A stretch of 56,196 nt of DNA from Acidobacteriota bacterium (GTDB lineage Bacteria > Acidobacteriota > Terriglobia > Bryobacterales > Bryobacteraceae), in the NCBI GenBank assembly GCA_026394015.1, contig JAPKZA010000215.1, forward strand, positions 20,654-76,849. Direction: 5' to 3'. Shown one piece after another: positions 1-56,196 of this stretch. The notes beneath the pieces are model-generated. The model ran no database searches. It saw nothing but the letters and a program-made list of their open reading frames with translations, and was not told where the DNA came from. The first letter of the stretch is position 1; each line of letters starts with the position of its first letter. The translations under genes and the position numbers were made by a program.

Positions 1-2
1 TC

Positions 3-410
3 ACCGCAACGTTTGAAAAGTCGTCAGCCCAGTCGGGTAGCCCGTTCATGCGGAGCTGGATGTTGATCCGAAGAGACGTCATTGGCTCCGATGCCTGTTA
101 CGTCGCCTACGCTCAAGAGTACGGTGTTTTCTTTCTTGTCGATGACTCCGGGTCAGGCACGATGCCGACCGTAGTTGCTCCTGGATCCAGTACCACAGTA
201 GAGAACAGCCAGTGTCGTTTGTCGGGCCTAACCTCGTCCGCCACTTTCTCTGGAAATATAATGACGGTCGTTGCAGGGCTTACGTTCAAGCCGAGCTTCG
301 CCGGTCGAAAGATTATCTATACCGCTTCCCAAATCTGGGTGTCGACGACCAATTCGACGGTAGTAGCAACCCAACCGTGGGGAGGGCAAGGAGCGTGGAC
401 TGTCCCGTAA
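3..410 (+). CDS. C-terminal part of a secreted protein with the ACY...NSQC module (truncated at window edge)
   Basis: The reading frame is open from base 3, so the 5' part of the gene lies outside the window. An internal Met at 48 is probably not the start. The visible 135 residues match the C-terminal module of the large protein at 9176-12763: an ACY motif, a FLVDDSGSG-like strand corresponding to LYLMNDEGT there, ENSQCRL, then a hydrophobic strand and an F(A/S)G..(I/L)IY segment. Two conserved cysteines could form a disulfide. The module looks like an extracellular beta-rich unit. I know similar sequence from Bryobacter/Solibacter secreted proteins but cannot give it a function. No operon partner is visible; the next gene is on the other strand. 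Confidence 0.75.
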   Translation, partial: TATFEKSSAQSGSPFMRSWMLIRRDVIGSDACYVAYAQEYGVFFLVDDSGSGTMPTVVAPGSSTTVENSQCRLSGLTSSATFSGNIMTVVAGLTFKPSFAGRKIIYTASQIWVSTTNSTVVATQPWGGQGAWTVP

Positions 411-628
411 ATCAGCCAGATTCGGACATCAGGTCACTTTGCACCTCGTCATCCCCGTTACCCCTTACGCCAAGCTTCTGATCGCCACCGGTTCGGAGCC
501 ATTTAACCCAGCATCGGAAGTATCGAGAAGGTAGACGTTTGCCTGGGGCACCAAGATCGAGGGGCTCGGCAATGGTCCGCCCCCGGGGTTGCCGGTAAAC
601 TCGGCTATCTGCAAAAGGTGTATCGATT

Positions 629-1096
629 CTAAAGCAGCTTGGAGACGGCGGCTTCGATCTCGGCGATCGCCGTCTCCCCTTTCCAGATCTTCACTTTCTT
701 TCCAGTCTTGTCGTAAAGCACCAGCGCCGGTAACTCGCCGCCCCACTTCGGGTCAATCTGACGGATAAAGGCGTCGTCGTCCTTCGGCGCTTTGATGTAG
801 CCGGTCGTCGTGATCCCCGCCTCTTTCAAATACGCACGCGCAGCGGGCTCGTTGTCCAACTCATCGGACGAAATCGTCACCACGACGAAGCCCTTGGCTT
901 TCAGCTTCGCTTCCAGCTTGGCCACGAGCGGCATCTCCTTCCGGCACGGCACACACCACGTGGCCCAGAAGTCGACCAGCACCACTTTCCCTTTCCGCTC
1001 GGCGATCAGCTTCGGGTACAACGTCTCGTTCACCTTCACGAGAGGCGTCTCCGCCCCCAAAAGGGCAAACCCAATCAGGGCAATCAGTTTCTTCAT
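629..1096 (-). CDS. TlpA/ResA-like thioredoxin-fold protein
   Basis: This 155-residue protein has a short hydrophobic N-terminus (about residues 1-15) consistent with export. It carries a thioredoxin fold with the active site WCVPC (Cys48, Cys51) in the context VDFWATWCVPCRKEMP, typical of the TlpA/ResA family. Such proteins reduce or exchange disulfides outside the cytoplasm, often on cytochrome c apoproteins or secreted substrates; the substrate here is unknown. Its start ATG overlaps the stop of the upstream redoxin gene by four bases (ATGA), so the two are probably translationally coupled. It is the last gene of the run that begins with the pterin genes. A thiol-redox role is well supported; the specific partner is not. 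Confidence 0.9.
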   Translation of the reverse strand: MKKLIALIGFALLGAETPLVKVNETLYPKLIAERKGKVVLVDFWATWCVPCRKEMPLVAKLEAKLKAKGFVVVTISSDELDNEPAARAYLKEAGITTTGYIKAPKDDDAFIRQIDPKWGGELPALVLYDKTGKKVKIWKGETAIAEIEAAVSKLL

Positions 1097-1647
1097 GGTT
1101 CCTTCCGTACCCGCTTAATCGTGCAGCCGAAGCTGCGAATTCGGCCAATCTCGGTCGGCTGCTTGGCCAGCAGCGCGTCCACGGTCAGACGTACCGCCTC
1201 CACCTTTACCCGGGCCGGGTTCTTGGCATCATCGATCGCACCCTGGTAGCGAACCTCGCCGGCCTTATCCACCACAACGGCTTCGGGCGTCATCCGCGCA
1301 TCGAAGCGGTCTGCCACGACGTTGCTCCAATCCTTGAAGATCGGCACCGCGAACTCCACGTCTTTGGCGTAGGACCGCACCTCATCCACGGTTTCGTTGT
1401 CGTTCGAATTCACGAGCAGGATCCGCACGGGCTGGCCGGCGTAGCGAGCCACGAGCCCCTTGATGCGGTCGGAGTAGGCGTTGGAGATGGGACAGACGGT
1501 GGAAAGGAAGAGGAGTACAGTCGCCTGGGAGGCGGCGAAGTCCACCGCTTCCGGTCGGCCGTCCAGCCGGCTGAGACGGATGGTTGAGCCGGCGGCGCAG
1601 AGCGTCGACGTTCCCGCGAAGGCGCTTAAGAACGCCCGACGGTTCAC
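1093..1647 (-). CDS. Redoxin-family (AhpC/TSA-like) exported protein
   Basis: This 184-residue protein starts with MNRRAFLSAFAG, a twin-arginine-like or Sec-type signal. It is followed by a thioredoxin-like domain with a single nucleophilic cysteine in STVCPISNAYSDR (Cys52), the peroxiredoxin-like CPxSN variant. The C-terminus ends in FGCTIKRV (Cys175), a recurring tail in redoxins of Acidobacteria and Planctomycetes that could supply the resolving or ligand cysteine (inference). It overlaps both neighbours by four bases (1644-1647 and 1093-1096), placing it in one operon with the carboxypeptidase-regulatory-like gene upstream and the TlpA-like gene downstream. The likely role is periplasmic thiol redox chemistry. 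Confidence 0.85.
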   Translation of the reverse strand: MNRRAFLSAFAGTSTLCAAGSTIRLSRLDGRPEAVDFAASQATVLLFLSTVCPISNAYSDRIKGLVARYAGQPVRILLVNSNDNETVDEVRSYAKDVEFAVPIFKDWSNVVADRFDARMTPEAVVVDKAGEVRYQGAIDDAKNPARVKVEAVRLTVDALLAKQPTEIGRIRSFGCTIKRVRKEP

Positions 1648-2084
1648 TTCTTTTGCTCGACCTTTTGGGGCTCGACCTTGTTTTCGAGCTTCAGGTTCAC
1701 GATGACCCGTTTCCGATCGTCAAACGTACTCACCGTTCGCACCGGGCTTTCGTACCCTTTGGCGGATGCACGGATTTCGTAGTCGGCCGCCGTGCTCAAA
1801 CCGGTGAAGGTAAAGATGCCGTCGGCCTTCGTGATGAAGCTCCGCACCTGCATCGACTTCGTGTTCTTGATCTGGACGACGGCGCCTTCGACGATTTGGT
1901 CATCGGCCGACTTCACCGCGCCCTGCACGGCCCGCGTGTTGGCAGCCTCTTTCGGTTGTCCCTTGCCGCCCTGACCCGGCAACCAATTGCCGTAGGTTCC
2001 TCCGGGCGATGGAGTGCTCTGTTGCGCCATCGCGACCGCTAGAGATGCGACCAGAAAAACGACCGTGGAGATGGGACGGGACAT
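1644..2084 (-). CDS. Secreted carboxypeptidase-regulatory-like domain protein
   Basis: The 146-residue product has a signal peptide (hydrophobic VVFLVASLAVAMA, cleavage near AMA-QQ) and one carboxypeptidase-regulatory-like (Cna-B type) beta-sandwich. Its landmarks are VQGAVKSADDQIVEGAVV, then a TKADGIFTFTGL turn and an YEIRASAKGYES strand. I chose the ATG at 2084 because it gives a compact signal peptide; a GTG at 2099 is an alternative. The domain usually mediates protein or surface interaction rather than catalysis. Its stop overlaps the start of the redoxin gene, so the operon may deliver a scaffold and redox enzymes together. The C-terminus is Lys/Glu rich (KVEPQKVEQKK). Confidence 0.8.
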   Translation of the reverse strand: MSRPISTVVFLVASLAVAMAQQSTPSPGGTYGNWLPGQGGKGQPKEAANTRAVQGAVKSADDQIVEGAVVQIKNTKSMQVRSFITKADGIFTFTGLSTAADYEIRASAKGYESPVRTVSTFDDRKRVIVNLKLENKVEPQKVEQKK

Positions 2085-2111
2085 AAGAGTTCTATACACC
2101 TATAGATGATT

Positions 2112-2504
2112 CTACCTGGATTCGGGTTTCAGTTCGAAGAAGACATCGACTCGAACGCCGGGCACGGCCGCCGTTTCCTTGGTTTGGGTGGTAAACCCTT
2201 TCGCCACCGCGGTTAGCTTGAACTTGGTTTCCGAGGGCGGCAAACGGAAGGCAAACTCTCCGTGGGCGTCGCTGGAGACCTTTTGCGGTTTGCTGCGCTT
2301 GCCTTTGGCGGCTGGTTCCAGCTCTTCGAGGGTCACGACGGCGCCGGGCAGGGCGAAGCCGGGCTCGCGGAAGACGGTCCCGGCGATGACCGAAGCAGCT
2401 TTCTTCTCCTGACCACGCGAGCTCGCGGGAAGCCATAAGCCTCCCGCGATGGCCAGCAGCGCGAGGAACAGACTACCAGTCTTTCTCGTCTGCGTCTTCG
2501 TCAT
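2112..2504 (-). CDS. Secreted carboxypeptidase-regulatory-like domain protein, second copy
   Basis: A product of about 130 residues with signal peptide RKTGSLFLALLAIAGGLW and a single Cna-B/carboxypeptidase-regulatory-like domain (ASVIAGTVFREPG..LPGAVVTLEEL, then DAHGEFAFRLPP and FKLTAVAKGF). The open frame extends upstream to 2594, but that part is only the shifted reading of the acidic tail of the neighbouring zinc-ribbon gene (monotonous Lys/Thr/Arg/Met). I take the ATG at 2504, which gives a normal n-region (MTKTQTRK). The gene therefore overlaps the end of the upstream gene by about 32 bases in another frame. It resembles the next gene downstream in architecture, suggesting an old duplication or parallel recruitment. 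The binding partner is unknown. Confidence 0.8.
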   Translation of the reverse strand: MTKTQTRKTGSLFLALLAIAGGLWLPASSRGQEKKAASVIAGTVFREPGFALPGAVVTLEELEPAAKGKRSKPQKVSSDAHGEFAFRLPPSETKFKLTAVAKGFTTQTKETAAVPGVRVDVFFELKPESR

Positions 2505-2745
2505 CGCCGTCTTCGACATCGTCTTCATCGTCGAACTCGTCGTCTTCGTCCTCATCCTCTTCCTCGTCATCATCGACGTCGTCTTCGTCCTCATCGTCGT
2601 CGTCCTTATCGGACTCCAACTCCAGAGGATCGGTGCTCAGCACGCGCAACGCCGCACCGCACTCCTCACATTCGACAACGTCACCGGCGTCGAGTTCATC
2701 CTCGTCAACTTCGATCACCGCGTCACACTTTGGACAATTCACCAT
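2473..2745 (-). CDS. LysW-like zinc-ribbon protein with long acidic C-terminal tail
   Basis: The 90-residue protein has an N-terminal zinc ribbon (Cys4, Cys7, Cys26, Cys29; CPKC...CEECG) followed by LSTDPLELE. This is the layout of LysW/ArgW amino-group carrier proteins. Residues about 46-88 are almost all Asp/Glu, much longer than the usual short acidic linker. It ends EKDW and then stop, whereas canonical carriers end EDWGE, whose final Glu receives the substrate amino group. Without the terminal Gly-Glu, carrier function in lysine or arginine synthesis is doubtful, and no lysine-pathway gene is nearby. It sits between an unknown protein and secreted proteins in the pterin/redox run. Other possibilities are a nucleic-acid mimic or a metal-binding adaptor. 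Confidence 0.8.
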   Translation of the reverse strand: MVNCPKCDAVIEVDEDELDAGDVVECEECGAALRVLSTDPLELESDKDDDDEDEDDVDDDEEEDEDEDDEFDDEDDVEDGDDEDADEKDW

Positions 2746-2842
2746 GGGAAATCACGCTCCAGACGGGCCACTCTCTACGGGGGGCCATCGCTACAGATTT
2801 ATACGAAACTATCGACCGAATACAACCAAAAAATAGCGAAGT

Positions 2843-3211
2843 TTAGTACGCTTCGGCAAGTTCGGGTTTGAGTTTTTTAGCGTACTCATTCATCTGGTCC
2901 CCGGTCAAGGTCACCAGCGTTTTTTCAAAATCATCGCCCGACTCAATCATGTGCTTCAAATGCAGCGCCGCCATCCGGCTGCACCACGGATCGGTGATCG
3001 GATGACCCGACTCCGCGGACACCCGCAACAACTGCGGATGGGGCAGCGCCAGGACTCTCTCCTGGCGCCGCCCCTCCATGACAATCTCAAACTTCACATC
3101 CACGGTATCGGCGTGACGGATCGAGATCCCGTTTTGGATCCACCGAAACTCGACCTCAATCGGGGCGCCGAACAGATCCGGCGCAGTGAAGTGGCGAAAA
3201 GGAACAGACAT
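2843..3211 (-). CDS. Conserved-looking protein of unknown function
   Basis: A 122-residue soluble protein without signal peptide or membrane segment. It begins MSVPFRHFTAPDLFG and contains a probable beta-strand pair (IEVEFRWIQNGISIRHADTVDVKFEI) and a helical C-terminal half. I do not recognise a family. A strong Shine-Dalgarno (AAGGAG) lies directly before the ATG. It follows folE by 15 bases on the same strand and precedes the LysW-like gene by about 100 bases, so it belongs to the same transcription unit. The gap after it contains a modest TATAAA-like element that could be an internal promoter for the LysW-like gene. No function is assigned. Confidence 0.7.
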   Translation of the reverse strand: MSVPFRHFTAPDLFGAPIEVEFRWIQNGISIRHADTVDVKFEIVMEGRRQERVLALPHPQLLRVSAESGHPITDPWCSRMAALHLKHMIESGDDFEKTLVTLTGDQMNEYAKKLKPELAEAY

Positions 3212-3226
3212 GCTCCTTTTAGTTTA

Positions 3227-3841
3227 CTAATCGTGCAGGCTCGAATGGCGAACGAGGGATAAAAATTCGTGCCGGGTCTCTTTGTTTCGGAAGTCGCCGA
3301 GCATGGAACTGGTCGCCGTCGAGGAATGCTGCTTCTCGACGCCCCGCATCATCATGCAAAAATGCCGGGCTTCGACGATGACGCCAACTCCGCGCGGCTG
3401 CAAGACATCCATCAGGGTGTGGGCGATCTCCTGGGTCATGCGCTCCTGCACCTGCAGGCGCCGGGCAAACACGTCGATGATCCGCGGGATTTTGCTCAGG
3501 CCCACCACCTTGCCGTTCGGGATGTAGGCGACGTGCGCCTTGCCGTAAAACGGCAGCATGTGGTGTTCGCACATCGAAAAGAACTCGATGTCCTTCACGA
3601 CGACCATTTCGTCGTAGTCGACGTCGAACAACGCGCCGTTGATTAGCTTGTCAACGTCGGCCTGATAGCCGGACGTGAGAAACCGCATAGCCTTTTCGTA
3701 GCGCTCGGGCGTCTTCAAGAGGCCGTCGCGGGTAGGGTCTTCGCCCAAACCCGACAGAATTTCCTTCGCATGCGAGGCAATGTCCACCTGCTGCGACACC
3801 GGAACAATTTTAACCACAGGCTTACGTTGTTTCATCTTCAC
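3227..3841 (-). CDS. folE: GTP cyclohydrolase I (type IA)
   Basis: The 204-residue enzyme converts GTP to 7,8-dihydroneopterin triphosphate, the entry step of folate and other pterins. Family landmarks are [51 protein letters not shown] and [10 protein letters not shown]. The zinc ligands correspond to Cys91, His94 and Cys162. Length fits the family. Its 5' end overlaps the Cys-containing PTPS gene by 20 bases, and a second PTPS homologue precedes that. The arrangement points to a dedicated pterin branch using dihydroneopterin triphosphate rather than housekeeping folate synthesis alone. An alternative start two codons downstream (ATG at 3835) is equally possible. Confidence 0.97.
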
Positions 3842-4274
3842 TTGAATCGATGAGCGTGAGCTCGACAGAGTTTCGTTTTGTTTCTTGCACTCGAACGTTG
3901 GTCAGTTGGGGGGCCGAGGCTCCCAAGGAGCCCTTCCACTCGCGCTGCAGGTGGTCTCGAATCGCAAACGCCATGTTCTCGGTCGTCGATGGAACGGTCG
4001 CGAATTCGGGCACATCGACGTTCAAATAGCGATGATCGTAGCGATCCAACACCTCTCGCCGCACGAGAGAATCGAGTTCGGCGAGCGAGACGACCAAGCC
4101 GGTCCGCTCGTCCACCGAGCCCCGGACGGTGATGGAAACGACATAATTGTGGCCGTGGCCGTAGGGATTATTGCATTTGCCAAAGAGCCGCTGGTTCTCT
4201 TCGGCGCCCAACTGTTCCAAATGGAGACGATGGGAGGCCACAAAGCGGTAGTTCCGCGTCAGGTTGACCGTCAT
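3822..4274 (-). CDS. 6-pyruvoyl-tetrahydropterin synthase homologue with catalytic Cys
   Basis: The 150-residue protein is close to animal-type [12 protein letters not shown], then [35 protein letters not shown] and [11 protein letters not shown]. Zinc ligands are His15, His40 and His42. The catalytic triad is present as Cys34, Asp80 and His81. It may form 6-pyruvoyl-tetrahydropterin or 6-carboxy-tetrahydropterin (QueD reaction) from dihydroneopterin triphosphate; sequence alone does not decide. Its start codon shares a base with the stop of the upstream paralogue, and its end overlaps folE. No queC/queE gene is in the window, which slightly favours a non-queuosine role. Confidence 0.9.
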
Positions 4275-4684
4275 TAGGCGCCTTGATACTCCACGCAGGT
4301 GTCTTCGGTTTCAAACAGGCGGACGGTGTGCAGCCGGGCGGGCCCTGACTGAAAACGCCGGTCCAGACGGGTCCAAATTTCGACCGCCAGGTTTTCCGTC
4401 GTCGGAATCACCTTGTCAAAAGGAGGGACTTCGTAGTTGAGGTGGCGATGATCCATCGGGTCAACCACTTCTTCCATCATCACGTCCTTCAGATCTTTGA
4501 GGTCGTAGATCATCCCGGTGACCGGGTCCACATCGCCGGCCAGGGTCACTTCCAGCACATAGTTGTGGCCATGGCCGTTTATATTGGCGGCGGGGCCGTA
4601 GAGCCGGACGTTCTCTTCTTCGGACAGTTGCGGGTTCCGGCAGATGTGGGACGAGGAAAATTCAACGCGACGCGTGATGAGCAT
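4274..4684 (-). CDS. PTPS-family paralogue lacking the catalytic cysteine
   Basis: The 136-residue protein has the PTPS fold landmarks EFSSSH, NINGHGHNYVLEV, DPVTGMIYDLKDLKDVM, MDHRHLNYEVPPF, IPTTENLAVEIW and LFETEDTCVEY. The zinc histidines (His13, His38, His40) and the Asp78-His79 pair are kept. The position of the catalytic Cys is occupied by Ala32 (YGPAANINGHGH against [12 protein letters not shown] in the paralogue). I take the ATG at 4684; the frame is open to 4714. It is the first gene of the minus-strand run and is translationally coupled to the Cys-containing copy. It may catalyse a different pterin reaction or form mixed hexamers with the partner. Confidence 0.88.
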   Translation of the reverse strand: MLITRRVEFSSSHICRNPQLSEEENVRLYGPAANINGHGHNYVLEVTLAGDVDPVTGMIYDLKDLKDVMMEEVVDPMDHRHLNYEVPPFDKVIPTTENLAVEIWTRLDRRFQSGPARLHTVRLFETEDTCVEYQGA

Positions 4685-4741
4685 TACATTCGATAGGATG
4701 CGAGAATCAGGCACAGGGATACACTAGATATTTTAACCCCC

Positions 4742-5260
4742 ATGCAGAATCCAGATCAGTGGCTCAAAATCGCCGCCGCCACCCTCGCCGTTGGACTCGT
4801 CGCCATCGTCGGTGATTCCCTTCGAGAACGCCTCGTCAACGTCGGGGATACCGCTCCCCAATTCGCGATCACCTCGGACCGCGGCACGAAGCTTTCGCGC
4901 ACCGATTTTGGGGGCAAACTTTTGGTTCTCAATTTTTGGGCGACGTGGTGCCCGCCGTGCGTCAATGAGCTTCCGAGCCTGAACGCGATGGCCCGGGCTC
5001 TCGCCCCGAAAGGCGTGGTCGTCGTTGGCATCTCGATCGACCAGGACGAGAAGGCGTACAAAGCCTTCACGCAGCGGTTCAAGCTTTCGTTTGAGACCGC
5101 GCGGGACCCGGAGGCCAACATCTCCTCCGAATACGGGACCTTTAAGATCCCGGAGACCTACGTGATCACCCCGGATGGCAAGGTGGTGGAAAAGTTCATT
5201 TCCGACCGTGACTGGATGGACCCGGCGTTGCTCAAGCGCCTGGAGGGGTACGTCCGATGA
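4742..5260 (+). CDS. TlpA/ResA-like membrane-anchored thioredoxin-fold protein
   Basis: The 172-residue protein has an N-terminal hydrophobic segment (about residues 8-24) acting as signal or anchor, then a redoxin domain. The active site is NFWATWCPPCVNELPSL (Cys70, Cys73) and there is a cis-Pro region IPETYVITPDG. This is the standard TlpA-type extracytoplasmic thiol-disulfide reductase. It is divergent from the pterin run and separated from it by under 60 bases, so promoters overlap. Its stop overlaps the glcD start (ATGA at 5257-5260), making an operon with that oxidase. The physiological substrate is unknown. Confidence 0.92.
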   Translation: MQNPDQWLKIAAATLAVGLVAIVGDSLRERLVNVGDTAPQFAITSDRGTKLSRTDFGGKLLVLNFWATWCPPCVNELPSLNAMARALAPKGVVVVGISIDQDEKAYKAFTQRFKLSFETARDPEANISSEYGTFKIPETYVITPDGKVVEKFISDRDWMDPALLKRLEGYVR

Positions 5261-6687
5261 TCGCCCCTGAAGTGGTTGCAAAGCTGAAGAAAATCGTCGG
5301 CGAGAAGGGCGTTCTGGACCAACCAGCCGACCTCAGCTTGTACGAATACGACGGCGGAGTGGACAAGCACCGCCCTGACGCGGTTGTGTTTCCGCGAGAG
5401 ACGGCCCACGTGGTGGCGATTGTGAATCTGGCGCGGGAATCCGGGGTTCCGTTTGTGGGCCGCGGCGCGGGGACGGGGCTTTCCGGAGGCGTGATCGCGG
5501 CGCGGGGCGGCATTATGATCGCGTTCGCGCGGATGAACAAAATTCTGTCGATCGATCTGGAGAACGAGCGGATCACAGTGGAGCCCGGCGTCGTGAACCT
5601 CGACGTGACGCTGGCCGTGCAGGCGCAGAAATATTTTTACGCGCCGGACCCGTCGAGCCAGCGCGCTTGCACGATTGGCGGCAATGTCGCAGAGAACGCC
5701 GGGGGCCCGCATACGCTCGCCTACGGGGTGACGACCAACCACGTCCTCGGCCTGGAGATGGTGCTGCCGGATGGGAGCGTGATCTCCACGGGCGGCCATG
5801 AACAGGATCTGCCCGGCTACGACCTCGTCGGCTTGATGACGGGTTCGGAGGGGACGATGGGTCTGGTGACGAAGGTGGTTCTGCGTCTAATGCGCCAGCC
5901 GGAACTCGTGAAAACGACGCTGGCCATCTTCAACTCTCCGACCGACGCGGGGAATGCCGTGAGCGAGATTGCGGCCCGCGCGATTACGCCGGTGGCCGTG
6001 GAGATGCTGGATGGGGTGATGCTCCGGATGGTGGAAGAGGCGACGCACGCCGGCTACCCGCTGGACGCCGCCGCGGTTTTGCTGATCGAGTTGGAAGGTA
6101 TCAAGGAAGCCGTCGAGGAGCAGTTGGAACAGGTTCGGGAAGCTTGTTTGGCCTCTGGTGCGCGAGAATTCCGCATTGCGAAGAGTGAGGAGGAACGCGC
6201 GTTGCTTTGGAAGGGTCGCAAGAACGCATTCGGCGCGGTGGGCCGGGTTAGCCCGTACTATTACGTGCAAGACGGCGTCGTTCCCCGGACCAAAATCGCC
6301 ACGACCCTCAAAGAGATCGGCAAGATCAGCGCGAAGTACGGCCTGACGATCTCGAACATTTTCCATGCTGGCGATGGCAATATGCACCCCATCATCCTGT
6401 TTGACGCCCGGAAACCCGGCGAACTGGAAAAGGCGCGGCACGCCGGCGAGGACATTCTGAGCTACTGCATTTCGGTCGGCGGTTCGATTACCGGTGAGCA
6501 TGGGGTCGGCATGGAAAAGATGGAGCTGATGTCGAAGCTTTTTACCTCAGACACGCTCGACATGATCGGCCGGTTTAAGACGCTGTTCGACCCCACCTGT
6601 CTTCTGAATCCCGACAAGGTGCTCCCCACCGGTCGCGGCTGCATGGAGATTCGCCAAAAACCAGTGACCGCTGAAACCATGCTATGA
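5257..6687 (+). CDS. glcD: FAD-binding glycolate oxidase subunit GlcD-type (D-2-hydroxyacid dehydrogenase)
   Basis: The 476-residue flavoenzyme has an N-terminal FAD_binding_4 (PCMH) domain with GRGAGTGLSGG at 68-78, the FAD-contacting stretch PDPSSQRACTIGGNVAENAGG, and a C-terminal FAD-oxidase domain with NIFHAGDGNMHP and SITGEHGVGMEK. These are landmarks of GlcD/D-lactate dehydrogenase-like enzymes. It oxidises a D-2-hydroxyacid such as glycolate or D-lactate. No glcE or glcF follows, so the electron acceptor must be encoded elsewhere or differ. It is coupled to the TlpA-like gene upstream and to the small secreted ORF downstream (ATGA overlap at 6684). Codon use is G-ending, unlike the C-ending plus-strand genes between 9 and 25 kb. 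Confidence 0.93.
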   Translation: MIAPEVVAKLKKIVGEKGVLDQPADLSLYEYDGGVDKHRPDAVVFPRETAHVVAIVNLARESGVPFVGRGAGTGLSGGVIAARGGIMIAFARMNKILSIDLENERITVEPGVVNLDVTLAVQAQKYFYAPDPSSQRACTIGGNVAENAGGPHTLAYGVTTNHVLGLEMVLPDGSVISTGGHEQDLPGYDLVGLMTGSEGTMGLVTKVVLRLMRQPELVKTTLAIFNSPTDAGNAVSEIAARAITPVAVEMLDGVMLRMVEEATHAGYPLDAAAVLLIELEGIKEAVEEQLEQVREACLASGAREFRIAKSEEERALLWKGRKNAFGAVGRVSPYYYVQDGVVPRTKIATTLKEIGKISAKYGLTISNIFHAGDGNMHPIILFDARKPGELEKARHAGEDILSYCISVGGSITGEHGVGMEKMELMSKLFTSDTLDMIGRFKTLFDPTCLLNPDKVLPTGRGCMEIRQKPVTAETML

Positions 6688-6962
6688 ACCTGCTGCTGCT
6701 CGCTGTCACGTTCCTTCGTCTCGACCCGACCGTCATCACTGACTGCCGCGACGGACTGGGGCGAGCCGTGCTCCGCTGGACTTCGACGGACGCCGCGTCG
6801 GTCACTCTTTTCACCCAAGGGACCGCGCTGACCGGCCCGGAGGGGCCGACTGGATCGAACGTCACGGGCCACTGGGTCGCCGACGGCCAGTCGTTCTCTC
6901 TGCGGGCACCCGACGGCGCGACGCTGGCCACCGCGACGGCCCGAGTGAACTGCATCGACTAG
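6684..6962 (+). CDS. Short secreted protein, possibly the N-terminal part of an interrupted gene
   Basis: This 92-residue ORF starts inside the glcD stop (ATGA). It has a hydrophobic N-terminus (MNLLLLAVTFLRL) and an Ig-like beta-sandwich stretch: GRAVLRWTSTDAASVTLF, then EGPTGSNVTGHWVADGQSFSL and ATATARVNC. Similar modules with a TGPTG..TGKWV core occur in secreted proteins of many bacteria (recalled, not searched). It ends at a TAG (6960-6962). The frame after the TAG remains open and coding-like into the next ORF, so it may be one gene split by a nonsense codon. If it is separate, it would be a small secreted protein of unknown function. Confidence 0.6.
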   Translation: MNLLLLAVTFLRLDPTVITDCRDGLGRAVLRWTSTDAASVTLFTQGTALTGPEGPTGSNVTGHWVADGQSFSLRAPDGATLATATARVNCID

Positions 6963-7004
6963 CCGCTATGGCCGCTGGCGGTTGGCAATTTTGGGACGTT
7001 TCGG

Positions 7005-7700
7005 GTGAATAGTCGCCAGCAGACCGGGCTGTACCAGACTTGGCGGGTGACCCGGCAGCAGGTGGTCCTCGGCGAAACATGGTGGGCCCTGAACGATGGT
7101 CGGGTCGAAACCTGGTGGCGGATCGACGCCCTCGGCGGCCTGCATTGTCTCCTCAACAACCTTGAGGATCGGCCTCTGATCCGCGAAGCACCCGAGGCGA
7201 CGGTCCCCGCTGGGGTATTCGTCGATAACTACACTTACTACCTCCCCGGTTTTCAGCTGGAGACCGGGACGCTCTCGCGCGGGGTGGGCCCGGTGAAGAT
7301 ACTTCGCACGCTGGCGGGTGGCTCCTCTGGCGGCTTCGATGAAGGCTTCGACCTTGTCGAGGCCAAAATCGGCGACCGGATTATCCGCCGGGATTTGTAC
7401 GGGATCAGCCTGAATATTGACCCGGAAGTCTACAACTGCGCCATTCCGTGTTACTTTGTCGCCTGCGGTTTCGCGGGAGCCGACCCGCGGGGGACGGTGA
7501 AGCCCTGCCGCGAGGCTCGGGTGGAAGGAGCCGAATTGCGGACGATCACCGGGCCCGATGGCAAGGTTGTGATGCAGGAGGGGGTGAGCGGAGTTGCGTT
7601 CCTCCGCGTGCCCTTGTGGCTATGGCCGAATGGTTTGTACACGGTTCAGGCGTACGGCCCCCAAGGTACGGCGAAGACCGTTATCAGCCATCCGCAGTAG
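7005..7700 (+). CDS. Hypothetical protein, probable C-terminal part of an interrupted secreted protein
   Basis: The first usable start in this frame is GTG 7005 (231 residues). Coding-like sequence continues upstream in the same frame to the TAG at 6960: PLAVGNFGTFRV resembles the PLxVGNxWTYR opening of secreted and lipoprotein domains. The body holds WRVTRQQVVLGETWWAL, a YYLPGFQLETG segment and a Cys-containing stretch (YNCAIPCYFVACGF). It ends with a carboxypeptidase-regulatory-like turn (GPDGKVVMQEGVSGVAFLRVP...NGLYTVQAYGPQG). I do not recognise a named family. The 3' end overlaps the convergent HNH gene by 17 bases. Translation from GTG 7005 without a signal peptide would leave the protein in the cytoplasm, another reason to suspect an interrupted gene. 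Confidence 0.55.
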   Translation: MNSRQQTGLYQTWRVTRQQVVLGETWWALNDGRVETWWRIDALGGLHCLLNNLEDRPLIREAPEATVPAGVFVDNYTYYLPGFQLETGTLSRGVGPVKILRTLAGGSSGGFDEGFDLVEAKIGDRIIRRDLYGISLNIDPEVYNCAIPCYFVACGFAGADPRGTVKPCREARVEGAELRTITGPDGKVVMQEGVSGVAFLRVPLWLWPNGLYTVQAYGPQGTAKTVISHPQ

Positions 7701-8253
7701 CGGAGGAATCCCGATCAGTAATCCACAGACACAGCGTCCTGGGGGGCGGGTAACTCAGAGGGATGGCTTCGAAGAGAAAGGGCATAGGGGGCGGGTTCGT
7801 GATCGGTTCGTGCATCACGCCCCGATCCTGACATAGCCCAACTGCAATTTTCAAGTATCGACGCAGCAAGAGTAGAGGAGGAAACGTGCCGCGTTCCGCA
7901 ATCCATACCAGCGCATCTCGAGCGCCCTTCGAGCTATTGCAGCCGCGGCAGGCCCAAACCAAGTTTTCCCCGCAGTTCTCCCCGCCCCGGCTTGTGGGGA
8001 TCAGGTGATCGACGGTCAGAAATTGTCGACTCGCACAATAGCAACAGGCCTGCGGCAAAATCATCTTCAACCGCTCATCGTCAGCGAGCGATCCCAGTTG
8101 CATCTGACCGCTCTGCAGGCCTTTGAACAAGCGACCGCGAATCATGAAATGCTGGGTCTTAAATCGTTCGGCCTTGGCCTCCACCGCGGCGTGGGCCATT
8201 GCCAGATTCGCGTAGGACCAGTGCAAACATTCGCCGACGGTTGTTATCTTCAC
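7684..8253 (-). CDS. HNH endonuclease-domain protein
   Basis: The 189-residue protein has a central HNH domain: a CxxC knuckle (CCYC, ending Cys73), VDHLIPTSRGGENCGENLVWACRGCNSSKG with the catalytic Asp82-His83 and Asn97, and a second CxxC (Cys102, Cys105) for structural zinc. The N-terminal 65 residues are helical and predicted cytoplasmic. The C-terminal part is Pro-rich. The family includes stand-alone nucleases of restriction, repair or mobile-element origin. No methylase or phage gene is adjacent, so a role cannot be assigned. It overlaps the end of the convergent gene at 7005-7700. Confidence 0.88.
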   Translation of the reverse strand: MKITTVGECLHWSYANLAMAHAAVEAKAERFKTQHFMIRGRLFKGLQSGQMQLGSLADDERLKMILPQACCYCASRQFLTVDHLIPTSRGGENCGENLVWACRGCNSSKGARDALVWIAERGTFPPLLLLRRYLKIAVGLCQDRGVMHEPITNPPPMPFLFEAIPLSYPPPRTLCLWITDRDSSATADG

Positions 8254-8298
8254 TTTCGCGAAGTATATCGAATTGCGCTCGACCTGACGCCGATCAAG

Positions 8299-9144
8299 CT
8301 ACTGCCCGACTAACTCTTTCGTCAACACGGGTAGAAACACGCCTGGGTCCAGCGCTCCCTGATACTTCTTCCCGTTCAGGAATATGGTCGGTGTCCCCTG
8401 CACGCCAATCCGGTCGCCCTCTTGCACGTCCCGATCCACCTGGCTTTTCACGGCCGGTGAATCCAGGGCGGCGACGAATTTGGGCATGTCCAGGCCCAAC
8501 TCCTTCGCCCAGTTCAAGACGTTCATGCGGCTGATCTGCCGGCTCTGGGCGTAGAGCCGATCGTGCATCGGCCAGAACTTTCCCTGCTGTTCCGCGGCTA
8601 AACTAGCCTGCGCCGCCATCCGCGCCTGGCCATGGCTATCGAGCGGGAAGTGTTTGTAAACCAACCGGACGTCCTTGGGGAAGGCCTTTAGTGCCGCGTC
8701 CAAATGGCCGATTGCCTTGATGCAGTAGGGGCATTGAAAGTCCGAGAACTCGACGATGGTAATCTTCGCATTGGCCGGGCCCTTGGCGGGCGAACCGGCG
8801 ATGGAGATCTCGATCGGATCGAGCAACATTCGGTTGCGATCCCCGGCGGCCTTCACGAGGGGCGACGCGGCCAACGCCTTGCGAATGTCCTTGCCCGCCT
8901 TTGCGGCATCCACGGCGATGGTCGCCAAAGTCGTGCTTTGGCTGCAGGCGGGGTCTTCGACGCGGCACTGGGCCAACTGCATCGGGCATCCACAGGGGCA
9001 GCCGAACTCCCGGAGAATCTGCAAGACTTCCATCTTTTTCGCGGCCGATAAGCCGGTGAAGTTTACGCCCGGCAACTCGGTCGCCGACTTCCAGTCCTGC
9101 GCCAGCAGAAGCCCGGCAAATAAGAAGCTAACCATTCGAAGCAT
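8299..9144 (-). CDS. DsbA-like thioredoxin-domain protein with N-terminal Cys-rich domain
   Basis: The 281-residue exported protein has a signal peptide (VSFLFAGLLLAQ). A small cysteine-rich domain follows at residues 32-70 (FGCPCGCPMQLAQC...DPACSQS), and then a DsbA/thioredoxin-like domain from about 110. Its active site is DFQCPYC (Cys138, Cys141) and its cis-Pro loop is GVQGTPTIFLNGKKY. The fold matches DSBA oxidoreductases and the thioredoxin_4 family. The N-terminal CPCGC block resembles the cysteine cluster of CcmH-like proteins, but homology is not certain. Its start is 31 bases from the divergent propeller gene. It probably makes or isomerises disulfides in exported proteins, which fits the many Cys-containing secreted proteins nearby. 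Confidence 0.88.
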   Translation of the reverse strand: MLRMVSFLFAGLLLAQDWKSATELPGVNFTGLSAAKKMEVLQILREFGCPCGCPMQLAQCRVEDPACSQSTTLATIAVDAAKAGKDIRKALAASPLVKAAGDRNRMLLDPIEISIAGSPAKGPANAKITIVEFSDFQCPYCIKAIGHLDAALKAFPKDVRLVYKHFPLDSHGQARMAAQASLAAEQQGKFWPMHDRLYAQSRQISRMNVLNWAKELGLDMPKFVAALDSPAVKSQVDRDVQEGDRIGVQGTPTIFLNGKKYQGALDPGVFLPVLTKELVGQ

Positions 9145-9175
9145 TCTTCTATTGTGCTACGGTACGAGCATAGAC

Positions 9176-12100
9176 ATGAGACTGCTGTTTTTGCTCTTGT
9201 TCCTTTGTGCCGTTGCGCCCGCCCAACCGAGACTCTTCTCCTTCGAACCCTCCCACACCGCCTTTAGCACGAGCCTGAACCGGCTTGTTATCACTGAATA
9301 CAACCTCAAACGGCTTCATCTCTACGACCTCGCCACGGGAGATGATACCGTTGTTCCCCTCCCGGCTTTTCCCACCGCCCTCTCCGTCAGTCCCGACGGA
9401 CTTAGCGCGGCCGTTGGCCACGAGAACCAAGTTACTTACTTCCAGCTAAGTTCGGCTAGCCTCCTTCGCACTCTCCCCGTACCTGGCACGGTCCGCCAAC
9501 TTCTGCTCGCCCCGCCGTCGGCCATCGTTGATCTCGGCAATGACAACGTCCGTAGCCTCGCCGTCGCCTCCGGCGCGCTCTCCGGGCCCATCATCGGCAT
9601 CAAGCAACTGAATTCGCCCCAACTCTCTCCCGATGGCCGTACCCTCTACTCAACCGGGGGCAACCAACTCGACCGCGTCGATCTTCTCTCCGGCACCGTC
9701 TCCAGTTCCCCGCTCCAACACTGCGGTCGAATCCTGCTCTCGCCCGACACGTCTCGCCTGTACACCGGTTGCGGCACTGTCCTTCAAAACACCAGCGACC
9801 TGCCCTACGTCAGAACTCTCCAGTCGGAGTACAGGAGTGTTCTCGTGGCCACTTCCTCCGAGTTCGTGGCGATAGCGGCGGAACAGACCATCAAGATTTA
9901 CAAGCATTCCGACCTCGGAGCTATCGGCCAAATCAGCCTTCCTCTGTTGCAGCCGGAAACAGACCTTTCCGCCTTCCCCTTTGCCGTGTTTTTCGACGCG
10001 ACAGGAAGTCGCCTGCATGTCGTTAGTTATGGGAACGCCATCGGTAGAGCTTGGAGCGGAAATCAAGCCGGCGTTCAGACGTTCGACCTCACAAACCGCG
10101 CGGGGAACTGCGTCAGCTCCGTTCGCGACAACGAGACCAACCGAACTGGCCCGCTCCGTACTCTCGAAGCCGGGGGTGGTTTGCTTTCTCTCTCTTTCCG
10201 AGCCAGCGATTTCTGCGGCTACCTCCCCACGACCGACGATCCTTGGATCACCCTCGTTAACCCACGCTTCGCGTTCGGCTCGGACGTCATCACCGTCCAC
10301 GTGGCCCCGAACCCGTCGTCGCAAGATCGCTCTGGTCGTATTGTCGTCGGTTCGTTTTCCGCCGTCATCACCCAGAAAGGAACGAGTCTGCTGCGGACCT
10401 CCGCGCGTCACCGATTCTCCTATCGCGTGTTCGAAGCGGCTTTTTCGCGCGCGGTCAACCGCCATATTCTGACGAGCAATACCCCGAATGCGCTGCACAT
10501 CTTCGACCCCGTCTCTCGCACGGACCAGGCCATCGCCCTCTCTCGTCCGCCTGTCTCCCTTTCCTTGAGCCTCGACGGCCTCCTCGCGGTCGTCGGCCAC
10601 GACGGCGGCATCTCCGCCATTAACCTGAAACTCGGACAAGTCGTCGGTTTCTATCCCGTTCCCCTGGACGTAAAGGGCCTCTCGCTAACGCCCCGTGGGA
10701 TCGTTTTTGCCTCTCCTTCCCTCTATGTAGCCTTCGACAGGTTTTCCTTCCTCGCCTACTCCCGCGGTGTCTCCGTCAGCCTTGATCTGGGCACGGGTCG
10801 TACCCGGTCGCTCCCACAACCGATCGGTTCGGGCGGGCCGACCAAGCTTTGGCCGGACGGTCTGACGCTCTACGCCAACAGTTTGCGTTGGTCGGTCGAC
10901 GGTGACATTCTCACTCCCATCGACAGTTATCGGCCAAACTTCTGCGGGCCGTTCTGGTTCACCCACGCCGGCAGCCGGATGCTGACCGGTTGCGGAGTCT
11001 TTCACTTCGCATCTGATTTGTCGTTCAACCGAAGCCTAGGTGCCACGGTGCCATCGGCGGATTCTTCGACAGCGCTGGCTACGACAGCAGCCTTCTTCGA
11101 AAGTGAGAACGAGCGGTCCGAATCCGACCGTTTGGTCCTGATTCCAGACGGTACCCTGACCCCCTCAGGCTTCGTGTTGGAGCCCTACGACGCCGTTTCC
11201 GCAACCTTCCCTCTCCGTGGCCGCCTCGTCAGCTGGAGTTCCGACAGCACCCGCCTGCATGTGATCTCGGACCTCGGCTACGCCCAAAGCTCTCCGGTTG
11301 GATCCAACGTAACGATCGCCGAGTCCCTGAGCACCCAAACTCCCTGCGTGGCCGACGTCGCCCTTCTTCCGAGCACCGTCCCCTCTGACGGCTCCGCACC
11401 TGCTGTGTTCGCCACCGCCCCGGCCAACTGTCTCTGGCAGGCAACGTCCCCCGTCTCCTGGATTCAAATCCGCACCCGCGTCTCCCTCGGCAGCGCCGCT
11501 CTCGACGTCTCGGTCCTTCCGAATCCCGATCCCGGCCCTCGGGAAGCCTTGGTCACGATGGGAGGAAAAACGGTCCGCATCGTCCAAGCGGCTCGATCCC
11601 TCGTTCTCTCCCCGGACAGCCTCAGTCTGTCCGCCATGCCCAGCCAAGCTTCGGTCCAGATCATCGCCTCCGACCCTGGCCTCCGCTGGACCGCGGTCGC
11701 GCAAGTCCCCTGGATTAGCCTCTTGCAGACCTTGGGCGTGGCCAGCGCGAGTCTCACGTTTAGCGTCGCCCCCAACCCCGGCCCTGCCCGGGTCGGCACG
11801 TTCACCGTCAACACTGTCGTCTTCACGGTGGTCCAGTCCGGCGGAGGTGCCGCGGGCAACCAGCCCCCCGTCGTCCTGCCTCCCTTAACCGGTTCGACGG
11901 TTGGCGCGTTCGCACAGAGGTCCTTCCGTTTTGCCGATCCCGACGGGGTTGCGGACCTAGCCATTCTCAGCGTCCTCATCAACACTTCGCTCGATGGCCG
12001 CGATGCTTGCCACTTCGCCTACGACATCCGATCTTCGTTGTTGTACCTCGTGGCCCGGGACGGGATCGGTGCCTCCACCTCGCTCATCGGCGTTCCGGGA

Positions 12101-12763
12101 ACACTGTCAAACGGCATCTGTCGCATCGATACGCAGGACGTCCAGTTCAGTCGGGACGCTCATTCGGTGACCCTGACCGTTGCCTACTTTGTCGAACCGT
12201 TAGGTTTCGTCGGGCGAGCCATATACGGAGCCGCCCGCGATCGCCAAGGGAACAATTCCGGCTGGCAACTCATCGGCTACCACAACCTGTTCACCGCCAT
12301 TCCCACCAATCCGACCAGCTCTATCGTATCTCCCCCCAACCCGAACAGTCCGCTCTCCATTCGCTACAACGATATCCATTCCACTACCGGCGACCCTAGC
12401 AGCACCAACATCAAATTCGCCCAGGTGCTGATTCAGAACACTCTCGATGCCCGCCGCGCCTGCTACATCGGCTTCGACCACAACAACAATCTTCTCTATC
12501 TCATGAACGATGAAGGAACCCGCCTCCTCCCGTCGGCCATCCGTCTCAACGGTGCACCCGGCGGACTTGCCTTTGTCGAGAACTCCCAGTGCCGCGTCGA
12601 TGCCACCGGCTCCTCCTTCACGAACTTCGCCACCGTACTCGGCCTCACCCTCAATATCTCCTATAAGTCCAGCTTCTCCGGGCCTCGCCTCATTTACGCA
12701 GGAGCCCAAACCCCAAACTCAAACTCTGGCTGGCAAATGGTCGGCTTCCTCGCCCTCCCCTAA
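9176..12763 (+). CDS. Giant secreted protein: two beta-propeller blocks, BACON domains and two ACY...NSQC modules
   Basis: The frame is open upstream, but the ATG at 9176 gives an ideal signal peptide (MRLLFLLLFLCAVAPAQ), for a 1195-residue product. In order: a first propeller-like block (about 20-290; repeats such as PTALSVSPDGLSAAVGH, SPQLSPDGRTLYSTG), a BACON-like domain (about 305-400), a second propeller-like block (about 405-690) and two further BACON-like domains (about 725-805 and 806-890; PVSWIQI, VPWISLLQ). A QPPVVLPP linker then leads to two copies of the ACY...NSQC-type module (about 925-1040 and 1080-1195). The propeller plus BACON unit appears duplicated inside the gene. It has no catalytic motif and is likely a binding or adhesion protein. 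It lies 20 bases before TonB receptor 1 and may be co-expressed with it. Confidence 0.85.
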   Translation: MRLLFLLLFLCAVAPAQPRLFSFEPSHTAFSTSLNRLVITEYNLKRLHLYDLATGDDTVVPLPAFPTALSVSPDGLSAAVGHENQVTYFQLSSASLLRTLPVPGTVRQLLLAPPSAIVDLGNDNVRSLAVASGALSGPIIGIKQLNSPQLSPDGRTLYSTGGNQLDRVDLLSGTVSSSPLQHCGRILLSPDTSRLYTGCGTVLQNTSDLPYVRTLQSEYRSVLVATSSEFVAIAAEQTIKIYKHSDLGAIGQISLPLLQPETDLSAFPFAVFFDATGSRLHVVSYGNAIGRAWSGNQAGVQTFDLTNRAGNCVSSVRDNETNRTGPLRTLEAGGGLLSLSFRASDFCGYLPTTDDPWITLVNPRFAFGSDVITVHVAPNPSSQDRSGRIVVGSFSAVITQKGTSLLRTSARHRFSYRVFEAAFSRAVNRHILTSNTPNALHIFDPVSRTDQAIALSRPPVSLSLSLDGLLAVVGHDGGISAINLKLGQVVGFYPVPLDVKGLSLTPRGIVFASPSLYVAFDRFSFLAYSRGVSVSLDLGTGRTRSLPQPIGSGGPTKLWPDGLTLYANSLRWSVDGDILTPIDSYRPNFCGPFWFTHAGSRMLTGCGVFHFASDLSFNRSLGATVPSADSSTALATTAAFFESENERSESDRLVLIPDGTLTPSGFVLEPYDAVSATFPLRGRLVSWSSDSTRLHVISDLGYAQSSPVGSNVTIAESLSTQTPCVADVALLPSTVPSDGSAPAVFATAPANCLWQATSPVSWIQIRTRVSLGSAALDVSVLPNPDPGPREALVTMGGKTVRIVQAARSLVLSPDSLSLSAMPSQASVQIIASDPGLRWTAVAQVPWISLLQTLGVASASLTFSVAPNPGPARVGTFTVNTVVFTVVQSGGGAAGNQPPVVLPPLTGSTVGAFAQRSFRFADPDGVADLAILSVLINTSLDGRDACHFAYDIRSSLLYLVARDGIGASTSLIGVPGTLSNGICRIDTQDVQFSRDAHSVTLTVAYFVEPLGFVGRAIYGAARDRQGNNSGWQLIGYHNLFTAIPTNPTSSIVSPPNPNSPLSIRYNDIHSTTGDPSSTNIKFAQVLIQNTLDARRACYIGFDHNNNLLYLMNDEGTRLLPSAIRLNGAPGGLAFVENSQCRVDATGSSFTNFATVLGLTLNISYKSSFSGPRLIYAGAQTPNSNSGWQMVGFLALP

Positions 12764-12783
12764 TCAAGTAAACTATTCTTAAT

Positions 12784-15700
12784 ATGCTTCGGACACTGAT
12801 ACTTCTCCTCTCGATTGCTTCCCTCCTCCCCGCCCAAACTGTCCTCGGCTCCTTCACTGGCCGTGTGCAAGACCCGTCGGGCGCTGCCATCCCCGCGGCC
12901 GCTATCACGGCGACCAACACCTCCACGGGTCTCACCTACAAAACCGCCACTAACTCCACCGGCGCTTACTCCCTCCAACAACTTACTTTAGGTACCTACG
13001 AAATCGCCGTCCAAGCCAAGGGCTTCCGCCGCGCCGTGCAGAAAGGCCTCGAACTCAACGTCGCCCAGACCCGCGCCATCGATTTCTCCCTCGAAGTCGG
13101 CCAGGTCGAACAAACCGTCGAAGTCTCCGGCACCGCCACCGAACTCCAAACCGCCACCTCTGACCTCGGCACCACCATCCAACGCAAGAAGCTGATGGAC
13201 CTCCCCCTCTTCGTCGGCGGCAACGTTCGCAACCTCGAACAGTTTATCTTCCTTGCCCCCGGCGTCACCGGTGACTCGACGAACACGCAGATCTCCGGGT
13301 CCCCTTCGCGCGCCAAGGAAGTTCTCCTCGACGGCATCGCCTCCACCGGCATCGAGTCCGGCGGCGTCATCCCCGGCAACACCCGGCCCTCGGTCGAAAC
13401 CATCGGCGAGTTCCGCCTCCTCCGCGCTAACTTCAACGCCGAGTACGGCCGCACCGGCGGCGGCATCCAAATCTTCACAACGCGCTCCGGCACGAACGTG
13501 TTCCACGGAGCTTTGTTCGACTACCTCCGCAACGACAAACTCGACGCCCGCGGCTTCTTCCAACGCGTCCGCCCCATCAACCGCCAAAACGAGTTCGGCG
13601 CCACGCTCGGCGGACCGCTCCTCATCCCCGGCCTCTACAACGGCAAGAACAAAACGTTTTTCCACTTCGTCTACTCCGGCTTCCGCTTCCGCCAAGGCGC
13701 GCCCAACACGCTGCAGAGCCTGATCCCCGCCGATTTCCGCCAAGGCGATTTTTCCCGCGTCTCGAGTCCCATCTACGACCGTTCCACCGGCGCGCCTTTC
13801 CCCGGCAACCGCATCCCCACGGCCCGCATCTCCTCGGTCGCCCGCAACATCCTTCCCCTCCTCCCCACCCCCATCGACAATGGTTTGTTCAATAACTACA
13901 TCTCCGTCGGCCGCGCGGCCGCCGATTCGAACCACTACAACCTGAAGCTCGACCACGCTTTCTCCGACCGTAACCGCGTCAACGGCTTTTTCAACCGCGA
14001 CTATCTTCTCCAGTCCGACGCCGAAACCATCGCCGGCCCCACCACCCCCGGCCGCGCCACCGGTAGCCAAAATACCATCGCCCGGGCCTCCCACGACCTC
14101 ATCCTTTCTCCCACCGTTCTGAACCATCTAAACGTCGGCTTCACGCGCTACCGCGTCACCATCGATAGCTTCACCCTCAATCAGGACTGGCCCACCAAGC
14201 TCGGCCTGCGCGGCGTCAACGACGGCGCCAACAATGGCTTCCCCTGCGTTGAGTTTGTCTCGTCCGGCTACTCCCGCTTGGGCGACCCCAACTGCAACGC
14301 CCGTACGCTCCAAACCAACAATGCGTTCCAGATCAACGAAAGCCTCTCGCTCGTCCGCGGCAAACACAATTTGAAGTTCGGTTTCGACTACCGCTTCATG
14401 GAAACCAACGGCATCGATAACTTCCAGGCCCCGGGCCTGTTCCAGTTCAACGCCCTCGAAACCGGCCTTCCCAACGTTGCCAACTCCGGCAACGCCATCG
14501 CCAGCTTCCTGCTCGGAGCCGTCGACCGCGGCACCACCCGCGTCTTCGGCTACTTCCCGCGCAACCGGTATCAATACTGGGGCTTTTACGCCCAGGACGA
14601 TTGGAAAGTCACCCGGAAGCTGACGGTGAACTATGGCCTCCGCTATGACATCTTCGTCCCCCGTTACGAGAAGCTCAACAACCTTTCGAGCTTCGATCCG
14701 ACGCTGCCCAACCCCGGCGCTGGCAACCGCCTCGGCGCGCTCGCCTTCCTCGGCGATGGGCCCAACCGTAACGGCCGCAAGTCGTTCGCCAATACCGACT
14801 ACAAAGCCTTTGGCCCCCGCCTTGGCTTGGCCTACCTGCTCTCGGCGAAGACCGTTCTTCGCTCCGGCTACGGCATCTACTACGCTGCCGGTAACGCGGC
14901 GGCCGGACAGCGCGACTCGCTCAACATGTCGAACGGCTTCATCTCCACCCCGGTCTTCCAGTCCACCGATCAGGGCCTGACCCCGGCGTTCAACTGGGAC
15001 AACGGCTTCCCTCAGAACTTCCCCCGCCCGCCCTTCATTAACCCCACCGCCGGTAATGGCACCGCCATGCGCTTCATCGGCCCCGGCGACGGTCGCGTGC
15101 CCTACTTCCAGAATTGGTCCGCCACCGTGGAACGCGAACTCGCCCCGCGCATCAATCTGGAAGCCACCTACCTCGGCACCAAAGGCTCCCGGATTGGCAA
15201 CGGCCTGATCCGGGCCAATGAACTTGACCCGACATATCTCTCGCTCGGGGCCCTGCTCACGCGTCCAGTGACATCCCCCGAGGCAATCGCCGCTGGCATC
15301 CGTCTTCCCTACCCCGGCTTCACCGGCTCGGTGGCCCAATCGCTCCGGCCCTTCCCGCAGTACCTCGACCTCGACAACCGCACCAACCCCGCCGGCAGCA
15401 GCACGTATCACGCGTTTCAAACGCAACTCTCCGCCCGCACGAATCAGGGGCTCGACCTCCAACTCGCCTACACCTTCGCCAAGACCATCTCCGACGCCGA
15501 CATCCTGGCCGGGGGCGGCCCCGCTGGGCAGACGACGTATAACCGGGCGCTGGAGAAAGCGATCGCGACTACCGATGTCCCGCACGTCTTCGCGCTCAGC
15601 TACAGCTACGAACTGCCGTTTGCCAAGAAGAAGATTTGGGGCGGCTGGGTGCTCACCGGCATTCATCAGTACTCGACCGGCGTGCCGATCACGCTGAGCG

Positions 15701-16098
15701 CCAACAACACGCTGCCGCTGTTCAACGGCATTCTCCGGCCCGACGTTGTCTCCGGCGTCAATCGCGCGACGAACGTCGGCAACTTCGACCCGGCGGTGAA
15801 TACGTGGATCAACCGCGACGCTTTCCGCGCCCCGGCGGCTCTGCGATTCGGAACCTCGGCCCGCGCTTACACGGATCTGCGAGCCCCGAATTTCCTGAAC
15901 GAAAACTTCGGCCTGCTCAAGCGGTTCAGCATCCGGGAGCGCTTCACGCTGACCGTCCGTGGCGAGTTATTCAACGCCTTCAATCGGACGGTGTTCGGCC
16001 CCCCGCAGGGCAACGTCAGCAACGCGCTCTTCGGTCGCATCACGGCCCAATCGAACCAGCCCCGCAATGGCCAGGTCGCGCTTCGCCTCGATTTCTAA
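12784..16098 (+). CDS. Oar-type TonB-dependent receptor 1 with carboxypeptidase-regulatory-like domain
   Basis: The 1104-residue outer-membrane protein has a signal peptide (MLRTLILLLSIASLLPAQ) and an N-terminal carboxypeptidase-regulatory-like domain (GSFTGRVQDPSGAAIPAAA...TGAYSLQQL). A plug follows (EFRLLRANFNAEYGRTGGG), then the hallmark HGALFDYLRNDKLDARGFF, a long beta-barrel and a terminal aromatic (RLDF). The family is the large TonB-dependent/Oar-like receptors expanded in Solibacter-type Acidobacteria, thought to bind glycans, peptides or surface polymers; the ligand is unknown. The gene follows the propeller protein by 20 bases and converges on the DUF1501 gene, with only three bases between stops. 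Codons end mainly in C. Confidence 0.93.
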   Translation: MLRTLILLLSIASLLPAQTVLGSFTGRVQDPSGAAIPAAAITATNTSTGLTYKTATNSTGAYSLQQLTLGTYEIAVQAKGFRRAVQKGLELNVAQTRAIDFSLEVGQVEQTVEVSGTATELQTATSDLGTTIQRKKLMDLPLFVGGNVRNLEQFIFLAPGVTGDSTNTQISGSPSRAKEVLLDGIASTGIESGGVIPGNTRPSVETIGEFRLLRANFNAEYGRTGGGIQIFTTRSGTNVFHGALFDYLRNDKLDARGFFQRVRPINRQNEFGATLGGPLLIPGLYNGKNKTFFHFVYSGFRFRQGAPNTLQSLIPADFRQGDFSRVSSPIYDRSTGAPFPGNRIPTARISSVARNILPLLPTPIDNGLFNNYISVGRAAADSNHYNLKLDHAFSDRNRVNGFFNRDYLLQSDAETIAGPTTPGRATGSQNTIARASHDLILSPTVLNHLNVGFTRYRVTIDSFTLNQDWPTKLGLRGVNDGANNGFPCVEFVSSGYSRLGDPNCNARTLQTNNAFQINESLSLVRGKHNLKFGFDYRFMETNGIDNFQAPGLFQFNALETGLPNVANSGNAIASFLLGAVDRGTTRVFGYFPRNRYQYWGFYAQDDWKVTRKLTVNYGLRYDIFVPRYEKLNNLSSFDPTLPNPGAGNRLGALAFLGDGPNRNGRKSFANTDYKAFGPRLGLAYLLSAKTVLRSGYGIYYAAGNAAAGQRDSLNMSNGFISTPVFQSTDQGLTPAFNWDNGFPQNFPRPPFINPTAGNGTAMRFIGPGDGRVPYFQNWSATVERELAPRINLEATYLGTKGSRIGNGLIRANELDPTYLSLGALLTRPVTSPEAIAAGIRLPYPGFTGSVAQSLRPFPQYLDLDNRTNPAGSSTYHAFQTQLSARTNQGLDLQLAYTFAKTISDADILAGGGPAGQTTYNRALEKAIATTDVPHVFALSYSYELPFAKKKIWGGWVLTGIHQYSTGVPITLSANNTLPLFNGILRPDVVSGVNRATNVGNFDPAVNTWINRDAFRAPAALRFGTSARAYTDLRAPNFLNENFGLLKRFSIRERFTLTVRGELFNAFNRTVFGPPQGNVSNALFGRITAQSNQPRNGQVALRLDF

Positions 16099-16101
16099 GC
16101 G

Positions 16102-17379
16102 CTAGAAGAGCTCCGTTAGAGGATTCCCCGTCTGATCCTCTAACGAGTTCGCAATCTTGATCGGCCGTCCAATCGGCGTATCGTACTCCTTCGTCCAATC
16201 GATCCCAAACGCCTTGTAGATGGTCGCGAACAGATCCCCCATGCTCGTCGCCCGGTCCGTTACCTGCGCTCCCTCGGCGTCACTGGCGCCGACCACCCGT
16301 CCCCCGGCGATACCCCCACCCCCTATCGCCAACGACCAGCAGTTCGGCCAATGGTCCCGCCCCCGATCGTTATTGACGAACGGGGTCCGCCCAAACTCAC
16401 CCATCGCCAACACGATCGTCGAATCGTATAATCCTCGATCCTTCAGGTCGTCCAGCAACGCCGAAAGTGTCCGGTCCAGCGGCGGGCACAGCCGGTCCCG
16501 ATGGCCTTCGTCGTTCTTGGCATGCGTGTCCCACGAGTTGCTGTGGAACCCGGCCGCGGTCACGAAACGGGTTCCGGCTTCCACCAATCGGCGAGCCATC
16601 AACGCGCTCTGCCCCACCGCATCCCGCCCGTAGCGGTCTCGTACTTTCTCGGACTCCTTTGATAAATCAAAGGCCTCGCGCACCCCTGGGTTCAGCAGCA
16701 TCTTCCACGCCTGCGCGCTGAAACCGTCCATCTGCGCATGCTCGGCTCCGTCCACTAACTTGCGATAACGCCGATCCACCATCTGCAAAAAGCCCTGCCG
16801 ATTCTCGACCGCGGCGGCGGAAACAGATTTCGGCAGGCTCAAATCCGCAATCTGAAAGTCCGGCTTGCTCGGATCCGGAATGCACATTGGGTCGTACTCC
16901 GGCCCCAGGAATCCGGCGCGGAAATAGTCTTCATACTGGCGTGCCTTTTCCCATTGGGGAGCCAGCACGTGCGGTGGCATCGCATTGCGAATGCCCGTTT
17001 CCTTGGCGATAATCGCCCCGATGCTCGGAAACTGCATCGCGGGATTCACCTCGTGCCCCGTAATCGCGTAGTGCGTCCCTTGGGGATGATCGCTGCCCCG
17101 GGTGTGCATGCTCCGCACTAGGGACAAACGATCCATCCGCCGCGACACCTGCGGCAGCAACTCCGAAATCTGAATCCCCGGCACGTTGGTGGAAATCGGC
17201 TGGAACGCCGAGTTCGGCTTGGGGTCCCAGGTGTCAATCTGGCTGGGCCCACCTTCGAGCCAAAGCAGAATGCAGGATTGCGCCTTGCCCGTCGGCTTGG
17301 CCCGCAGCAGATCCGCCGTATTCAGGCCCAGAAAGCCGAGCGAGCCGGCCGATAGAAACTGGCGTCGAGAAGAGGGCAT
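16102..17379 (-). CDS. DUF1501 family protein (Tat-exported, sulfatase-like fold)
   Basis: The 425-residue protein has a twin-arginine-like N-terminus (SSRRQFLSAGSLGFLGL). It carries the DUF1501 landmarks LLWLEGGPSQIDTWDPKP, the ISELLPQVSRRMDRLSLVRSMHT region, NSWDTHAKNDEGHRD and VLAMGEFGRTPFVNNDRGRDHWP. The family belongs to the alkaline-phosphatase/sulfatase superfamily and is nearly always encoded next to PSCyt/DUF1549-DUF1553 proteins. It may act on sulfated or phosphorylated polymers, but no activity is established. It is the third gene of a minus-strand unit (TIG/PPC protein, PSCyt protein, DUF1501), separated from the second by two bases. Confidence 0.93.
   Translation of the reverse strand: MPSSRRQFLSAGSLGFLGLNTADLLRAKPTGKAQSCILLWLEGGPSQIDTWDPKPNSAFQPISTNVPGIQISELLPQVSRRMDRLSLVRSMHTRGSDHPQGTHYAITGHEVNPAMQFPSIGAIIAKETGIRNAMPPHVLAPQWEKARQYEDYFRAGFLGPEYDPMCIPDPSKPDFQIADLSLPKSVSAAAVENRQGFLQMVDRRYRKLVDGAEHAQMDGFSAQAWKMLLNPGVREAFDLSKESEKVRDRYGRDAVGQSALMARRLVEAGTRFVTAAGFHSNSWDTHAKNDEGHRDRLCPPLDRTLSALLDDLKDRGLYDSTIVLAMGEFGRTPFVNNDRGRDHWPNCWSLAIGGGGIAGGRVVGASDAEGAQVTDRATSMGDLFATIYKAFGIDWTKEYDTPIGRPIKIANSLEDQTGNPLTELF
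16114..16145. terminator. 11-bp perfect hairpin inside the 3' end of the DUF1501 gene
   Basis: The arms CGTTAGAGGAT (16114-16124) and ATCCTCTAACG (16135-16145) pair perfectly around a 10-base loop. The hairpin lies within the last codons of the DUF1501 gene, 15 bases past the stop of TonB receptor 1. It could end transcripts from both converging genes. There is no long T run, so a rho-independent role is inferred. Confidence 0.5.
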
Positions 17380-17381
17380 AA

Positions 17382-19886
17382 TCAGTGATTCTCCGCAAAT
17401 TCACGCGAACAAAGGATGGCCCAGACCAGGTCTTTCCATGCCTCGTTCCGGTCCGGACGGGCCGCCAGCGCGCCCAACAACTCGTGGCTCTCCGCCGACG
17501 CCGGCGGTCGGCCCAGCGCCGTCAAATAGAGGGTCCGCAGCATCGTCGCATCGGTCGCGCCGCTCTTGAGTTCCTGCTGCAGCCAACCCTCCGGCGCGGC
17601 TAACTTCTCGTTGTATATTGACCCGGCCAGCATGTGCAGCGCCTGGCCCAAATTGGCCTTGCCGGTCCGCTCCGGCAACGCCAGTCGGTTCGGTCGGCCG
17701 TACAAATCCAGAAACCGCGAATGGAACAAGTCCGGCTCGCGCAGCTGAATCGCCCGCATTCCGGCCGGCGTCCGCTGGGTCACCTTGCCCGTCGCCGTCA
17801 CGGTGGTCGTGAACCGTTCTTCCACTCCGGTCACGGTCGTGATCGCGTCGAGCAGCACCTCCGCCAGCAGCGGCCGCGGCAGCGCGTGGCTATAGTTCAC
17901 CCGGTCGGCTCGGTTGGTCGCGCTCGGCTCGGCCGAGAGCTGATAGGTCCGCGACATCACCATCGTTCGCATCAGCGCCCGCAGGTCATGCCCACCGCGG
18001 CGAAACTCTTCGGCCAATCGCGCCAGCAACTCCGGATGGGTCGCCGGATTCGTCGACCGGAAATCGTCGACCGGCTCCACCAGCCCGCGCCCAAAGAACT
18101 CGCTCCAAATGCGGTTCACCGTTGCCTCCGTAAAGTACGGATGCTGCACCATCCAATCCGCCAGCGCCTTCCGCGGATTCTCCCGTCCACTCGCCATCAC
18201 GGTCTTGCCGTCGAGCAGCGTTGGCCGAAGCTCCGCCTTGGTTCGCGGATGCAGCACCTGAATCTTGCCGTTCACCTCGCCGTTCCCCATCGCTTCATCC
18301 AGCGGATGGTCGAACACCACATACTCGTTCCCCGTATCGCCCATCTTGAACATCCGCCCGAAGAACGCCGCTAAGCCCCAAAACTGATCCTGGCTCCACG
18401 TCTCGTACGGATGGTTGTGGCACTGCGCGCACTCGAGCCGTCGCCCGAAAAACACCCGGACCTCTTCGGCCATCGTCTCTTCCGGACTGCCGATGACGTC
18501 GTACGGCAGGAAGTGCCGTGTCGGCCCGTCATAGCCTTGGGCCGTCAGCCGCTCCCACGCCATCCGGTCATACGGCTTGTTCTTGGCGATACTCTCCCGA
18601 ATCCACTCGCCATACATCTGGCTCCATTTCGGGTTGATCCCGTTGGCAAACACCGCCACCCGAAACAGGTCCTGGAAACGAAACGTCCAGAAGTCCACAT
18701 ACTCGGGTGACCCGATGAGCGCGTCGATCACCCGCTCTCGCTTCTTCGGATCCCGGCTCCGCACAAACTCTTCCACACGACCCGGTGGCGGCAGTGTTCC
18801 GGTCAAATCCAAACAGACACGGCGCAAGAACTCCGCATCCTGGCTGAGCGCGGAAGGCACCATCCGCAGCCGGCGCAGTTTTTCAAACACGAACTCATCA
18901 ATGAAATTCTGTCGTGGCACTGACGGATAGTTCGCCACCGGCTCGCCGATCACCCCGACGATCACCGCCGCCGCCTGGCCCGCGGCTCGCACAAGAATCG
19001 AAGTCTCGCCCAGCGCCGCCGCGTTCACGACACCGGCTTCGGAAATCGCGGCAATCGTCTTGTCACTCGAAACATACAGGGCCTGCGCCGTCACATCCTC
19101 GCGACGACCATTCGCCATCACCGCCGTCACCAGCAATCGATGCTGCTGCGTCTTCTCGAGCGAAAGGATTTTCGGGTAAACCTCCAAGCTCCGCACCCGG
19201 CTCGTATCGTCCTCCGCCGGGCCAAACGGTGCCCCTTGCCGCACCCACGCAAGAATCGTCCGGTACTCCTCCGAGTCCATCGCAAACCGCTTCCCGCCCC
19301 CGTGGGCCACCGCCCCGGTAGCCTTCCGCAGCAACAAACTGGCCTCCGGATTCTGCCGGTCGATCCGCGGCTTCCGCTCGCCCTTCGCTTCGGCCGAAAG
19401 CACCTGATAAGCGCCGCCCTGCACAATCCATTCATAGTCATCCCGCGGGAAAAGGGACGCCGCCGAAAGCTTCAAACCGCCCCGGCCCTTCACCCCGCCG
19501 TGACAAGCCGGAGAGTTGCACCCGCGCTTGGTCAGGATCGAGCCAATCGCCGACCGGAACCGAAACTGCTCCTCTCCCGCGGCCGTCTCCACCTGCCCCT
19601 TCGCGCTCGCTTGCCAACGGCCCCACTTCGCCGTCACCTGCATCGTTCCCGCCGCCCGAGCGGTCACCCGGCCACCCTCGCTCACCGTGCCTACCCCTGG
19701 CGCCGCGCTCCACTGCGCGACGTCAGTCAGGTCCCGCGTAGACCCATCGGCGTACTCAGCCACGAAGACGAACTGCTGCGCCGCTCCCGCTCTGTACAAA
19801 TGGAATTCGGAAGGCTCAAGCCGCACCGCCACCGGTTCCGCGCCCCACGAGAGGCTCGCCCAGGCCAGCAGCAACACGGCTCTCAT
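17382..19886 (-). CDS. PSCyt protein: Big_2 domain, haem-c-like motif, DUF1549 and DUF1553
   Basis: I choose ATG 19886, which overlaps the upstream stop (ATGA) and starts a signal peptide (MRAVLLLAWASLSWGA); the frame is open to 19973. The 834-residue product has a bacterial Ig-like Big_2 domain (about 20-100), a CNSPACHGG motif (Cys123, Cys128, His129; the CX4CH variant usual in this family), and DUF1549 (FLRRVCLDLTGTLPPPG, DFWTFRFQDLFRVA, RLECAQCHNHPYETW). DUF1553 follows (ALADWMVQHPYFTEATVNRIWSEFFGRGLVEPVDDFR). The family, abundant in Planctomycetes and Acidobacteria, is presumed to be a periplasmic redox or polysaccharide-degrading component partnered with DUF1501. Its exact reaction is unknown. 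Confidence 0.92.
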   Translation of the reverse strand: MRAVLLLAWASLSWGAEPVAVRLEPSEFHLYRAGAAQQFVFVAEYADGSTRDLTDVAQWSAAPGVGTVSEGGRVTARAAGTMQVTAKWGRWQASAKGQVETAAGEEQFRFRSAIGSILTKRGCNSPACHGGVKGRGGLKLSAASLFPRDDYEWIVQGGAYQVLSAEAKGERKPRIDRQNPEASLLLRKATGAVAHGGGKRFAMDSEEYRTILAWVRQGAPFGPAEDDTSRVRSLEVYPKILSLEKTQQHRLLVTAVMANGRREDVTAQALYVSSDKTIAAISEAGVVNAAALGETSILVRAAGQAAAVIVGVIGEPVANYPSVPRQNFIDEFVFEKLRRLRMVPSALSQDAEFLRRVCLDLTGTLPPPGRVEEFVRSRDPKKRERVIDALIGSPEYVDFWTFRFQDLFRVAVFANGINPKWSQMYGEWIRESIAKNKPYDRMAWERLTAQGYDGPTRHFLPYDVIGSPEETMAEEVRVFFGRRLECAQCHNHPYETWSQDQFWGLAAFFGRMFKMGDTGNEYVVFDHPLDEAMGNGEVNGKIQVLHPRTKAELRPTLLDGKTVMASGRENPRKALADWMVQHPYFTEATVNRIWSEFFGRGLVEPVDDFRSTNPATHPELLARLAEEFRRGGHDLRALMRTMVMSRTYQLSAEPSATNRADRVNYSHALPRPLLAEVLLDAITTVTGVEERFTTTVTATGKVTQRTPAGMRAIQLREPDLFHSRFLDLYGRPNRLALPERTGKANLGQALHMLAGSIYNEKLAAPEGWLQQELKSGATDATMLRTLYLTALGRPPASAESHELLGALAARPDRNEAWKDLVWAILCSREFAENH

Positions 19887-21499
19887 TGCACCACCATAAG
19901 CGGGAAACGCTTCTCCAAAATCGGTGCCGCCAAGCGCTGCTCCTTTACCGGCCGCACCACCACCCGGGGCCACGCGATCGTCTCGGTCAACGTCGCGCCT
20001 TCCGCCACGTTGAGCAGAAACGAGAAAGACTGGGTCGTTTTTGGAATGTAGCGTTCAATCCGTCCAGCGTTCTGCAGCGGCGGCCGTTCCACCGGATTCT
20101 CCGCCCCCGGCAGCACCGTCACCCCCGGCGGCAGGCCTTCTATCGTCGCCATCACCGGATCCCGAAAATCCTCCTCCCGCTCCAGTTGCAACGTCACCAA
20201 GCGCACCTTCCCTACCGCCAGATTCAGCCGGTCCTCCGGCATCTCCACCCGCCCGACGTGCGGAATCTGCGGGCGAATCAAGACTCGGTAGAAAAACTCT
20301 GGTCGGCCATGATCGGTCGTGATGTCGCGAACTTGCACGGTATAGTCCCCCGGGGCGGTAATCGCGAAGGTGGTCTTGGCCTGAATCATTTTCATCATGT
20401 ACAAACCGTTGTTGTTGCGTTTGGTATGGACATTGGTCGCCACCTCCCGCCCCGTCGCATCGAACACGGTGACCACCGGATTGAACTCCGGCAGCGTCGC
20501 CTCCGGCGTTTCAATTTCGATCGCCAGTTGCATCGCCCGCTCAATGTGCAGACGCGCTTTATGCACCATCGCCGGACGGCTCAATCGTCCCTCCAGAATC
20601 CCCGGCAACGCAAGCACCCCTTCGCCCGCCTCCGTTCCGGCCAGCCGTACCGGGGGCGGAGGAGACAGGGCCACCCCGCCCCGCGCCTGCAACTTACCCA
20701 TCCAGTCGCCGCCCAGTTGACGCACGAAGCTCCTTTCATTCCAATCCGGCCGCGCCATCGGATGCCGCCAGCGGCGTTCGCCCGCGCCACTCCCCACCCG
20801 TAGAAAGTAACTCGCCCCCGCTCCGCCATGTCCTGCAAATCCAGCAACTTGCACCCGGTACCGTCCAGCTTGCTGAACAACATGCGTCAGCCGCGCCTGC
20901 GTCGTCAATCCCGGAAAAAATAGTTCCTCGTCGTTAAACGCCAAACGCTTCCAGCCCTTGGTCGAAAACCAACTATCCGCCGCCGGTTCCTGCAGCGTCA
21001 CGACCGGGTCGAATGCGCTCCCCCCGGCCACCACTTCGAACGTCAACACCTCTCCCGCCTTTGCCTCGACAGCGTAAAGGTCTACCTCGCCCGGTTCGGC
21101 CAAGCTGCCATTCACGACGAGCCCCGGGGTCAGCATCAATTCCGGCTTCTCCCCCGACACCGTCTCCCTCACCACATGCCAAGTGACCGCGTTGGTCACC
21201 CCCCGTGGCCCCACCGCCCGAATCCGTTTCTCCCCCGGCGTTACCGATGTATCCAACGTGATCTCGGCCATCAGTCGATCCGCCGCAGCCTCCACCAACC
21301 GCACCCGCACCCCCGCCTCTTCCACCGACAGGCCACGAATCGCCGCTAAACCAGTTCCCGCAATAGCAACCCGGTACGTAGTGCCCGCCCGCCCCGCCAA
21401 CGGATTCATTCCCTGCAGAACCGGCTCAGCCACCGCCGCACCCAGCGCAAGCCCAGTCGCCCACAGCACTGCCGCGACTGCTCCCGCTGAGGAATTCAT
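19883..21499 (-). CDS. Secreted protein with TIG/IPT-like and PPC domains
   Basis: The ATG at 21499 begins a clear signal peptide (MNSSAGAVAAVLWATGLALGAAVA); the frame is open to 21577. The 538-residue product starts with a TIG/IPT-like Ig fold (PLAGRAGTTYRVAIAGTGL). A PPC-type domain follows (LVVNGSLAEPGEVDLYAVEAKAG...AFDPVVTL), then further beta-rich segments including a second PPC-like stretch (TTFAITAPGDYTVQVRD). Such proteins head PSCyt/DUF1501 operons in Planctomycetes and Acidobacteria and are predicted to bind substrates or the partner proteins. It is the first gene of the three-gene minus-strand unit and is divergent from TonB receptor 2, with 272 bases between. Confidence 0.85.
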   Translation of the reverse strand: MNSSAGAVAAVLWATGLALGAAVAEPVLQGMNPLAGRAGTTYRVAIAGTGLAAIRGLSVEEAGVRVRLVEAAADRLMAEITLDTSVTPGEKRIRAVGPRGVTNAVTWHVVRETVSGEKPELMLTPGLVVNGSLAEPGEVDLYAVEAKAGEVLTFEVVAGGSAFDPVVTLQEPAADSWFSTKGWKRLAFNDEELFFPGLTTQARLTHVVQQAGRYRVQVAGFAGHGGAGASYFLRVGSGAGERRWRHPMARPDWNERSFVRQLGGDWMGKLQARGGVALSPPPPVRLAGTEAGEGVLALPGILEGRLSRPAMVHKARLHIERAMQLAIEIETPEATLPEFNPVVTVFDATGREVATNVHTKRNNNGLYMMKMIQAKTTFAITAPGDYTVQVRDITTDHGRPEFFYRVLIRPQIPHVGRVEMPEDRLNLAVGKVRLVTLQLEREEDFRDPVMATIEGLPPGVTVLPGAENPVERPPLQNAGRIERYIPKTTQSFSFLLNVAEGATLTETIAWPRVVVRPVKEQRLAAPILEKRFPLMVVQ

Positions 21500-21717
21500 C
21501 CCCCCAATTCTACGGAGATCCACACGGAATGCAATCGCCCGTCCAGAATTCGGAACGGTTAATCGCCCGTTCGGCATCCTGGACGGAATTCGACTGTACC
21601 CCTAGTTTCGGATTGACTCTTTTTGGATTCAGATGAATGCTCATAGTCAAAGCCCCGGTCGAAGCGCGTCGTTCCTGTTCCCTGACGCAACGATCTTTGA
21701 AGTCGGTCCACCCCGTT

Positions 21718-21746
21718 TTGGACCCAATCGACCCGGTGGCTAATAA
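21718..21746 (+). promoter_or_regulatory. Candidate sigma-70-like promoter for TonB receptor 2
   Basis: TTGGAC (21718-21723) is followed after 17 bases by TAATAA (21741-21746). This sits 25 bases before the ATG at 21772, which has a GGGAG ribosome-binding site. Another TTGACT lies at 21613. Both hexamers deviate from consensus, so this is a suggestion only. Confidence 0.35.
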
Positions 21747-21771
21747 AACAGTTTCGCTAGGGAGCTAGTAT

Positions 21772-24700
21772 ATGAATCGACACTTTCGCGTATTCTGCTT
21801 ATTTCTCTCGGCCGTCTCCGTCTGGGCCCAACCTACCGCCACCATCGTCGGCCGCGTGGTCGACCCCAGCGGTGCCGTCGTCAGCGGCGCCACCGTCCGC
21901 TCTAAGAATCTTTCGAACGGTAATGAGCGCACGACCAAAACCGGCGACAGCGGCGACTATGAACTCCCCCTGCTCTCCACCACCGGCAGTTACACCCTCA
22001 CCGTAACCCGCGACGGCTTCCAAACCCAGGAGATCAAAGGCCTGTCGCTGCAGATGGACCAGCGCGCCCGTATCGATATCACCATGCGCATCGGCAGCAT
22101 CTCCGAACGCATCTCGGTCACCGAATCGGCCCCCATCGTCAACACCGAAATCGGCTCCATCGGCCAAGTCATCAGTAACCAGAAGATCGTCGACCTACCC
22201 CTGAACGGGCGCAATTTTGTCCAACTCACGGCCTTGCTCCCGAACGCTGTCATCGGCACGGCCGGCATCACTGGCGCTACCGTCGTTGCGGTCAGCGGCG
22301 GCCGACAGAGCAAGACAGAATTTCTGCTCGATGGCATTAGCATCAACGAACAACTCTTCGACGGGGTCGCCCTTCGCCCGTCCGTCGATGCGCTGCTCGA
22401 GTTTAAAGTCCAGGCGAACTCCTTCTCCGCCGAGTACGGGCGAGGCAACGCCGTCCTCAGTGCCACCATCAAATCGGGTACCAACCAGTATCACGGCACC
22501 CTCTTCGAATTTCTCCGCAACGACAAACTCGACGCCCGCAACTTCTTCATCCCCCGCAAAGCCAGCTACCGGCAGAACCAGTTCGGCTTCGCCTTTGGCG
22601 GCCCGATCGTCATCCCGAAGCTCTTCAATGGCAAGGACAAAAGCTTCTTTTTCCTCAACTACGAAGGCACCCGCATCCGCCAAGGCCGCACCACCAACGT
22701 CGTCGTCCCCGCCGAACCGCTCCGTCGGGGTGACTTCTCCAGCATCACGACACCGATTCGCGACCCGCTCACCGGCGTCGCTTTCCCCGGCAACCTCATC
22801 CCCTCGAGCCGCCTGAACCCCGCCACCAGCTACTTTCTCCAGTTCATGCCCGCCGCCAACACCGCGCAGGGCACCTTCGTCTACGCCGCCCCCTTCCGCT
22901 CCGATGCCGACCAAGGCAACGCCCGCTACGACCACGTCTTCAGCGCCAAAGACTCGTTCGCCTTCCGCTACAGCATCAACCACCTCCAAGCCTTCACGCC
23001 CGGTGCCTTCATTCAGGTGGGCGGAACCAACCAACGGCAGCGGGTCCAGAATATGGTGATCTCGGAAACCCATATTTTCAACCCCACCACCCTCAACGAA
23101 CTCCGTCTCGGCTACACCCGTCTCCACAACGCCAACCTGAATCAGGGCCTCGGCACCAACCACACTCAACTCTCCGGAATTCGCGGCTTCGAAGAAACCA
23201 GCCAGAACTTCCCCGGCTTTCCCGGCCTCGGCATCACCGGTTTCCAAGGCATCCCTGGCAACGCCTTCCAGCCCCTCGTCAACCCCACCAACTCCTATCA
23301 AATCGTCGATACGATGTCGTTTATCCGCGGCGCGCATACCATCAAAGTCGGCATCGATTTCCGCGACTACCGACTCACCTCCACGAACTCCGCCAACTCT
23401 CGCGGAGCCTTCAGCTTCAACGGCGGTTACGCCGGTAACGGCTTCGCTGACTTCCTTACCGGCTACCCCGTCAACGGCTCCCGCAGCTTCCCCCGCAATC
23501 TGTTTGGCCAATACGAAACGCGCTGGCACTCCTTCGTGCAGGACGATTGGAAAATCGCTAAGAACCTGACCCTTAACCTTGGACTACGCTATGAGTTGAA
23601 CCTCGCCCCAACTCCCATGTTCGGCCAAGCCGCGTCCTTTAACTTCGACACCGGCCGCTGGGCCGCGGCCACTTACAACGGGCAGATCAACATCATCTCT
23701 CAGCAGGTTGCCCGCTTCGCCTACCCGCGTTTCCAAAGCCTCATCGACAAGGCCACCGATGTCGGCATTCCCAACAAGCTCATCAACAATCGTTTCAACG
23801 ACATCGCCCCCCGTATCGGCATGGCCTGGCGCCCCTTCGGCAATAACAAAACGGTCCTCCGCGCCGGGGCGGGTATCTTCTACATGATGACCAGCGGCAA
23901 TAACGCCGTCTCCACCCCGGTGATCAACGTTCCGTTCATCGTTGACGAATCCAAGCAACAACCCACCGTCAACGCGCTGCCAACCCTCGACGTGCGCAAT
24001 TTCTTCGAACCGTTCAGTGCCAACGCCAACTTCACGACGCCCCTGACCTATGGGGTCAACCCCAACCTGAAGACGCCGACGATGTACCAGTGGAACGTCG
24101 CCATCCAGCGCGAGATCTTCCGCGATCTCTCGCTCGAAGTCGCCTACGTTGGCAATAAGTCCACCTACCTCGAACGCTATCTACCCACCAATCTGCCCCG
24201 CATTAGCGCGACCGATACCCGACCCTTCCAGCAGCGCCGTCCCTTACCGCTGTACGGCACGGGGACTTACTACGATGCCCGCGATAATGCCAACTACAAC
24301 GCGCTCGAAGTAAAAGCCGAAAAGCGCTTCTCGAAAGGTCTTAGCTTTCTTGCCGCCTACGCCTGGAGTAAGTCCATTGACGGCTCCACCCAGGACCAGG
24401 GCGGCGGCGAAGGCGCCGACAATCCGTTCGACCTCCGCTCCATGCGCGGCCGGTCCAGTCTCGACGTGGGCCAGCGTTTCGTCTTCAGCTACGGCTGGGA
24501 TATCCCGTTCGGCAAGGGCCGCACGTACCTCACGAACCTGCCCAAGACGGCCGAACTCGTCCTTGGCGGCTGGCAACTCGGCGGTATCTACACCGCCCAG
24601 GGCGGTTTCCCCTTCACCCCGGTCATCGCCAGCGACCCGCATAACATCGGCTTTGCTTACGCTCGCCGCGCCGACGCGATCGGTTCGGGCAAGGTGGATT

Positions 24701-25005
24701 CCTGCACCCCGGAACGTTGCTTCAACATCGATGATTTCCGTGTCCCGCAGGCCTTTACCCCAGGCAACGCCGGCCGCAACATCCTCCGTGGACCCGGCCT
24801 GAATAACTGGGACTTCTCGCTTTCCAAGAACTTCTACTTCCGCGAAGGCGTCTTCCTCCAGTTCCGCACCGAGTTCTTCAATGTGCTCAACCACACGCAG
24901 TTCGGCAACCCCAACAACAACATCGAACTCCGTAATCTCGGCGGTCGCATCTTCAGCGCCCGCGACCCCCGCATCGGCCAATTCGGCCTGAAGTTCTACT
25001 TCTAG
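21772..25005 (+). CDS. Oar-type TonB-dependent receptor 2 with carboxypeptidase-regulatory-like domain
   Basis: The 1077-residue outer-membrane receptor has a signal peptide (VFCLFLSAVSVWAQ) and a carboxypeptidase-regulatory-like domain (ATIVGRVVDPSGAVVSGAT...SGDYELPLL). The plug includes NGRNFVQLTALLPNA and EFKVQANSFSAEYGRG, followed by HGTLFEFLRNDKLDARNFF. The barrel ends with the aromatic C-terminus FGLKFYF. A good Shine-Dalgarno (GGGAG) precedes the ATG. It is divergent from the TIG/PPC-PSCyt-DUF1501 unit, suggesting a joint uptake and degradation locus. A perfect hairpin terminator follows immediately. The ligand is unknown. Confidence 0.93.
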   Translation: MNRHFRVFCLFLSAVSVWAQPTATIVGRVVDPSGAVVSGATVRSKNLSNGNERTTKTGDSGDYELPLLSTTGSYTLTVTRDGFQTQEIKGLSLQMDQRARIDITMRIGSISERISVTESAPIVNTEIGSIGQVISNQKIVDLPLNGRNFVQLTALLPNAVIGTAGITGATVVAVSGGRQSKTEFLLDGISINEQLFDGVALRPSVDALLEFKVQANSFSAEYGRGNAVLSATIKSGTNQYHGTLFEFLRNDKLDARNFFIPRKASYRQNQFGFAFGGPIVIPKLFNGKDKSFFFLNYEGTRIRQGRTTNVVVPAEPLRRGDFSSITTPIRDPLTGVAFPGNLIPSSRLNPATSYFLQFMPAANTAQGTFVYAAPFRSDADQGNARYDHVFSAKDSFAFRYSINHLQAFTPGAFIQVGGTNQRQRVQNMVISETHIFNPTTLNELRLGYTRLHNANLNQGLGTNHTQLSGIRGFEETSQNFPGFPGLGITGFQGIPGNAFQPLVNPTNSYQIVDTMSFIRGAHTIKVGIDFRDYRLTSTNSANSRGAFSFNGGYAGNGFADFLTGYPVNGSRSFPRNLFGQYETRWHSFVQDDWKIAKNLTLNLGLRYELNLAPTPMFGQAASFNFDTGRWAAATYNGQINIISQQVARFAYPRFQSLIDKATDVGIPNKLINNRFNDIAPRIGMAWRPFGNNKTVLRAGAGIFYMMTSGNNAVSTPVINVPFIVDESKQQPTVNALPTLDVRNFFEPFSANANFTTPLTYGVNPNLKTPTMYQWNVAIQREIFRDLSLEVAYVGNKSTYLERYLPTNLPRISATDTRPFQQRRPLPLYGTGTYYDARDNANYNALEVKAEKRFSKGLSFLAAYAWSKSIDGSTQDQGGGEGADNPFDLRSMRGRSSLDVGQRFVFSYGWDIPFGKGRTYLTNLPKTAELVLGGWQLGGIYTAQGGFPFTPVIASDPHNIGFAYARRADAIGSGKVDSCTPERCFNIDDFRVPQAFTPGNAGRNILRGPGLNNWDFSLSKNFYFREGVFLQFRTEFFNVLNHTQFGNPNNNIELRNLGGRIFSARDPRIGQFGLKFYF

Positions 25006-25033
25006 GCGGCGCAATGCTCAGGTATTGCGCCGC
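25006..25033 (+). terminator. 10-bp perfect hairpin after TonB receptor 2
   Basis: GCGGCGCAAT (25006-25015) pairs perfectly with ATTGCGCCGC (25024-25033) around an 8-base loop, directly after the receptor stop codon. There is no U tract. Position and perfection support a terminator or mRNA 3' stabiliser. Confidence 0.6.
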
Positions 25034-25096
25034 AACGCCGTGCGTATTACGATCGAATCGTGCGCACGATCCGAAGTGCATGGATGGGTTCGGTGA

Positions 25097-25453
25097 ATGA
25101 AGATGGGTCCAACGCTTCTTGACCTAGGGCCACTCGCGAGCTTTCTCGGCTCTGAATTGAGGGATCAGGCTTGGGCACTTGCTCAAAGGAGGCCGAGCCG
25201 CTCTTTGAACTGCCCGATCGAGGTGGAATCAGAATTGAACTCAGCCTCCAGGCTCCAGGCCGGCCGGACCGATATTCGCGGTCTCCTGCATCGCTACCGA
25301 AGTCTACTGATGTCGTTGGCGGATGCCTGCCTAGTCCGACTCTCCGAGCCACACGCGAACGCTGAGGTATGCACGCTGAATTCCGACTTCCGGATTGACG
25401 ATCGCCTCGCTCTGATGGATATCGAAGGAACGATACAATCGGACGGGAAATGA
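25097..25453 (+). pseudogene. Degenerate PIN-domain (VapC-like) remnant
   Basis: An ORF of 118 codons keeps pieces of a PIN-domain nuclease in order: LLDLGPLASFL (from a LLDTGPLVA-type N-terminus with the first Asp), DQAWALAQ, a degraded NCPIEVESEL (from a TCEAVLxE-type strand), then RYRSLLMSLADACLVRLSE and CTLNSDFRI with the later acidic residues. About 20-25 residues expected between the second and third pieces are missing. The C-terminus departs from the usual DSDFRIYRRxGR ending. The family alignment is from memory. No antitoxin gene is visible upstream; TonB receptor 2 ends 90 bases before. The most likely reading is a decayed toxin-type gene. Confidence 0.55.
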
Positions 25454-27225
25454 TTATTGATTTCTCAAGGCTGGGCCCCAGGACTCTGACCGGACTGTGC
25501 TGCCTGCTCATCGTTCTCGCCGTCTGCGCCTTCCATTCCCAGGTGCTCATCCAGGCCGATGTCACCTTCCCGTGGGACTTCACCGGCTACCATTACCCAT
25601 TGCTGGTCGCTTATGCCGATGCGATTCACGCTGGCGAGCTACCCTTTTGGGATCCCCTGACCTACTGCGGTCGACCCCTTCTCGCCAACCCGCAGGTGGC
25701 CGGCTTCTGCCGCCGATCGTTTTAGCGGCCGCCTGGGGTCGCGATGGACTCCTCCTACCGCGGGGATACTTACCTTCCTTCTGGCCCGTCGCCTCGGCAC
25801 CGCAATCCCGTCCGCTCTGGTCGCCGCCCTAGCCTTCTCGCTCGGACCATTCTACGCCTCCCAAGTGCAGCATCTGGGAATGATTCTCGCCAGCCCCTGG
25901 CTCGTCTTGTCCTGGTACGCCGTCTTCTGCCAATCCAGAACCCGCATCCTGCTGCTCTCGCTTTCTTTAGCCTGCTGCCTCCTCGCCGGTTTCCCGCCTT
26001 TCTTTTTCGTTATCGTAATCTCCACGCTTCTCCTCGCCCTTACTGCGGTCCCCCGCCGCGGACTCACCCTCGATCTGGCTGCCGCCGCCGCTCTCGCCGC
26101 CCTTCTCAGCCTCGCCCAACTCGGCATCTCGCTCGAACGACTCCACGAAAGCATCGCGAAATATCGAACCGACTGGATAGGCCTCGGAGGAGGAATCTCC
26201 CCGGACGCCTTCCTGACCACCCTGCTGCCAAACTATTTCCAAACCTTCGACGAGCAGCATTTCACCGGCCACGCCGATCCCACCCAGCTTTATCTCTTCC
26301 TCGGCTGGTCCGTTCCCGGCTCGATCGCCTTCGGCATCCGCGCCATCCCCCGCTGGCTCCTCGCGCTCTCCCTTCTCCTCACCGTATTGATGTTCGGCGA
26401 GTGGTCTCCGGTCGGCAGACTGCTGTTCTCGACACTACCTCCTTTTTTCCAGAGCGCCACTGATTGGTACCCCTACCGGGCGCCTTTCACCCTCGCCATC
26501 AACTCCCGCCTTCCCCTGAGGGCCTAGCCACTGGATCCCTTCCTCGCCGCAACCCTTAACCCCGCCAGCCACGCCCCCGTAGCCCTCCTGCTGCAGGACC
26601 TACGAACCGAAATCGGCGAAACCCGCCTCGATACCATCGCCGACAGCCCCGCCCTCCTTTCCAGGGCGCCGGTCTTTGGCTGGAGAACGGCCGGTGGCTA
26701 CGACCCTATGGCCCTCGAAGGGCTCATGCGGCTACGGCAAACACTCGCCGGAGGCGAGCGCTGGGGCGCCTCCCACCAGATCACCGACCCTACCGCCGTC
26801 GAGGTCGACCAGATGTCGATCGGCGTCCTCACGTCCCAAACGCCGTTGACCGGCTTGGGCCGCCTCACCCACCGCGGCGAGGTGGCTGGACGCCACGTTT
26901 ACACCAACCCTACCGCCCTCCCGCGCTATCGCGCGACCGGATGCGCCGTCGCGGTAACCTCCGAATCGAGGAACCGCGTCGACCTCCGACTGAACTGCCA
27001 GCGCCCCTCCGTTCTCGAAACCTCCGAGGCCCACTTCGGCGCCTGGCGCGCGCTGCTGGACCAACAACCGGCACCGATCGAAATTCTCTACGGTGCCTTT
27101 CGCTCCATCCCCGTCGGCCCGGGAAACCACCAGGCGGTTTTCTACTACTCGCCCAACTCCCTTTACAAGTACCTCGCCGGGCTGCTGATTTGGCTGGCGA
27201 CCTGGCTCTACCCCCTCACTTCACC
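25450..27225 (+). pseudogene. YfhO-like multi-pass membrane protein, broken by two frameshifts and a stop
   Basis: The ORF at 25450-25725 begins a membrane protein with PWDFTGYHYPLLVAYADAIHAG and GELPFWDPLTYCGRPLLANPQ, typical of YfhO-type proteins. The expected continuation (PPIVLAAAWGRDGLLL) is found one frame over near 25,700-25,755. The next part (ILTFLLARRLGT, LAFSLGPFYASQ) and the transmembrane helices to 26,520 are in the third frame. That frame hits an in-frame TAG at 26525-26527, then continues with coding-like sequence (VFGWRTAGGYDPMAL, FYYSPNSLYKYLAGLLIWLAT). The total is shorter than intact relatives, implying an internal deletion around the TAG. The intact function would be a membrane protein linked to polysaccharide or lipid modification. 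Confidence 0.75.
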
Positions 27226-28979
27226 CACCGCTGCATCCACCGCAAATTTCGCTCCATTAAGTCCCGCTGATGCGCCCGCTCCGCTATCCCATGCCCCTCC
27301 CGCGGATACACCACGTTTTCCACCGGCACGCCCCGGTCCCGCAATGCCTGATAAATCGGCGCCGTAAAGTTCATATCCAGCGCCCCAATCTGTAACAGCG
27401 TTGGTGTCTGGATATCTTTCAACTTACCCCAGTAAGAATGCCGCGCATAGTTCTCCGGCACCTCCCACGGCGTTCCCCCAAAGTAAGTCCACAACACCTC
27501 CCTCGCCCCCTCGAACAACCCATAATAGGCCGCCCAATCCACCGTCGGCGCCCCCACGGAAGCGCCTCGGAATCGCCTCGTCTGCGCAATCGTCGACCCC
27601 GTCAAAAACCCGCCGTAACTCCACCCCATCACCCCCAGGCGATCCGGATTCGCCACCCCCCGCCGCACTAACTCGTCCAACCCCGTCATCACATCGTCCA
27701 AATCGCCCACCCCCTGCGCCAGCGTGTTCTTCTTCCGAAACGCCTCCCCATAGTTCGAACTCCCGCGAAAATTCGGCGCAAATACCGCAAAGCCACTCTG
27801 CAAAAACGCCACCGTCGGGTACGTCCGCCCATTCGGGAACGCCGTCAACGCCACCCCCGTCGGCCCCCCGTGCAACTCCACGAGCACCGGCACCCGCGTC
27901 CCCTTCGTGTAGCCAAACGGCAGCCACAGCACACCCTCCACCTCCAGCCCATCCCCCGCCTTCCACCGCACCACTTCGCTGCTCACCGTTGGCAACTCCG
28001 CCAACCCCGCAAACACCCGCGTTAAGGTCTGCTCCTTCCCCGCCTCCCACAACACAATCTCCGGCGGATGCGCCGCGTCGGTCTTCAAAAACACCGCCCG
28101 CCGCAAATCCGCGCTAAAACTCGCCGCCCCCGCCACACCCTCCGCCAACCGCTCCCCCTTCCCGCTCTCCACTTCCACCTGCCACAGCTCATCCCGCGTT
28201 CCCGCTCCCGCCGTAAAGATCAGCCGCTTCCCATCCCCCGACCACGCATACGCGTTCCCGTTCCGGAACACGTCCACCGGCAATGCCCGCGTCAAATATC
28301 GCACCGTCCCGCCGCCCGTCGGCACCATCCCCACCTGCCGCTCGTTGAAGTAGTTCAACGACCCGCACTGGGAATGGAACACGACCCACTTCCCATCCGG
28401 CGAATACCCCGGTTCGGCGTCCCGACCCGGCTGCGTCACCAGTGGCGTCTCCACCCTCGTCGCTAGATCTACCTCCACCAAATCCACGTGGAAAATGTCC
28501 TGCGGCTTCGGCGTCGCCTGCAGCGCCAGCGCCGCCCGCTTGCCGTCCGGGGACACGGCAAACGAAAGCACATGCCGCTCCGCCCCGCTCACCTGCTTGC
28601 CTCCCACATACAGCCGCCCGAACCGCAGACTCTCGCGGTTCACCTCCGGATCCGGCGCCGCCGCGTCATCGGTCGCTAGATAAGCTACGTCCTTGCCTAC
28701 CCAGGCAAATGCCGTCACCCCGCGACCCACCGCCTTCCCACCCACCATCACCTTCCCCCCCGACAAGTACGCCAACTGCGTCCCATCCGCCGACCAACGC
28801 GGCTGCCCGCCCTTCCCCACCGCCACCGCCTTCCCCTCCGGCAGTTCCGCCCGCATCACCGTCCCGTTCAACACGTATGCGTACGCCCCACCGTCGGGCC
28901 GCATCTGCGGATCGCCCAGCGTCGACAATCCTAGAAGTGCCTCCACCGTCCAGAGGGCGGCGGCAACGATGCTAAGCAA
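27216..28979 (-). CDS. S9-family serine peptidase (dipeptidyl/acylaminoacyl-peptidase-like)
   Basis: The product has an N-terminal hydrophobic signal, a WD/PD40-like propeller (blocks such as PRWSADGTQLAYLSGGKV, SPDGKWVVFHSQC) and a C-terminal alpha/beta-hydrolase domain. The nucleophile motif is GWSYGG, the Asp region is GALDMNFTAPIY and the His is in PREGHGI. It hydrolyses short peptides outside the cytoplasm. The frame has no ATG near its start. I choose TTG 28979 (587 aa) because a perfect AAGGAG lies five bases upstream, inside the end of the DUF1501 gene, giving an 8-base overlap. TTG 29015 (599 aa) is the alternative and would give a basic n-region. It is the third gene of the PSCyt-DUF1501-peptidase unit. 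Confidence 0.92.
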   Translation of the reverse strand: MLSIVAAALWTVEALLGLSTLGDPQMRPDGGAYAYVLNGTVMRAELPEGKAVAVGKGGQPRWSADGTQLAYLSGGKVMVGGKAVGRGVTAFAWVGKDVAYLATDDAAAPDPEVNRESLRFGRLYVGGKQVSGAERHVLSFAVSPDGKRAALALQATPKPQDIFHVDLVEVDLATRVETPLVTQPGRDAEPGYSPDGKWVVFHSQCGSLNYFNERQVGMVPTGGGTVRYLTRALPVDVFRNGNAYAWSGDGKRLIFTAGAGTRDELWQVEVESGKGERLAEGVAGAASFSADLRRAVFLKTDAAHPPEIVLWEAGKEQTLTRVFAGLAELPTVSSEVVRWKAGDGLEVEGVLWLPFGYTKGTRVPVLVELHGGPTGVALTAFPNGRTYPTVAFLQSGFAVFAPNFRGSSNYGEAFRKKNTLAQGVGDLDDVMTGLDELVRRGVANPDRLGVMGWSYGGFLTGSTIAQTRRFRGASVGAPTVDWAAYYGLFEGAREVLWTYFGGTPWEVPENYARHSYWGKLKDIQTPTLLQIGALDMNFTAPIYQALRDRGVPVENVVYPREGHGIAERAHQRDLMERNLRWMQRWVK

Positions 28980-30411
28980 GAATCTCCTTAATCGGCTTCC
29001 CGTAGTCGACTTCAATCCGCTTCCGTCCCGGTATGTCCAACTTCCTCGGATCCAGGCCCATCTGATGCAGCACCGTCGCGTGGATATCGGTCACGTAGTG
29101 CCGATTCTCCACCGCATGAAAGCCAATCTCATCGGTCGCCCCATGCACCACCCCGGCCTTCACCCCGCCCCCGGCCATCCACACCGAGAACCCAAACGGA
29201 TGGTGGTCCCGGCCGTTGGAAGCCTCGGCGCCCGGCGTCCTGCCAAACTCGGTCGCCCACACGACGAGTGTCTCGTCGAGCAACCCCCGCTGCTTCAAAT
29301 CCTTCAGCAACGCCGCGATCGGCTTATCCACTTTCATCGCCAAATCGCCGTGATTCTTCTTCAAATCCTTATGCGAATCCCACGCGTTGCCCGCGCCACC
29401 GTGGTAAACCTGCACGAACCGAACCCCGCGCTCGGAAAGCCGTCGCGCCGCCAAACACACCTGACCAAATGGCTTCGTGATCTCCTGATCCAACCCGTAC
29501 ATCCGCTTCGTCTCTTCGCTCTCTTCCTTATCCTGAATCGCCTCCGGCACCGCCATCTGCATCCGAAACGCCAACTCGTAACTCTTGATCCGCGCCCGCA
29601 GCGCGGCATCATGCGGATACTCCACCGCCGACATCCCGTTCAGCTTCTTCAGCAGAGCAAACTCCCGCTCCTGGTCCGCCTTCGATAGCTCTTTCCCCGG
29701 CGAGACAAACGGCAGCGGATCATCCGGATTCACATCCAGCGACACCCCCGCGTGCTCCGGCCCCAAGTAGCCCGACCCGTGCGTCCCGTTCCCCCCGCAG
29801 CAATCCCCCGGCGGCTCGCCCAGCACGACGTAGGCCGGCAGGTTCTCGTTCATCGATCCCAACCCGTAATGCACCCAACTCCCCAACGTCGGCAGGTAGC
29901 CATCGAAAATGTGCCGCCCCGTGTGGAACTGCAGAATCGCCCCGTGGTCGTTGTCCGTCGTCCAAGCCGAACGAATCAGCGAGATTTCGTGCATCTGGTC
30001 GCCGATGTGCGGGAACCAATCGCTCACCGCCACGCCGTTCTTCCCGCGTTGCTTAAACCCGGTCTGCATCGGGTACAGCGTCAGCTTGATCTGGTGCTGC
30101 CCCGGCACAAACGCCTTCAAGTTTTCCTTCACAAACGGGTTCGTCAACGTATCCCGATGCGGCGTCTCTGATAGCTGCTTCCCGGCGTGCTTGTTCAACT
30201 CCGGCTTCGGGTCGAACGACTCCATGTGGCTTACCCCGCCCAGCATGAACAGCCAAATCACCCGCTTGGCCTTTGGAGCAAAGTGTGGCACGGCGTCGGC
30301 CACCAACTTCTGCGGCAGCAGGGTCCCCAGCGCCAACCCCGCCAGCCCCATCCCGGCGTCAGCTAAAAAAACCCGCCGACTCTTGCCGTCCGAACATAAC
30401 CGTTGTGCCAT
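28972..30411 (-). CDS. DUF1501 family protein, second copy
   Basis: ATG 30411 is preceded by AGGAGC, so I prefer it to the ATG at 30426; the product is 479 residues. The N-terminus (KSRRVFLADAGMGLAGLALG) is twin-arginine-like. DUF1501 landmarks are VIWLFMLGGVSHMESFDPKPELN, the TDNDHGAILQFHTGRH segment, GNAWDSHKDLKKNHGD and VVWATEFGRTPGAEASNGRDHHP. Compared with the copy at 16102-17379 it is a longer subtype carrying the LGPEHAGVSLDVNP segment. It lies 11 bases after the PSCyt gene and overlaps the S9 peptidase start. It is presumably exported and acts with the PSCyt partner; the reaction is unknown. Confidence 0.93.
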   Translation of the reverse strand: MAQRLCSDGKSRRVFLADAGMGLAGLALGTLLPQKLVADAVPHFAPKAKRVIWLFMLGGVSHMESFDPKPELNKHAGKQLSETPHRDTLTNPFVKENLKAFVPGQHQIKLTLYPMQTGFKQRGKNGVAVSDWFPHIGDQMHEISLIRSAWTTDNDHGAILQFHTGRHIFDGYLPTLGSWVHYGLGSMNENLPAYVVLGEPPGDCCGGNGTHGSGYLGPEHAGVSLDVNPDDPLPFVSPGKELSKADQEREFALLKKLNGMSAVEYPHDAALRARIKSYELAFRMQMAVPEAIQDKEESEETKRMYGLDQEITKPFGQVCLAARRLSERGVRFVQVYHGGAGNAWDSHKDLKKNHGDLAMKVDKPIAALLKDLKQRGLLDETLVVWATEFGRTPGAEASNGRDHHPFGFSVWMAGGGVKAGVVHGATDEIGFHAVENRHYVTDIHATVLHQMGLDPRKLDIPGRKRIEVDYGKPIKEILA

Positions 30412-30422
30412 AGAAGCTCCTG

Positions 30423-32876
30423 TCACCGCACCGTTACGAAATCATTGTGGTTCAACAAAACGTGCACCAGGCTCTCGCGCCCTTTGCTCGGCCCGTTCAA
30501 ATAAGCAACCGACTCCCGCAACTCCCCGTCCTTCGGTGCCCGGCCCAACAGCCGTTCAAACACCGCCCGCACAAACGCCTCCGGCTCCGTGACTTTCGCC
30601 AGGTCCGCCTCCACCGCCCGCGCCACCACGAAACCCAGCTTCCCGTTCGCCAGCGCCAAAGCCTGCTGCGGCACAATGCTCTCGCTCCGCTGAAAGCACT
30701 CAATCGGGCTCGCCGCATCGAACGCCTTCATCAGGTCCATCTGCAAGTCGGGCGCGGTCCGAAAGTACAAACTCCGCCTAAAAACTTCGTGCCCTTTGGT
30801 CTCGTCAATCTCCGGCCCGCCCATCGTCAAATCCAACTTCCCCGCCACGGCCAACGCGCTATCCCGCACCACCTCGGCTTCCATCCGCCGCACGTTCATC
30901 CGCCACAGCGACACGTTGTCCGGGTCGGCCTTCATCTGCTCCGGGGCCACCGTCGAAGCCAGCCGATACGTCTTCGACGTCACCATCAACCGGTGCATCG
31001 CCTTCATATCCCAGCCCCGCTCCATGAACTCCACGGCCAGCCAATCCAGCAGCGCCGGGTTCGTCGGCGCCTGCCCGCTCTTGCCGAAATTGAAAACCGT
31101 CGCCACCAGCGGTGCGCCGAAATGCCGCGCCCACATGTGGTTCATCGCCACCCGCGCCGTCAACGGATTGTCCTTCGCCGTGATCCACTTCGCCAGCGCC
31201 AACCGCCGCCCCGAACTTGTCGAAGGGTACTTCGGCCCGATCGGCGTATAGCCCTCCGCTGGCTCTTTCAACGCCTTGGCCGCCGCCTCCAACCGCGTCG
31301 CCGCGCCCACCAGTTTGTTATTCGCAAAGTCATGCCGCGCTCGGATCATCTCCGCATCGGCCTTCAATTCGTTGGCCTTCTTTTCGAGTTTCCGCGCCTC
31401 TTCGGCGAGCTCTTCCGCATTCGCCGGCACCGGCGTTTGCAGCGTCGCCAGGTCCGCGCGGATCCGCGCTTCCAGCGCGGGCAAGTCCGCCTTGCGGAAG
31501 GCGATGTCCTTCTCCGCGGCCGCGATCAGCGCTTCCGGCTCCGGCTTCTCTTTCGCTTTCTTCCAATCCGCCTCGGCTTTGTCGATCGCCGCCTTCGCCG
31601 CCGCGATCAGGTCCCGGCCCACGAACTCCCGCGCGTCCGGAAAGGTATCCACGAGCGGCAAGGTCACTGGTTCAATCTTCAACTCCGGCTTCCCGAAGAA
31701 CCGCGGAATTGCTGGCTGCATCACAGCCGAGCTATCGGGAGTCGCCTCGTTCCCCCGGATGAACCGATACGTCACCGCGGCGGCGTTCGCATCGTAGGCC
31801 CGCGGCAGGCCGTCTTTCAAAACATCCGCTTCGCCCGCCACGCGGTCTGTCCGCACCTCATGCGACTCGAAGAATGCGCGGAACTTGTAATAGTCCGTAT
31901 GTGGAATCGGGTCGTACTTATGCGTGTGGCACCGGGCGCATTTCATCGTCACCCCCAAAAACGAAGCGGCGGTGTACTCCGCCGTATCCTGCAACCAAAC
32001 GTTCCGGTTGAACAAATACCAGTTGCGAACCAGAAACCCCGTCGCGCGCGCCACTTCCGGATTCCCCGGTTCCAGTTCATCCCCGGCCAGCATCTCCTGA
32101 ATCATCCGGTCGTACGGTTTGTTCTTCGCGAGCGCTTCGACGGTCCAATCCCGCCACCGCCAAATGTGCCGCGCACTGTAGCGCACCTGGCCCGATTTGC
32201 GATAGCCGTACCAATCGGAATACCGCCAGATATCGAGCCAATGCCGACCCCACCGTTCGGCGTAACGCGGGCTTGCCAGCAGCGAGTCGACCACCTGCTC
32301 GTACTGCCCACCCTTCTCAAAACTCTTGATCTGCTCCGGCGTCGGAGGCAGCCCGATCAAGTCGAGATAGACCCGCCGCAGCAGCGTCCGCTTATCCGCC
32401 TCAGCCACGGGCTTCACTCCCTTCTTCGCCCGACCCGCCTCGACTAACTCGTCGATCGATTTTGCCGCGCCTTTCACAGGCATGCGGAACGCCCAATGCT
32501 TCGAGGCGTCGCTGATCAACTCGGCATCGGGGTCGACGGCCGACGTCCCGTAGGGCACCCCGGCCTTCACCCACTCTTCGAAGATCTGGATCTCCGCCGC
32601 GCTCAGCTTTTTGCCTTTGAACGGCATCCCGGGCTCGGTGATATGGGCGACGACTTTGTAAAGCGGCGAATCCGGCGGGTTCCCCAAAGTGACGACCGGC
32701 CCATGCTCGCTGCCCAGCAGCAGCGCTTCCCTGGTTGAGAGGTCCAGACCACCCTGCTTCACTTTCGCGTTATGACAGCCGAGGCACTTCGCATGGACAA
32801 GCGCCACCGCCGCGCTCGGCTCCGCCTGCAGCAAGCCAATCGATCCGAATAGACCAAGGAGCCAACGGAACTTCAT
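30423..32876 (-). CDS. PSCyt protein: haem-c motif, DUF1549 and DUF1553, with coiled coil
   Basis: The 817-residue exported protein has a signal peptide (WLLGLFGSIGLLQA). Its cytochrome-c-like PSCyt1 domain carries a canonical CLGCH (Cys31, Cys34, His35). DUF1549 follows (LLRRVYLDLIGLPPTPEQIKSF, RYAERWGRHWLDIWRYSD, CARCHTHKYDPIPHTDYY), and then a charged helical insert of about 150 residues, probably coiled coil (KAAIDKAEADWKKAKEK, EEARKLEKKANELKADAE). DUF1553 closes the protein (RLALAKWITAKDNPLTARVAMNHMWARHFG). It heads the unit PSCyt-DUF1501-S9 peptidase. The predicted role is a periplasmic redox-linked component of polymer degradation. Confidence 0.93.
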   Translation of the reverse strand: MKFRWLLGLFGSIGLLQAEPSAAVALVHAKCLGCHNAKVKQGGLDLSTREALLLGSEHGPVVTLGNPPDSPLYKVVAHITEPGMPFKGKKLSAAEIQIFEEWVKAGVPYGTSAVDPDAELISDASKHWAFRMPVKGAAKSIDELVEAGRAKKGVKPVAEADKRTLLRRVYLDLIGLPPTPEQIKSFEKGGQYEQVVDSLLASPRYAERWGRHWLDIWRYSDWYGYRKSGQVRYSARHIWRWRDWTVEALAKNKPYDRMIQEMLAGDELEPGNPEVARATGFLVRNWYLFNRNVWLQDTAEYTAASFLGVTMKCARCHTHKYDPIPHTDYYKFRAFFESHEVRTDRVAGEADVLKDGLPRAYDANAAAVTYRFIRGNEATPDSSAVMQPAIPRFFGKPELKIEPVTLPLVDTFPDAREFVGRDLIAAAKAAIDKAEADWKKAKEKPEPEALIAAAEKDIAFRKADLPALEARIRADLATLQTPVPANAEELAEEARKLEKKANELKADAEMIRARHDFANNKLVGAATRLEAAAKALKEPAEGYTPIGPKYPSTSSGRRLALAKWITAKDNPLTARVAMNHMWARHFGAPLVATVFNFGKSGQAPTNPALLDWLAVEFMERGWDMKAMHRLMVTSKTYRLASTVAPEQMKADPDNVSLWRMNVRRMEAEVVRDSALAVAGKLDLTMGGPEIDETKGHEVFRRSLYFRTAPDLQMDLMKAFDAASPIECFQRSESIVPQQALALANGKLGFVVARAVEADLAKVTEPEAFVRAVFERLLGRAPKDGELRESVAYLNGPSKGRESLVHVLLNHNDFVTVR

Positions 32877-33482
32877 AGTTCCAGCCTACGCCAAAACGAA
32901 ACAATCCGATCCGCCCCGTCCAGTCCCTAGGACGGCAATCGGGCCGTAATTCGATCATGAACAAGAGCGCTTCAGACTTCATTGGATTGGGGAATACTCG
33001 GAAGTAGATCACCCGATATTGACCGTTCTGAGTCACGCTGAAGACATCGGTCACCTGGGCGAGGCAGACGTCACGGGTAAAGCAGGCTCCGCTCCGCAGT
33101 CTACTCTATGTTGCAACTATCCTTCGGTCAGGATGGCTCCGAAATCGTCCCTTTCGAAGATCGGGCGGATTTCGACTGCGCCTTCACCTCCGAGCCTGCC
33201 TCGGGGAACGCGCCGTCTGGAGTTTACCGGGGGACTCGGTGCCGAATGGGCCGTTCCGAACGGTTATCGTGGAGTGGAAGCGGAGTGGTACGTCGAGTTG
33301 GCGAGTGACATCTTCCCCCAAGCACGGAGGGCCTATAAGCCGGGAATGAGAGAACCCCTCTTTTCGGAGAGAAGGTAGCCGAATCGGCGCGGGTCCGAGG
33401 GCGACTGCCGCTTCAGGACCAGACCGTTCGGCACCCCATCGTTAGTATGGACGGCCGGCGCGCGATCCGGTAGCGTTGAGCA
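32877..33482. other. 606-base stretch without a recognisable gene
   Basis: Several short ORFs overlap here on both strands (for example 33019-33378 plus, 32770-33054 minus). None has a convincing start, ribosome-binding site or family signature. The peptide-like stretch GLGAEWAVPNGYRGVEAEWY (plus, about 33230) could be a gene remnant. It precedes the SnoaL-like gene and lies where the strand composition of the window changes. I see no DnaA box cluster. Confidence 0.4.
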
Positions 33483-33842
33483 ATGAAATCGAATCTACCT
33501 AGCATGGAGCGGTGGGAAGCCGCATGGCAGGACAAAGACCTGGCGAGACTGGTAGAGCGCTATGCGCTCGACGCGGTGGTCCTGCATCCGAATAAGCCGA
33601 TTATCTGTGGCCGGGAGGCGATCGGGGCGTTTTTTGCAGGTGGCCTGGATAAGCTCACTCTCGCTTTTCGACCGGCGGAGCTGAAAGTGTCCGGCGAAAT
33701 GGCCTTCGAATGGGGCGAGTTTCATGATCTGGATCGCCTTACCGGAACCGTGATGGCGGCTGGTTCCTACGTCGTTGTTTGGGTCCGGAGCGGGGATGAG
33801 TGGCTGGTCCAAAGCCATGCCTGGAATAGCCTGCGGAAGTGA
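33483..33842 (+). CDS. SnoaL-like / DUF4440-type NTF2-fold protein
   Basis: The 119-residue cytoplasmic protein has the NTF2-like layout: an N-terminal helix (MERWEAAWQDKDLARLVERYALDA), the characteristic VVLHPNKPIICGREAIGAFF segment, then curved beta-strands (LTLAFRPAELKVSG, MAFEWGEFHDL) and the ending YVVVWVRSGDEWLVQSHAWNS. Members are small-molecule binding or isomerase-like proteins with varied roles, so the substrate is not predictable. It is a single gene ended by the strong bidirectional hairpin at 33875. Confidence 0.85.
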   Translation: MKSNLPSMERWEAAWQDKDLARLVERYALDAVVLHPNKPIICGREAIGAFFAGGLDKLTLAFRPAELKVSGEMAFEWGEFHDLDRLTGTVMAAGSYVVVWVRSGDEWLVQSHAWNSLRK

Positions 33843-33874
33843 AAACAGTCCGCATCCGGGGAGTGTTCAAACAG

Positions 33875-33906
33875 AAAAGGGGTCCGCTTGAAAGCGGACC
33901 CCTTTT
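33875..33906. terminator. Strong bidirectional rho-independent terminator
   Basis: AAAAGGGGTCCGC (33875-33887) and GCGGACCCCTTTT (33894-33906) pair perfectly, extendable by one pair to a TGAA tetraloop. The flanking A and T runs make it a classic terminator on both strands. It serves the SnoaL-like gene (plus) and the PEP-CTERM gene (minus). Confidence 0.9.
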
Positions 33907-33928
33907 CCCGTTTGAGTGAATGAGGAAA

Positions 33929-34540
33929 CTACTTCCGGCGGCTACGGGCGAAGGCGATCGCAGCGATCCCCATGCCGAACATCGCGTAGGTAGATGGTTC
34001 CGGAACATCCGAGCCGGTGCCCACTACGAGCAAACCCGTCGGGTTGTTCGCCACTGGGGTGGTGGTTCCATTGACGACCGTAGCAGTTAGGATGGAATTC
34101 GAGGCGAAGTTGCCGGTTAAGGTGCGCGGTGCCCCAGCAGACGATTGAAAGCAATTGCTGTCCGGGCTCAAAACCGAACCGCAGGACGTCGTTCCACCCA
34201 AGGAGCCAGCGGAGAGGGTCCAAGCTACCGAGTTATCGGTGGCGTACTGGAGAGAAAACGATCCCGCGCCGCCGAAGTAAGCGCCGATGTTCAAGGTGTA
34301 GGTATAGGTGCCGGGCGCTAAGCCGATCGAGGGGTTTCCAGCGCTCGCAGTGGGACCGACCCAGCTGCCGTCGCCGAAGTTGGCGATCCAGATCCCCGTT
34401 GGAATCGTGGTCTCAACGACCACGGGATTGCCGTTCACAAGCCAAGGTGCGGCGGTGCCAGTGCTGATCGTCATCGGGGCACCGAAAACAGAAGTGGCTA
34501 GCAGCGCAGCGGCTAGCAGAGATTTCAAAAACATGTTCAT
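33929..34540 (-). CDS. PEP-CTERM sorting-domain protein
   Basis: The 203-residue exported protein has a signal peptide (FLKSLLAAALLATSVFG) and a beta-rich, Gly/Thr/Ser-rich body with a likely disulfide (SCGSVLSPDSNC). It ends with a C-terminal PEP-CTERM signal: VPEPST, a hydrophobic helix (YAMFGMGIAAIAFA) and the basic SRRK end. Such proteins are cleaved by exosortase and linked to extracellular polysaccharide or biofilm. No exosortase gene is in this window. The ATG has a GGAGG ribosome-binding site. Its upstream region carries a tandem 10-bp repeat and an inverted repeat. The body has no recognised domain. Confidence 0.9.
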   Translation of the reverse strand: MNMFLKSLLAAALLATSVFGAPMTISTGTAAPWLVNGNPVVVETTIPTGIWIANFGDGSWVGPTASAGNPSIGLAPGTYTYTLNIGAYFGGAGSFSLQYATDNSVAWTLSAGSLGGTTSCGSVLSPDSNCFQSSAGAPRTLTGNFASNSILTATVVNGTTTPVANNPTGLLVVGTGSDVPEPSTYAMFGMGIAAIAFARSRRK

Positions 34541-34620
34541 ATCCTCCGAATAGTTCTAGAGAGAAGCCAGTACCAGTAAAGGTTGAAGTCTAGTACCGAC
34601 CACGAGCTCCCATCTGAAGG

Positions 34621-34683
34621 TTAGCATGTGTATAGCGGCGATGCTAAGAGAAATCCGGGTTTTACTGTAGGTAACTGTAGGTA
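34621..34683 (-). promoter_or_regulatory. Candidate operator region upstream of the PEP-CTERM gene
   Basis: Two elements lie 80-145 bases before the ATG at 34540: an inverted repeat TTAGCAT (34621-34627) / ATGCTAA (34641-34647), and a perfect tandem repeat of ACTGTAGGTA (34664-34673 and 34674-34683). The 10-bp period places both copies on one DNA face. This suggests a regulator site; the regulator is unknown. Confidence 0.4.
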
Positions 34684-34763
34684 AAAGTACTAGGGCTCGC
34701 CCCGCGAGCTCTTTCGAGGGACCAGTGGATCGTTTTGGCTGCATTTTTCGCTAGGGCGGTGTC

Positions 34764-35213
34764 TCATTCCAAGTACGCAGAATCTAGCGAGGATTCCGCT
34801 TCGGCCGGACGCACAAGCCGATGGCGATGACCCCGGCGCAGTCTGGCGCCGGAGGCGAGCGCGAATACGATCAATACGCCCCCCCCAGGACGGTGCGGCG
34901 GTTCCGGGCGAAAGAAAACGCCAAGTGGCGGTGAAACAATCCTTGCCAAGCGAACAGAAGCCCTCCGACGATGGAAAGCGCCGGCGACTGGATTGATCCG
35001 GGCGAAGAACGCCCAGTGGTAGGCAATGCCGACCCAGAGCCATAGGACAGCCAAGATGGTTGACACCGCGGCTCCCGACCTGGGTCAGCGCAGAGCAATG
35101 AGGAGGAGGATGAGTGCCGCAAGGAGGAGCAGGAGGACTTGGGCGGGCCAGACAGCGGTGTTGTAAAGTCTGAAGACGCCAAAGAACTGCTGCACGGTGA
35201 AGGGCGGATGCAT
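34764..35213 (-). pseudogene. DUF6064 membrane protein pseudogene
   Basis: From ATG 35213 the frame reads MHPPFTVQQFFGVFRLYNT then AVWPAQVLLLLLAALI, a close match to the DUF6064 N-terminus. It reaches an in-frame TGA at 35085-35087. Coding-like sequence continues in the same frame (STILAVLWLWVGIAYHWAFF, ARINPVAGA), then shifts frame for SIVGGLLFAWQGLFHRHLAF and shifts again for VLIVFALA. One stop and two frameshifts therefore break the gene. Intact relatives are small multi-pass membrane proteins of unknown function. The start lies six bases after the preceding broken gene, as in an operon. Confidence 0.75.
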
Positions 35214-35219
35214 GGTGGC

Positions 35220-35796
35220 TTACTTGCGAGACAGGAAGCCTTTTTCCGGTGCCCACTCTGTAAATCCCGGGCCGACGATATAGTGATTGCAGCAGTCATC
35301 ACCGTCGGCCAGCGTCTTCGCGCGGGTGAACTGGAGTCCCATCAGGTTCGCCATCGATTGGGCCCAAGTGGAGCGGCAGCCGCCCCCGATCGGTTCTTCC
35401 ACGACGATCCGCCAGTCCATCGGATGCAGCAGTCCGCGTTCTCCCCGCGACGGTGCGGCATGCAGCGACTGCACAAACATTTTGGAGGTCGCCCGGCGGC
35501 CGAGCAAGGTTCTGGCAACGACAGGGAATCGCCGCAGCAGGTTCTCGTTGAGGACCCAGAGCAATTCACCGGCATGCTCCCGAGTTTGATCGAACTGGCG
35601 GAAGGCGGGAAAGAAGGGCACGTAGGCCGTGATGAAACCATAACTCCTAGCGGCGACGCTGCTTTCGAGATCAGGGATTCTGGGGATCAGATCGCGCAGC
35701 TTGGCATCCGCGATGTCCCGGAAGCGAGGGTAGAAGGCCTCGCCGTAGGTCTGTTTCAGCGAACATTAGTACCCGGTAGGCCGTGCGCGTTTTCAT
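35220..35796 (-). pseudogene. Frameshifted gene resembling L-2-amino-thiazoline-4-carboxylate hydrolase family
   Basis: ATG 35796 opens MKTRTAYRVLMF. After a frameshift near 35,765 the coding-like frame is LKQTYGEAFYPRFRDIADAK, then the VAARSYGFITAYVPFFPAF segment and on to the stop at 35220. That second frame has no start of its own before GTG 35621, so the gene is broken near its 5' end. The C-terminal part (FTRAKTLADGDDCCNHYI) has the TLAxGDxxCxxxI layout of ATC-hydrolase-like proteins; this assignment is tentative. It lies between the P-type ATPase and the DUF6064 pseudogene on the same strand. Confidence 0.6.
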
Positions 35797-35848
35797 GTCG
35801 GGCTCCGATGATTGGCAATGCGAATTCCCCATGGGGGGCGAGGTGGTT

Positions 35849-38404
35849 TCAACTTTGTGCCGGCGGGACCGGCGGACGATGAGGCGAAACCTTCGGCGGT
35901 TCTCGATGCCATTGGAAAGCTTTGATCGCTTCAAACCAGACCAGGCTCAGGGCGGCGGATCCGAAACAGAGTCCGATGTCGTCGGCGTGAAGGGTGCTGA
36001 AGTGGAATAGGTTCCGTAGGAATGGCACATAGAGCGCCAGCGCCAAGACGGTGAAGGCGCCGCTTATGACCCACCACATCGCCGCGTTGGGCGTTTTTAA
36101 GATCCCGCGAATGGACAGCGACCAAGAGCGATTCGTGACGATCATGGCCACGTTGGCGAGGACCAAGCAGGTGAACGTCAGGGTCCGCGCATCGTTCGCG
36201 CCTTGGCCGCGGTGGAGCGCGAGGCCGAAGATCGCCAGCAAGATGGCCAGGACGCCCGTCCCCTGCAATAGGCTCGTCACGATCATCTGCCGGTTGAAGA
36301 GGTGCTCCGAGGCCGGGCGCGGCGGCCGGTGCATGACGTCGGCTTCCTCTTGTTCGGCCTCGAAGACGACGGAGCACGCGGGGTCAATGATTAGTTCCAG
36401 GAAGGCGCTGTGGATCGGCTCCAGGATCAAGGGCCAACGAAAAAGGACGGCACACAGGGAGAGACCGGCGATGGGGACGTGGATGGCGAAGACGTAGGCC
36501 AACGCTTTTTTGAGATTGTCGAAGATCCGACGGCCGAGCCTTACGGTCTGCACAATGGAGGAAAACTCATTGTCGAACAGAACCAGGTCGGCGGCTTCCC
36601 GGGCGACGTCGGTTCCGCGCTGCCCCATGGCGATGCCGATGTGCGAGGCCTTCAGCGCGTTCACGAGCTGCAGTTTCTGTTCGAGAACGGCGCGGGCGAA
36701 GACGTGAGCGCGACTCACCCGATCGCGCAGCACGGCTTCGTTCATGGCCGCCACTTCGGGTCCGGTGATGGCTCCCTCCGGGCTGTCCTGACCAATCTGA
36801 CGAGCGATACTCAGGGCGGTGCCGGGATAGTCGCAGGTGATCATGATGACGCGGATTCCGGCGGCTTGACACTCCCGAATCGCGCTGGGAACGGCCGGGC
36901 GCACGGGGTCCGCCAGAGCGACGAGGCCGAGGAACTCGAAATTGAAATCGTGCCGTTGGTCGGGGAGGGAGCCCGGGGAACCGACGGCTTTGGCCACCCC
37001 GAGGACACGCAATCCGTCGGTCGCCATGCCGGCAACGATTTCGTTGAGGGCTGCCGCGTCCTCACCCGACATGGGGCAAAGGTCAGCGATTGCTTCCGGT
37101 GCGCCTTTGGTGGCGATGACGAGTATTGCGTTATCGGGCGAAGTCCACACTTCGGAGATGGCCAAAAGGCTTTTTGCCAAGGGATACTCGCGAACGACTT
37201 TCCAGTTGGCGTGCAAGTGTTCGGTACCCTGCAAGGCTTCGTCGCCGAGCGTGCGAATGGCTCGGTCCATGGGATCGAAGGGGTCTGGCTGGCTGGCGAG
37301 CATGGCGAATTCCGCCAACTCGTGAAACTCTTCGGGGATGACGACGGCAGACGGCTTTGAGAAATCGAACGCTTGGCCATTCGCGAAGAGCTTGGCGACC
37401 GACAGCTGGTTCATCGTGAGCGTTCCCGTTTTGTCGACGCACAAGGCCGTGGCGGCACCGAGCATTTTGATGGCGGCGACACGCCGCGTGAGGACTCTCT
37501 TCTGCGAGATCCGCCAGGCGCCGAGGGCGAGAAACACGGTGAGCACGACGGGGAGTTCCTCGGGCAGGATCGCCATGGCCAACGTCAATGCCGCGAGGAA
37601 TCCGCGCAACCAGTCGCCGCGGGTGAGCCCATAGAAGACGACGAATAAGCGGCAAAGGGCGAGCCCGACCAAGGCCAGGACCCGCACCATGTGGCGGGTA
37701 TCGCGCTGGAGCAAGGTGGGTTCCTGCTCTTGCTCGCGCAATGACTTGCCGATCTTGCCGAGTTCGGTTTGGGCGCCGGTTGCCTTGTGCTTGGCCAATC
37801 CCGTTCCCCGAACGACCAGGGTGCCGGAGAAGACGAACGGGAGATCATCGCCGCCGGGGCGGGCCATGGCCAGATCCTCTGCGGAAGCCTGCTTCCGCAC
37901 GGGGACGGATTCGCCGGTCAAGAGAGACTCGTCGGTGGAGAGATTGACGGCGGAGAAAAGGAGGGCATCGGCCGGGACGCGGTCACCTTCTGACAGAACC
38001 AGGATATCGCCGGGAACGACCTCTCGACCGGCGATTCTTTTGCGCTGCCCTTGGCGGATGACGAGGGCGCGCGGACTGGACAAGTCGCGCAGTGCCTCGA
38101 GCGCCCGCTCTGTTTTGCGTTCCTGATAGAGCGTGATGGCGATGACCACGCCGACGAAGATCAGGAGGATGAGCGCTTCTTCCGCATTGCCCAGGAGCAG
38201 ATAGGTGCCGCCGCAGGCGAGTAAGAGGAGCAGCATCGGCTCGCGGACGACTTCGAGAATGGTGCCGAAGAGGGAGCGCGGCTTGGCCGAGGGAAGCTCA
38301 TTCAAGCCGTGGGTGGCAAGAGCGGCCGCGGCGTCGGCATCAGACAGGCCCGAGGGGCTCACTTCCGGATCAGTGGGTGAGATGGTTGTTGTTGCGGTTG
38401 CCAT
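35849..38404 (-). CDS. P-type cation ATPase lacking the TGDGVND catalytic segment
   Basis: The 851-residue ORF is a PMCA/SERCA-like P-type ATPase: N-terminal cation_ATPase_N, actuator TGES (163-166), M4 PEELP (281-285), phosphorylation DKTGTLT (Asp324), KGAPE (433-437), and M5-M10. Two defects stand out. TGD is TCD (523-525). Between the two family ALKA repeats, the segment that should read about [20 protein letters not shown] is absent: the sequence goes [14 protein letters not shown] (583 on). The magnesium-coordinating GDGxND Asp is therefore missing, so normal pumping is very unlikely although the frame is open. It starts nine bases after a broken haem-binding gene and precedes two pseudogenes. 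Codons end in C. Confidence 0.93.
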   Translation of the reverse strand: [851 protein letters not shown]

Positions 38405-38413
38405 AGCGCCTCG

Positions 38414-38642
38414 TTACTGTCTCGTCGTCGTTTGTACACCGGCGAGGAGCGTTTCCCGTTCGGACTTGCTGAGCTTGGCCCCCGGATGGAGGGGCACATA
38501 GAACCAGAGCGGCATTTCTCCCTCCAGTGTGTCGCGCTCGGTGAGCTAGGCGATGGGGGCGACACTGCTGCACCAGGGGTACTGTTTTTCATTCGTGGGG
38601 CAATCGAACCTAGCCCGTTTTGCGAAGCCCAGGATCTTCATT
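38414..38642 (-). pseudogene. Haem-binding domain (Haem_bd) protein pseudogene
   Basis: ATG 38642 has a good AAGGAG eight bases upstream. The frame reads MKILGFAKRARFDCPTNEKQ, then the YPWCSSVAPIA segment, hits TAG at 38546-38548, and continues LTERDTLEGEMPLWFY and PLHPGAKLSKSE to TAA at 38414. It matches the Haem_bd layout (CxxCHSNExxYPWYS, EGEMPLWFY, HPxAKLS). However, the CxxCH is changed to RFDCP, the N-terminal membrane or signal part is deleted after MKILGFA, and a stop interrupts the domain. The ribosome-binding site and start are preserved, pointing to recent loss. It heads the operon with the damaged ATPase. Confidence 0.75.
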
Positions 38643-38835
38643 GCAGCTACTCCTTCGCGCAGGGTGGAGCACTTGGGGGGCCAAAGGCGGCCGGGCCGAA
38701 ACTGGAATGAATTCGGGTATTGCGCCTGTTTGTGACGGTAGGGAGGATGACCCCATTTGGTCGAGTGACCGTTGGTTGTCGTGGTTCGAGCGAAACTCTT
38801 CGTCTGCCGACAACGGTCGATGCATCTGAAGTGTC

Positions 38836-39882
38836 ATGACGTATGCGCGGAGCCGACTTTGGTTAGGGATTACGGGCGTGGGCACGTGGACTTTGCTGGC
38901 CGCGTTGGGGATTTGGCAGCAGTGGCAGGCTCCCGTTGTTTCTGGTTCGCGAGTGGCCGACTTGCTGGTATTGGCCGCGCTGTACGTCGTGATCCAGGCT
39001 CCGTTCGATTGGCTGGGCGGACACTACTTGCCAGGGAAGTTCGGGCGGGGGCAGACTTCGTTCGCGGGCTGGGCGAAGGGGGTGGCGGTGCAGGGTCTTT
39101 GCTGGGTGGCGGCTTCCAGCGTTCTGTGGTGGGCCGGAGGGGCTTGGGGCGATGCCGGCGCGGCGACCGCGATGCTGCTGGTCATGCTGACGCTGGTGAT
39201 GGGCCAGGGGCTGCTGGCCAGGGCCGTTGGTTCCGTGCGGACCGTCTCCGAAGAGGCGAATACGGAGTTGGTGGCGGTGGGCGATCCGGCTTTCGTCGGG
39301 GGTTGGGTTGGCTTGGGGCCGACGCGGAGGCTGCTGATGCCGTTGACTTGGCCCGCGGAGTGGCGGACGGTGCAACGCGCGAGGCGGGGCGGGGTGATCG
39401 AAAATGGAGCGCGGGCGGCGGGGTTGGCGGTGGCGGCGGCGTTCAATTTGGCAGGCTTGCTCGTGAGCCTCGCCTGGACGCCCGGAGCCGGCTTTTCGAG
39501 CCCGGACGCTTATCTGCGGCTCGTGTTTGGGTTTACTCTGTGGTCGTTCGCAGGACTGCTTTTGTTGCCGAGCGTGTCGCGGCCGGCGGTTTTCGCGGCA
39601 GACCGGCTTGCAGGCGCGCGGAGTATCGCTTGGAAGGCTGTGGCGCGGGGGCTCGACCAGCAGCAGGATGACGAACCGGCGCGATCGCCGTGGGTGGAGA
39701 GGATTTTTCATCCGGTGCCGTCGTTGACGGCGCGGTTGCGGGGCGGGGGGCGCGGGGCAGGAGCCTGGCAGGCGGCTCGTTTGGCGTTGTACCTGAGTTG
39801 GAGTGTGCCGGGGCTGTTGAGCCGGTCGGTTCATTGCAATGTCGGTCGCCCGGATGTGTGGGTGTTGTTCCCGGGCGATTGA
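38836..39882 (+). CDS. Multi-pass membrane protein, M48-like without zinc motif (unknown function)
   Basis: The 348-residue protein has about six to eight hydrophobic segments, starting with WLGITGVGTWTLLAALGIW. Fragments recall membrane M48 peptidases: PFDWLGGHYLPGKFGRGQTS (compare YxxEKxFGLSxQT) and, near the C-terminus, FAADRLAGA and ERIFHPVPSLTARL (compare HPxxxxRI). There is no HExxH, so it is not an active zinc peptidase of that type. Homology is a guess from pattern. The gene stands alone between the relic operon and TonB receptor 3 and uses G-ending codons. The function is not known. Confidence 0.7.
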   Translation: MTYARSRLWLGITGVGTWTLLAALGIWQQWQAPVVSGSRVADLLVLAALYVVIQAPFDWLGGHYLPGKFGRGQTSFAGWAKGVAVQGLCWVAASSVLWWAGGAWGDAGAATAMLLVMLTLVMGQGLLARAVGSVRTVSEEANTELVAVGDPAFVGGWVGLGPTRRLLMPLTWPAEWRTVQRARRGGVIENGARAAGLAVAAAFNLAGLLVSLAWTPGAGFSSPDAYLRLVFGFTLWSFAGLLLLPSVSRPAVFAADRLAGARSIAWKAVARGLDQQQDDEPARSPWVERIFHPVPSLTARLRGGGRGAGAWQAARLALYLSWSVPGLLSRSVHCNVGRPDVWVLFPGD

Positions 39883-40062
39883 GCCAGATCATTTTGACGC
39901 AAGCTTGAGCGCGCGATTTTGCAGAGCCGTGCGTTAAGTTTTTTTCGCCGAGTGGCTGCAGGGCAGGCAATTCCTCCTCTCGTTTCGATTCCGTTACACG
40001 CGTTCACCGGACGTTCACGTGGCTGTAACCGAATAGACACACCCCTGCTTCAGACTCGAACT

Positions 40063-43000
40063 ATGCGATCCATTGTTCTTTCCTGTCTTTGGGCCGCCCT
40101 GTTGATGGCCCAAGTGGATCAAGGCCGCATCAGCGGTAAGGTAACCGACACCAGCGGAGCGATCATTCCCGGCGTGACGATCCAGGTGCGGAACGAAAAA
40201 CCGGAGCGGAGCGCAAAGTGACCTCGGGCGAGGCGGGAACCTTCTCGGTTTCGAACTTGAGCCCCGCGACGTACGCGATTGTAGCGGCGAGTCCGGGGTT
40301 GAGCGACGCAAAATTTCGCGGAATTAATCTGGCGGTGGGCCAGGAACGTTCGGTAGAGATTGTAATGCAGCCCGCCACGACGAGCACCGAAGTAACGGTA
40401 TCGAGCGGGGATCTGGTGGTAATCGACGTGAGTTCGGCGTCGGTGGGAGCGAACATCAACGCGCGGGAAGTGGCGGAGATGCCGATCAACGGCCGTCAGA
40501 TCTCGCAGTTGTACCTGTTAGCGCCCGGTGCGCAGACTTCTGGCGGTGGCAGCTATGACAATATTCGCTTTTCCGGACGCGCCAATCAGCAGAACGCCGT
40601 ACGGTTTGACGGGGTCGAAGCGTCGTCGATTATCGATGCGTCGCCTGGCAATTTGAACGGACAGACCTCATCGAGTTTCCGCCTGCAGGCGAGCCTGGAG
40701 ACGGTGCAGGAGTTCCGGGTGGAATCGAGCAACTATCCGGCGGAGTACGGCACGGGCACCGGCGGCCAGATCAGCATTGTGACGAAGTCCGGCGGCAACG
40801 AGTATCACGGCAGCGTGTTCGAATACCTGCGCAACGACAAGCTCGACGCGCGGAATTTCTTTGATGGCACGGACAAGTCGCCGCTGCGGTTGAACCAGTT
40901 TGGTGGATCCTTAGGCGGCGCGTTGATCAAGAACAAGCTATTTTTCTTCGGTCGCTACGAGGGCTTGCGGCAACGGGCGGGTTTCCCGCTGGTGGGCCAA
41001 GTGCCGAGCGCGGCGGTGCGGAATTTGCCGACATGCGCGGCTGGTTTGACGACGCGCTGCGTGGACTCGGCGGTGAAGCCGTTGTTCGGTGCGTTTCCGG
41101 TGGGCAATCGTGGGGCGACCACGAATCCTGATTTCGACATCGCACAATTGGACGGTAAGGCTGTCGTGAATGAGAATTCGGGCAGCATCCGGCTCGACTA
41201 TCGGCCAAGCGACAAGGACAGCGTGAGTTTCCGTTGGTTCCGGGACGATGGCACTTCGACGTCGCCCTTTGACGTCTCGGGCAGCGCGTTCCGCCAAGCG
41301 GCGCTGGCGCAGAACGGCATGCTGAGCTATCAGCGGTTGATTTCACCGAGCTTGATTAATGAAGTGAAGTTCGGCTATAACGGGCCGAAGACGCGGACAA
41401 GCGGCGTGGCTCCCGTGGTGCCGGGGCTGGATCTTTCCGGGTCGACGATCAACATTACCGGGGCGAACGTCCTGGTGGGCATCGGCGGGCAGGGAGCTAG
41501 CGCCGGGGTGGCAATTCCATCCGGCCAAGTACGCGCCAGCAGCGCGACCAATGGACGCGGCCAGCCGTATACGAGCTATTCGCTCAGCTATGTGGACACG
41601 CTGAACTGGGTGAAAGGGAAGCACAACTTGAAGCTTGGCGGGGAGTTCCGGCAGGTGCGCATGTATACGGACCGCCTGGGTGGCGTGACCTACGCCTTCG
41701 GCAACCTCGCTTCGTTTTTGGCCAACACGCCTTCGATCACGGTGAACGGCGATGTCAGTTCTCCCAGCCCGTTCAACAACGGAGCCACGGGCAATCGGTT
41801 TGGAAAGAGCGAGATGATGAGCGTCTACGCCCAAGACGAGTATCGTTTTTCTTCGACCCTGACGATGAGCTACGGCTTGCGCTATGAATACTACACGCCG
41901 TGGCGCGAAGATCGGAACCTGGTGGTGCTTTACAACGTCACGACCGGTGGCTTGGACGCGCCCGGGAGCCGGGCTTTCTATCAATCTTCGAAGGCGGCGT
42001 TTGGACCGCGCTTGGCGTTTGCCTGGTCGCCGCAGAAGTTCGCAGGCAAGACGGTGCTGCGCATCGGCTCCGGCTACTACTATGGTCCAGGCCAAGGCGA
42101 GGACTTGATTCAGCCAATTGAAAGCGACCGCGTGAGCACGACGGCGACGGGGCGTTATCCGATCGATCCGCTGCCGGTGATTCGCAATTTCAATATCAAT
42201 ACGGCGACGGGGATCGGGGTGCGGGCCTATTCGTCGGGCTATCGCGTACCAGAGAAGATTCTTTCTTACACCGCATCGCTGCAGCACACGCTGCCAGGCG
42301 GCGCGGTGTTGCAAGTGGCCTATGTGGGCAGCCAGGGGCGCAACCTGTTCCTGCGCAGCACCACGAATAAGGTGATCGGGGTGACGATGAACCAGACGAC
42401 CGGCGTGGGCGCCGTGGTGCGGGAGTTTGGTCCGCGGTTCGGCGAAATCGAGTACAAGACGACGGGCGGAACGGATCACTATGATTCCATGCAGACGACC
42501 TTGAACCGGCGTTTTTCCAGGGGCTTGACGCTGGGTGCGCAATGGACCTGGGGCCATTCGATCGGCAACAGCGGCGGCTCGAATGAGGCCAACACCGCCA
42601 CCAACCCGTACAACTTCCGGCAAGACCACGGGAACAACGCCTTCGACGTACGGCATAGCGCGAACATCTCCGCGCTCTACGAATTGCCGTTCGGCAAAGG
42701 TCGGCGGTATAGCAGTTCGATGAGCCGGGGCGCCGAGGCGTTGCTGGGCGGTTGGCAGATGGGCGGCATCGTGAATACGCGCACGGGCCTGCCGGTGGAT
42801 ATCCGGATTACGCGACCCGACTTCGTCTATCGCGATACGCGGAATGACACGTTCGTGAACGCGCCGATTCTCGTGGGCGGGGTGCCGGTGACGGTGCCGG
42901 TGATTAACGTTCCGGGCGGCGGCAACTCGCGTGACGTGCGATTCCCGAGCGTGGTGGCGGGAGTGAGTCCTTTTTCGACCTCGAGCGACCGCCGATTTGT

Positions 43001-43364
43001 TCTGAATCCGGCCGCGTTCTCGGTTCCCGCTCCGGGCACTTTCGGTAACCTGGGCCGGGGAGCGGTGCATGGCCCCGGGCTGACGCAGTTCGACCTGACT
43101 CTGCAAAAGAAGTTCACCATCACCGAGCGCGTGAACACCGAGTTCCGGGTGGAGATGTACAACCTGCTTAACCGGGCTAACTTCTCTAATCCGGTGGCGC
43201 GTTTGAACAACGTGCTGGGCACCGCTACGAATCAATTGCAGCCGGGCCAGGCGTATGGCACTGCGACGGGCGGAGCGTTCGGCACGGTGCTGCAGACAGT
43301 GGAAAGCGCAGTAGGGTTGGGCGCGCAACGGCAGATTCAACTGTCTTTGCGGATTAGCTTCTAG
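40063..43364 (+). pseudogene. Oar-type TonB-dependent receptor 3, frameshifted near its 5' end
   Basis: ATG 40063 begins a signal peptide (LSCLWAALLMAQ) and carboxypeptidase-regulatory-like domain (GRISGKVTDTSGAIIPGVTI) that stops at 40221. The remaining receptor (EFRVESSNYPAEYGTGTGG, HGSVFEYLRNDKLDARNFF, barrel, terminal ISF) is open in another frame from 40218. Restoring one A in the A-run at 40196-40200 would give NEKTGAERKVTSGEAGTFSV, the expected TGxxR...SxxxGxF motif, and one 1100-residue protein. So the gene differs from an intact receptor by one base in a homopolymer: a real mutation, a slippage site or an assembly error. It is otherwise complete. Codons are G-ending, unlike receptors 1 and 2. 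Confidence 0.9.
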
Positions 43365-43389
43365 TCCTTTCTTCCCGAATGGGAGACTC

Positions 43390-43427
43390 GGGGGACCGGT
43401 CCTGGCTTAGGCTAGGCCCGGTCCCCC
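43390..43427. terminator. Hairpin between converging TonB receptor 3 and PhyH genes
   Basis: GGGGGACCGG (43390-43399) pairs perfectly with CCGGTCCCCC (43418-43427) across an 18-base loop, 25 bases after the receptor stop and 24 before the dioxygenase stop. It has no clear U tract but the right place for a shared terminator. Confidence 0.65.
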
Positions 43428-43450
43428 TAGCTGTTTGGGGAGGCGTGCGT

Positions 43451-44281
43451 TTACCAAGGCCGAAGCCCGAGCAGTTTTTTTCCGAGTTCCGTAAGCTGGG
43501 CCGGCGGACCAGGTTCGGGGTCGAGTTGGCTCGGCAGGCCGCGCCAACACTCGGGGGCGCGTTTCGAGAGCCATAACTCCTCCATGTACTCCCGATGCTT
43601 TGGCGAGTCGTTGGGCGGTTGCAACGTTACGAACATCGCCATCCTCGGCTGGTCCGATTGGTTCCGGGCGGACCCATGCGGCAGCCTGGTGGACCACAGA
43701 ATAATGTCGCCCGCGTTCGCCTCGACCTCGATCGTGTTCGGGTGGATTAGGCCCGCATGGCGAAAGTCGAAGTCGAAGTCTCCCTCGTGGTTTTCGGCGA
43801 GCCAAGCATCGAGATTGCGGTAGACCTCCGGTACGCATTGAAAGCCTCCTCGGCCGGGGCCGATGGGAGTGAGTAGGACGACGGCCTGAACAGTGGGCTC
43901 GACCTTGGCACGGGGATCGGCATCCCAATGAATGTCTCCTTGGCTGCGGGTGGGATGGAGCGGGTGGATCGGTGGTCGAAACATGCAGCGGTTGATATCT
44001 AACATCAACTTGCCGTGTCCGTGGAACTCAGAGAAGACGTGATAGAGGTTGGGAAGTTGACGGATATCCCAGAGGGATTGGGGATGATGCAGGGGGACGA
44101 CGCCATCCAGAGCCGGTGGCGTGTTGTACCAAGTTCGGCCATCAGCGAGGTCCGCGCCGACAAATGCGGTGATGTCCTGAATGGCGTTTTCAACGAGGTT
44201 GGCAGGGATCACATTCCCGATGACCATGTAGCCTTCGGTTGCGAAATGTCGGCGATCGCGATCCTGGATCCAGACGGGCAT
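43451..44281 (-). CDS. Phytanoyl-CoA dioxygenase (PhyH) family protein
   Basis: The 276-residue Fe(II)/2-oxoglutarate-dependent oxygenase has the metal-binding HWD (His118, Asp120) in GDIHWDADPR. The distal His202 and the 2-oxoglutarate-binding Arg206 lie in RLPHGSARNQ. Length and the N-terminal FATEGYMVIGNVIP match the family. It hydroxylates a small molecule or a peptide; the substrate is not predictable. A 25-codon ORF with a strong ribosome-binding site ends 59 bases upstream on the same strand and may be co-transcribed. It converges with TonB receptor 3, with a hairpin between. Confidence 0.9.
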   Translation of the reverse strand: MPVWIQDRDRRHFATEGYMVIGNVIPANLVENAIQDITAFVGADLADGRTWYNTPPALDGVVPLHHPQSLWDIRQLPNLYHVFSEFHGHGKLMLDINRCMFRPPIHPLHPTRSQGDIHWDADPRAKVEPTVQAVVLLTPIGPGRGGFQCVPEVYRNLDAWLAENHEGDFDFDFRHAGLIHPNTIEVEANAGDIILWSTRLPHGSARNQSDQPRMAMFVTLQPPNDSPKHREYMEELWLSKRAPECWRGLPSQLDPEPGPPAQLTELGKKLLGLRPW

Positions 44282-44340
44282 AGGCTAAGATGTCGGCGTA
44301 CCGCTGCCTTCATCTTAGCCTTTCTTTCTTACTGTGGTTG

Positions 44341-44418
44341 TTACTGCAGCGAGCCGCGGAGCTTGTAAGCGCCAGCTTTCACGCTGGAGCGGAGGGGAAG
44401 GGCGATGGTCGTTTTCAT
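44341..44418 (-). CDS. 25-codon ORF upstream of the PhyH dioxygenase
   Basis: ATG 44418 is preceded seven bases upstream by AGGAGA, one of the best ribosome-binding sites in the window. The ORF encodes MKTTIALPLRSSVKAGAYKL then RGSLQ and stop. It has no Cys and a net positive charge. It sits between the stop of the HEAT/membrane gene and the PhyH gene, same strand. It could be a small protein, a leader peptide or a peptide substrate of the dioxygenase. I recall short acidobacterial ORFs with a similar VKAG core but cannot confirm this. Function unknown. Confidence 0.5.
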   Translation of the reverse strand: MKTTIALPLRSSVKAGAYKLRGSLQ

Positions 44419-44508
44419 GATGATTTCTCCTGTTTTCTGTGGGGCGGAATGTCTTTCCGCTCGCAATAGACTCAGCGCAAGACGGGGGGAGATTTGATCA
44501 TCGACCAA

Positions 44509-45714
44509 TCAAAACAGTTTCGAGTGGGCTAAGTTCCGCATGACCCCGGCGACGCCTAAGCCGACGCCGACCAGGCGCAGGGCGGGATGGAACCATCCAC
44601 CGCTAGCGAGTTCGACTTGCTGCCACCAGGCGAACTCGCCGGCAATCGCGGGGAGTAGGATGCAAAACAACGTAGCGACGAGGGCGAGTAAAACGCCGCC
44701 CAAGTCGACTCCGCCGCCGAGCGCGGGCAAGCCGGCCCGGACAAGCATGATGCCAACCGCTAAACCGAGGCTAGTGGAGAAATAGCTACTGATATCGGCG
44801 AAGAGGTAGAGTCGTTCCGGGGCGGCAAAGCCCCAGGCAAAGGCGGGGTAGGCAAGTTCGAAAGCAAAGAAACTGAGCCACGCCCAGAGGCGCTGGCGGG
44901 GCGAATCACTCAGCGAAGGTAAGAAACTCCAGGAGAAGTAGATCAGGAAGGCCCAGGAGAGATAGACGCCGTTGAGCCACTTTCGGTCGAGCCAGCCGCT
45001 CGAGTTGGGCATCGATAACAAAAGCAGATGGCTGACCACGGGCGCCGCGCAGAGGAGGAGACAGAAAACTCCGAACAGGATCCACTCCGGCCAACCGACG
45101 TCCGAAGTAGGGTTCCTTGCCGCGGGGGAAGGTTCGAAGCGGCCCGAGCGCGGGGCGGTGGGCGAGGCGGCGGGAGGAGGAGGGCCAAGCTGAGTGATCG
45201 AGAGATCGGCCCGTTTCGAGATTTTGCCGAGACTACCGACTGCGATCGCATCGTTTTTCGAGGCAGCGCGCAAGGCTCGCCAACCCGCCGGACCAGTGCC
45301 CTTCCCCAACGCTTCGGCGGCGCGCCAGCGCTGTTCGGGTGTCCCGGCGGATAGGGCATGGACCAATGCTCCCTCCCGCTGTTCGACCGGGTAGAGCAGG
45401 AGCGTGGCAATCCAGCGGGTGGGTTCGAGCCAATCGTTTCCGGCGTTGGTGGCGAGGTCGGCCAGGCCGGCGGGGCAGCGGTCTCCGGCGACCGCGAGGA
45501 GATAGCGGAGGCGGAGGCGGTAGGCGGGGTTGGGATATTGCGGCAGCAGCGCGGCGAAGCCGGCGGCGCCTAGTTTTTCGGTGAGGGCCGGGGCAGCCGC
45601 GTCCAGGACCCGTTCCGGCCCACGAAGCGCGAGTTTCAGCAGGACGGCGAAATCCATGCGCCGCGCCGCGTCACAGTCGCCTTCCAGAATCAGGTTGTCG
45701 AGATCTTCGGCCAT
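44509..45714 (-). CDS. HEAT-like repeat protein with C-terminal membrane domain
   Basis: I choose ATG 45714 (MAEDLDNLILEGDCDAARRM, 401 residues); the open frame reaches 45864 but would overlap the divergent gene. The N-terminal 200 residues are helical repeats of HEAT type (YRLRLRYLLAVAG, EQRWRAAEALGKG). A Pro/Ser-rich linker and five to six transmembrane segments follow (ILFGVFCLLLCAAPVVSHLL, VYLSWAFLIYFSWSFL, LLALVATLFCILLPA). No catalytic motif is seen. It is divergent from the gene at 45785. Likely a membrane protein with a cytosolic interaction domain; not recognised further. Confidence 0.75.
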   Translation of the reverse strand: MAEDLDNLILEGDCDAARRMDFAVLLKLALRGPERVLDAAAPALTEKLGAAGFAALLPQYPNPAYRLRLRYLLAVAGDRCPAGLADLATNAGNDWLEPTRWIATLLLYPVEQREGALVHALSAGTPEQRWRAAEALGKGTGPAGWRALRAASKNDAIAVGSLGKISKRADLSITQLGPPPPAASPTAPRSGRFEPSPAARNPTSDVGWPEWILFGVFCLLLCAAPVVSHLLLLSMPNSSGWLDRKWLNGVYLSWAFLIYFSWSFLPSLSDSPRQRLWAWLSFFAFELAYPAFAWGFAAPERLYLFADISSYFSTSLGLAVGIMLVRAGLPALGGGVDLGGVLLALVATLFCILLPAIAGEFAWWQQVELASGGWFHPALRLVGVGLGVAGVMRNLAHSKLF

Positions 45715-45784
45715 AAGCGAGCCAACTTTATTATCGGCCGTAGCCTCTTCGTCCGATAATCTATAAGGGCATTTCAGGAAAGCA

Positions 45785-46549
45785 ATGGGGACCCAACCAA
45801 ACGAAGAGCCGAACCCGAACCAGAACCCGAACTTGGCGGGGGTGATCCGATCGCCTTGCGGCAAGTGGCAGGTGGAATGGTGGGAGAGTTCGGTTTTCGT
45901 CGATAGCTACAACTCGGTGCCGGTGGCGGTGATGGTGATCAAGGACTGTATAACTGGCGCGCAGGTGGCCGGGTCCGGCGACCTGCGCGATGCATCGATC
46001 GAGCCGATTCGATTTTTGGGGCCGCGACGGATGTTGGTGTATAGCAGAGAAGAAAAGAGCTACTTCGACCTCTGTTTCCCGAGTGGGGATTTGTACCGTT
46101 TGTCCCGCGCAGAAGATGCCCGAGACGACTATGCGGCGATTGTTTTGACGGCCGCGCCGCAGGGGCGCTGGGTGGTGGTGGGGTTGTTTGGGCCGTGCGC
46201 CCTGTTTTGCTTGCTGGCGGCGGGAGCGATGATCTACGACAGGTCGGTGGGTGCGGCGGTGGGGGCGCTTTGGATCGGGGTGGCGTTTGCGACGCTCGCG
46301 GCTTGGCTGGCGACGGAGCATCATCAACAGGTATTCGATCCGACGCGGGGAGAGATTACCGTGAGTACTCGGAGTTGGCTTTACAAGAGCGAAACACGGT
46401 ACGGGGTAGCGGATTTCGCCGGCATCGAACGGCGGCGGCGAGGCGGGAACGAGCGAGTGGTACTGATCGGCAAGCGGGAGCTCGTTCTGCTCAACGATAC
46501 GAAAACGGCAGCGATTTCGGTGGCAATGAATTTGGGTTTTAGCCGATGA
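45785..46549 (+). CDS. Hypothetical protein with two central membrane segments
   Basis: The 254-residue protein has an Asn/Pro/Glu-rich N-terminus (TQPNEEPNPNQNPN) and a soluble beta-rich domain of about 110 residues (SPCGKWQVEWWESSVFVDSY and on to SGDLYRLSRAED). Two transmembrane helices follow (WVVVGLFGPCALFCLLAAGA; GAAVGALWIGVAFATLAAWL), then a C-terminal strand-rich tail (ITVSTRSWLY...GKRELVLLND). The first domain resembles tail-side beta-sheet domains of membrane sensor proteins only superficially. Its stop overlaps the next gene start (ATGA, 46546-46549), so the two are coupled. No family recognised. Confidence 0.7.
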   Translation: MGTQPNEEPNPNQNPNLAGVIRSPCGKWQVEWWESSVFVDSYNSVPVAVMVIKDCITGAQVAGSGDLRDASIEPIRFLGPRRMLVYSREEKSYFDLCFPSGDLYRLSRAEDARDDYAAIVLTAAPQGRWVVVGLFGPCALFCLLAAGAMIYDRSVGAAVGALWIGVAFATLAAWLATEHHQQVFDPTRGEITVSTRSWLYKSETRYGVADFAGIERRRRGGNERVVLIGKRELVLLNDTKTAAISVAMNLGFSR

Positions 46550-46929
46550 TAGTGAGAAGGAGGGTTTCGACCTTGGATAGAAGAGATTTTTTGGTACTGG
46601 GTAGCGCGTTAGGTTTAGCGCCTGCAACCTTGCTCGCGGGCGAGCAGGATTTTTGGTTAGTGAACCGGACTGGCTTCACCATTGACGAGGTACAGATCAC
46701 GCCGCACAACTCGAAAGATTGGGGCGATGACATTCTGGGCGAGGGCACCTTGGAGGATGGGAAGAAGGTCGAGATCGTTTTCAAGCGGAAGGAGAAGGCC
46801 AAGGTTTGGGATCTTCGCGTGGAAGACGAAGACGGGGAAGAATACATCTGGTACGACCTCAATCTGCTCGAGATCAGCGAAGTGACCTTGTTTTACAAGA
46901 AGGGTAAGGCGACGGCAACATTTAAGTAG
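46546..46929 (+). CDS. Small Tat-type exported beta-sandwich protein
   Basis: The 127-residue protein begins with a twin-arginine-like signal (DRRDFLVLGSALGLAPATLL). The mature part of about 95 residues is a compact beta fold: FWLVNRTGFTIDEVQITPHN, DDILGEGTLEDGKKVEIVFK, then a VWDLRVEDEDGEEYIWYDLN segment and EVTLFYKKGKATA. Similar small proteins are common in bacteria and are sometimes misnamed argininosuccinate lyase in databases. No active site is evident. It is translationally coupled to the membrane protein upstream and followed 11 bases later by the CbrC-type gene, whose Shine-Dalgarno (AGGAGG) overlaps this stop codon. Confidence 0.8.
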   Translation: MIVRRRVSTLDRRDFLVLGSALGLAPATLLAGEQDFWLVNRTGFTIDEVQITPHNSKDWGDDILGEGTLEDGKKVEIVFKRKEKAKVWDLRVEDEDGEEYIWYDLNLLEISEVTLFYKKGKATATFK

Positions 46930-46940
46930 GAGGCCAGTGG

Positions 46941-47486
46941 ATGGATCTGCCGATCACAAAGTATCATCCGGACCCGATGGCGACCGGGAGCGTGGAGGCT
47001 AATCCAGACCAGCCGTGCCTTTGCTGCAACCGGATCCGTGGGTATGTTTACACGGGTCCGGCGTATTCGGAGAAGTTTCATTACCTCTCCGGATGTTTGT
47101 GCCCGTGGTGCGTGGCGGATGGTTCGGCGGCGAAAACGTTTGGGGCAGAGTTTACCGACACCGGGACGCTAGACGATGTTCCGAAGGCCGTCTTGGACGA
47201 GTTGGCCAAGCGCACTCCAGGGTTTATAGCTTGGCAGCAGGAGCGATGGCTTTGCTGCTGCGATGATGCGGCGGCGTATTTGGGCCGGGCCGGGTTTGCC
47301 GAATTGACGGGAGAGTTCGCTTTGGCGCGGCCGGCGGTGGAACGATGGCTGCGCGAGGAGTACGGGTTGGCGGGTGCGGAGGTGGGCCGCACGATCGCGG
47401 ATATGGGAAAAGACAGGGAACCGACGACGTACGTGTTTCGCTGTCTTCACTGCGAGACCTATTTGGCCTATAGCGACGAGGCTTAG
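46941..47486 (+). CDS. CbrC family (UPF0167) protein
   Basis: The 181-residue cytoplasmic protein has the CbrC layout: KYHPDPMATGSVEA, two zinc-type cysteine pairs (CLCCN and CLCPWC), a GFIAWQQERWLCCCDDAAAYLG segment, and a late CxxC (RCLHCETYLAYSDEA). E. coli CbrC is linked to colicin E2 tolerance under the CreBC system; the molecular role is unknown and may not carry over. The ribosome-binding site overlaps the preceding stop, making a three-gene plus-strand unit from 45785. Confidence 0.88.
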   Translation: MDLPITKYHPDPMATGSVEANPDQPCLCCNRIRGYVYTGPAYSEKFHYLSGCLCPWCVADGSAAKTFGAEFTDTGTLDDVPKAVLDELAKRTPGFIAWQQERWLCCCDDAAAYLGRAGFAELTGEFALARPAVERWLREEYGLAGAEVGRTIADMGKDREPTTYVFRCLHCETYLAYSDEA

Positions 47487-47568
47487 GCCGGGAATCCCCG
47501 GTTACGAAACGCTAGCTTCGGTAACACTTCGATGGGTCGCCTCTTCTTTCCTTCTAGGAGATCGAACC

Positions 47569-47751
47569 ATGAATGCAAACGAAACGAAGTGCGCTCATCC
47601 GAGCTGTGGATGCCACGCTGTGAAGGACAGTGCTTTCTGCAGCACATTTTGCCAAGGTCAAGGCGAGACTGCGGATATCTTATGTGGCTGCGGCCATATG
47701 GGGTGTTCGGGAGCCACACACCGTGGACCTGAAGTTACTCCGGTAACGTAA
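47569..47751 (+). CDS. Bacterial metallothionein-like protein
   Basis: The 60-residue protein from ATG 47569 (AGGAGA ribosome-binding site) has nine cysteines and three histidines in the bacterial metallothionein pattern: CAHPSCGCHAV, AFCSTFCQGQ, ILCGCGHMGCSG. The family (SmtA/BmtA-like) binds zinc or cadmium in the cytoplasm. An in-frame extension upstream to 47374 overlaps the CbrC gene and is not credible. It stands 80 bases after the CbrC gene and may be expressed on its own; I see no clear ArsR/SmtB-type inverted repeat in the gap. Confidence 0.88.
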   Translation: MNANETKCAHPSCGCHAVKDSAFCSTFCQGQGETADILCGCGHMGCSGATHRGPEVTPVT

Positions 47752-47837
47752 ATAAAGCCGCGTCCGGATTTCAGTCAGGCGCTTCCAGGCTTCGTTTCCC
47801 CGGATTCGGTGAAGCATGGAAGCGGAAAGGTTTGGAG

Positions 47838-48101
47838 CTAGGCGATGGAGGCGGCGTCGATGGAGGCGATGCGGACCGAGATCTTTGAAGATTGCTGGCT
47901 GCGGCCTTCGACGAAGTGGGCGCTGATGGCGGTGACGACCATGGGGATAGCTTGGCCCTTGACGTTCAGCGTAACGCCTTTCTTGGTCTGGAGGCTGGCC
48001 TGGAGGACGCCGAGGATGGCGTCGGCCTCGGTGGTGGCTTGGGCGGCGGCGACGCTGGCGAAGCCGGCGGTGAGGGCGAGGAGGGAGAGTCTTCTGTTCA
48101 T
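47838..48101 (-). CDS. Small secreted protein, paralogue A
   Basis: The 87-residue protein has a signal peptide (MNRRLSLLALTAGFASVAAA). The mature part of about 66 residues contains ILGVLQASLQTKKGVTLNVK, then GQAIPMVVTAISAHFVEGRS and SSKISVRIASIDAASIA at the C-terminus. It is a paralogue of the protein at 48457-48723, with the core KKGVTL.(V/I)KGQ and HFVEGRSQQSSKI conserved and 32 identical bases in a row in the middle. No known family recognised. It is separated from its paralogue by the DUF2277 gene on the opposite strand. Confidence 0.72.
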   Translation of the reverse strand: MNRRLSLLALTAGFASVAAAQATTEADAILGVLQASLQTKKGVTLNVKGQAIPMVVTAISAHFVEGRSQQSSKISVRIASIDAASIA

Positions 48102-48167
48102 GTTGGTTTCCTTTAATGGGTGGTCACTCTGAAGGGCGCAGCGAGGGAGTAAAATCGATCACGAATT

Positions 48168-48434
48168 ATGTGTCGAAATATAAAGGTGTTGTTTCCGTTG
48201 GATCCGACGACGACGGACGAGGAGATACGGGCGGCGGCGTTACAGTTTGTGCGGAAGATTAGTGGGACGGTGAAGCCATCGAAAGTGAATGAAGGGGCGT
48301 TTGAGCGGGCGGTGGAAGAGGTGGCGGAGGCGGCAGGGCGGATGTTGCGAGCATTGGAGACGAAGGCCCCGGCGAGGACGCGGGAGGAGGAAGCGGAACG
48401 GGCGCGGGCGCGCTTTGCGGCGCGCCAGCGATAG
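48168..48434 (+). CDS. DUF2277 family protein
   Basis: The 88-residue cytoplasmic protein matches DUF2277 throughout: MCRNIKVLFPLDPTTTDEEI, AALQFVRKISGTVKPSKVNE, then the AFERAVEEVAEAAGRML segment and a basic helical tail (REEEAERARARFAARQR). It is small and helical; relatives are widespread in soil bacteria. The function is unknown. It lies between two paralogous small secreted protein genes on the opposite strand, so it has no same-strand partner. Confidence 0.9.
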   Translation: MCRNIKVLFPLDPTTTDEEIRAAALQFVRKISGTVKPSKVNEGAFERAVEEVAEAAGRMLRALETKAPARTREEEAERARARFAARQR

Positions 48435-48456
48435 GGAAAGGTCGGGAGGGTTGGAG

Positions 48457-48723
48457 TTAGGCCATCGCGACGGCGTCGATAGAATCGAGCCGGACGACGA
48501 TTTTCGAAGATTGCTGGCTGCGGCCTTCGACGAAGTGATCGCCGATGGCGGTAACGAGCATAGCGACAGTCTGGCCCTTGATGTGAAGGGTGACTCCTTT
48601 CTTGGCCTCCATGCTGGCGCGGAGGAGATTGAGGATCCAGTCGCCGCTAGGGTTCGGCTGGGCGGAGGAGAGGCTGGCGGTGAGGCCGGCGGCGAGGGAG
48701 ACAAGGGAGAGTCTGCGTGTCAT
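48457..48723 (-). CDS. Small secreted protein, paralogue B
   Basis: ATG 48723 gives an 88-residue product with a signal peptide (MTRRLSLVSLAAGLTASLSS); a GTG at 48738 is an alternative. The mature part has WILNLLRASMEAKKGVTLHI, GQTVAMLVTAIGDHFVEGRS and SSKIVVRLDSIDAVAMA. It is the paralogue of the protein at 47838-48101, about half identical. Both end in Ile-Asp-Ala-x-x-x-Ala. The function is unknown; size, export and the repeated hydrophobic and Ser-rich segment suggest a small envelope protein. Confidence 0.72.
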   Translation of the reverse strand: MTRRLSLVSLAAGLTASLSSAQPNPSGDWILNLLRASMEAKKGVTLHIKGQTVAMLVTAIGDHFVEGRSQQSSKIVVRLDSIDAVAMA

Positions 48724-48789
48724 TTTTGGGGTTCTCACTGAGTAAGGCGTAGGGCGGGGAGCGTTTCGATCACAACCGACGGCTTACAT

Positions 48790-49506
48790 TCACGGTTTGA
48801 TCGGGAGAGAGCGGATTTTGATATCGCGGAAAGCGACGACGCCGTCGTGGATTTGGAGGGCGATGGGGGAGAGGCGGCGGGCCTGGCGGCGGAGGGTGAC
48901 TTTGCTTTCAGCGCGTTGGCTGAGGGCGAAGGAGGCTTCGGCGGCGGGGGAATCGAGATCGACGTCGATGACCTTTTCGCCGTCGATCCAGTGTTCAATG
49001 TGGAGGCCGTGGGCGATGATGCGGGATTGGTGCCAGACGTTGGGGGCGGCGGGGGCGGTACGGCGGGGGGCGACGTAATCGTAGAGGGCGGCGCAAGAGT
49101 GGCGGGGGGTGGAAAGGGAGTCGGAATTGGTGAGGTCGTCGGTGATCTGGTATTCGAGGCCGGTGGGTTCGAGACGGGTTTTGTTGGCGATGGACTGGAT
49201 GCGGTATTTGACGCCGGAGTTGGCACCGGGGGAAGCGTGCCAGGAGAAGGCGAGTTCGAAGTCGGTGAACTCGCGTTGGGAGAGGAGGTAGACCTGTTTA
49301 CCTTGGGTGGGGGTGGTGACGAGGGTGCCGTTGGAGACTGCCCAGGAGGGGGTAGGAGCGGGGGTTTCGTCCGCCCAGCGCCAGCCGGCGAGGGAGGTGC
49401 CGTTGAAGAGGAGTTGCCAGCCGGCTTGGGATTCGGCGAGGGAGAGGGAGTTGGGTTGAGCGGGGAGGAGAGGGGCGAGGGCTACCAGCAGGGTGACGAA
49501 GCGCAT
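48790..49506 (-). CDS. DUF1080 family protein (3-keto-disaccharide hydrolase-type)
   Basis: The 238-residue exported protein has a signal peptide (RFVTLLVALAPLLPAQ) and one concanavalin-like DUF1080 domain: WQLLFNGTSLAGWRW, then the WAVSNGTLVTTP segment, TDFELAFSWHASPGANSGVKYR, GLEYQITDD, NVWHQSRIIAHG and VVAFRDIKIRSLP. DUF1080 includes 3-keto-glucoside hydrolases and glycan-binding proteins; the exact activity here is not shown. It lies 19 bases after TonB receptor 4 on the same strand and may be transcribed with it, which suggests a carbohydrate uptake locus. Confidence 0.92.
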   Translation of the reverse strand: MRFVTLLVALAPLLPAQPNSLSLAESQAGWQLLFNGTSLAGWRWADETPAPTPSWAVSNGTLVTTPTQGKQVYLLSQREFTDFELAFSWHASPGANSGVKYRIQSIANKTRLEPTGLEYQITDDLTNSDSLSTPRHSCAALYDYVAPRRTAPAAPNVWHQSRIIAHGLHIEHWIDGEKVIDVDLDSPAAEASFALSQRAESKVTLRRQARRLSPIALQIHDGVVAFRDIKIRSLPIKP

Positions 49507-49525
49507 GCTGGTAGCCTAGCTGATT

Positions 49526-52500
49526 CTAGAAGCTGATGCGAGCGCCGATTTGGAGGATGCGCGGTTCAGCGGCGCTGGTGATGATGCCGAAGTTCGCCGG
49601 TGCGCTGACGTTGGCACCGGGGGCACCGAAGTTTGCCTTGTTCAACGCGTTGAAGAACTCGCCACGAAGGTTGAGTTTGATGCGCTCGCGAATCGGGAAG
49701 GTCTTCTGGATGGTGAGGTCGAGATTGATGGCCCCAGGCGCGCGGAGGAAGTTACGGGGAGAGTTGCCGTAAGTGCCGACCGAGTTGAAACTGGCTAAAG
49801 TCCGGTCAAAGTAAGTGTTGAGATAGTCGTTGCGGGGACGGTCCGAGGCGAGGGACGGGTTGCCGCGGACGTCAGCGCGGTCGAGACCGATGCCGGAGAA
49901 GGAGTTGTCGCGACCGGAGTTGAGGCCGAAGGGGAGCCCGGAGCGGATATCGAGGATATTGAGAAGACTCCAGCCGCCGAGGGCTTGGCGGAGAAAGAGG
50001 TTGGAGTTGCGGAGGCGCGGGAGGTCAAAGACGCCGGAGAGACGGAAGTTGTGCGGGATGTCGAAGTCGGAGAGGCCACGGTTGAAACGGCCGTCGGTGG
50101 GATGGGGGTTCGAGATTGTGAACTGGTTGTTGGCGCTTTCGTCGTCGATGGATTTCGACCAGGTATAGAAAGCGAGTAGAGAGAAGTTACGGCTGAAGCG
50201 TTTGTCGACAGTAAGTTGCAGTGAGTGATACTGCGAGTTACCGGTATCGACCATCTCTTTCATCGAAGCGAAGTACTGGCCGCGAGGGCGGCGGGCGTTG
50301 GTGTTGGCTACGGTGGCGGTGGGCGAGTAGATGGCCCAGTTGCGTTCGCGGAAGCTCTGGAGGTTGGTTCCTTTATTGCCGACGTAAGCGGCGCGCAGCA
50401 GGAAGTCGGCGCCGAGTTGGCGTTCAAGGGTTAAGTTCCAGGCTTGCGAGTAACCGACGCGCCAATCCTCTTTGAACCAGGCGAAGGGCATGGGGAACGA
50501 GAATGCCTGATTCTTGTCGTTGAGATCGACGGGAGCGAAGGGGGGGAAGGGGTTGCGGGTGCCGGAGGAGCCGTAGGGATCCTGCATGTCGACGCCGTTC
50601 AGCGTGAGGGTGGGCGAGAAGGGCGCGGATTCGACGAAGTTGTTATAAAGCCGGGGAAAGGGGCGGACGTAGAAGATGCCATAGCCGCCGCGAACGACCG
50701 TGGTGGCTTGGTTGGCAAACGGCTGCCAGGCGAAGCCGAAGCGGGGGGAGAAGTTATTGGTATCGTGCTTCTGGCCAGCCTTGTAGAAGCCGGGGTCGCC
50801 GGCGAAGATGGCGCCCGGCGGGGCGTTGACGAAGCGTTGCGAGCGAGTACCTTCACGGAAGCCGGAGACTTGATCGAGTTGATCATGCCAGGCGAAATAG
50901 GGGTCCCAGCGGAGGCCGAGATTGAGGGTAAGTTGTCGGGAGATGCGCCAGGTATCGTCGACGAAGAGGCTGATCTGCGAGCCGCGGGTTTGCTTGAATT
51001 TGCCAGCGGATTGGACGAAGGTGGAGGCGCGGCCGAGGAGGAGGTCCGAGATGCCGTTGCCCGAGAGTTGACCGGAGAAGGTGAAGTTGCCGCTTTGCTG
51101 GAACTTGGTGCTGGAATCGAAGGCGGTCCAAGGGGAGTATTCGGTGCCGAAATTCAGCGTGTGGCGGCCGCGGACCCAGGTGGTGACATTGTTGATTTCG
51201 ACGTTGCGGCGAATCCACTGGCCGGGAGGCGAGTTGGTGACGCTGCCCCAGCCGCCGAAGCCGGTGACGCCGAGTTCGAGTTGGCGGTCCGATTCCTGCG
51301 GTTCGTTATAGCGGATGGGTCCGAACTGGGACATCCAGAAAGTACTGCGACGGAGGTTGAAGGAGTCGAGCATGAGCCCGGAGACGATGACCGAGTTGAT
51401 GAGGTTGGGGCGGAGGGTCCAGGAATCCTGGAGTTTCCAATTGTTGGTGCGCTGGTCCTGACCGATGCGGACGGTGATCAGGGTGTTCGCGCCGTCCCAA
51501 CCGGGATCTTCGAATTGGTTGAAGAAACCGCTGCCGGAAAGGTGATGGGCACCGAGATTGTAGTCGAGTTTGCCGAGGTACTGGCGGGTATCGGAGCGGT
51601 CCGGACGGGCGTAGCGGAGAAGGCCGTTCGCGGCGGTGGAGGTAGGGACTTTGGCGAGGAGGTTGACGGCGATGGGCCGGAGGCTCGCGGCAGGGATGAT
51701 GTTGCCGGGGAAGGGGGTGTTGGCGTTGAGAGGATCGCGGATGAGGGTGCCGGGGAGGAGGGAGGAGAAGTTGCCGGCGCGGAAGGCGGCGTTGGGGACG
51801 GTCGCTTGGTTCGTGAAGCTTTCGTTACGAATGATCGTGTTTTGGAAGCTACCGAGAACGAAAAGTTTGTTCTTGAGGACGGGGCCGCCGAGGGTGGCGC
51901 CGAACTGATTGCGCTTGAGGTTGTCGGCTTGGGCGGCGAAGTAGTTGCGGGCGTTCATAGCGCCGTTGCGGGCGAAGTAGAAGACCGAGCCGTGAAACTC
52001 GTTCGAGCCGGAGCGGGTGGCGACGTTGACGACGGCGCCGGAGAAGTTGCCGTATTGGGCGGAGAAGTTGGAGGTTTGGACGGTGAATTCCTGGACGGCG
52101 TCAGGGTTGGGGTAGGCGGCGTTGAGGTTGGTGACGTTGTCCATGTGGGTGGCCCCGTCGAGGCGGTAGTTGACTTCGTTGCCGCGGGAGCCGTTGGCGG
52201 AGATGGCGATCGTGTCGGCGGAGTTGGCGTAGCCGGCGGTGGTAGTGGCGCTGCCGGTGACGACGCCGGGGACCACGCGGACGAGGTTAGCGGCGTTGCG
52301 GCCGTTGAGGGGGAGTTCCTGAATGTAGCGCTGTTGGATGGTTTGGGAGAGGGTGCCGGAGGTGGTGTTGACCATGAGGGCGTCGGCTTGCACGGTGACC
52401 GAGTCCGAGACGGCACCGACGGTGAGGCGAACGTTCAGGGTGCTGGTGGTGTTGACGTTCAGGCGGAGGCCGGTTTGGGAGAAATTGGAGAAGCCGGGGG

Positions 52501-52735
52501 CGGAGACCGAGACGGCGTAGACGCCGACGGGTACGGCGGAGAAGCTGTATTGGCCGTTGGAGGAAGCGGTTTGGGTGCGTTCCCAGCCGGTGTCGGGGCT
52601 TTTCAGCGTGATGGTGGCGCTGGGGACGAGGGCGTTGGCGGGGTCAGAGATTTGGCCGGAGAGGGAGGCGGTGGAGAGGCCTTGGGCGTTGAGGACGACC
52701 GAGGCGATAAGAGAGAGTGCCACAAAACGAAACAT
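49526..52735 (-). CDS. Oar-type TonB-dependent receptor 4 with carboxypeptidase-regulatory-like domain
   Basis: The 1069-residue outer-membrane receptor has a signal peptide (RFVALSLIASVVLNAQ) and a carboxypeptidase-regulatory-like domain (TASLSGQISDPANALVPSAT...NGQYSFSAVPVG). The plug includes ELPLNGRNAANLVRVVPGVV, EFTVQTSNFSAQYGNFSG and HGSVFYFARNGAMNARNYF; the barrel ends ISF. The NALVPSA and NGRNAANL wording belongs to a different subgroup from receptors 1-3. The DUF1080 gene follows on the same strand and the DUF6265 gene lies 43 bases upstream. Codons end mainly in C on the minus strand. Confidence 0.93.
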   Translation of the reverse strand: MFRFVALSLIASVVLNAQGLSTASLSGQISDPANALVPSATITLKSPDTGWERTQTASSNGQYSFSAVPVGVYAVSVSAPGFSNFSQTGLRLNVNTTSTLNVRLTVGAVSDSVTVQADALMVNTTSGTLSQTIQQRYIQELPLNGRNAANLVRVVPGVVTGSATTTAGYANSADTIAISANGSRGNEVNYRLDGATHMDNVTNLNAAYPNPDAVQEFTVQTSNFSAQYGNFSGAVVNVATRSGSNEFHGSVFYFARNGAMNARNYFAAQADNLKRNQFGATLGGPVLKNKLFVLGSFQNTIIRNESFTNQATVPNAAFRAGNFSSLLPGTLIRDPLNANTPFPGNIIPAASLRPIAVNLLAKVPTSTAANGLLRYARPDRSDTRQYLGKLDYNLGAHHLSGSGFFNQFEDPGWDGANTLITVRIGQDQRTNNWKLQDSWTLRPNLINSVIVSGLMLDSFNLRRSTFWMSQFGPIRYNEPQESDRQLELGVTGFGGWGSVTNSPPGQWIRRNVEINNVTTWVRGRHTLNFGTEYSPWTAFDSSTKFQQSGNFTFSGQLSGNGISDLLLGRASTFVQSAGKFKQTRGSQISLFVDDTWRISRQLTLNLGLRWDPYFAWHDQLDQVSGFREGTRSQRFVNAPPGAIFAGDPGFYKAGQKHDTNNFSPRFGFAWQPFANQATTVVRGGYGIFYVRPFPRLYNNFVESAPFSPTLTLNGVDMQDPYGSSGTRNPFPPFAPVDLNDKNQAFSFPMPFAWFKEDWRVGYSQAWNLTLERQLGADFLLRAAYVGNKGTNLQSFRERNWAIYSPTATVANTNARRPRGQYFASMKEMVDTGNSQYHSLQLTVDKRFSRNFSLLAFYTWSKSIDDESANNQFTISNPHPTDGRFNRGLSDFDIPHNFRLSGVFDLPRLRNSNLFLRQALGGWSLLNILDIRSGLPFGLNSGRDNSFSGIGLDRADVRGNPSLASDRPRNDYLNTYFDRTLASFNSVGTYGNSPRNFLRAPGAINLDLTIQKTFPIRERIKLNLRGEFFNALNKANFGAPGANVSAPANFGIITSAAEPRILQIGARISF

Positions 52736-52778
52736 TGCTTAACGCTACCGCTTTGGCGATGACGGGCGGATGACAGTT

Positions 52779-53201
52779 TCACTTCATTCGGGTGAAGCGG
52801 AACTCTTGCTTTTTTTCGCCGCCGGAGATGGTGGCGGTGAGGGAATCGGGGGCGGTGAACTCGTAGGTGATCATCTTGGGGAAGTCATGGGCGGGATTCT
52901 CGAAGACGGCTTTGGTGGGGGTGACAGAGATGAGTTTGAACTCGGTGGGGGGGCGGCCGTTGGGTTGGGCGATATAAAAAGTTTCGCCGTTTTTTTCGAT
53001 GATACGGAGGTATTCGAAGGCGACCATTCGACCGGCGGCGACGGTTCGGCTGACGCCGAGGAGGGTGTTGCCGACGGGGGGGAGCCAGTGCTCTTCCAGG
53101 GCGGCGCGGCCCATGGTGCCGGACCACGCGCCGGCGAGCCAAGCGAGAGGGGATTGAGCGGCGAGAGGGAGAGCGAGGCAGAGGACGAGTAAGGGGCGCA
53201 T
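52779..53201 (-). CDS. DUF6265-type exported protein
   Basis: The 140-residue protein has a signal peptide (PLLVLCLALPLAAQ) and a lipocalin-like beta fold: LAWLAGAWSGTMGRAALEEH, the LPPVGNTLLGVSRTV segment, FEYLRIIEKNGETFYIAQPN, AVFENPAHDFPKMITYEF and LTATISGG. This wording is typical of DUF6265 (hydrophobic-ligand-binding-like beta-barrels). The ligand is unknown. It precedes TonB receptor 4 by 43 bases on the same strand and may be co-transcribed. It follows the sulfatase gene with an 82-base gap. Confidence 0.87.
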   Translation of the reverse strand: MRPLLVLCLALPLAAQSPLAWLAGAWSGTMGRAALEEHWLPPVGNTLLGVSRTVAAGRMVAFEYLRIIEKNGETFYIAQPNGRPPTEFKLISVTPTKAVFENPAHDFPKMITYEFTAPDSLTATISGGEKKQEFRFTRMK

Positions 53202-53283
53202 GTCGATTGAGAATAACTGAGAACGGAGAGGAAGTCTTGGGTAAAGCGGACCCCAGAGCCCAGCGGGGGAGGGGGCGCCAAGG

Positions 53284-54654
53284 TCATGGCTTGTTGGGAT
53301 TGGGGACGGGGAGGCGGGCGTTGACGGATTCGCGCCATTTCTGGAGTTGGTCGCGGAGAGCGCTGGCGCGGGTGGGATCCTGGCCGGCGAGGTTCAAAGT
53401 TTCGGCGGGATCTTTAGCGAGGTTATACAGTTCGACGCGGTTGTCTTCGAAGTATTCGAGGAGCTTCCAATTGCGGGAGCGGAGGGCGGAGACAGGGGTG
53501 GTGGTGGGGTAGTAGTGGGGGTAATGAAAGAAGAGGTTTTCGCGGGGGAGGCGGGCGGCTGGGTTGCGAACGAGGGGCAGCAGATTCAGGCCATCGGTTG
53601 CGCCGGGAGGGATCGGGGCCTGAGCGGCGGCACAAAGGGTGGGGAAGAGGTCGGTGGAGACGACGGGTTCGGCGGAGACCGAGTTGGGCGTGGTGACATT
53701 GGGCCAGTGGATGATGAGCGGGACGCGGAGGCCCCCTTCGTAGAGCGAGCCTTTGCCGGAGCGGAGGGGGGCGTTGTCCGTGACGGGGAGATAGCCCCCG
53801 TTATCGGAGGTGACGATGAAGATCGTATTTTGATCGAGGGCGCGGATGCGAAGATGGTCGAGCACGCGGCCGACACTTTGATCGAAACTTTCGACCATGG
53901 CGGCGTAAGCGGCGTTCGTGTGATGAAGGCCGGGAGCGAGCTTTTTTTCGTATTTGGCGAGGAGATCGGGTTTGGCTTGGACGGGGGTATGGGGGGCGTG
54001 ATGGGCGAGATAGAGGAAGAAGGGTTTGCGGCGGGCGGCGAAAGAGTCTATGGTGCGGAGGGCTTCGGTGGTTAAACGGTCAGTGAGGTATTCGCCGGGT
54101 TCGCCGAGTTGAAGGCCGGGAACGAAGCGAATTTCTTTATTGCTGGGGCCGCGGTAGGGATGGAAGTAAGAAGCCGGGGCACCCCAATGCGTGCCTCCGA
54201 TGTTGACCTCGAATCCCTGGGTTTCGGGGTAATGGGAGGTGACGCCGAGGTGCCATTTGCCGATGAGGGCAGTGGAGTAGCCAGCTTGCTGAAGGACTTC
54301 GGCGAGGGTGATTTCAGAGTGGGGGAGGTTGGGTTCGGAGGGGGCGGGAAGCAGGGGGCGGTTGGTGGGTGGGTCGACGGCACCTTCGTGCCAGATGGTG
54401 ATGCCGAGACGGGCAGGATGCTTGCCGGTGAGGAGGGAGGCACGGGTAGGGGAGCAGACGGGGGCGGCAGAGAGGGCGTGGGTGAAGCGGAGGGATTGGC
54501 GGGCGAGGCGGTCGAGGCGGGGCGTTTCGTGGAGGTCGGCACCATAACAGCCGAGGTCTGACCAGCCGAGATCGTCGGCCAGGATGAGAACGATGTTAGG
54601 GGGAGGAGGGCCGGGGGGCGGGGCGAAAAGGGCCAGAAATTGGCGACGCTGCAT
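53284..54654 (-). CDS. Type I (formylglycine) sulfatase
   Basis: ATG 54654 (MQRRQFLALFAP) gives a 456-residue enzyme; the frame is open far upstream but that part is antisense filler. Family landmarks are NIVLILADDLGWSDLGCYGA with the metal-binding Asp pair, and APVCSPTRASLLTGKHPARLG, where Cys67 in the CxPxR signature is converted to formylglycine. GKWHLG, the FLYLAHHAPHTPVQAK segment and TSDNGGYLP also match. It removes sulfate esters from carbohydrates or other sulfate esters. Export is probable from the twin-arginine-like start. No sulfatase-maturing enzyme is in the window. It lies seven bases after the DUF1569 gene. Confidence 0.94.
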   Translation of the reverse strand: MQRRQFLALFAPPPGPPPPNIVLILADDLGWSDLGCYGADLHETPRLDRLARQSLRFTHALSAAPVCSPTRASLLTGKHPARLGITIWHEGAVDPPTNRPLLPAPSEPNLPHSEITLAEVLQQAGYSTALIGKWHLGVTSHYPETQGFEVNIGGTHWGAPASYFHPYRGPSNKEIRFVPGLQLGEPGEYLTDRLTTEALRTIDSFAARRKPFFLYLAHHAPHTPVQAKPDLLAKYEKKLAPGLHHTNAAYAAMVESFDQSVGRVLDHLRIRALDQNTIFIVTSDNGGYLPVTDNAPLRSGKGSLYEGGLRVPLIIHWPNVTTPNSVSAEPVVSTDLFPTLCAAAQAPIPPGATDGLNLLPLVRNPAARLPRENLFFHYPHYYPTTTPVSALRSRNWKLLEYFEDNRVELYNLAKDPAETLNLAGQDPTRASALRDQLQKWRESVNARLPVPNPNKP

Positions 54655-54661
54655 TCGAAGA

Positions 54662-55117
54662 TTATAGGCCGAATTGGCGGAAGTGGTGGTCAGCGTGGAG
54701 AAAGCCCCAGCGGCGCCATTCCCAGGACGACATGGTCCCAAAGACGGGATGAGGGGCGAAGGCGGAGAGATGCGGATCAGCGAAACGATGGAGGAGGGAG
54801 CGAAGCAGGGCGATGTCGGCGGCAAACTCGGCAGGAGGGGTGCCGGTGATGAGTTGGTCCATTTCTGGACGGGTGGCGTAGTTTTGGGGCCAAGGCAGCG
54901 GGAGGCGAAGGGCAATCACTTTCAGGATGGCCGGGGGGAGCGGGGCCTTGCCGGGACTGGCGGTGCGTTCGCCGAGGGCGAGGCGGAAGGAATCGTTCAA
55001 ATGGCAAACCATTTGATGCGGGGTCATGCGACCCCAGCCGCGGGGTGAGGCTGGGGTGATGCGGTCAAGACGGTTATAGACGTCGAGGAGGACTGGCGGG
55101 TCGAGAAGGGTTTTCAC
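54662..55117 (-). CDS. DUF1569 (DinB-like) protein
   Basis: The 151-residue cytoplasmic protein starts with GTG 55117. It has the DUF1569 wording: RLDRITPASPRGWGRMTPHQ with MVCHLNDSFRLALGE, PLPWPQNYATRPEM, and the end HPVFGTMSSWEWRRWGFLHA then DHHFRQFG. The fold is a four-helix DinB-like bundle with metal-binding histidines (MTPHQMVCHLND; LHADHHFRQF). The function is unknown. Its 5' end overlaps the 3' end of the PEP-CTERM gene by 44 bases, in a region where that gene has an unusual extension. The sulfatase follows within seven bases. Confidence 0.9.
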   Translation of the reverse strand: MKTLLDPPVLLDVYNRLDRITPASPRGWGRMTPHQMVCHLNDSFRLALGERTASPGKAPLPPAILKVIALRLPLPWPQNYATRPEMDQLITGTPPAEFAADIALLRSLLHRFADPHLSAFAPHPVFGTMSSWEWRRWGFLHADHHFRQFGL

Positions 55118-55919
55118 AAAGTGTGTCGTCCCCTAGTTTAGCGGGGCGACGGAGGCGCGCGAAACCGACGAGGAGCAGGCCAACGGTGAGGATCACGGAG
55201 GTGCCGGGTTCGGGAACGGCGGTTTGCGTCGTCGAGATGAAAACGCTGGTTCCAGGAACGGTGACAGAGCCGAAGTAGACGCTATGGTTATCGTTTTCGA
55301 AGCCCGTGCTGAGGGAGGATGAGTTGTCAAAGACGATGCGATTAAAGGTTGTCCCGGCAGTGACAAGGCTGACATAAGCGTAGGGCTCGCCGGTGTTTTG
55401 GGTCGTATTGTTGGGATTACCGAAATACAGAGCGTTGTTGTAGAAGTTGCCGTTCACGGCCTGGACGGTACCGGTTTTGGGAGTGAGCTTGGCCACGATG
55501 TCCGCGGTGCTGATACGGGCCAGGAATTGGTTCCCATCATAAAGGCTAAGTCCGTTTTTGGCGTCGCCGGCCGACCACCAGAAGCCGAAGTAGTTGTAGT
55601 CGGCGTTCAGTTGGAGGAAGACTGAGCCGGTGGTGCCACTTTGCGCTCCGATGGACATGTAGCGGCTGCCGTTGGCACCGCCGAACTGATTGGCGGCCAG
55701 GATGGCGAAAGCAGAGGTGGTGGTTAGCTGATAGGTCCCGATGGTGCCGATGTAGGAGGTCGTCCTGTTTCCGGTGGAAAGGGAGTTGAAGTCCTCAGTA
55801 AGGGCGGTGGTGATGAAGGTTGCCTGTTCGCCAGGAGCGGAAATAGACATGGTTATGGAGGCGGCTGGGAGCAGACCGAGCGCGAGGGGAAGCAGTAAAG
55901 GGGTACGGATAATAGACAT
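55074..55919 (-). CDS. PEP-CTERM sorting-domain protein with C-terminal extension
   Basis: The 281-residue exported protein has a signal peptide (PLLLPLALGLLPAASI). Its beta-sandwich body is typical of this family (FITTALTEDFNSLSTGN, FGFWWSAGDAKNGLSLYD, FNRIVFDNSSS). The PEP-CTERM signal is VPEPGTSVILTVGLLLVGFA with RLRR. Normally the protein ends at the basic cluster. Here about 22 further residues (AKLGDDTLCENPSRPASPPR) run into the start of the DUF1569 gene, while a TAA in another frame lies right after the RLRR codons. This suggests loss of the original stop by a small indel, or an assembly error. Exosortase is not in the window. Confidence 0.88.
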   Translation of the reverse strand: MSIIRTPLLLPLALGLLPAASITMSISAPGEQATFITTALTEDFNSLSTGNRTTSYIGTIGTYQLTTTSAFAILAANQFGGANGSRYMSIGAQSGTTGSVFLQLNADYNYFGFWWSAGDAKNGLSLYDGNQFLARISTADIVAKLTPKTGTVQAVNGNFYNNALYFGNPNNTTQNTGEPYAYVSLVTAGTTFNRIVFDNSSSLSTGFENDNHSVYFGSVTVPGTSVFISTTQTAVPEPGTSVILTVGLLLVGFARLRRPAKLGDDTLCENPSRPASPPRRL

Positions 55920-56196
55920 GGGAAGCTTGATTCCATCATCGGGTGGTGAGGTCGGGGACGAAATCGGGTTTAGTTCTTAAGGGATAGAGTGCTTTGCCGG
56001 AGGAGTAAAACGGAAGTACTAGTCGATCGGTTTTCGGGAGGGGGAGGGAGGGCGCGCATTTCCAATCAATAGAATCTATTTATCCGATACATTAAGGAAT
56101 TAATACTTGTTTTTAAATCCGAACAATGATAAGATATTAAAACTAAAACCTCTACCTAAAAGGGGTTCCACGGAAGAATGGAATAAGGAGTTGTAC
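55920..56196. other. AT-rich intergenic region at the right edge
   Basis: From about 56060 to the end the sequence is strikingly A/T rich for this genome (runs such as TAAGGAATTAATACTTG and AAGATATTAAAACTAAAACC). It ends with AAGGAG seven bases before the window edge, suggesting a plus-strand start codon just beyond. The first half probably carries the promoter of the minus-strand PEP-CTERM gene. I see no ORF in it. Confidence 0.5.

Follow-up and report, generated by a model that had tools for sequence, protein, structure and literature searches.

In the HAD-type P domain of P-type ATPases, the TGDGVND strand and loop lie beside the strand bearing DKTGT and help to coordinate Mg2+. Two papers (PMC10779151, PMC6592433) give the GDGxND motif a part both in coordinating Mg2+ and in phosphorylation of the aspartate, and a study of the TGDGVND loop of Na,K-ATPase in Mg2+ binding and phosphorylation appears in the reference list of PMC5354106. 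By sequence, the best solved relative of the protein described here is LMCA1 (lmo0841; PDB 9euq, 6zhf), a type II Ca2+-ATPase of Listeria, with a match over residues 11–831 at E 1e-97; LMCA1 has the GDGxND motif, whereas our protein is without it. P-type ATPase homology combined with a degenerate GDGxND is also found in the P4-ATPase-like domains of apicomplexan guanylate cyclases (PMC6592433). Those domains, however, are fused to the cyclase in a protein that is retained, while the ATPase considered here is free-standing, in a locus that appears to be decaying. As for the route by which such a motif may disappear, a comparison of Haloquadratum walsbyi strains (PMC3119063) reports deletions between short direct repeats of 4–20 bp, in which a single repeat copy remains at the junction, as it does in the present case.

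The window (the whole stretch of 56,196 nucleotides that was analysed) belongs to contig C105 of a draft genome of an Acidobacteriota bacterium of the Bryobacteraceae (574 contigs, 7.9 Mb). On its minus strand, at 35849–38404, there is an open frame of 851 aa with an ATG start, recognizable as a P-type cation ATPase with a P domain short by 20 codons. We regard it as very probable that this is a pseudogene, the remains of a recently dead P-type ATPase, and that together with the upstream gene for a haem-binding protein it forms the relic of a two-gene unit.

The initial annotation had predicted that automatic annotation would call the protein a working pump, and the scores agree: the protein reaches 206 bits for TIGR01494, with a cut-off of 62.3 bits (NCBIfam), which is the sole cut-off it reaches among the 19 NCBIfam families listed, and it stands above all four of the Pfam cut-offs for PF00122, PF00689, PF00690 and PF00702. 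The phosphorylation motif DKTGT is kept (D324), as it is in all 80 aligned orthologues, and TGES and KGAPE are present as well. The membrane part retains the stretches PEE, HVPIAG and ELIIDP, which, going by SERCA, presumably line the ion path. The transported ion is not fixed by these comparisons, because the protein misses the equivalog cut-offs of the PMR1-type Ca2+-ATPases (TIGR01522; 424 vs 798.3) and the SERCA-type Ca2+-ATPases (TIGR01116; 337.6 vs 703.4), scores that the deletion itself lowers, and because its M5 and M6 stretches are unlike those of LMCA1: the latter reads YLFAGNLGAII and FINLVNDS, whereas M6 of the window protein reads FLELIIDP and its M5 also differs.

The comparison rests on the best 80 of 209 orthologues found (L036–L115), a set that leaves out the window itself (L001) and all other loci numbered below L036, among them L007, which duplicates the L036 locus. 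For 12 of these 80, the BLAST match overran the stop of the gene near the C-terminus, and the stop was set to X. When these proteins are aligned, TGDGVND is present in 80/80 and missing from the window, so that no clade of orthologues without the motif exists among them. Among them is the sister locus, L036, in genome G004 of the same genus (Acidobacteria bacterium RH-18aug17-384), which is 83% identical and has the gene order Haem_bd, then ATPase. Relative to it the window protein is 20 residues shorter at the TGDGVND segment, with the gap lying exactly between two copies of ALKA. A 20-column gap placed between ALKA copies, at a motif that all 80 relatives possess, is, to judge from the alignment, not chance. 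Outside the 80, G058 has an orthologue that fits the pattern of the intact motif, and the match in G036 splits likewise at the deletion. Across the phylum the intact-motif DNA pattern is found in 50/396 genomes, the pattern being too strict for a census.

At the junction itself (36647–36658, minus strand) there remains a single 12-nt ALKA repeat, GCGCTGAAGGCC, written as the reverse complement of the forward strand. The sister has two such copies, GCGCTGAAGGCG and GCGTTGAAGGCG, which are 60 nt apart, identical at 11/12 bases and in one shared frame. With both repeats thus preserved in the sister and in the same frame, one direct-repeat deletion is the simplest event: slippage in replication, or recombination, between the same-frame 12-nt repeats (ALKA...ALKA) would have taken out 60 nt, and the open reading frame remains in frame because both ALKA copies read in one frame. 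We infer this repeat mechanism, as we do the order of events. The two central claims of the initial annotation, that 20 codons including TGDGVND had been lost in frame between ALKA repeats and that the scar bears the signature of recombination or slippage, are both upheld by the comparison with the sister. What sets the window apart from the Haloquadratum walsbyi case (PMC3119063) is that the repeats here spell a protein motif twice in one frame, to which ORF callers are blind.

With 80/80 orthologues bearing the motif and its role published, the further proposal that the Mg2+-coordinating Asp has been lost, and catalysis with it, appears sound. Without the lost segment, the aspartyl phosphate should not form, and the P domain may misfold; since the strand beside DKTGT goes with the segment, harm should come to folding as well as to catalysis. 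The activity is probably lost and probably nothing useful is made. In an AlphaFold2 model of the sister, the missing stretch includes the strand at 590–594, and either the helix at 600–605 or the end of the helix at 573–585 is lost with it, depending on which ALKA copy survived. Mean pLDDT is 76.8 for the window model and 80.0 for that of the sister; over residues 571–590 the window has 74 and 73 vs 86 and 90 in the sister, and the sister is itself low at 611–630 (51 and 48). As a test of folding the AlphaFold2 models are not decisive, the confidence of the two differing only mildly.

The deletion is not the only departure from the family. Outside it, the window deviates at five of the 158 columns that are invariant in the 80 others, the coordinates of these replacements (all minus strand) having been derived from their codon numbers and confirmed in the DNA letters. 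Two flank the phosphorylation site, E313K (37466–37468) shortly before DKTGT and M334L (37403–37405) shortly after it. G524C (36833–36835) turns TGD into TCD, P574L (36683–36685) turns PEQK into LEQK, and D612N (36569–36571) replaces an aspartate. G524C and P574L had been singled out in the earlier reading of the sequence, correctly in both instances, as both the Gly and the Pro are invariant in the other 80. The P domain accounts for 58 of the 158 invariant columns and contains all five replacements (hypergeometric 0.006, with domain bounds drawn post hoc). Private changes at columns of this invariant type number 0 in the sister, five in the window and six in L114, the most deviant other relative. 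When one relaxes the standard to columns conserved at 95% or more (n=300), the window deviates at 28, of which 15 belong to the deletion and 13 lie elsewhere; the latter figure compares with 6 in the sister, 16 in L114, 12 in L079 and 10 in L039. By this count the window is not extreme, and the contrast is greater with the sister than with the most divergent relatives.

The strongest indication of decay at this locus is one that the initial annotation did not contain, namely a broken Haem_bd gene adjoining the ATPase upstream. Its first piece (38549–38641, minus), in which the CFDCH of the sister has become RFDCP and the CxxCH pattern is thereby lost, gives no Pfam hit alone. An in-frame TAG follows (38546–38548, minus) where the sister has Trp, and then the second piece with its stop (38414–38545, minus), which has a 78-nt gap relative to the sister and still matches PF14376 at E 2.5e-7. 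The remnant ends 9 nt ahead of the ATPase ATG, and no N-terminal part of it is recognizable in the window. The sister gene, by comparison, is intact (154 aa, L036 3541–4005, PF14376 at E 3.8e-36, with the CFDCH motif), and its reading frame runs over the earliest in-frame ATG of the ATPase, at 3995, an arrangement that suggests a single transcription unit. Thus in the sister both genes are whole, with TGDGVND and CFDCH, whereas in the window both are damaged. A search across the genus gave this place, with one internal TAG, as the sole match in the genome of the window. The remnant differs from the sister gene by Ka 0.18 and Ks 2.2 over 69 codons, a stretch too short and too saturated for a test of selection.

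Among the 80 relatives and the regions of G004, G036 and G058, the ATPase has a Haem_bd neighbour in just two places, the sister (L036; L116 is the same place) and the window; more distant Haem_bd genes exist elsewhere in the genus, 11/19 genomes giving some match. Close orthologues of the ATPase are likewise restricted: of the 19 genomes in the genus, 2 have them, namely G004 and the genome of the window. In 60 kb of the sister contig blastn detects no synteny beyond the gene pair, bar one 282-bp match. Conserved neighbours were considered as a clue to function and rejected, none being widely shared among the 82 relatives surveyed: the widest family reaches 13/82 (25 largest clusters listed, with the ATPase and overlapping frames set aside by eye), and several of the 82 have short flanks. 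The two-gene unit is accessory. A more distant P-type ATPase (L002; 35% identical) with the motif intact is also encoded in the genome of the window, and both points make the loss of the unit plausible. Elsewhere in the genus, a P-type ATPase match with one internal TGA is seen at G017:C10:133277–134512.

Other features of the window may be recorded here. On the minus strand at 35223–35765 there is an open stretch of 181 codons in which the first ATG/GTG/TTG is the start of a 133-aa ORF; it resembles ATC_hydrolase weakly (PF14196, E 0.0087, below the cut-off), none of 60 relatives matches the 133-aa part, and it is perhaps another truncated gene. Two DUF1501 and PSCyt2/PSD1 gene pairs lie on the minus strand at 16102–19973, with Big_2 matches, and at 28972–32876, with a PSCyt1 match. 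On the plus strand, 40218–43364 encodes an outer-membrane barrel protein (PF25183) with a listed start that falls inside CarboxypepD_reg, of which only profile positions 33–82 are covered; its first residues may lie in ORF 39919–40221, in another frame.

Parsimony with L037 as outgroup places 53 derived ATPase residues on the window branch and 22 on that of the sister (binomial p 0.0004, or p 0.005 once neutral branch length is used as a weight). Domain by domain, the window and sister counts are 19 and 6 for P, 21 and 7 for the membrane and other parts, 6 and 2 for A, and 7 and 7 for N. A branch model of codon change, fitted to 810 codons in 6 taxa and rough in its values with synonymous sites near saturation, gives an omega of 0.065 for the window branch vs 0.036 elsewhere (LRT 5.3, p 0.02). 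When the sister branch is the sole reference, and with the same near-saturation, the rise is not significant (LRT 1.86, p 0.17). That omega is still as low as 0.065 implies that most of the window branch was under selection, and the simplest reading is long constraint, then a short spell without it. The ATPase frame had rightly been called open, for there is neither a stop codon nor a frameshift in the 851 codons. We reject the open frame as evidence for selection, however, since few stops are expected from the replacements and the repeats preserve the frame by themselves: for this codon make-up, and counting stops only, 20–60 neutral replacements would bring 0.7–2.6 stops, and the probability of seeing none is 0.07–0.48.

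Might the protein instead still be produced, fold in the membrane and be retained there without catalysis, acting as a sensor, a scaffold or a passive channel? The open ATPase frame, the window-branch omega of 0.065, the keeping of the membrane stretches PEE, HVPIAG and ELIIDP, and the confinement of the five private changes to the P domain would all suit such a protein, for which the degenerate GDGxND of the PfGCalpha ATPase-like domain (PMC6592433) offers a precedent of another kind. Against it, the motif-less state occurs in 0/80 orthologues, the partner Haem_bd gene is broken, and replacements are up not just in the P domain but in the membrane and other parts (21 vs 7) and in the A domain (6 vs 2), if not in the N domain (7 vs 7). 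We judge retention of this kind quite unlikely, and it is very unlikely that the deletion made a membrane pseudo-pump that persists in some non-catalytic role, the P domain being where most of the constraint was lifted.

A different objection is that the copies of the 12-nt repeat were joined, or strains blended, in assembly, and that the true gene is intact. The genome is indeed a 574-contig draft, and a second genome of the species was looked for and none found. Common assembler k-mers exceed 12 nt, however, which counts against such an error, and so do the five additional replacements at sites that are invariant in the 80 others; nor does a single misjoin explain a neighbour that has both a stop and another gap. 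An assembly artefact is in our estimate highly improbable. It is barely conceivable that the ATPase is a working pump in which another segment stands in for the lost motif: DKTGT, TGES and KGAPE are present, and nothing else speaks for it, while GDGxND is gone, TGD has become TCD and PEQK has become LEQK, with G524, P574 and TGDGVND invariant in the 80. The death of the pump along with its haem-binding partner thus remains the reading that we prefer.

Among the titles and starts of abstracts in the literature searched, we found no fitting report of a P-type ATPase pseudogene with an in-frame catalytic deletion, and nothing on a P-type ATPase pseudoenzyme. The locus offers a clean case of a known process, that of a pseudogene hidden from ORF-based annotation, in which same-frame protein repeats (ALKA...PALKA) guarantee that an essential motif is lost in frame. 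The same accident is open to others of the family, given that the repeat pair is at least 11/12 alike in 10 of the 80 orthologues, nine of them at 11/12 (the sister included) and one at 12/12. Counts of pumps drawn from genomes should therefore check the catalytic motifs besides the reading frame and the profile score.
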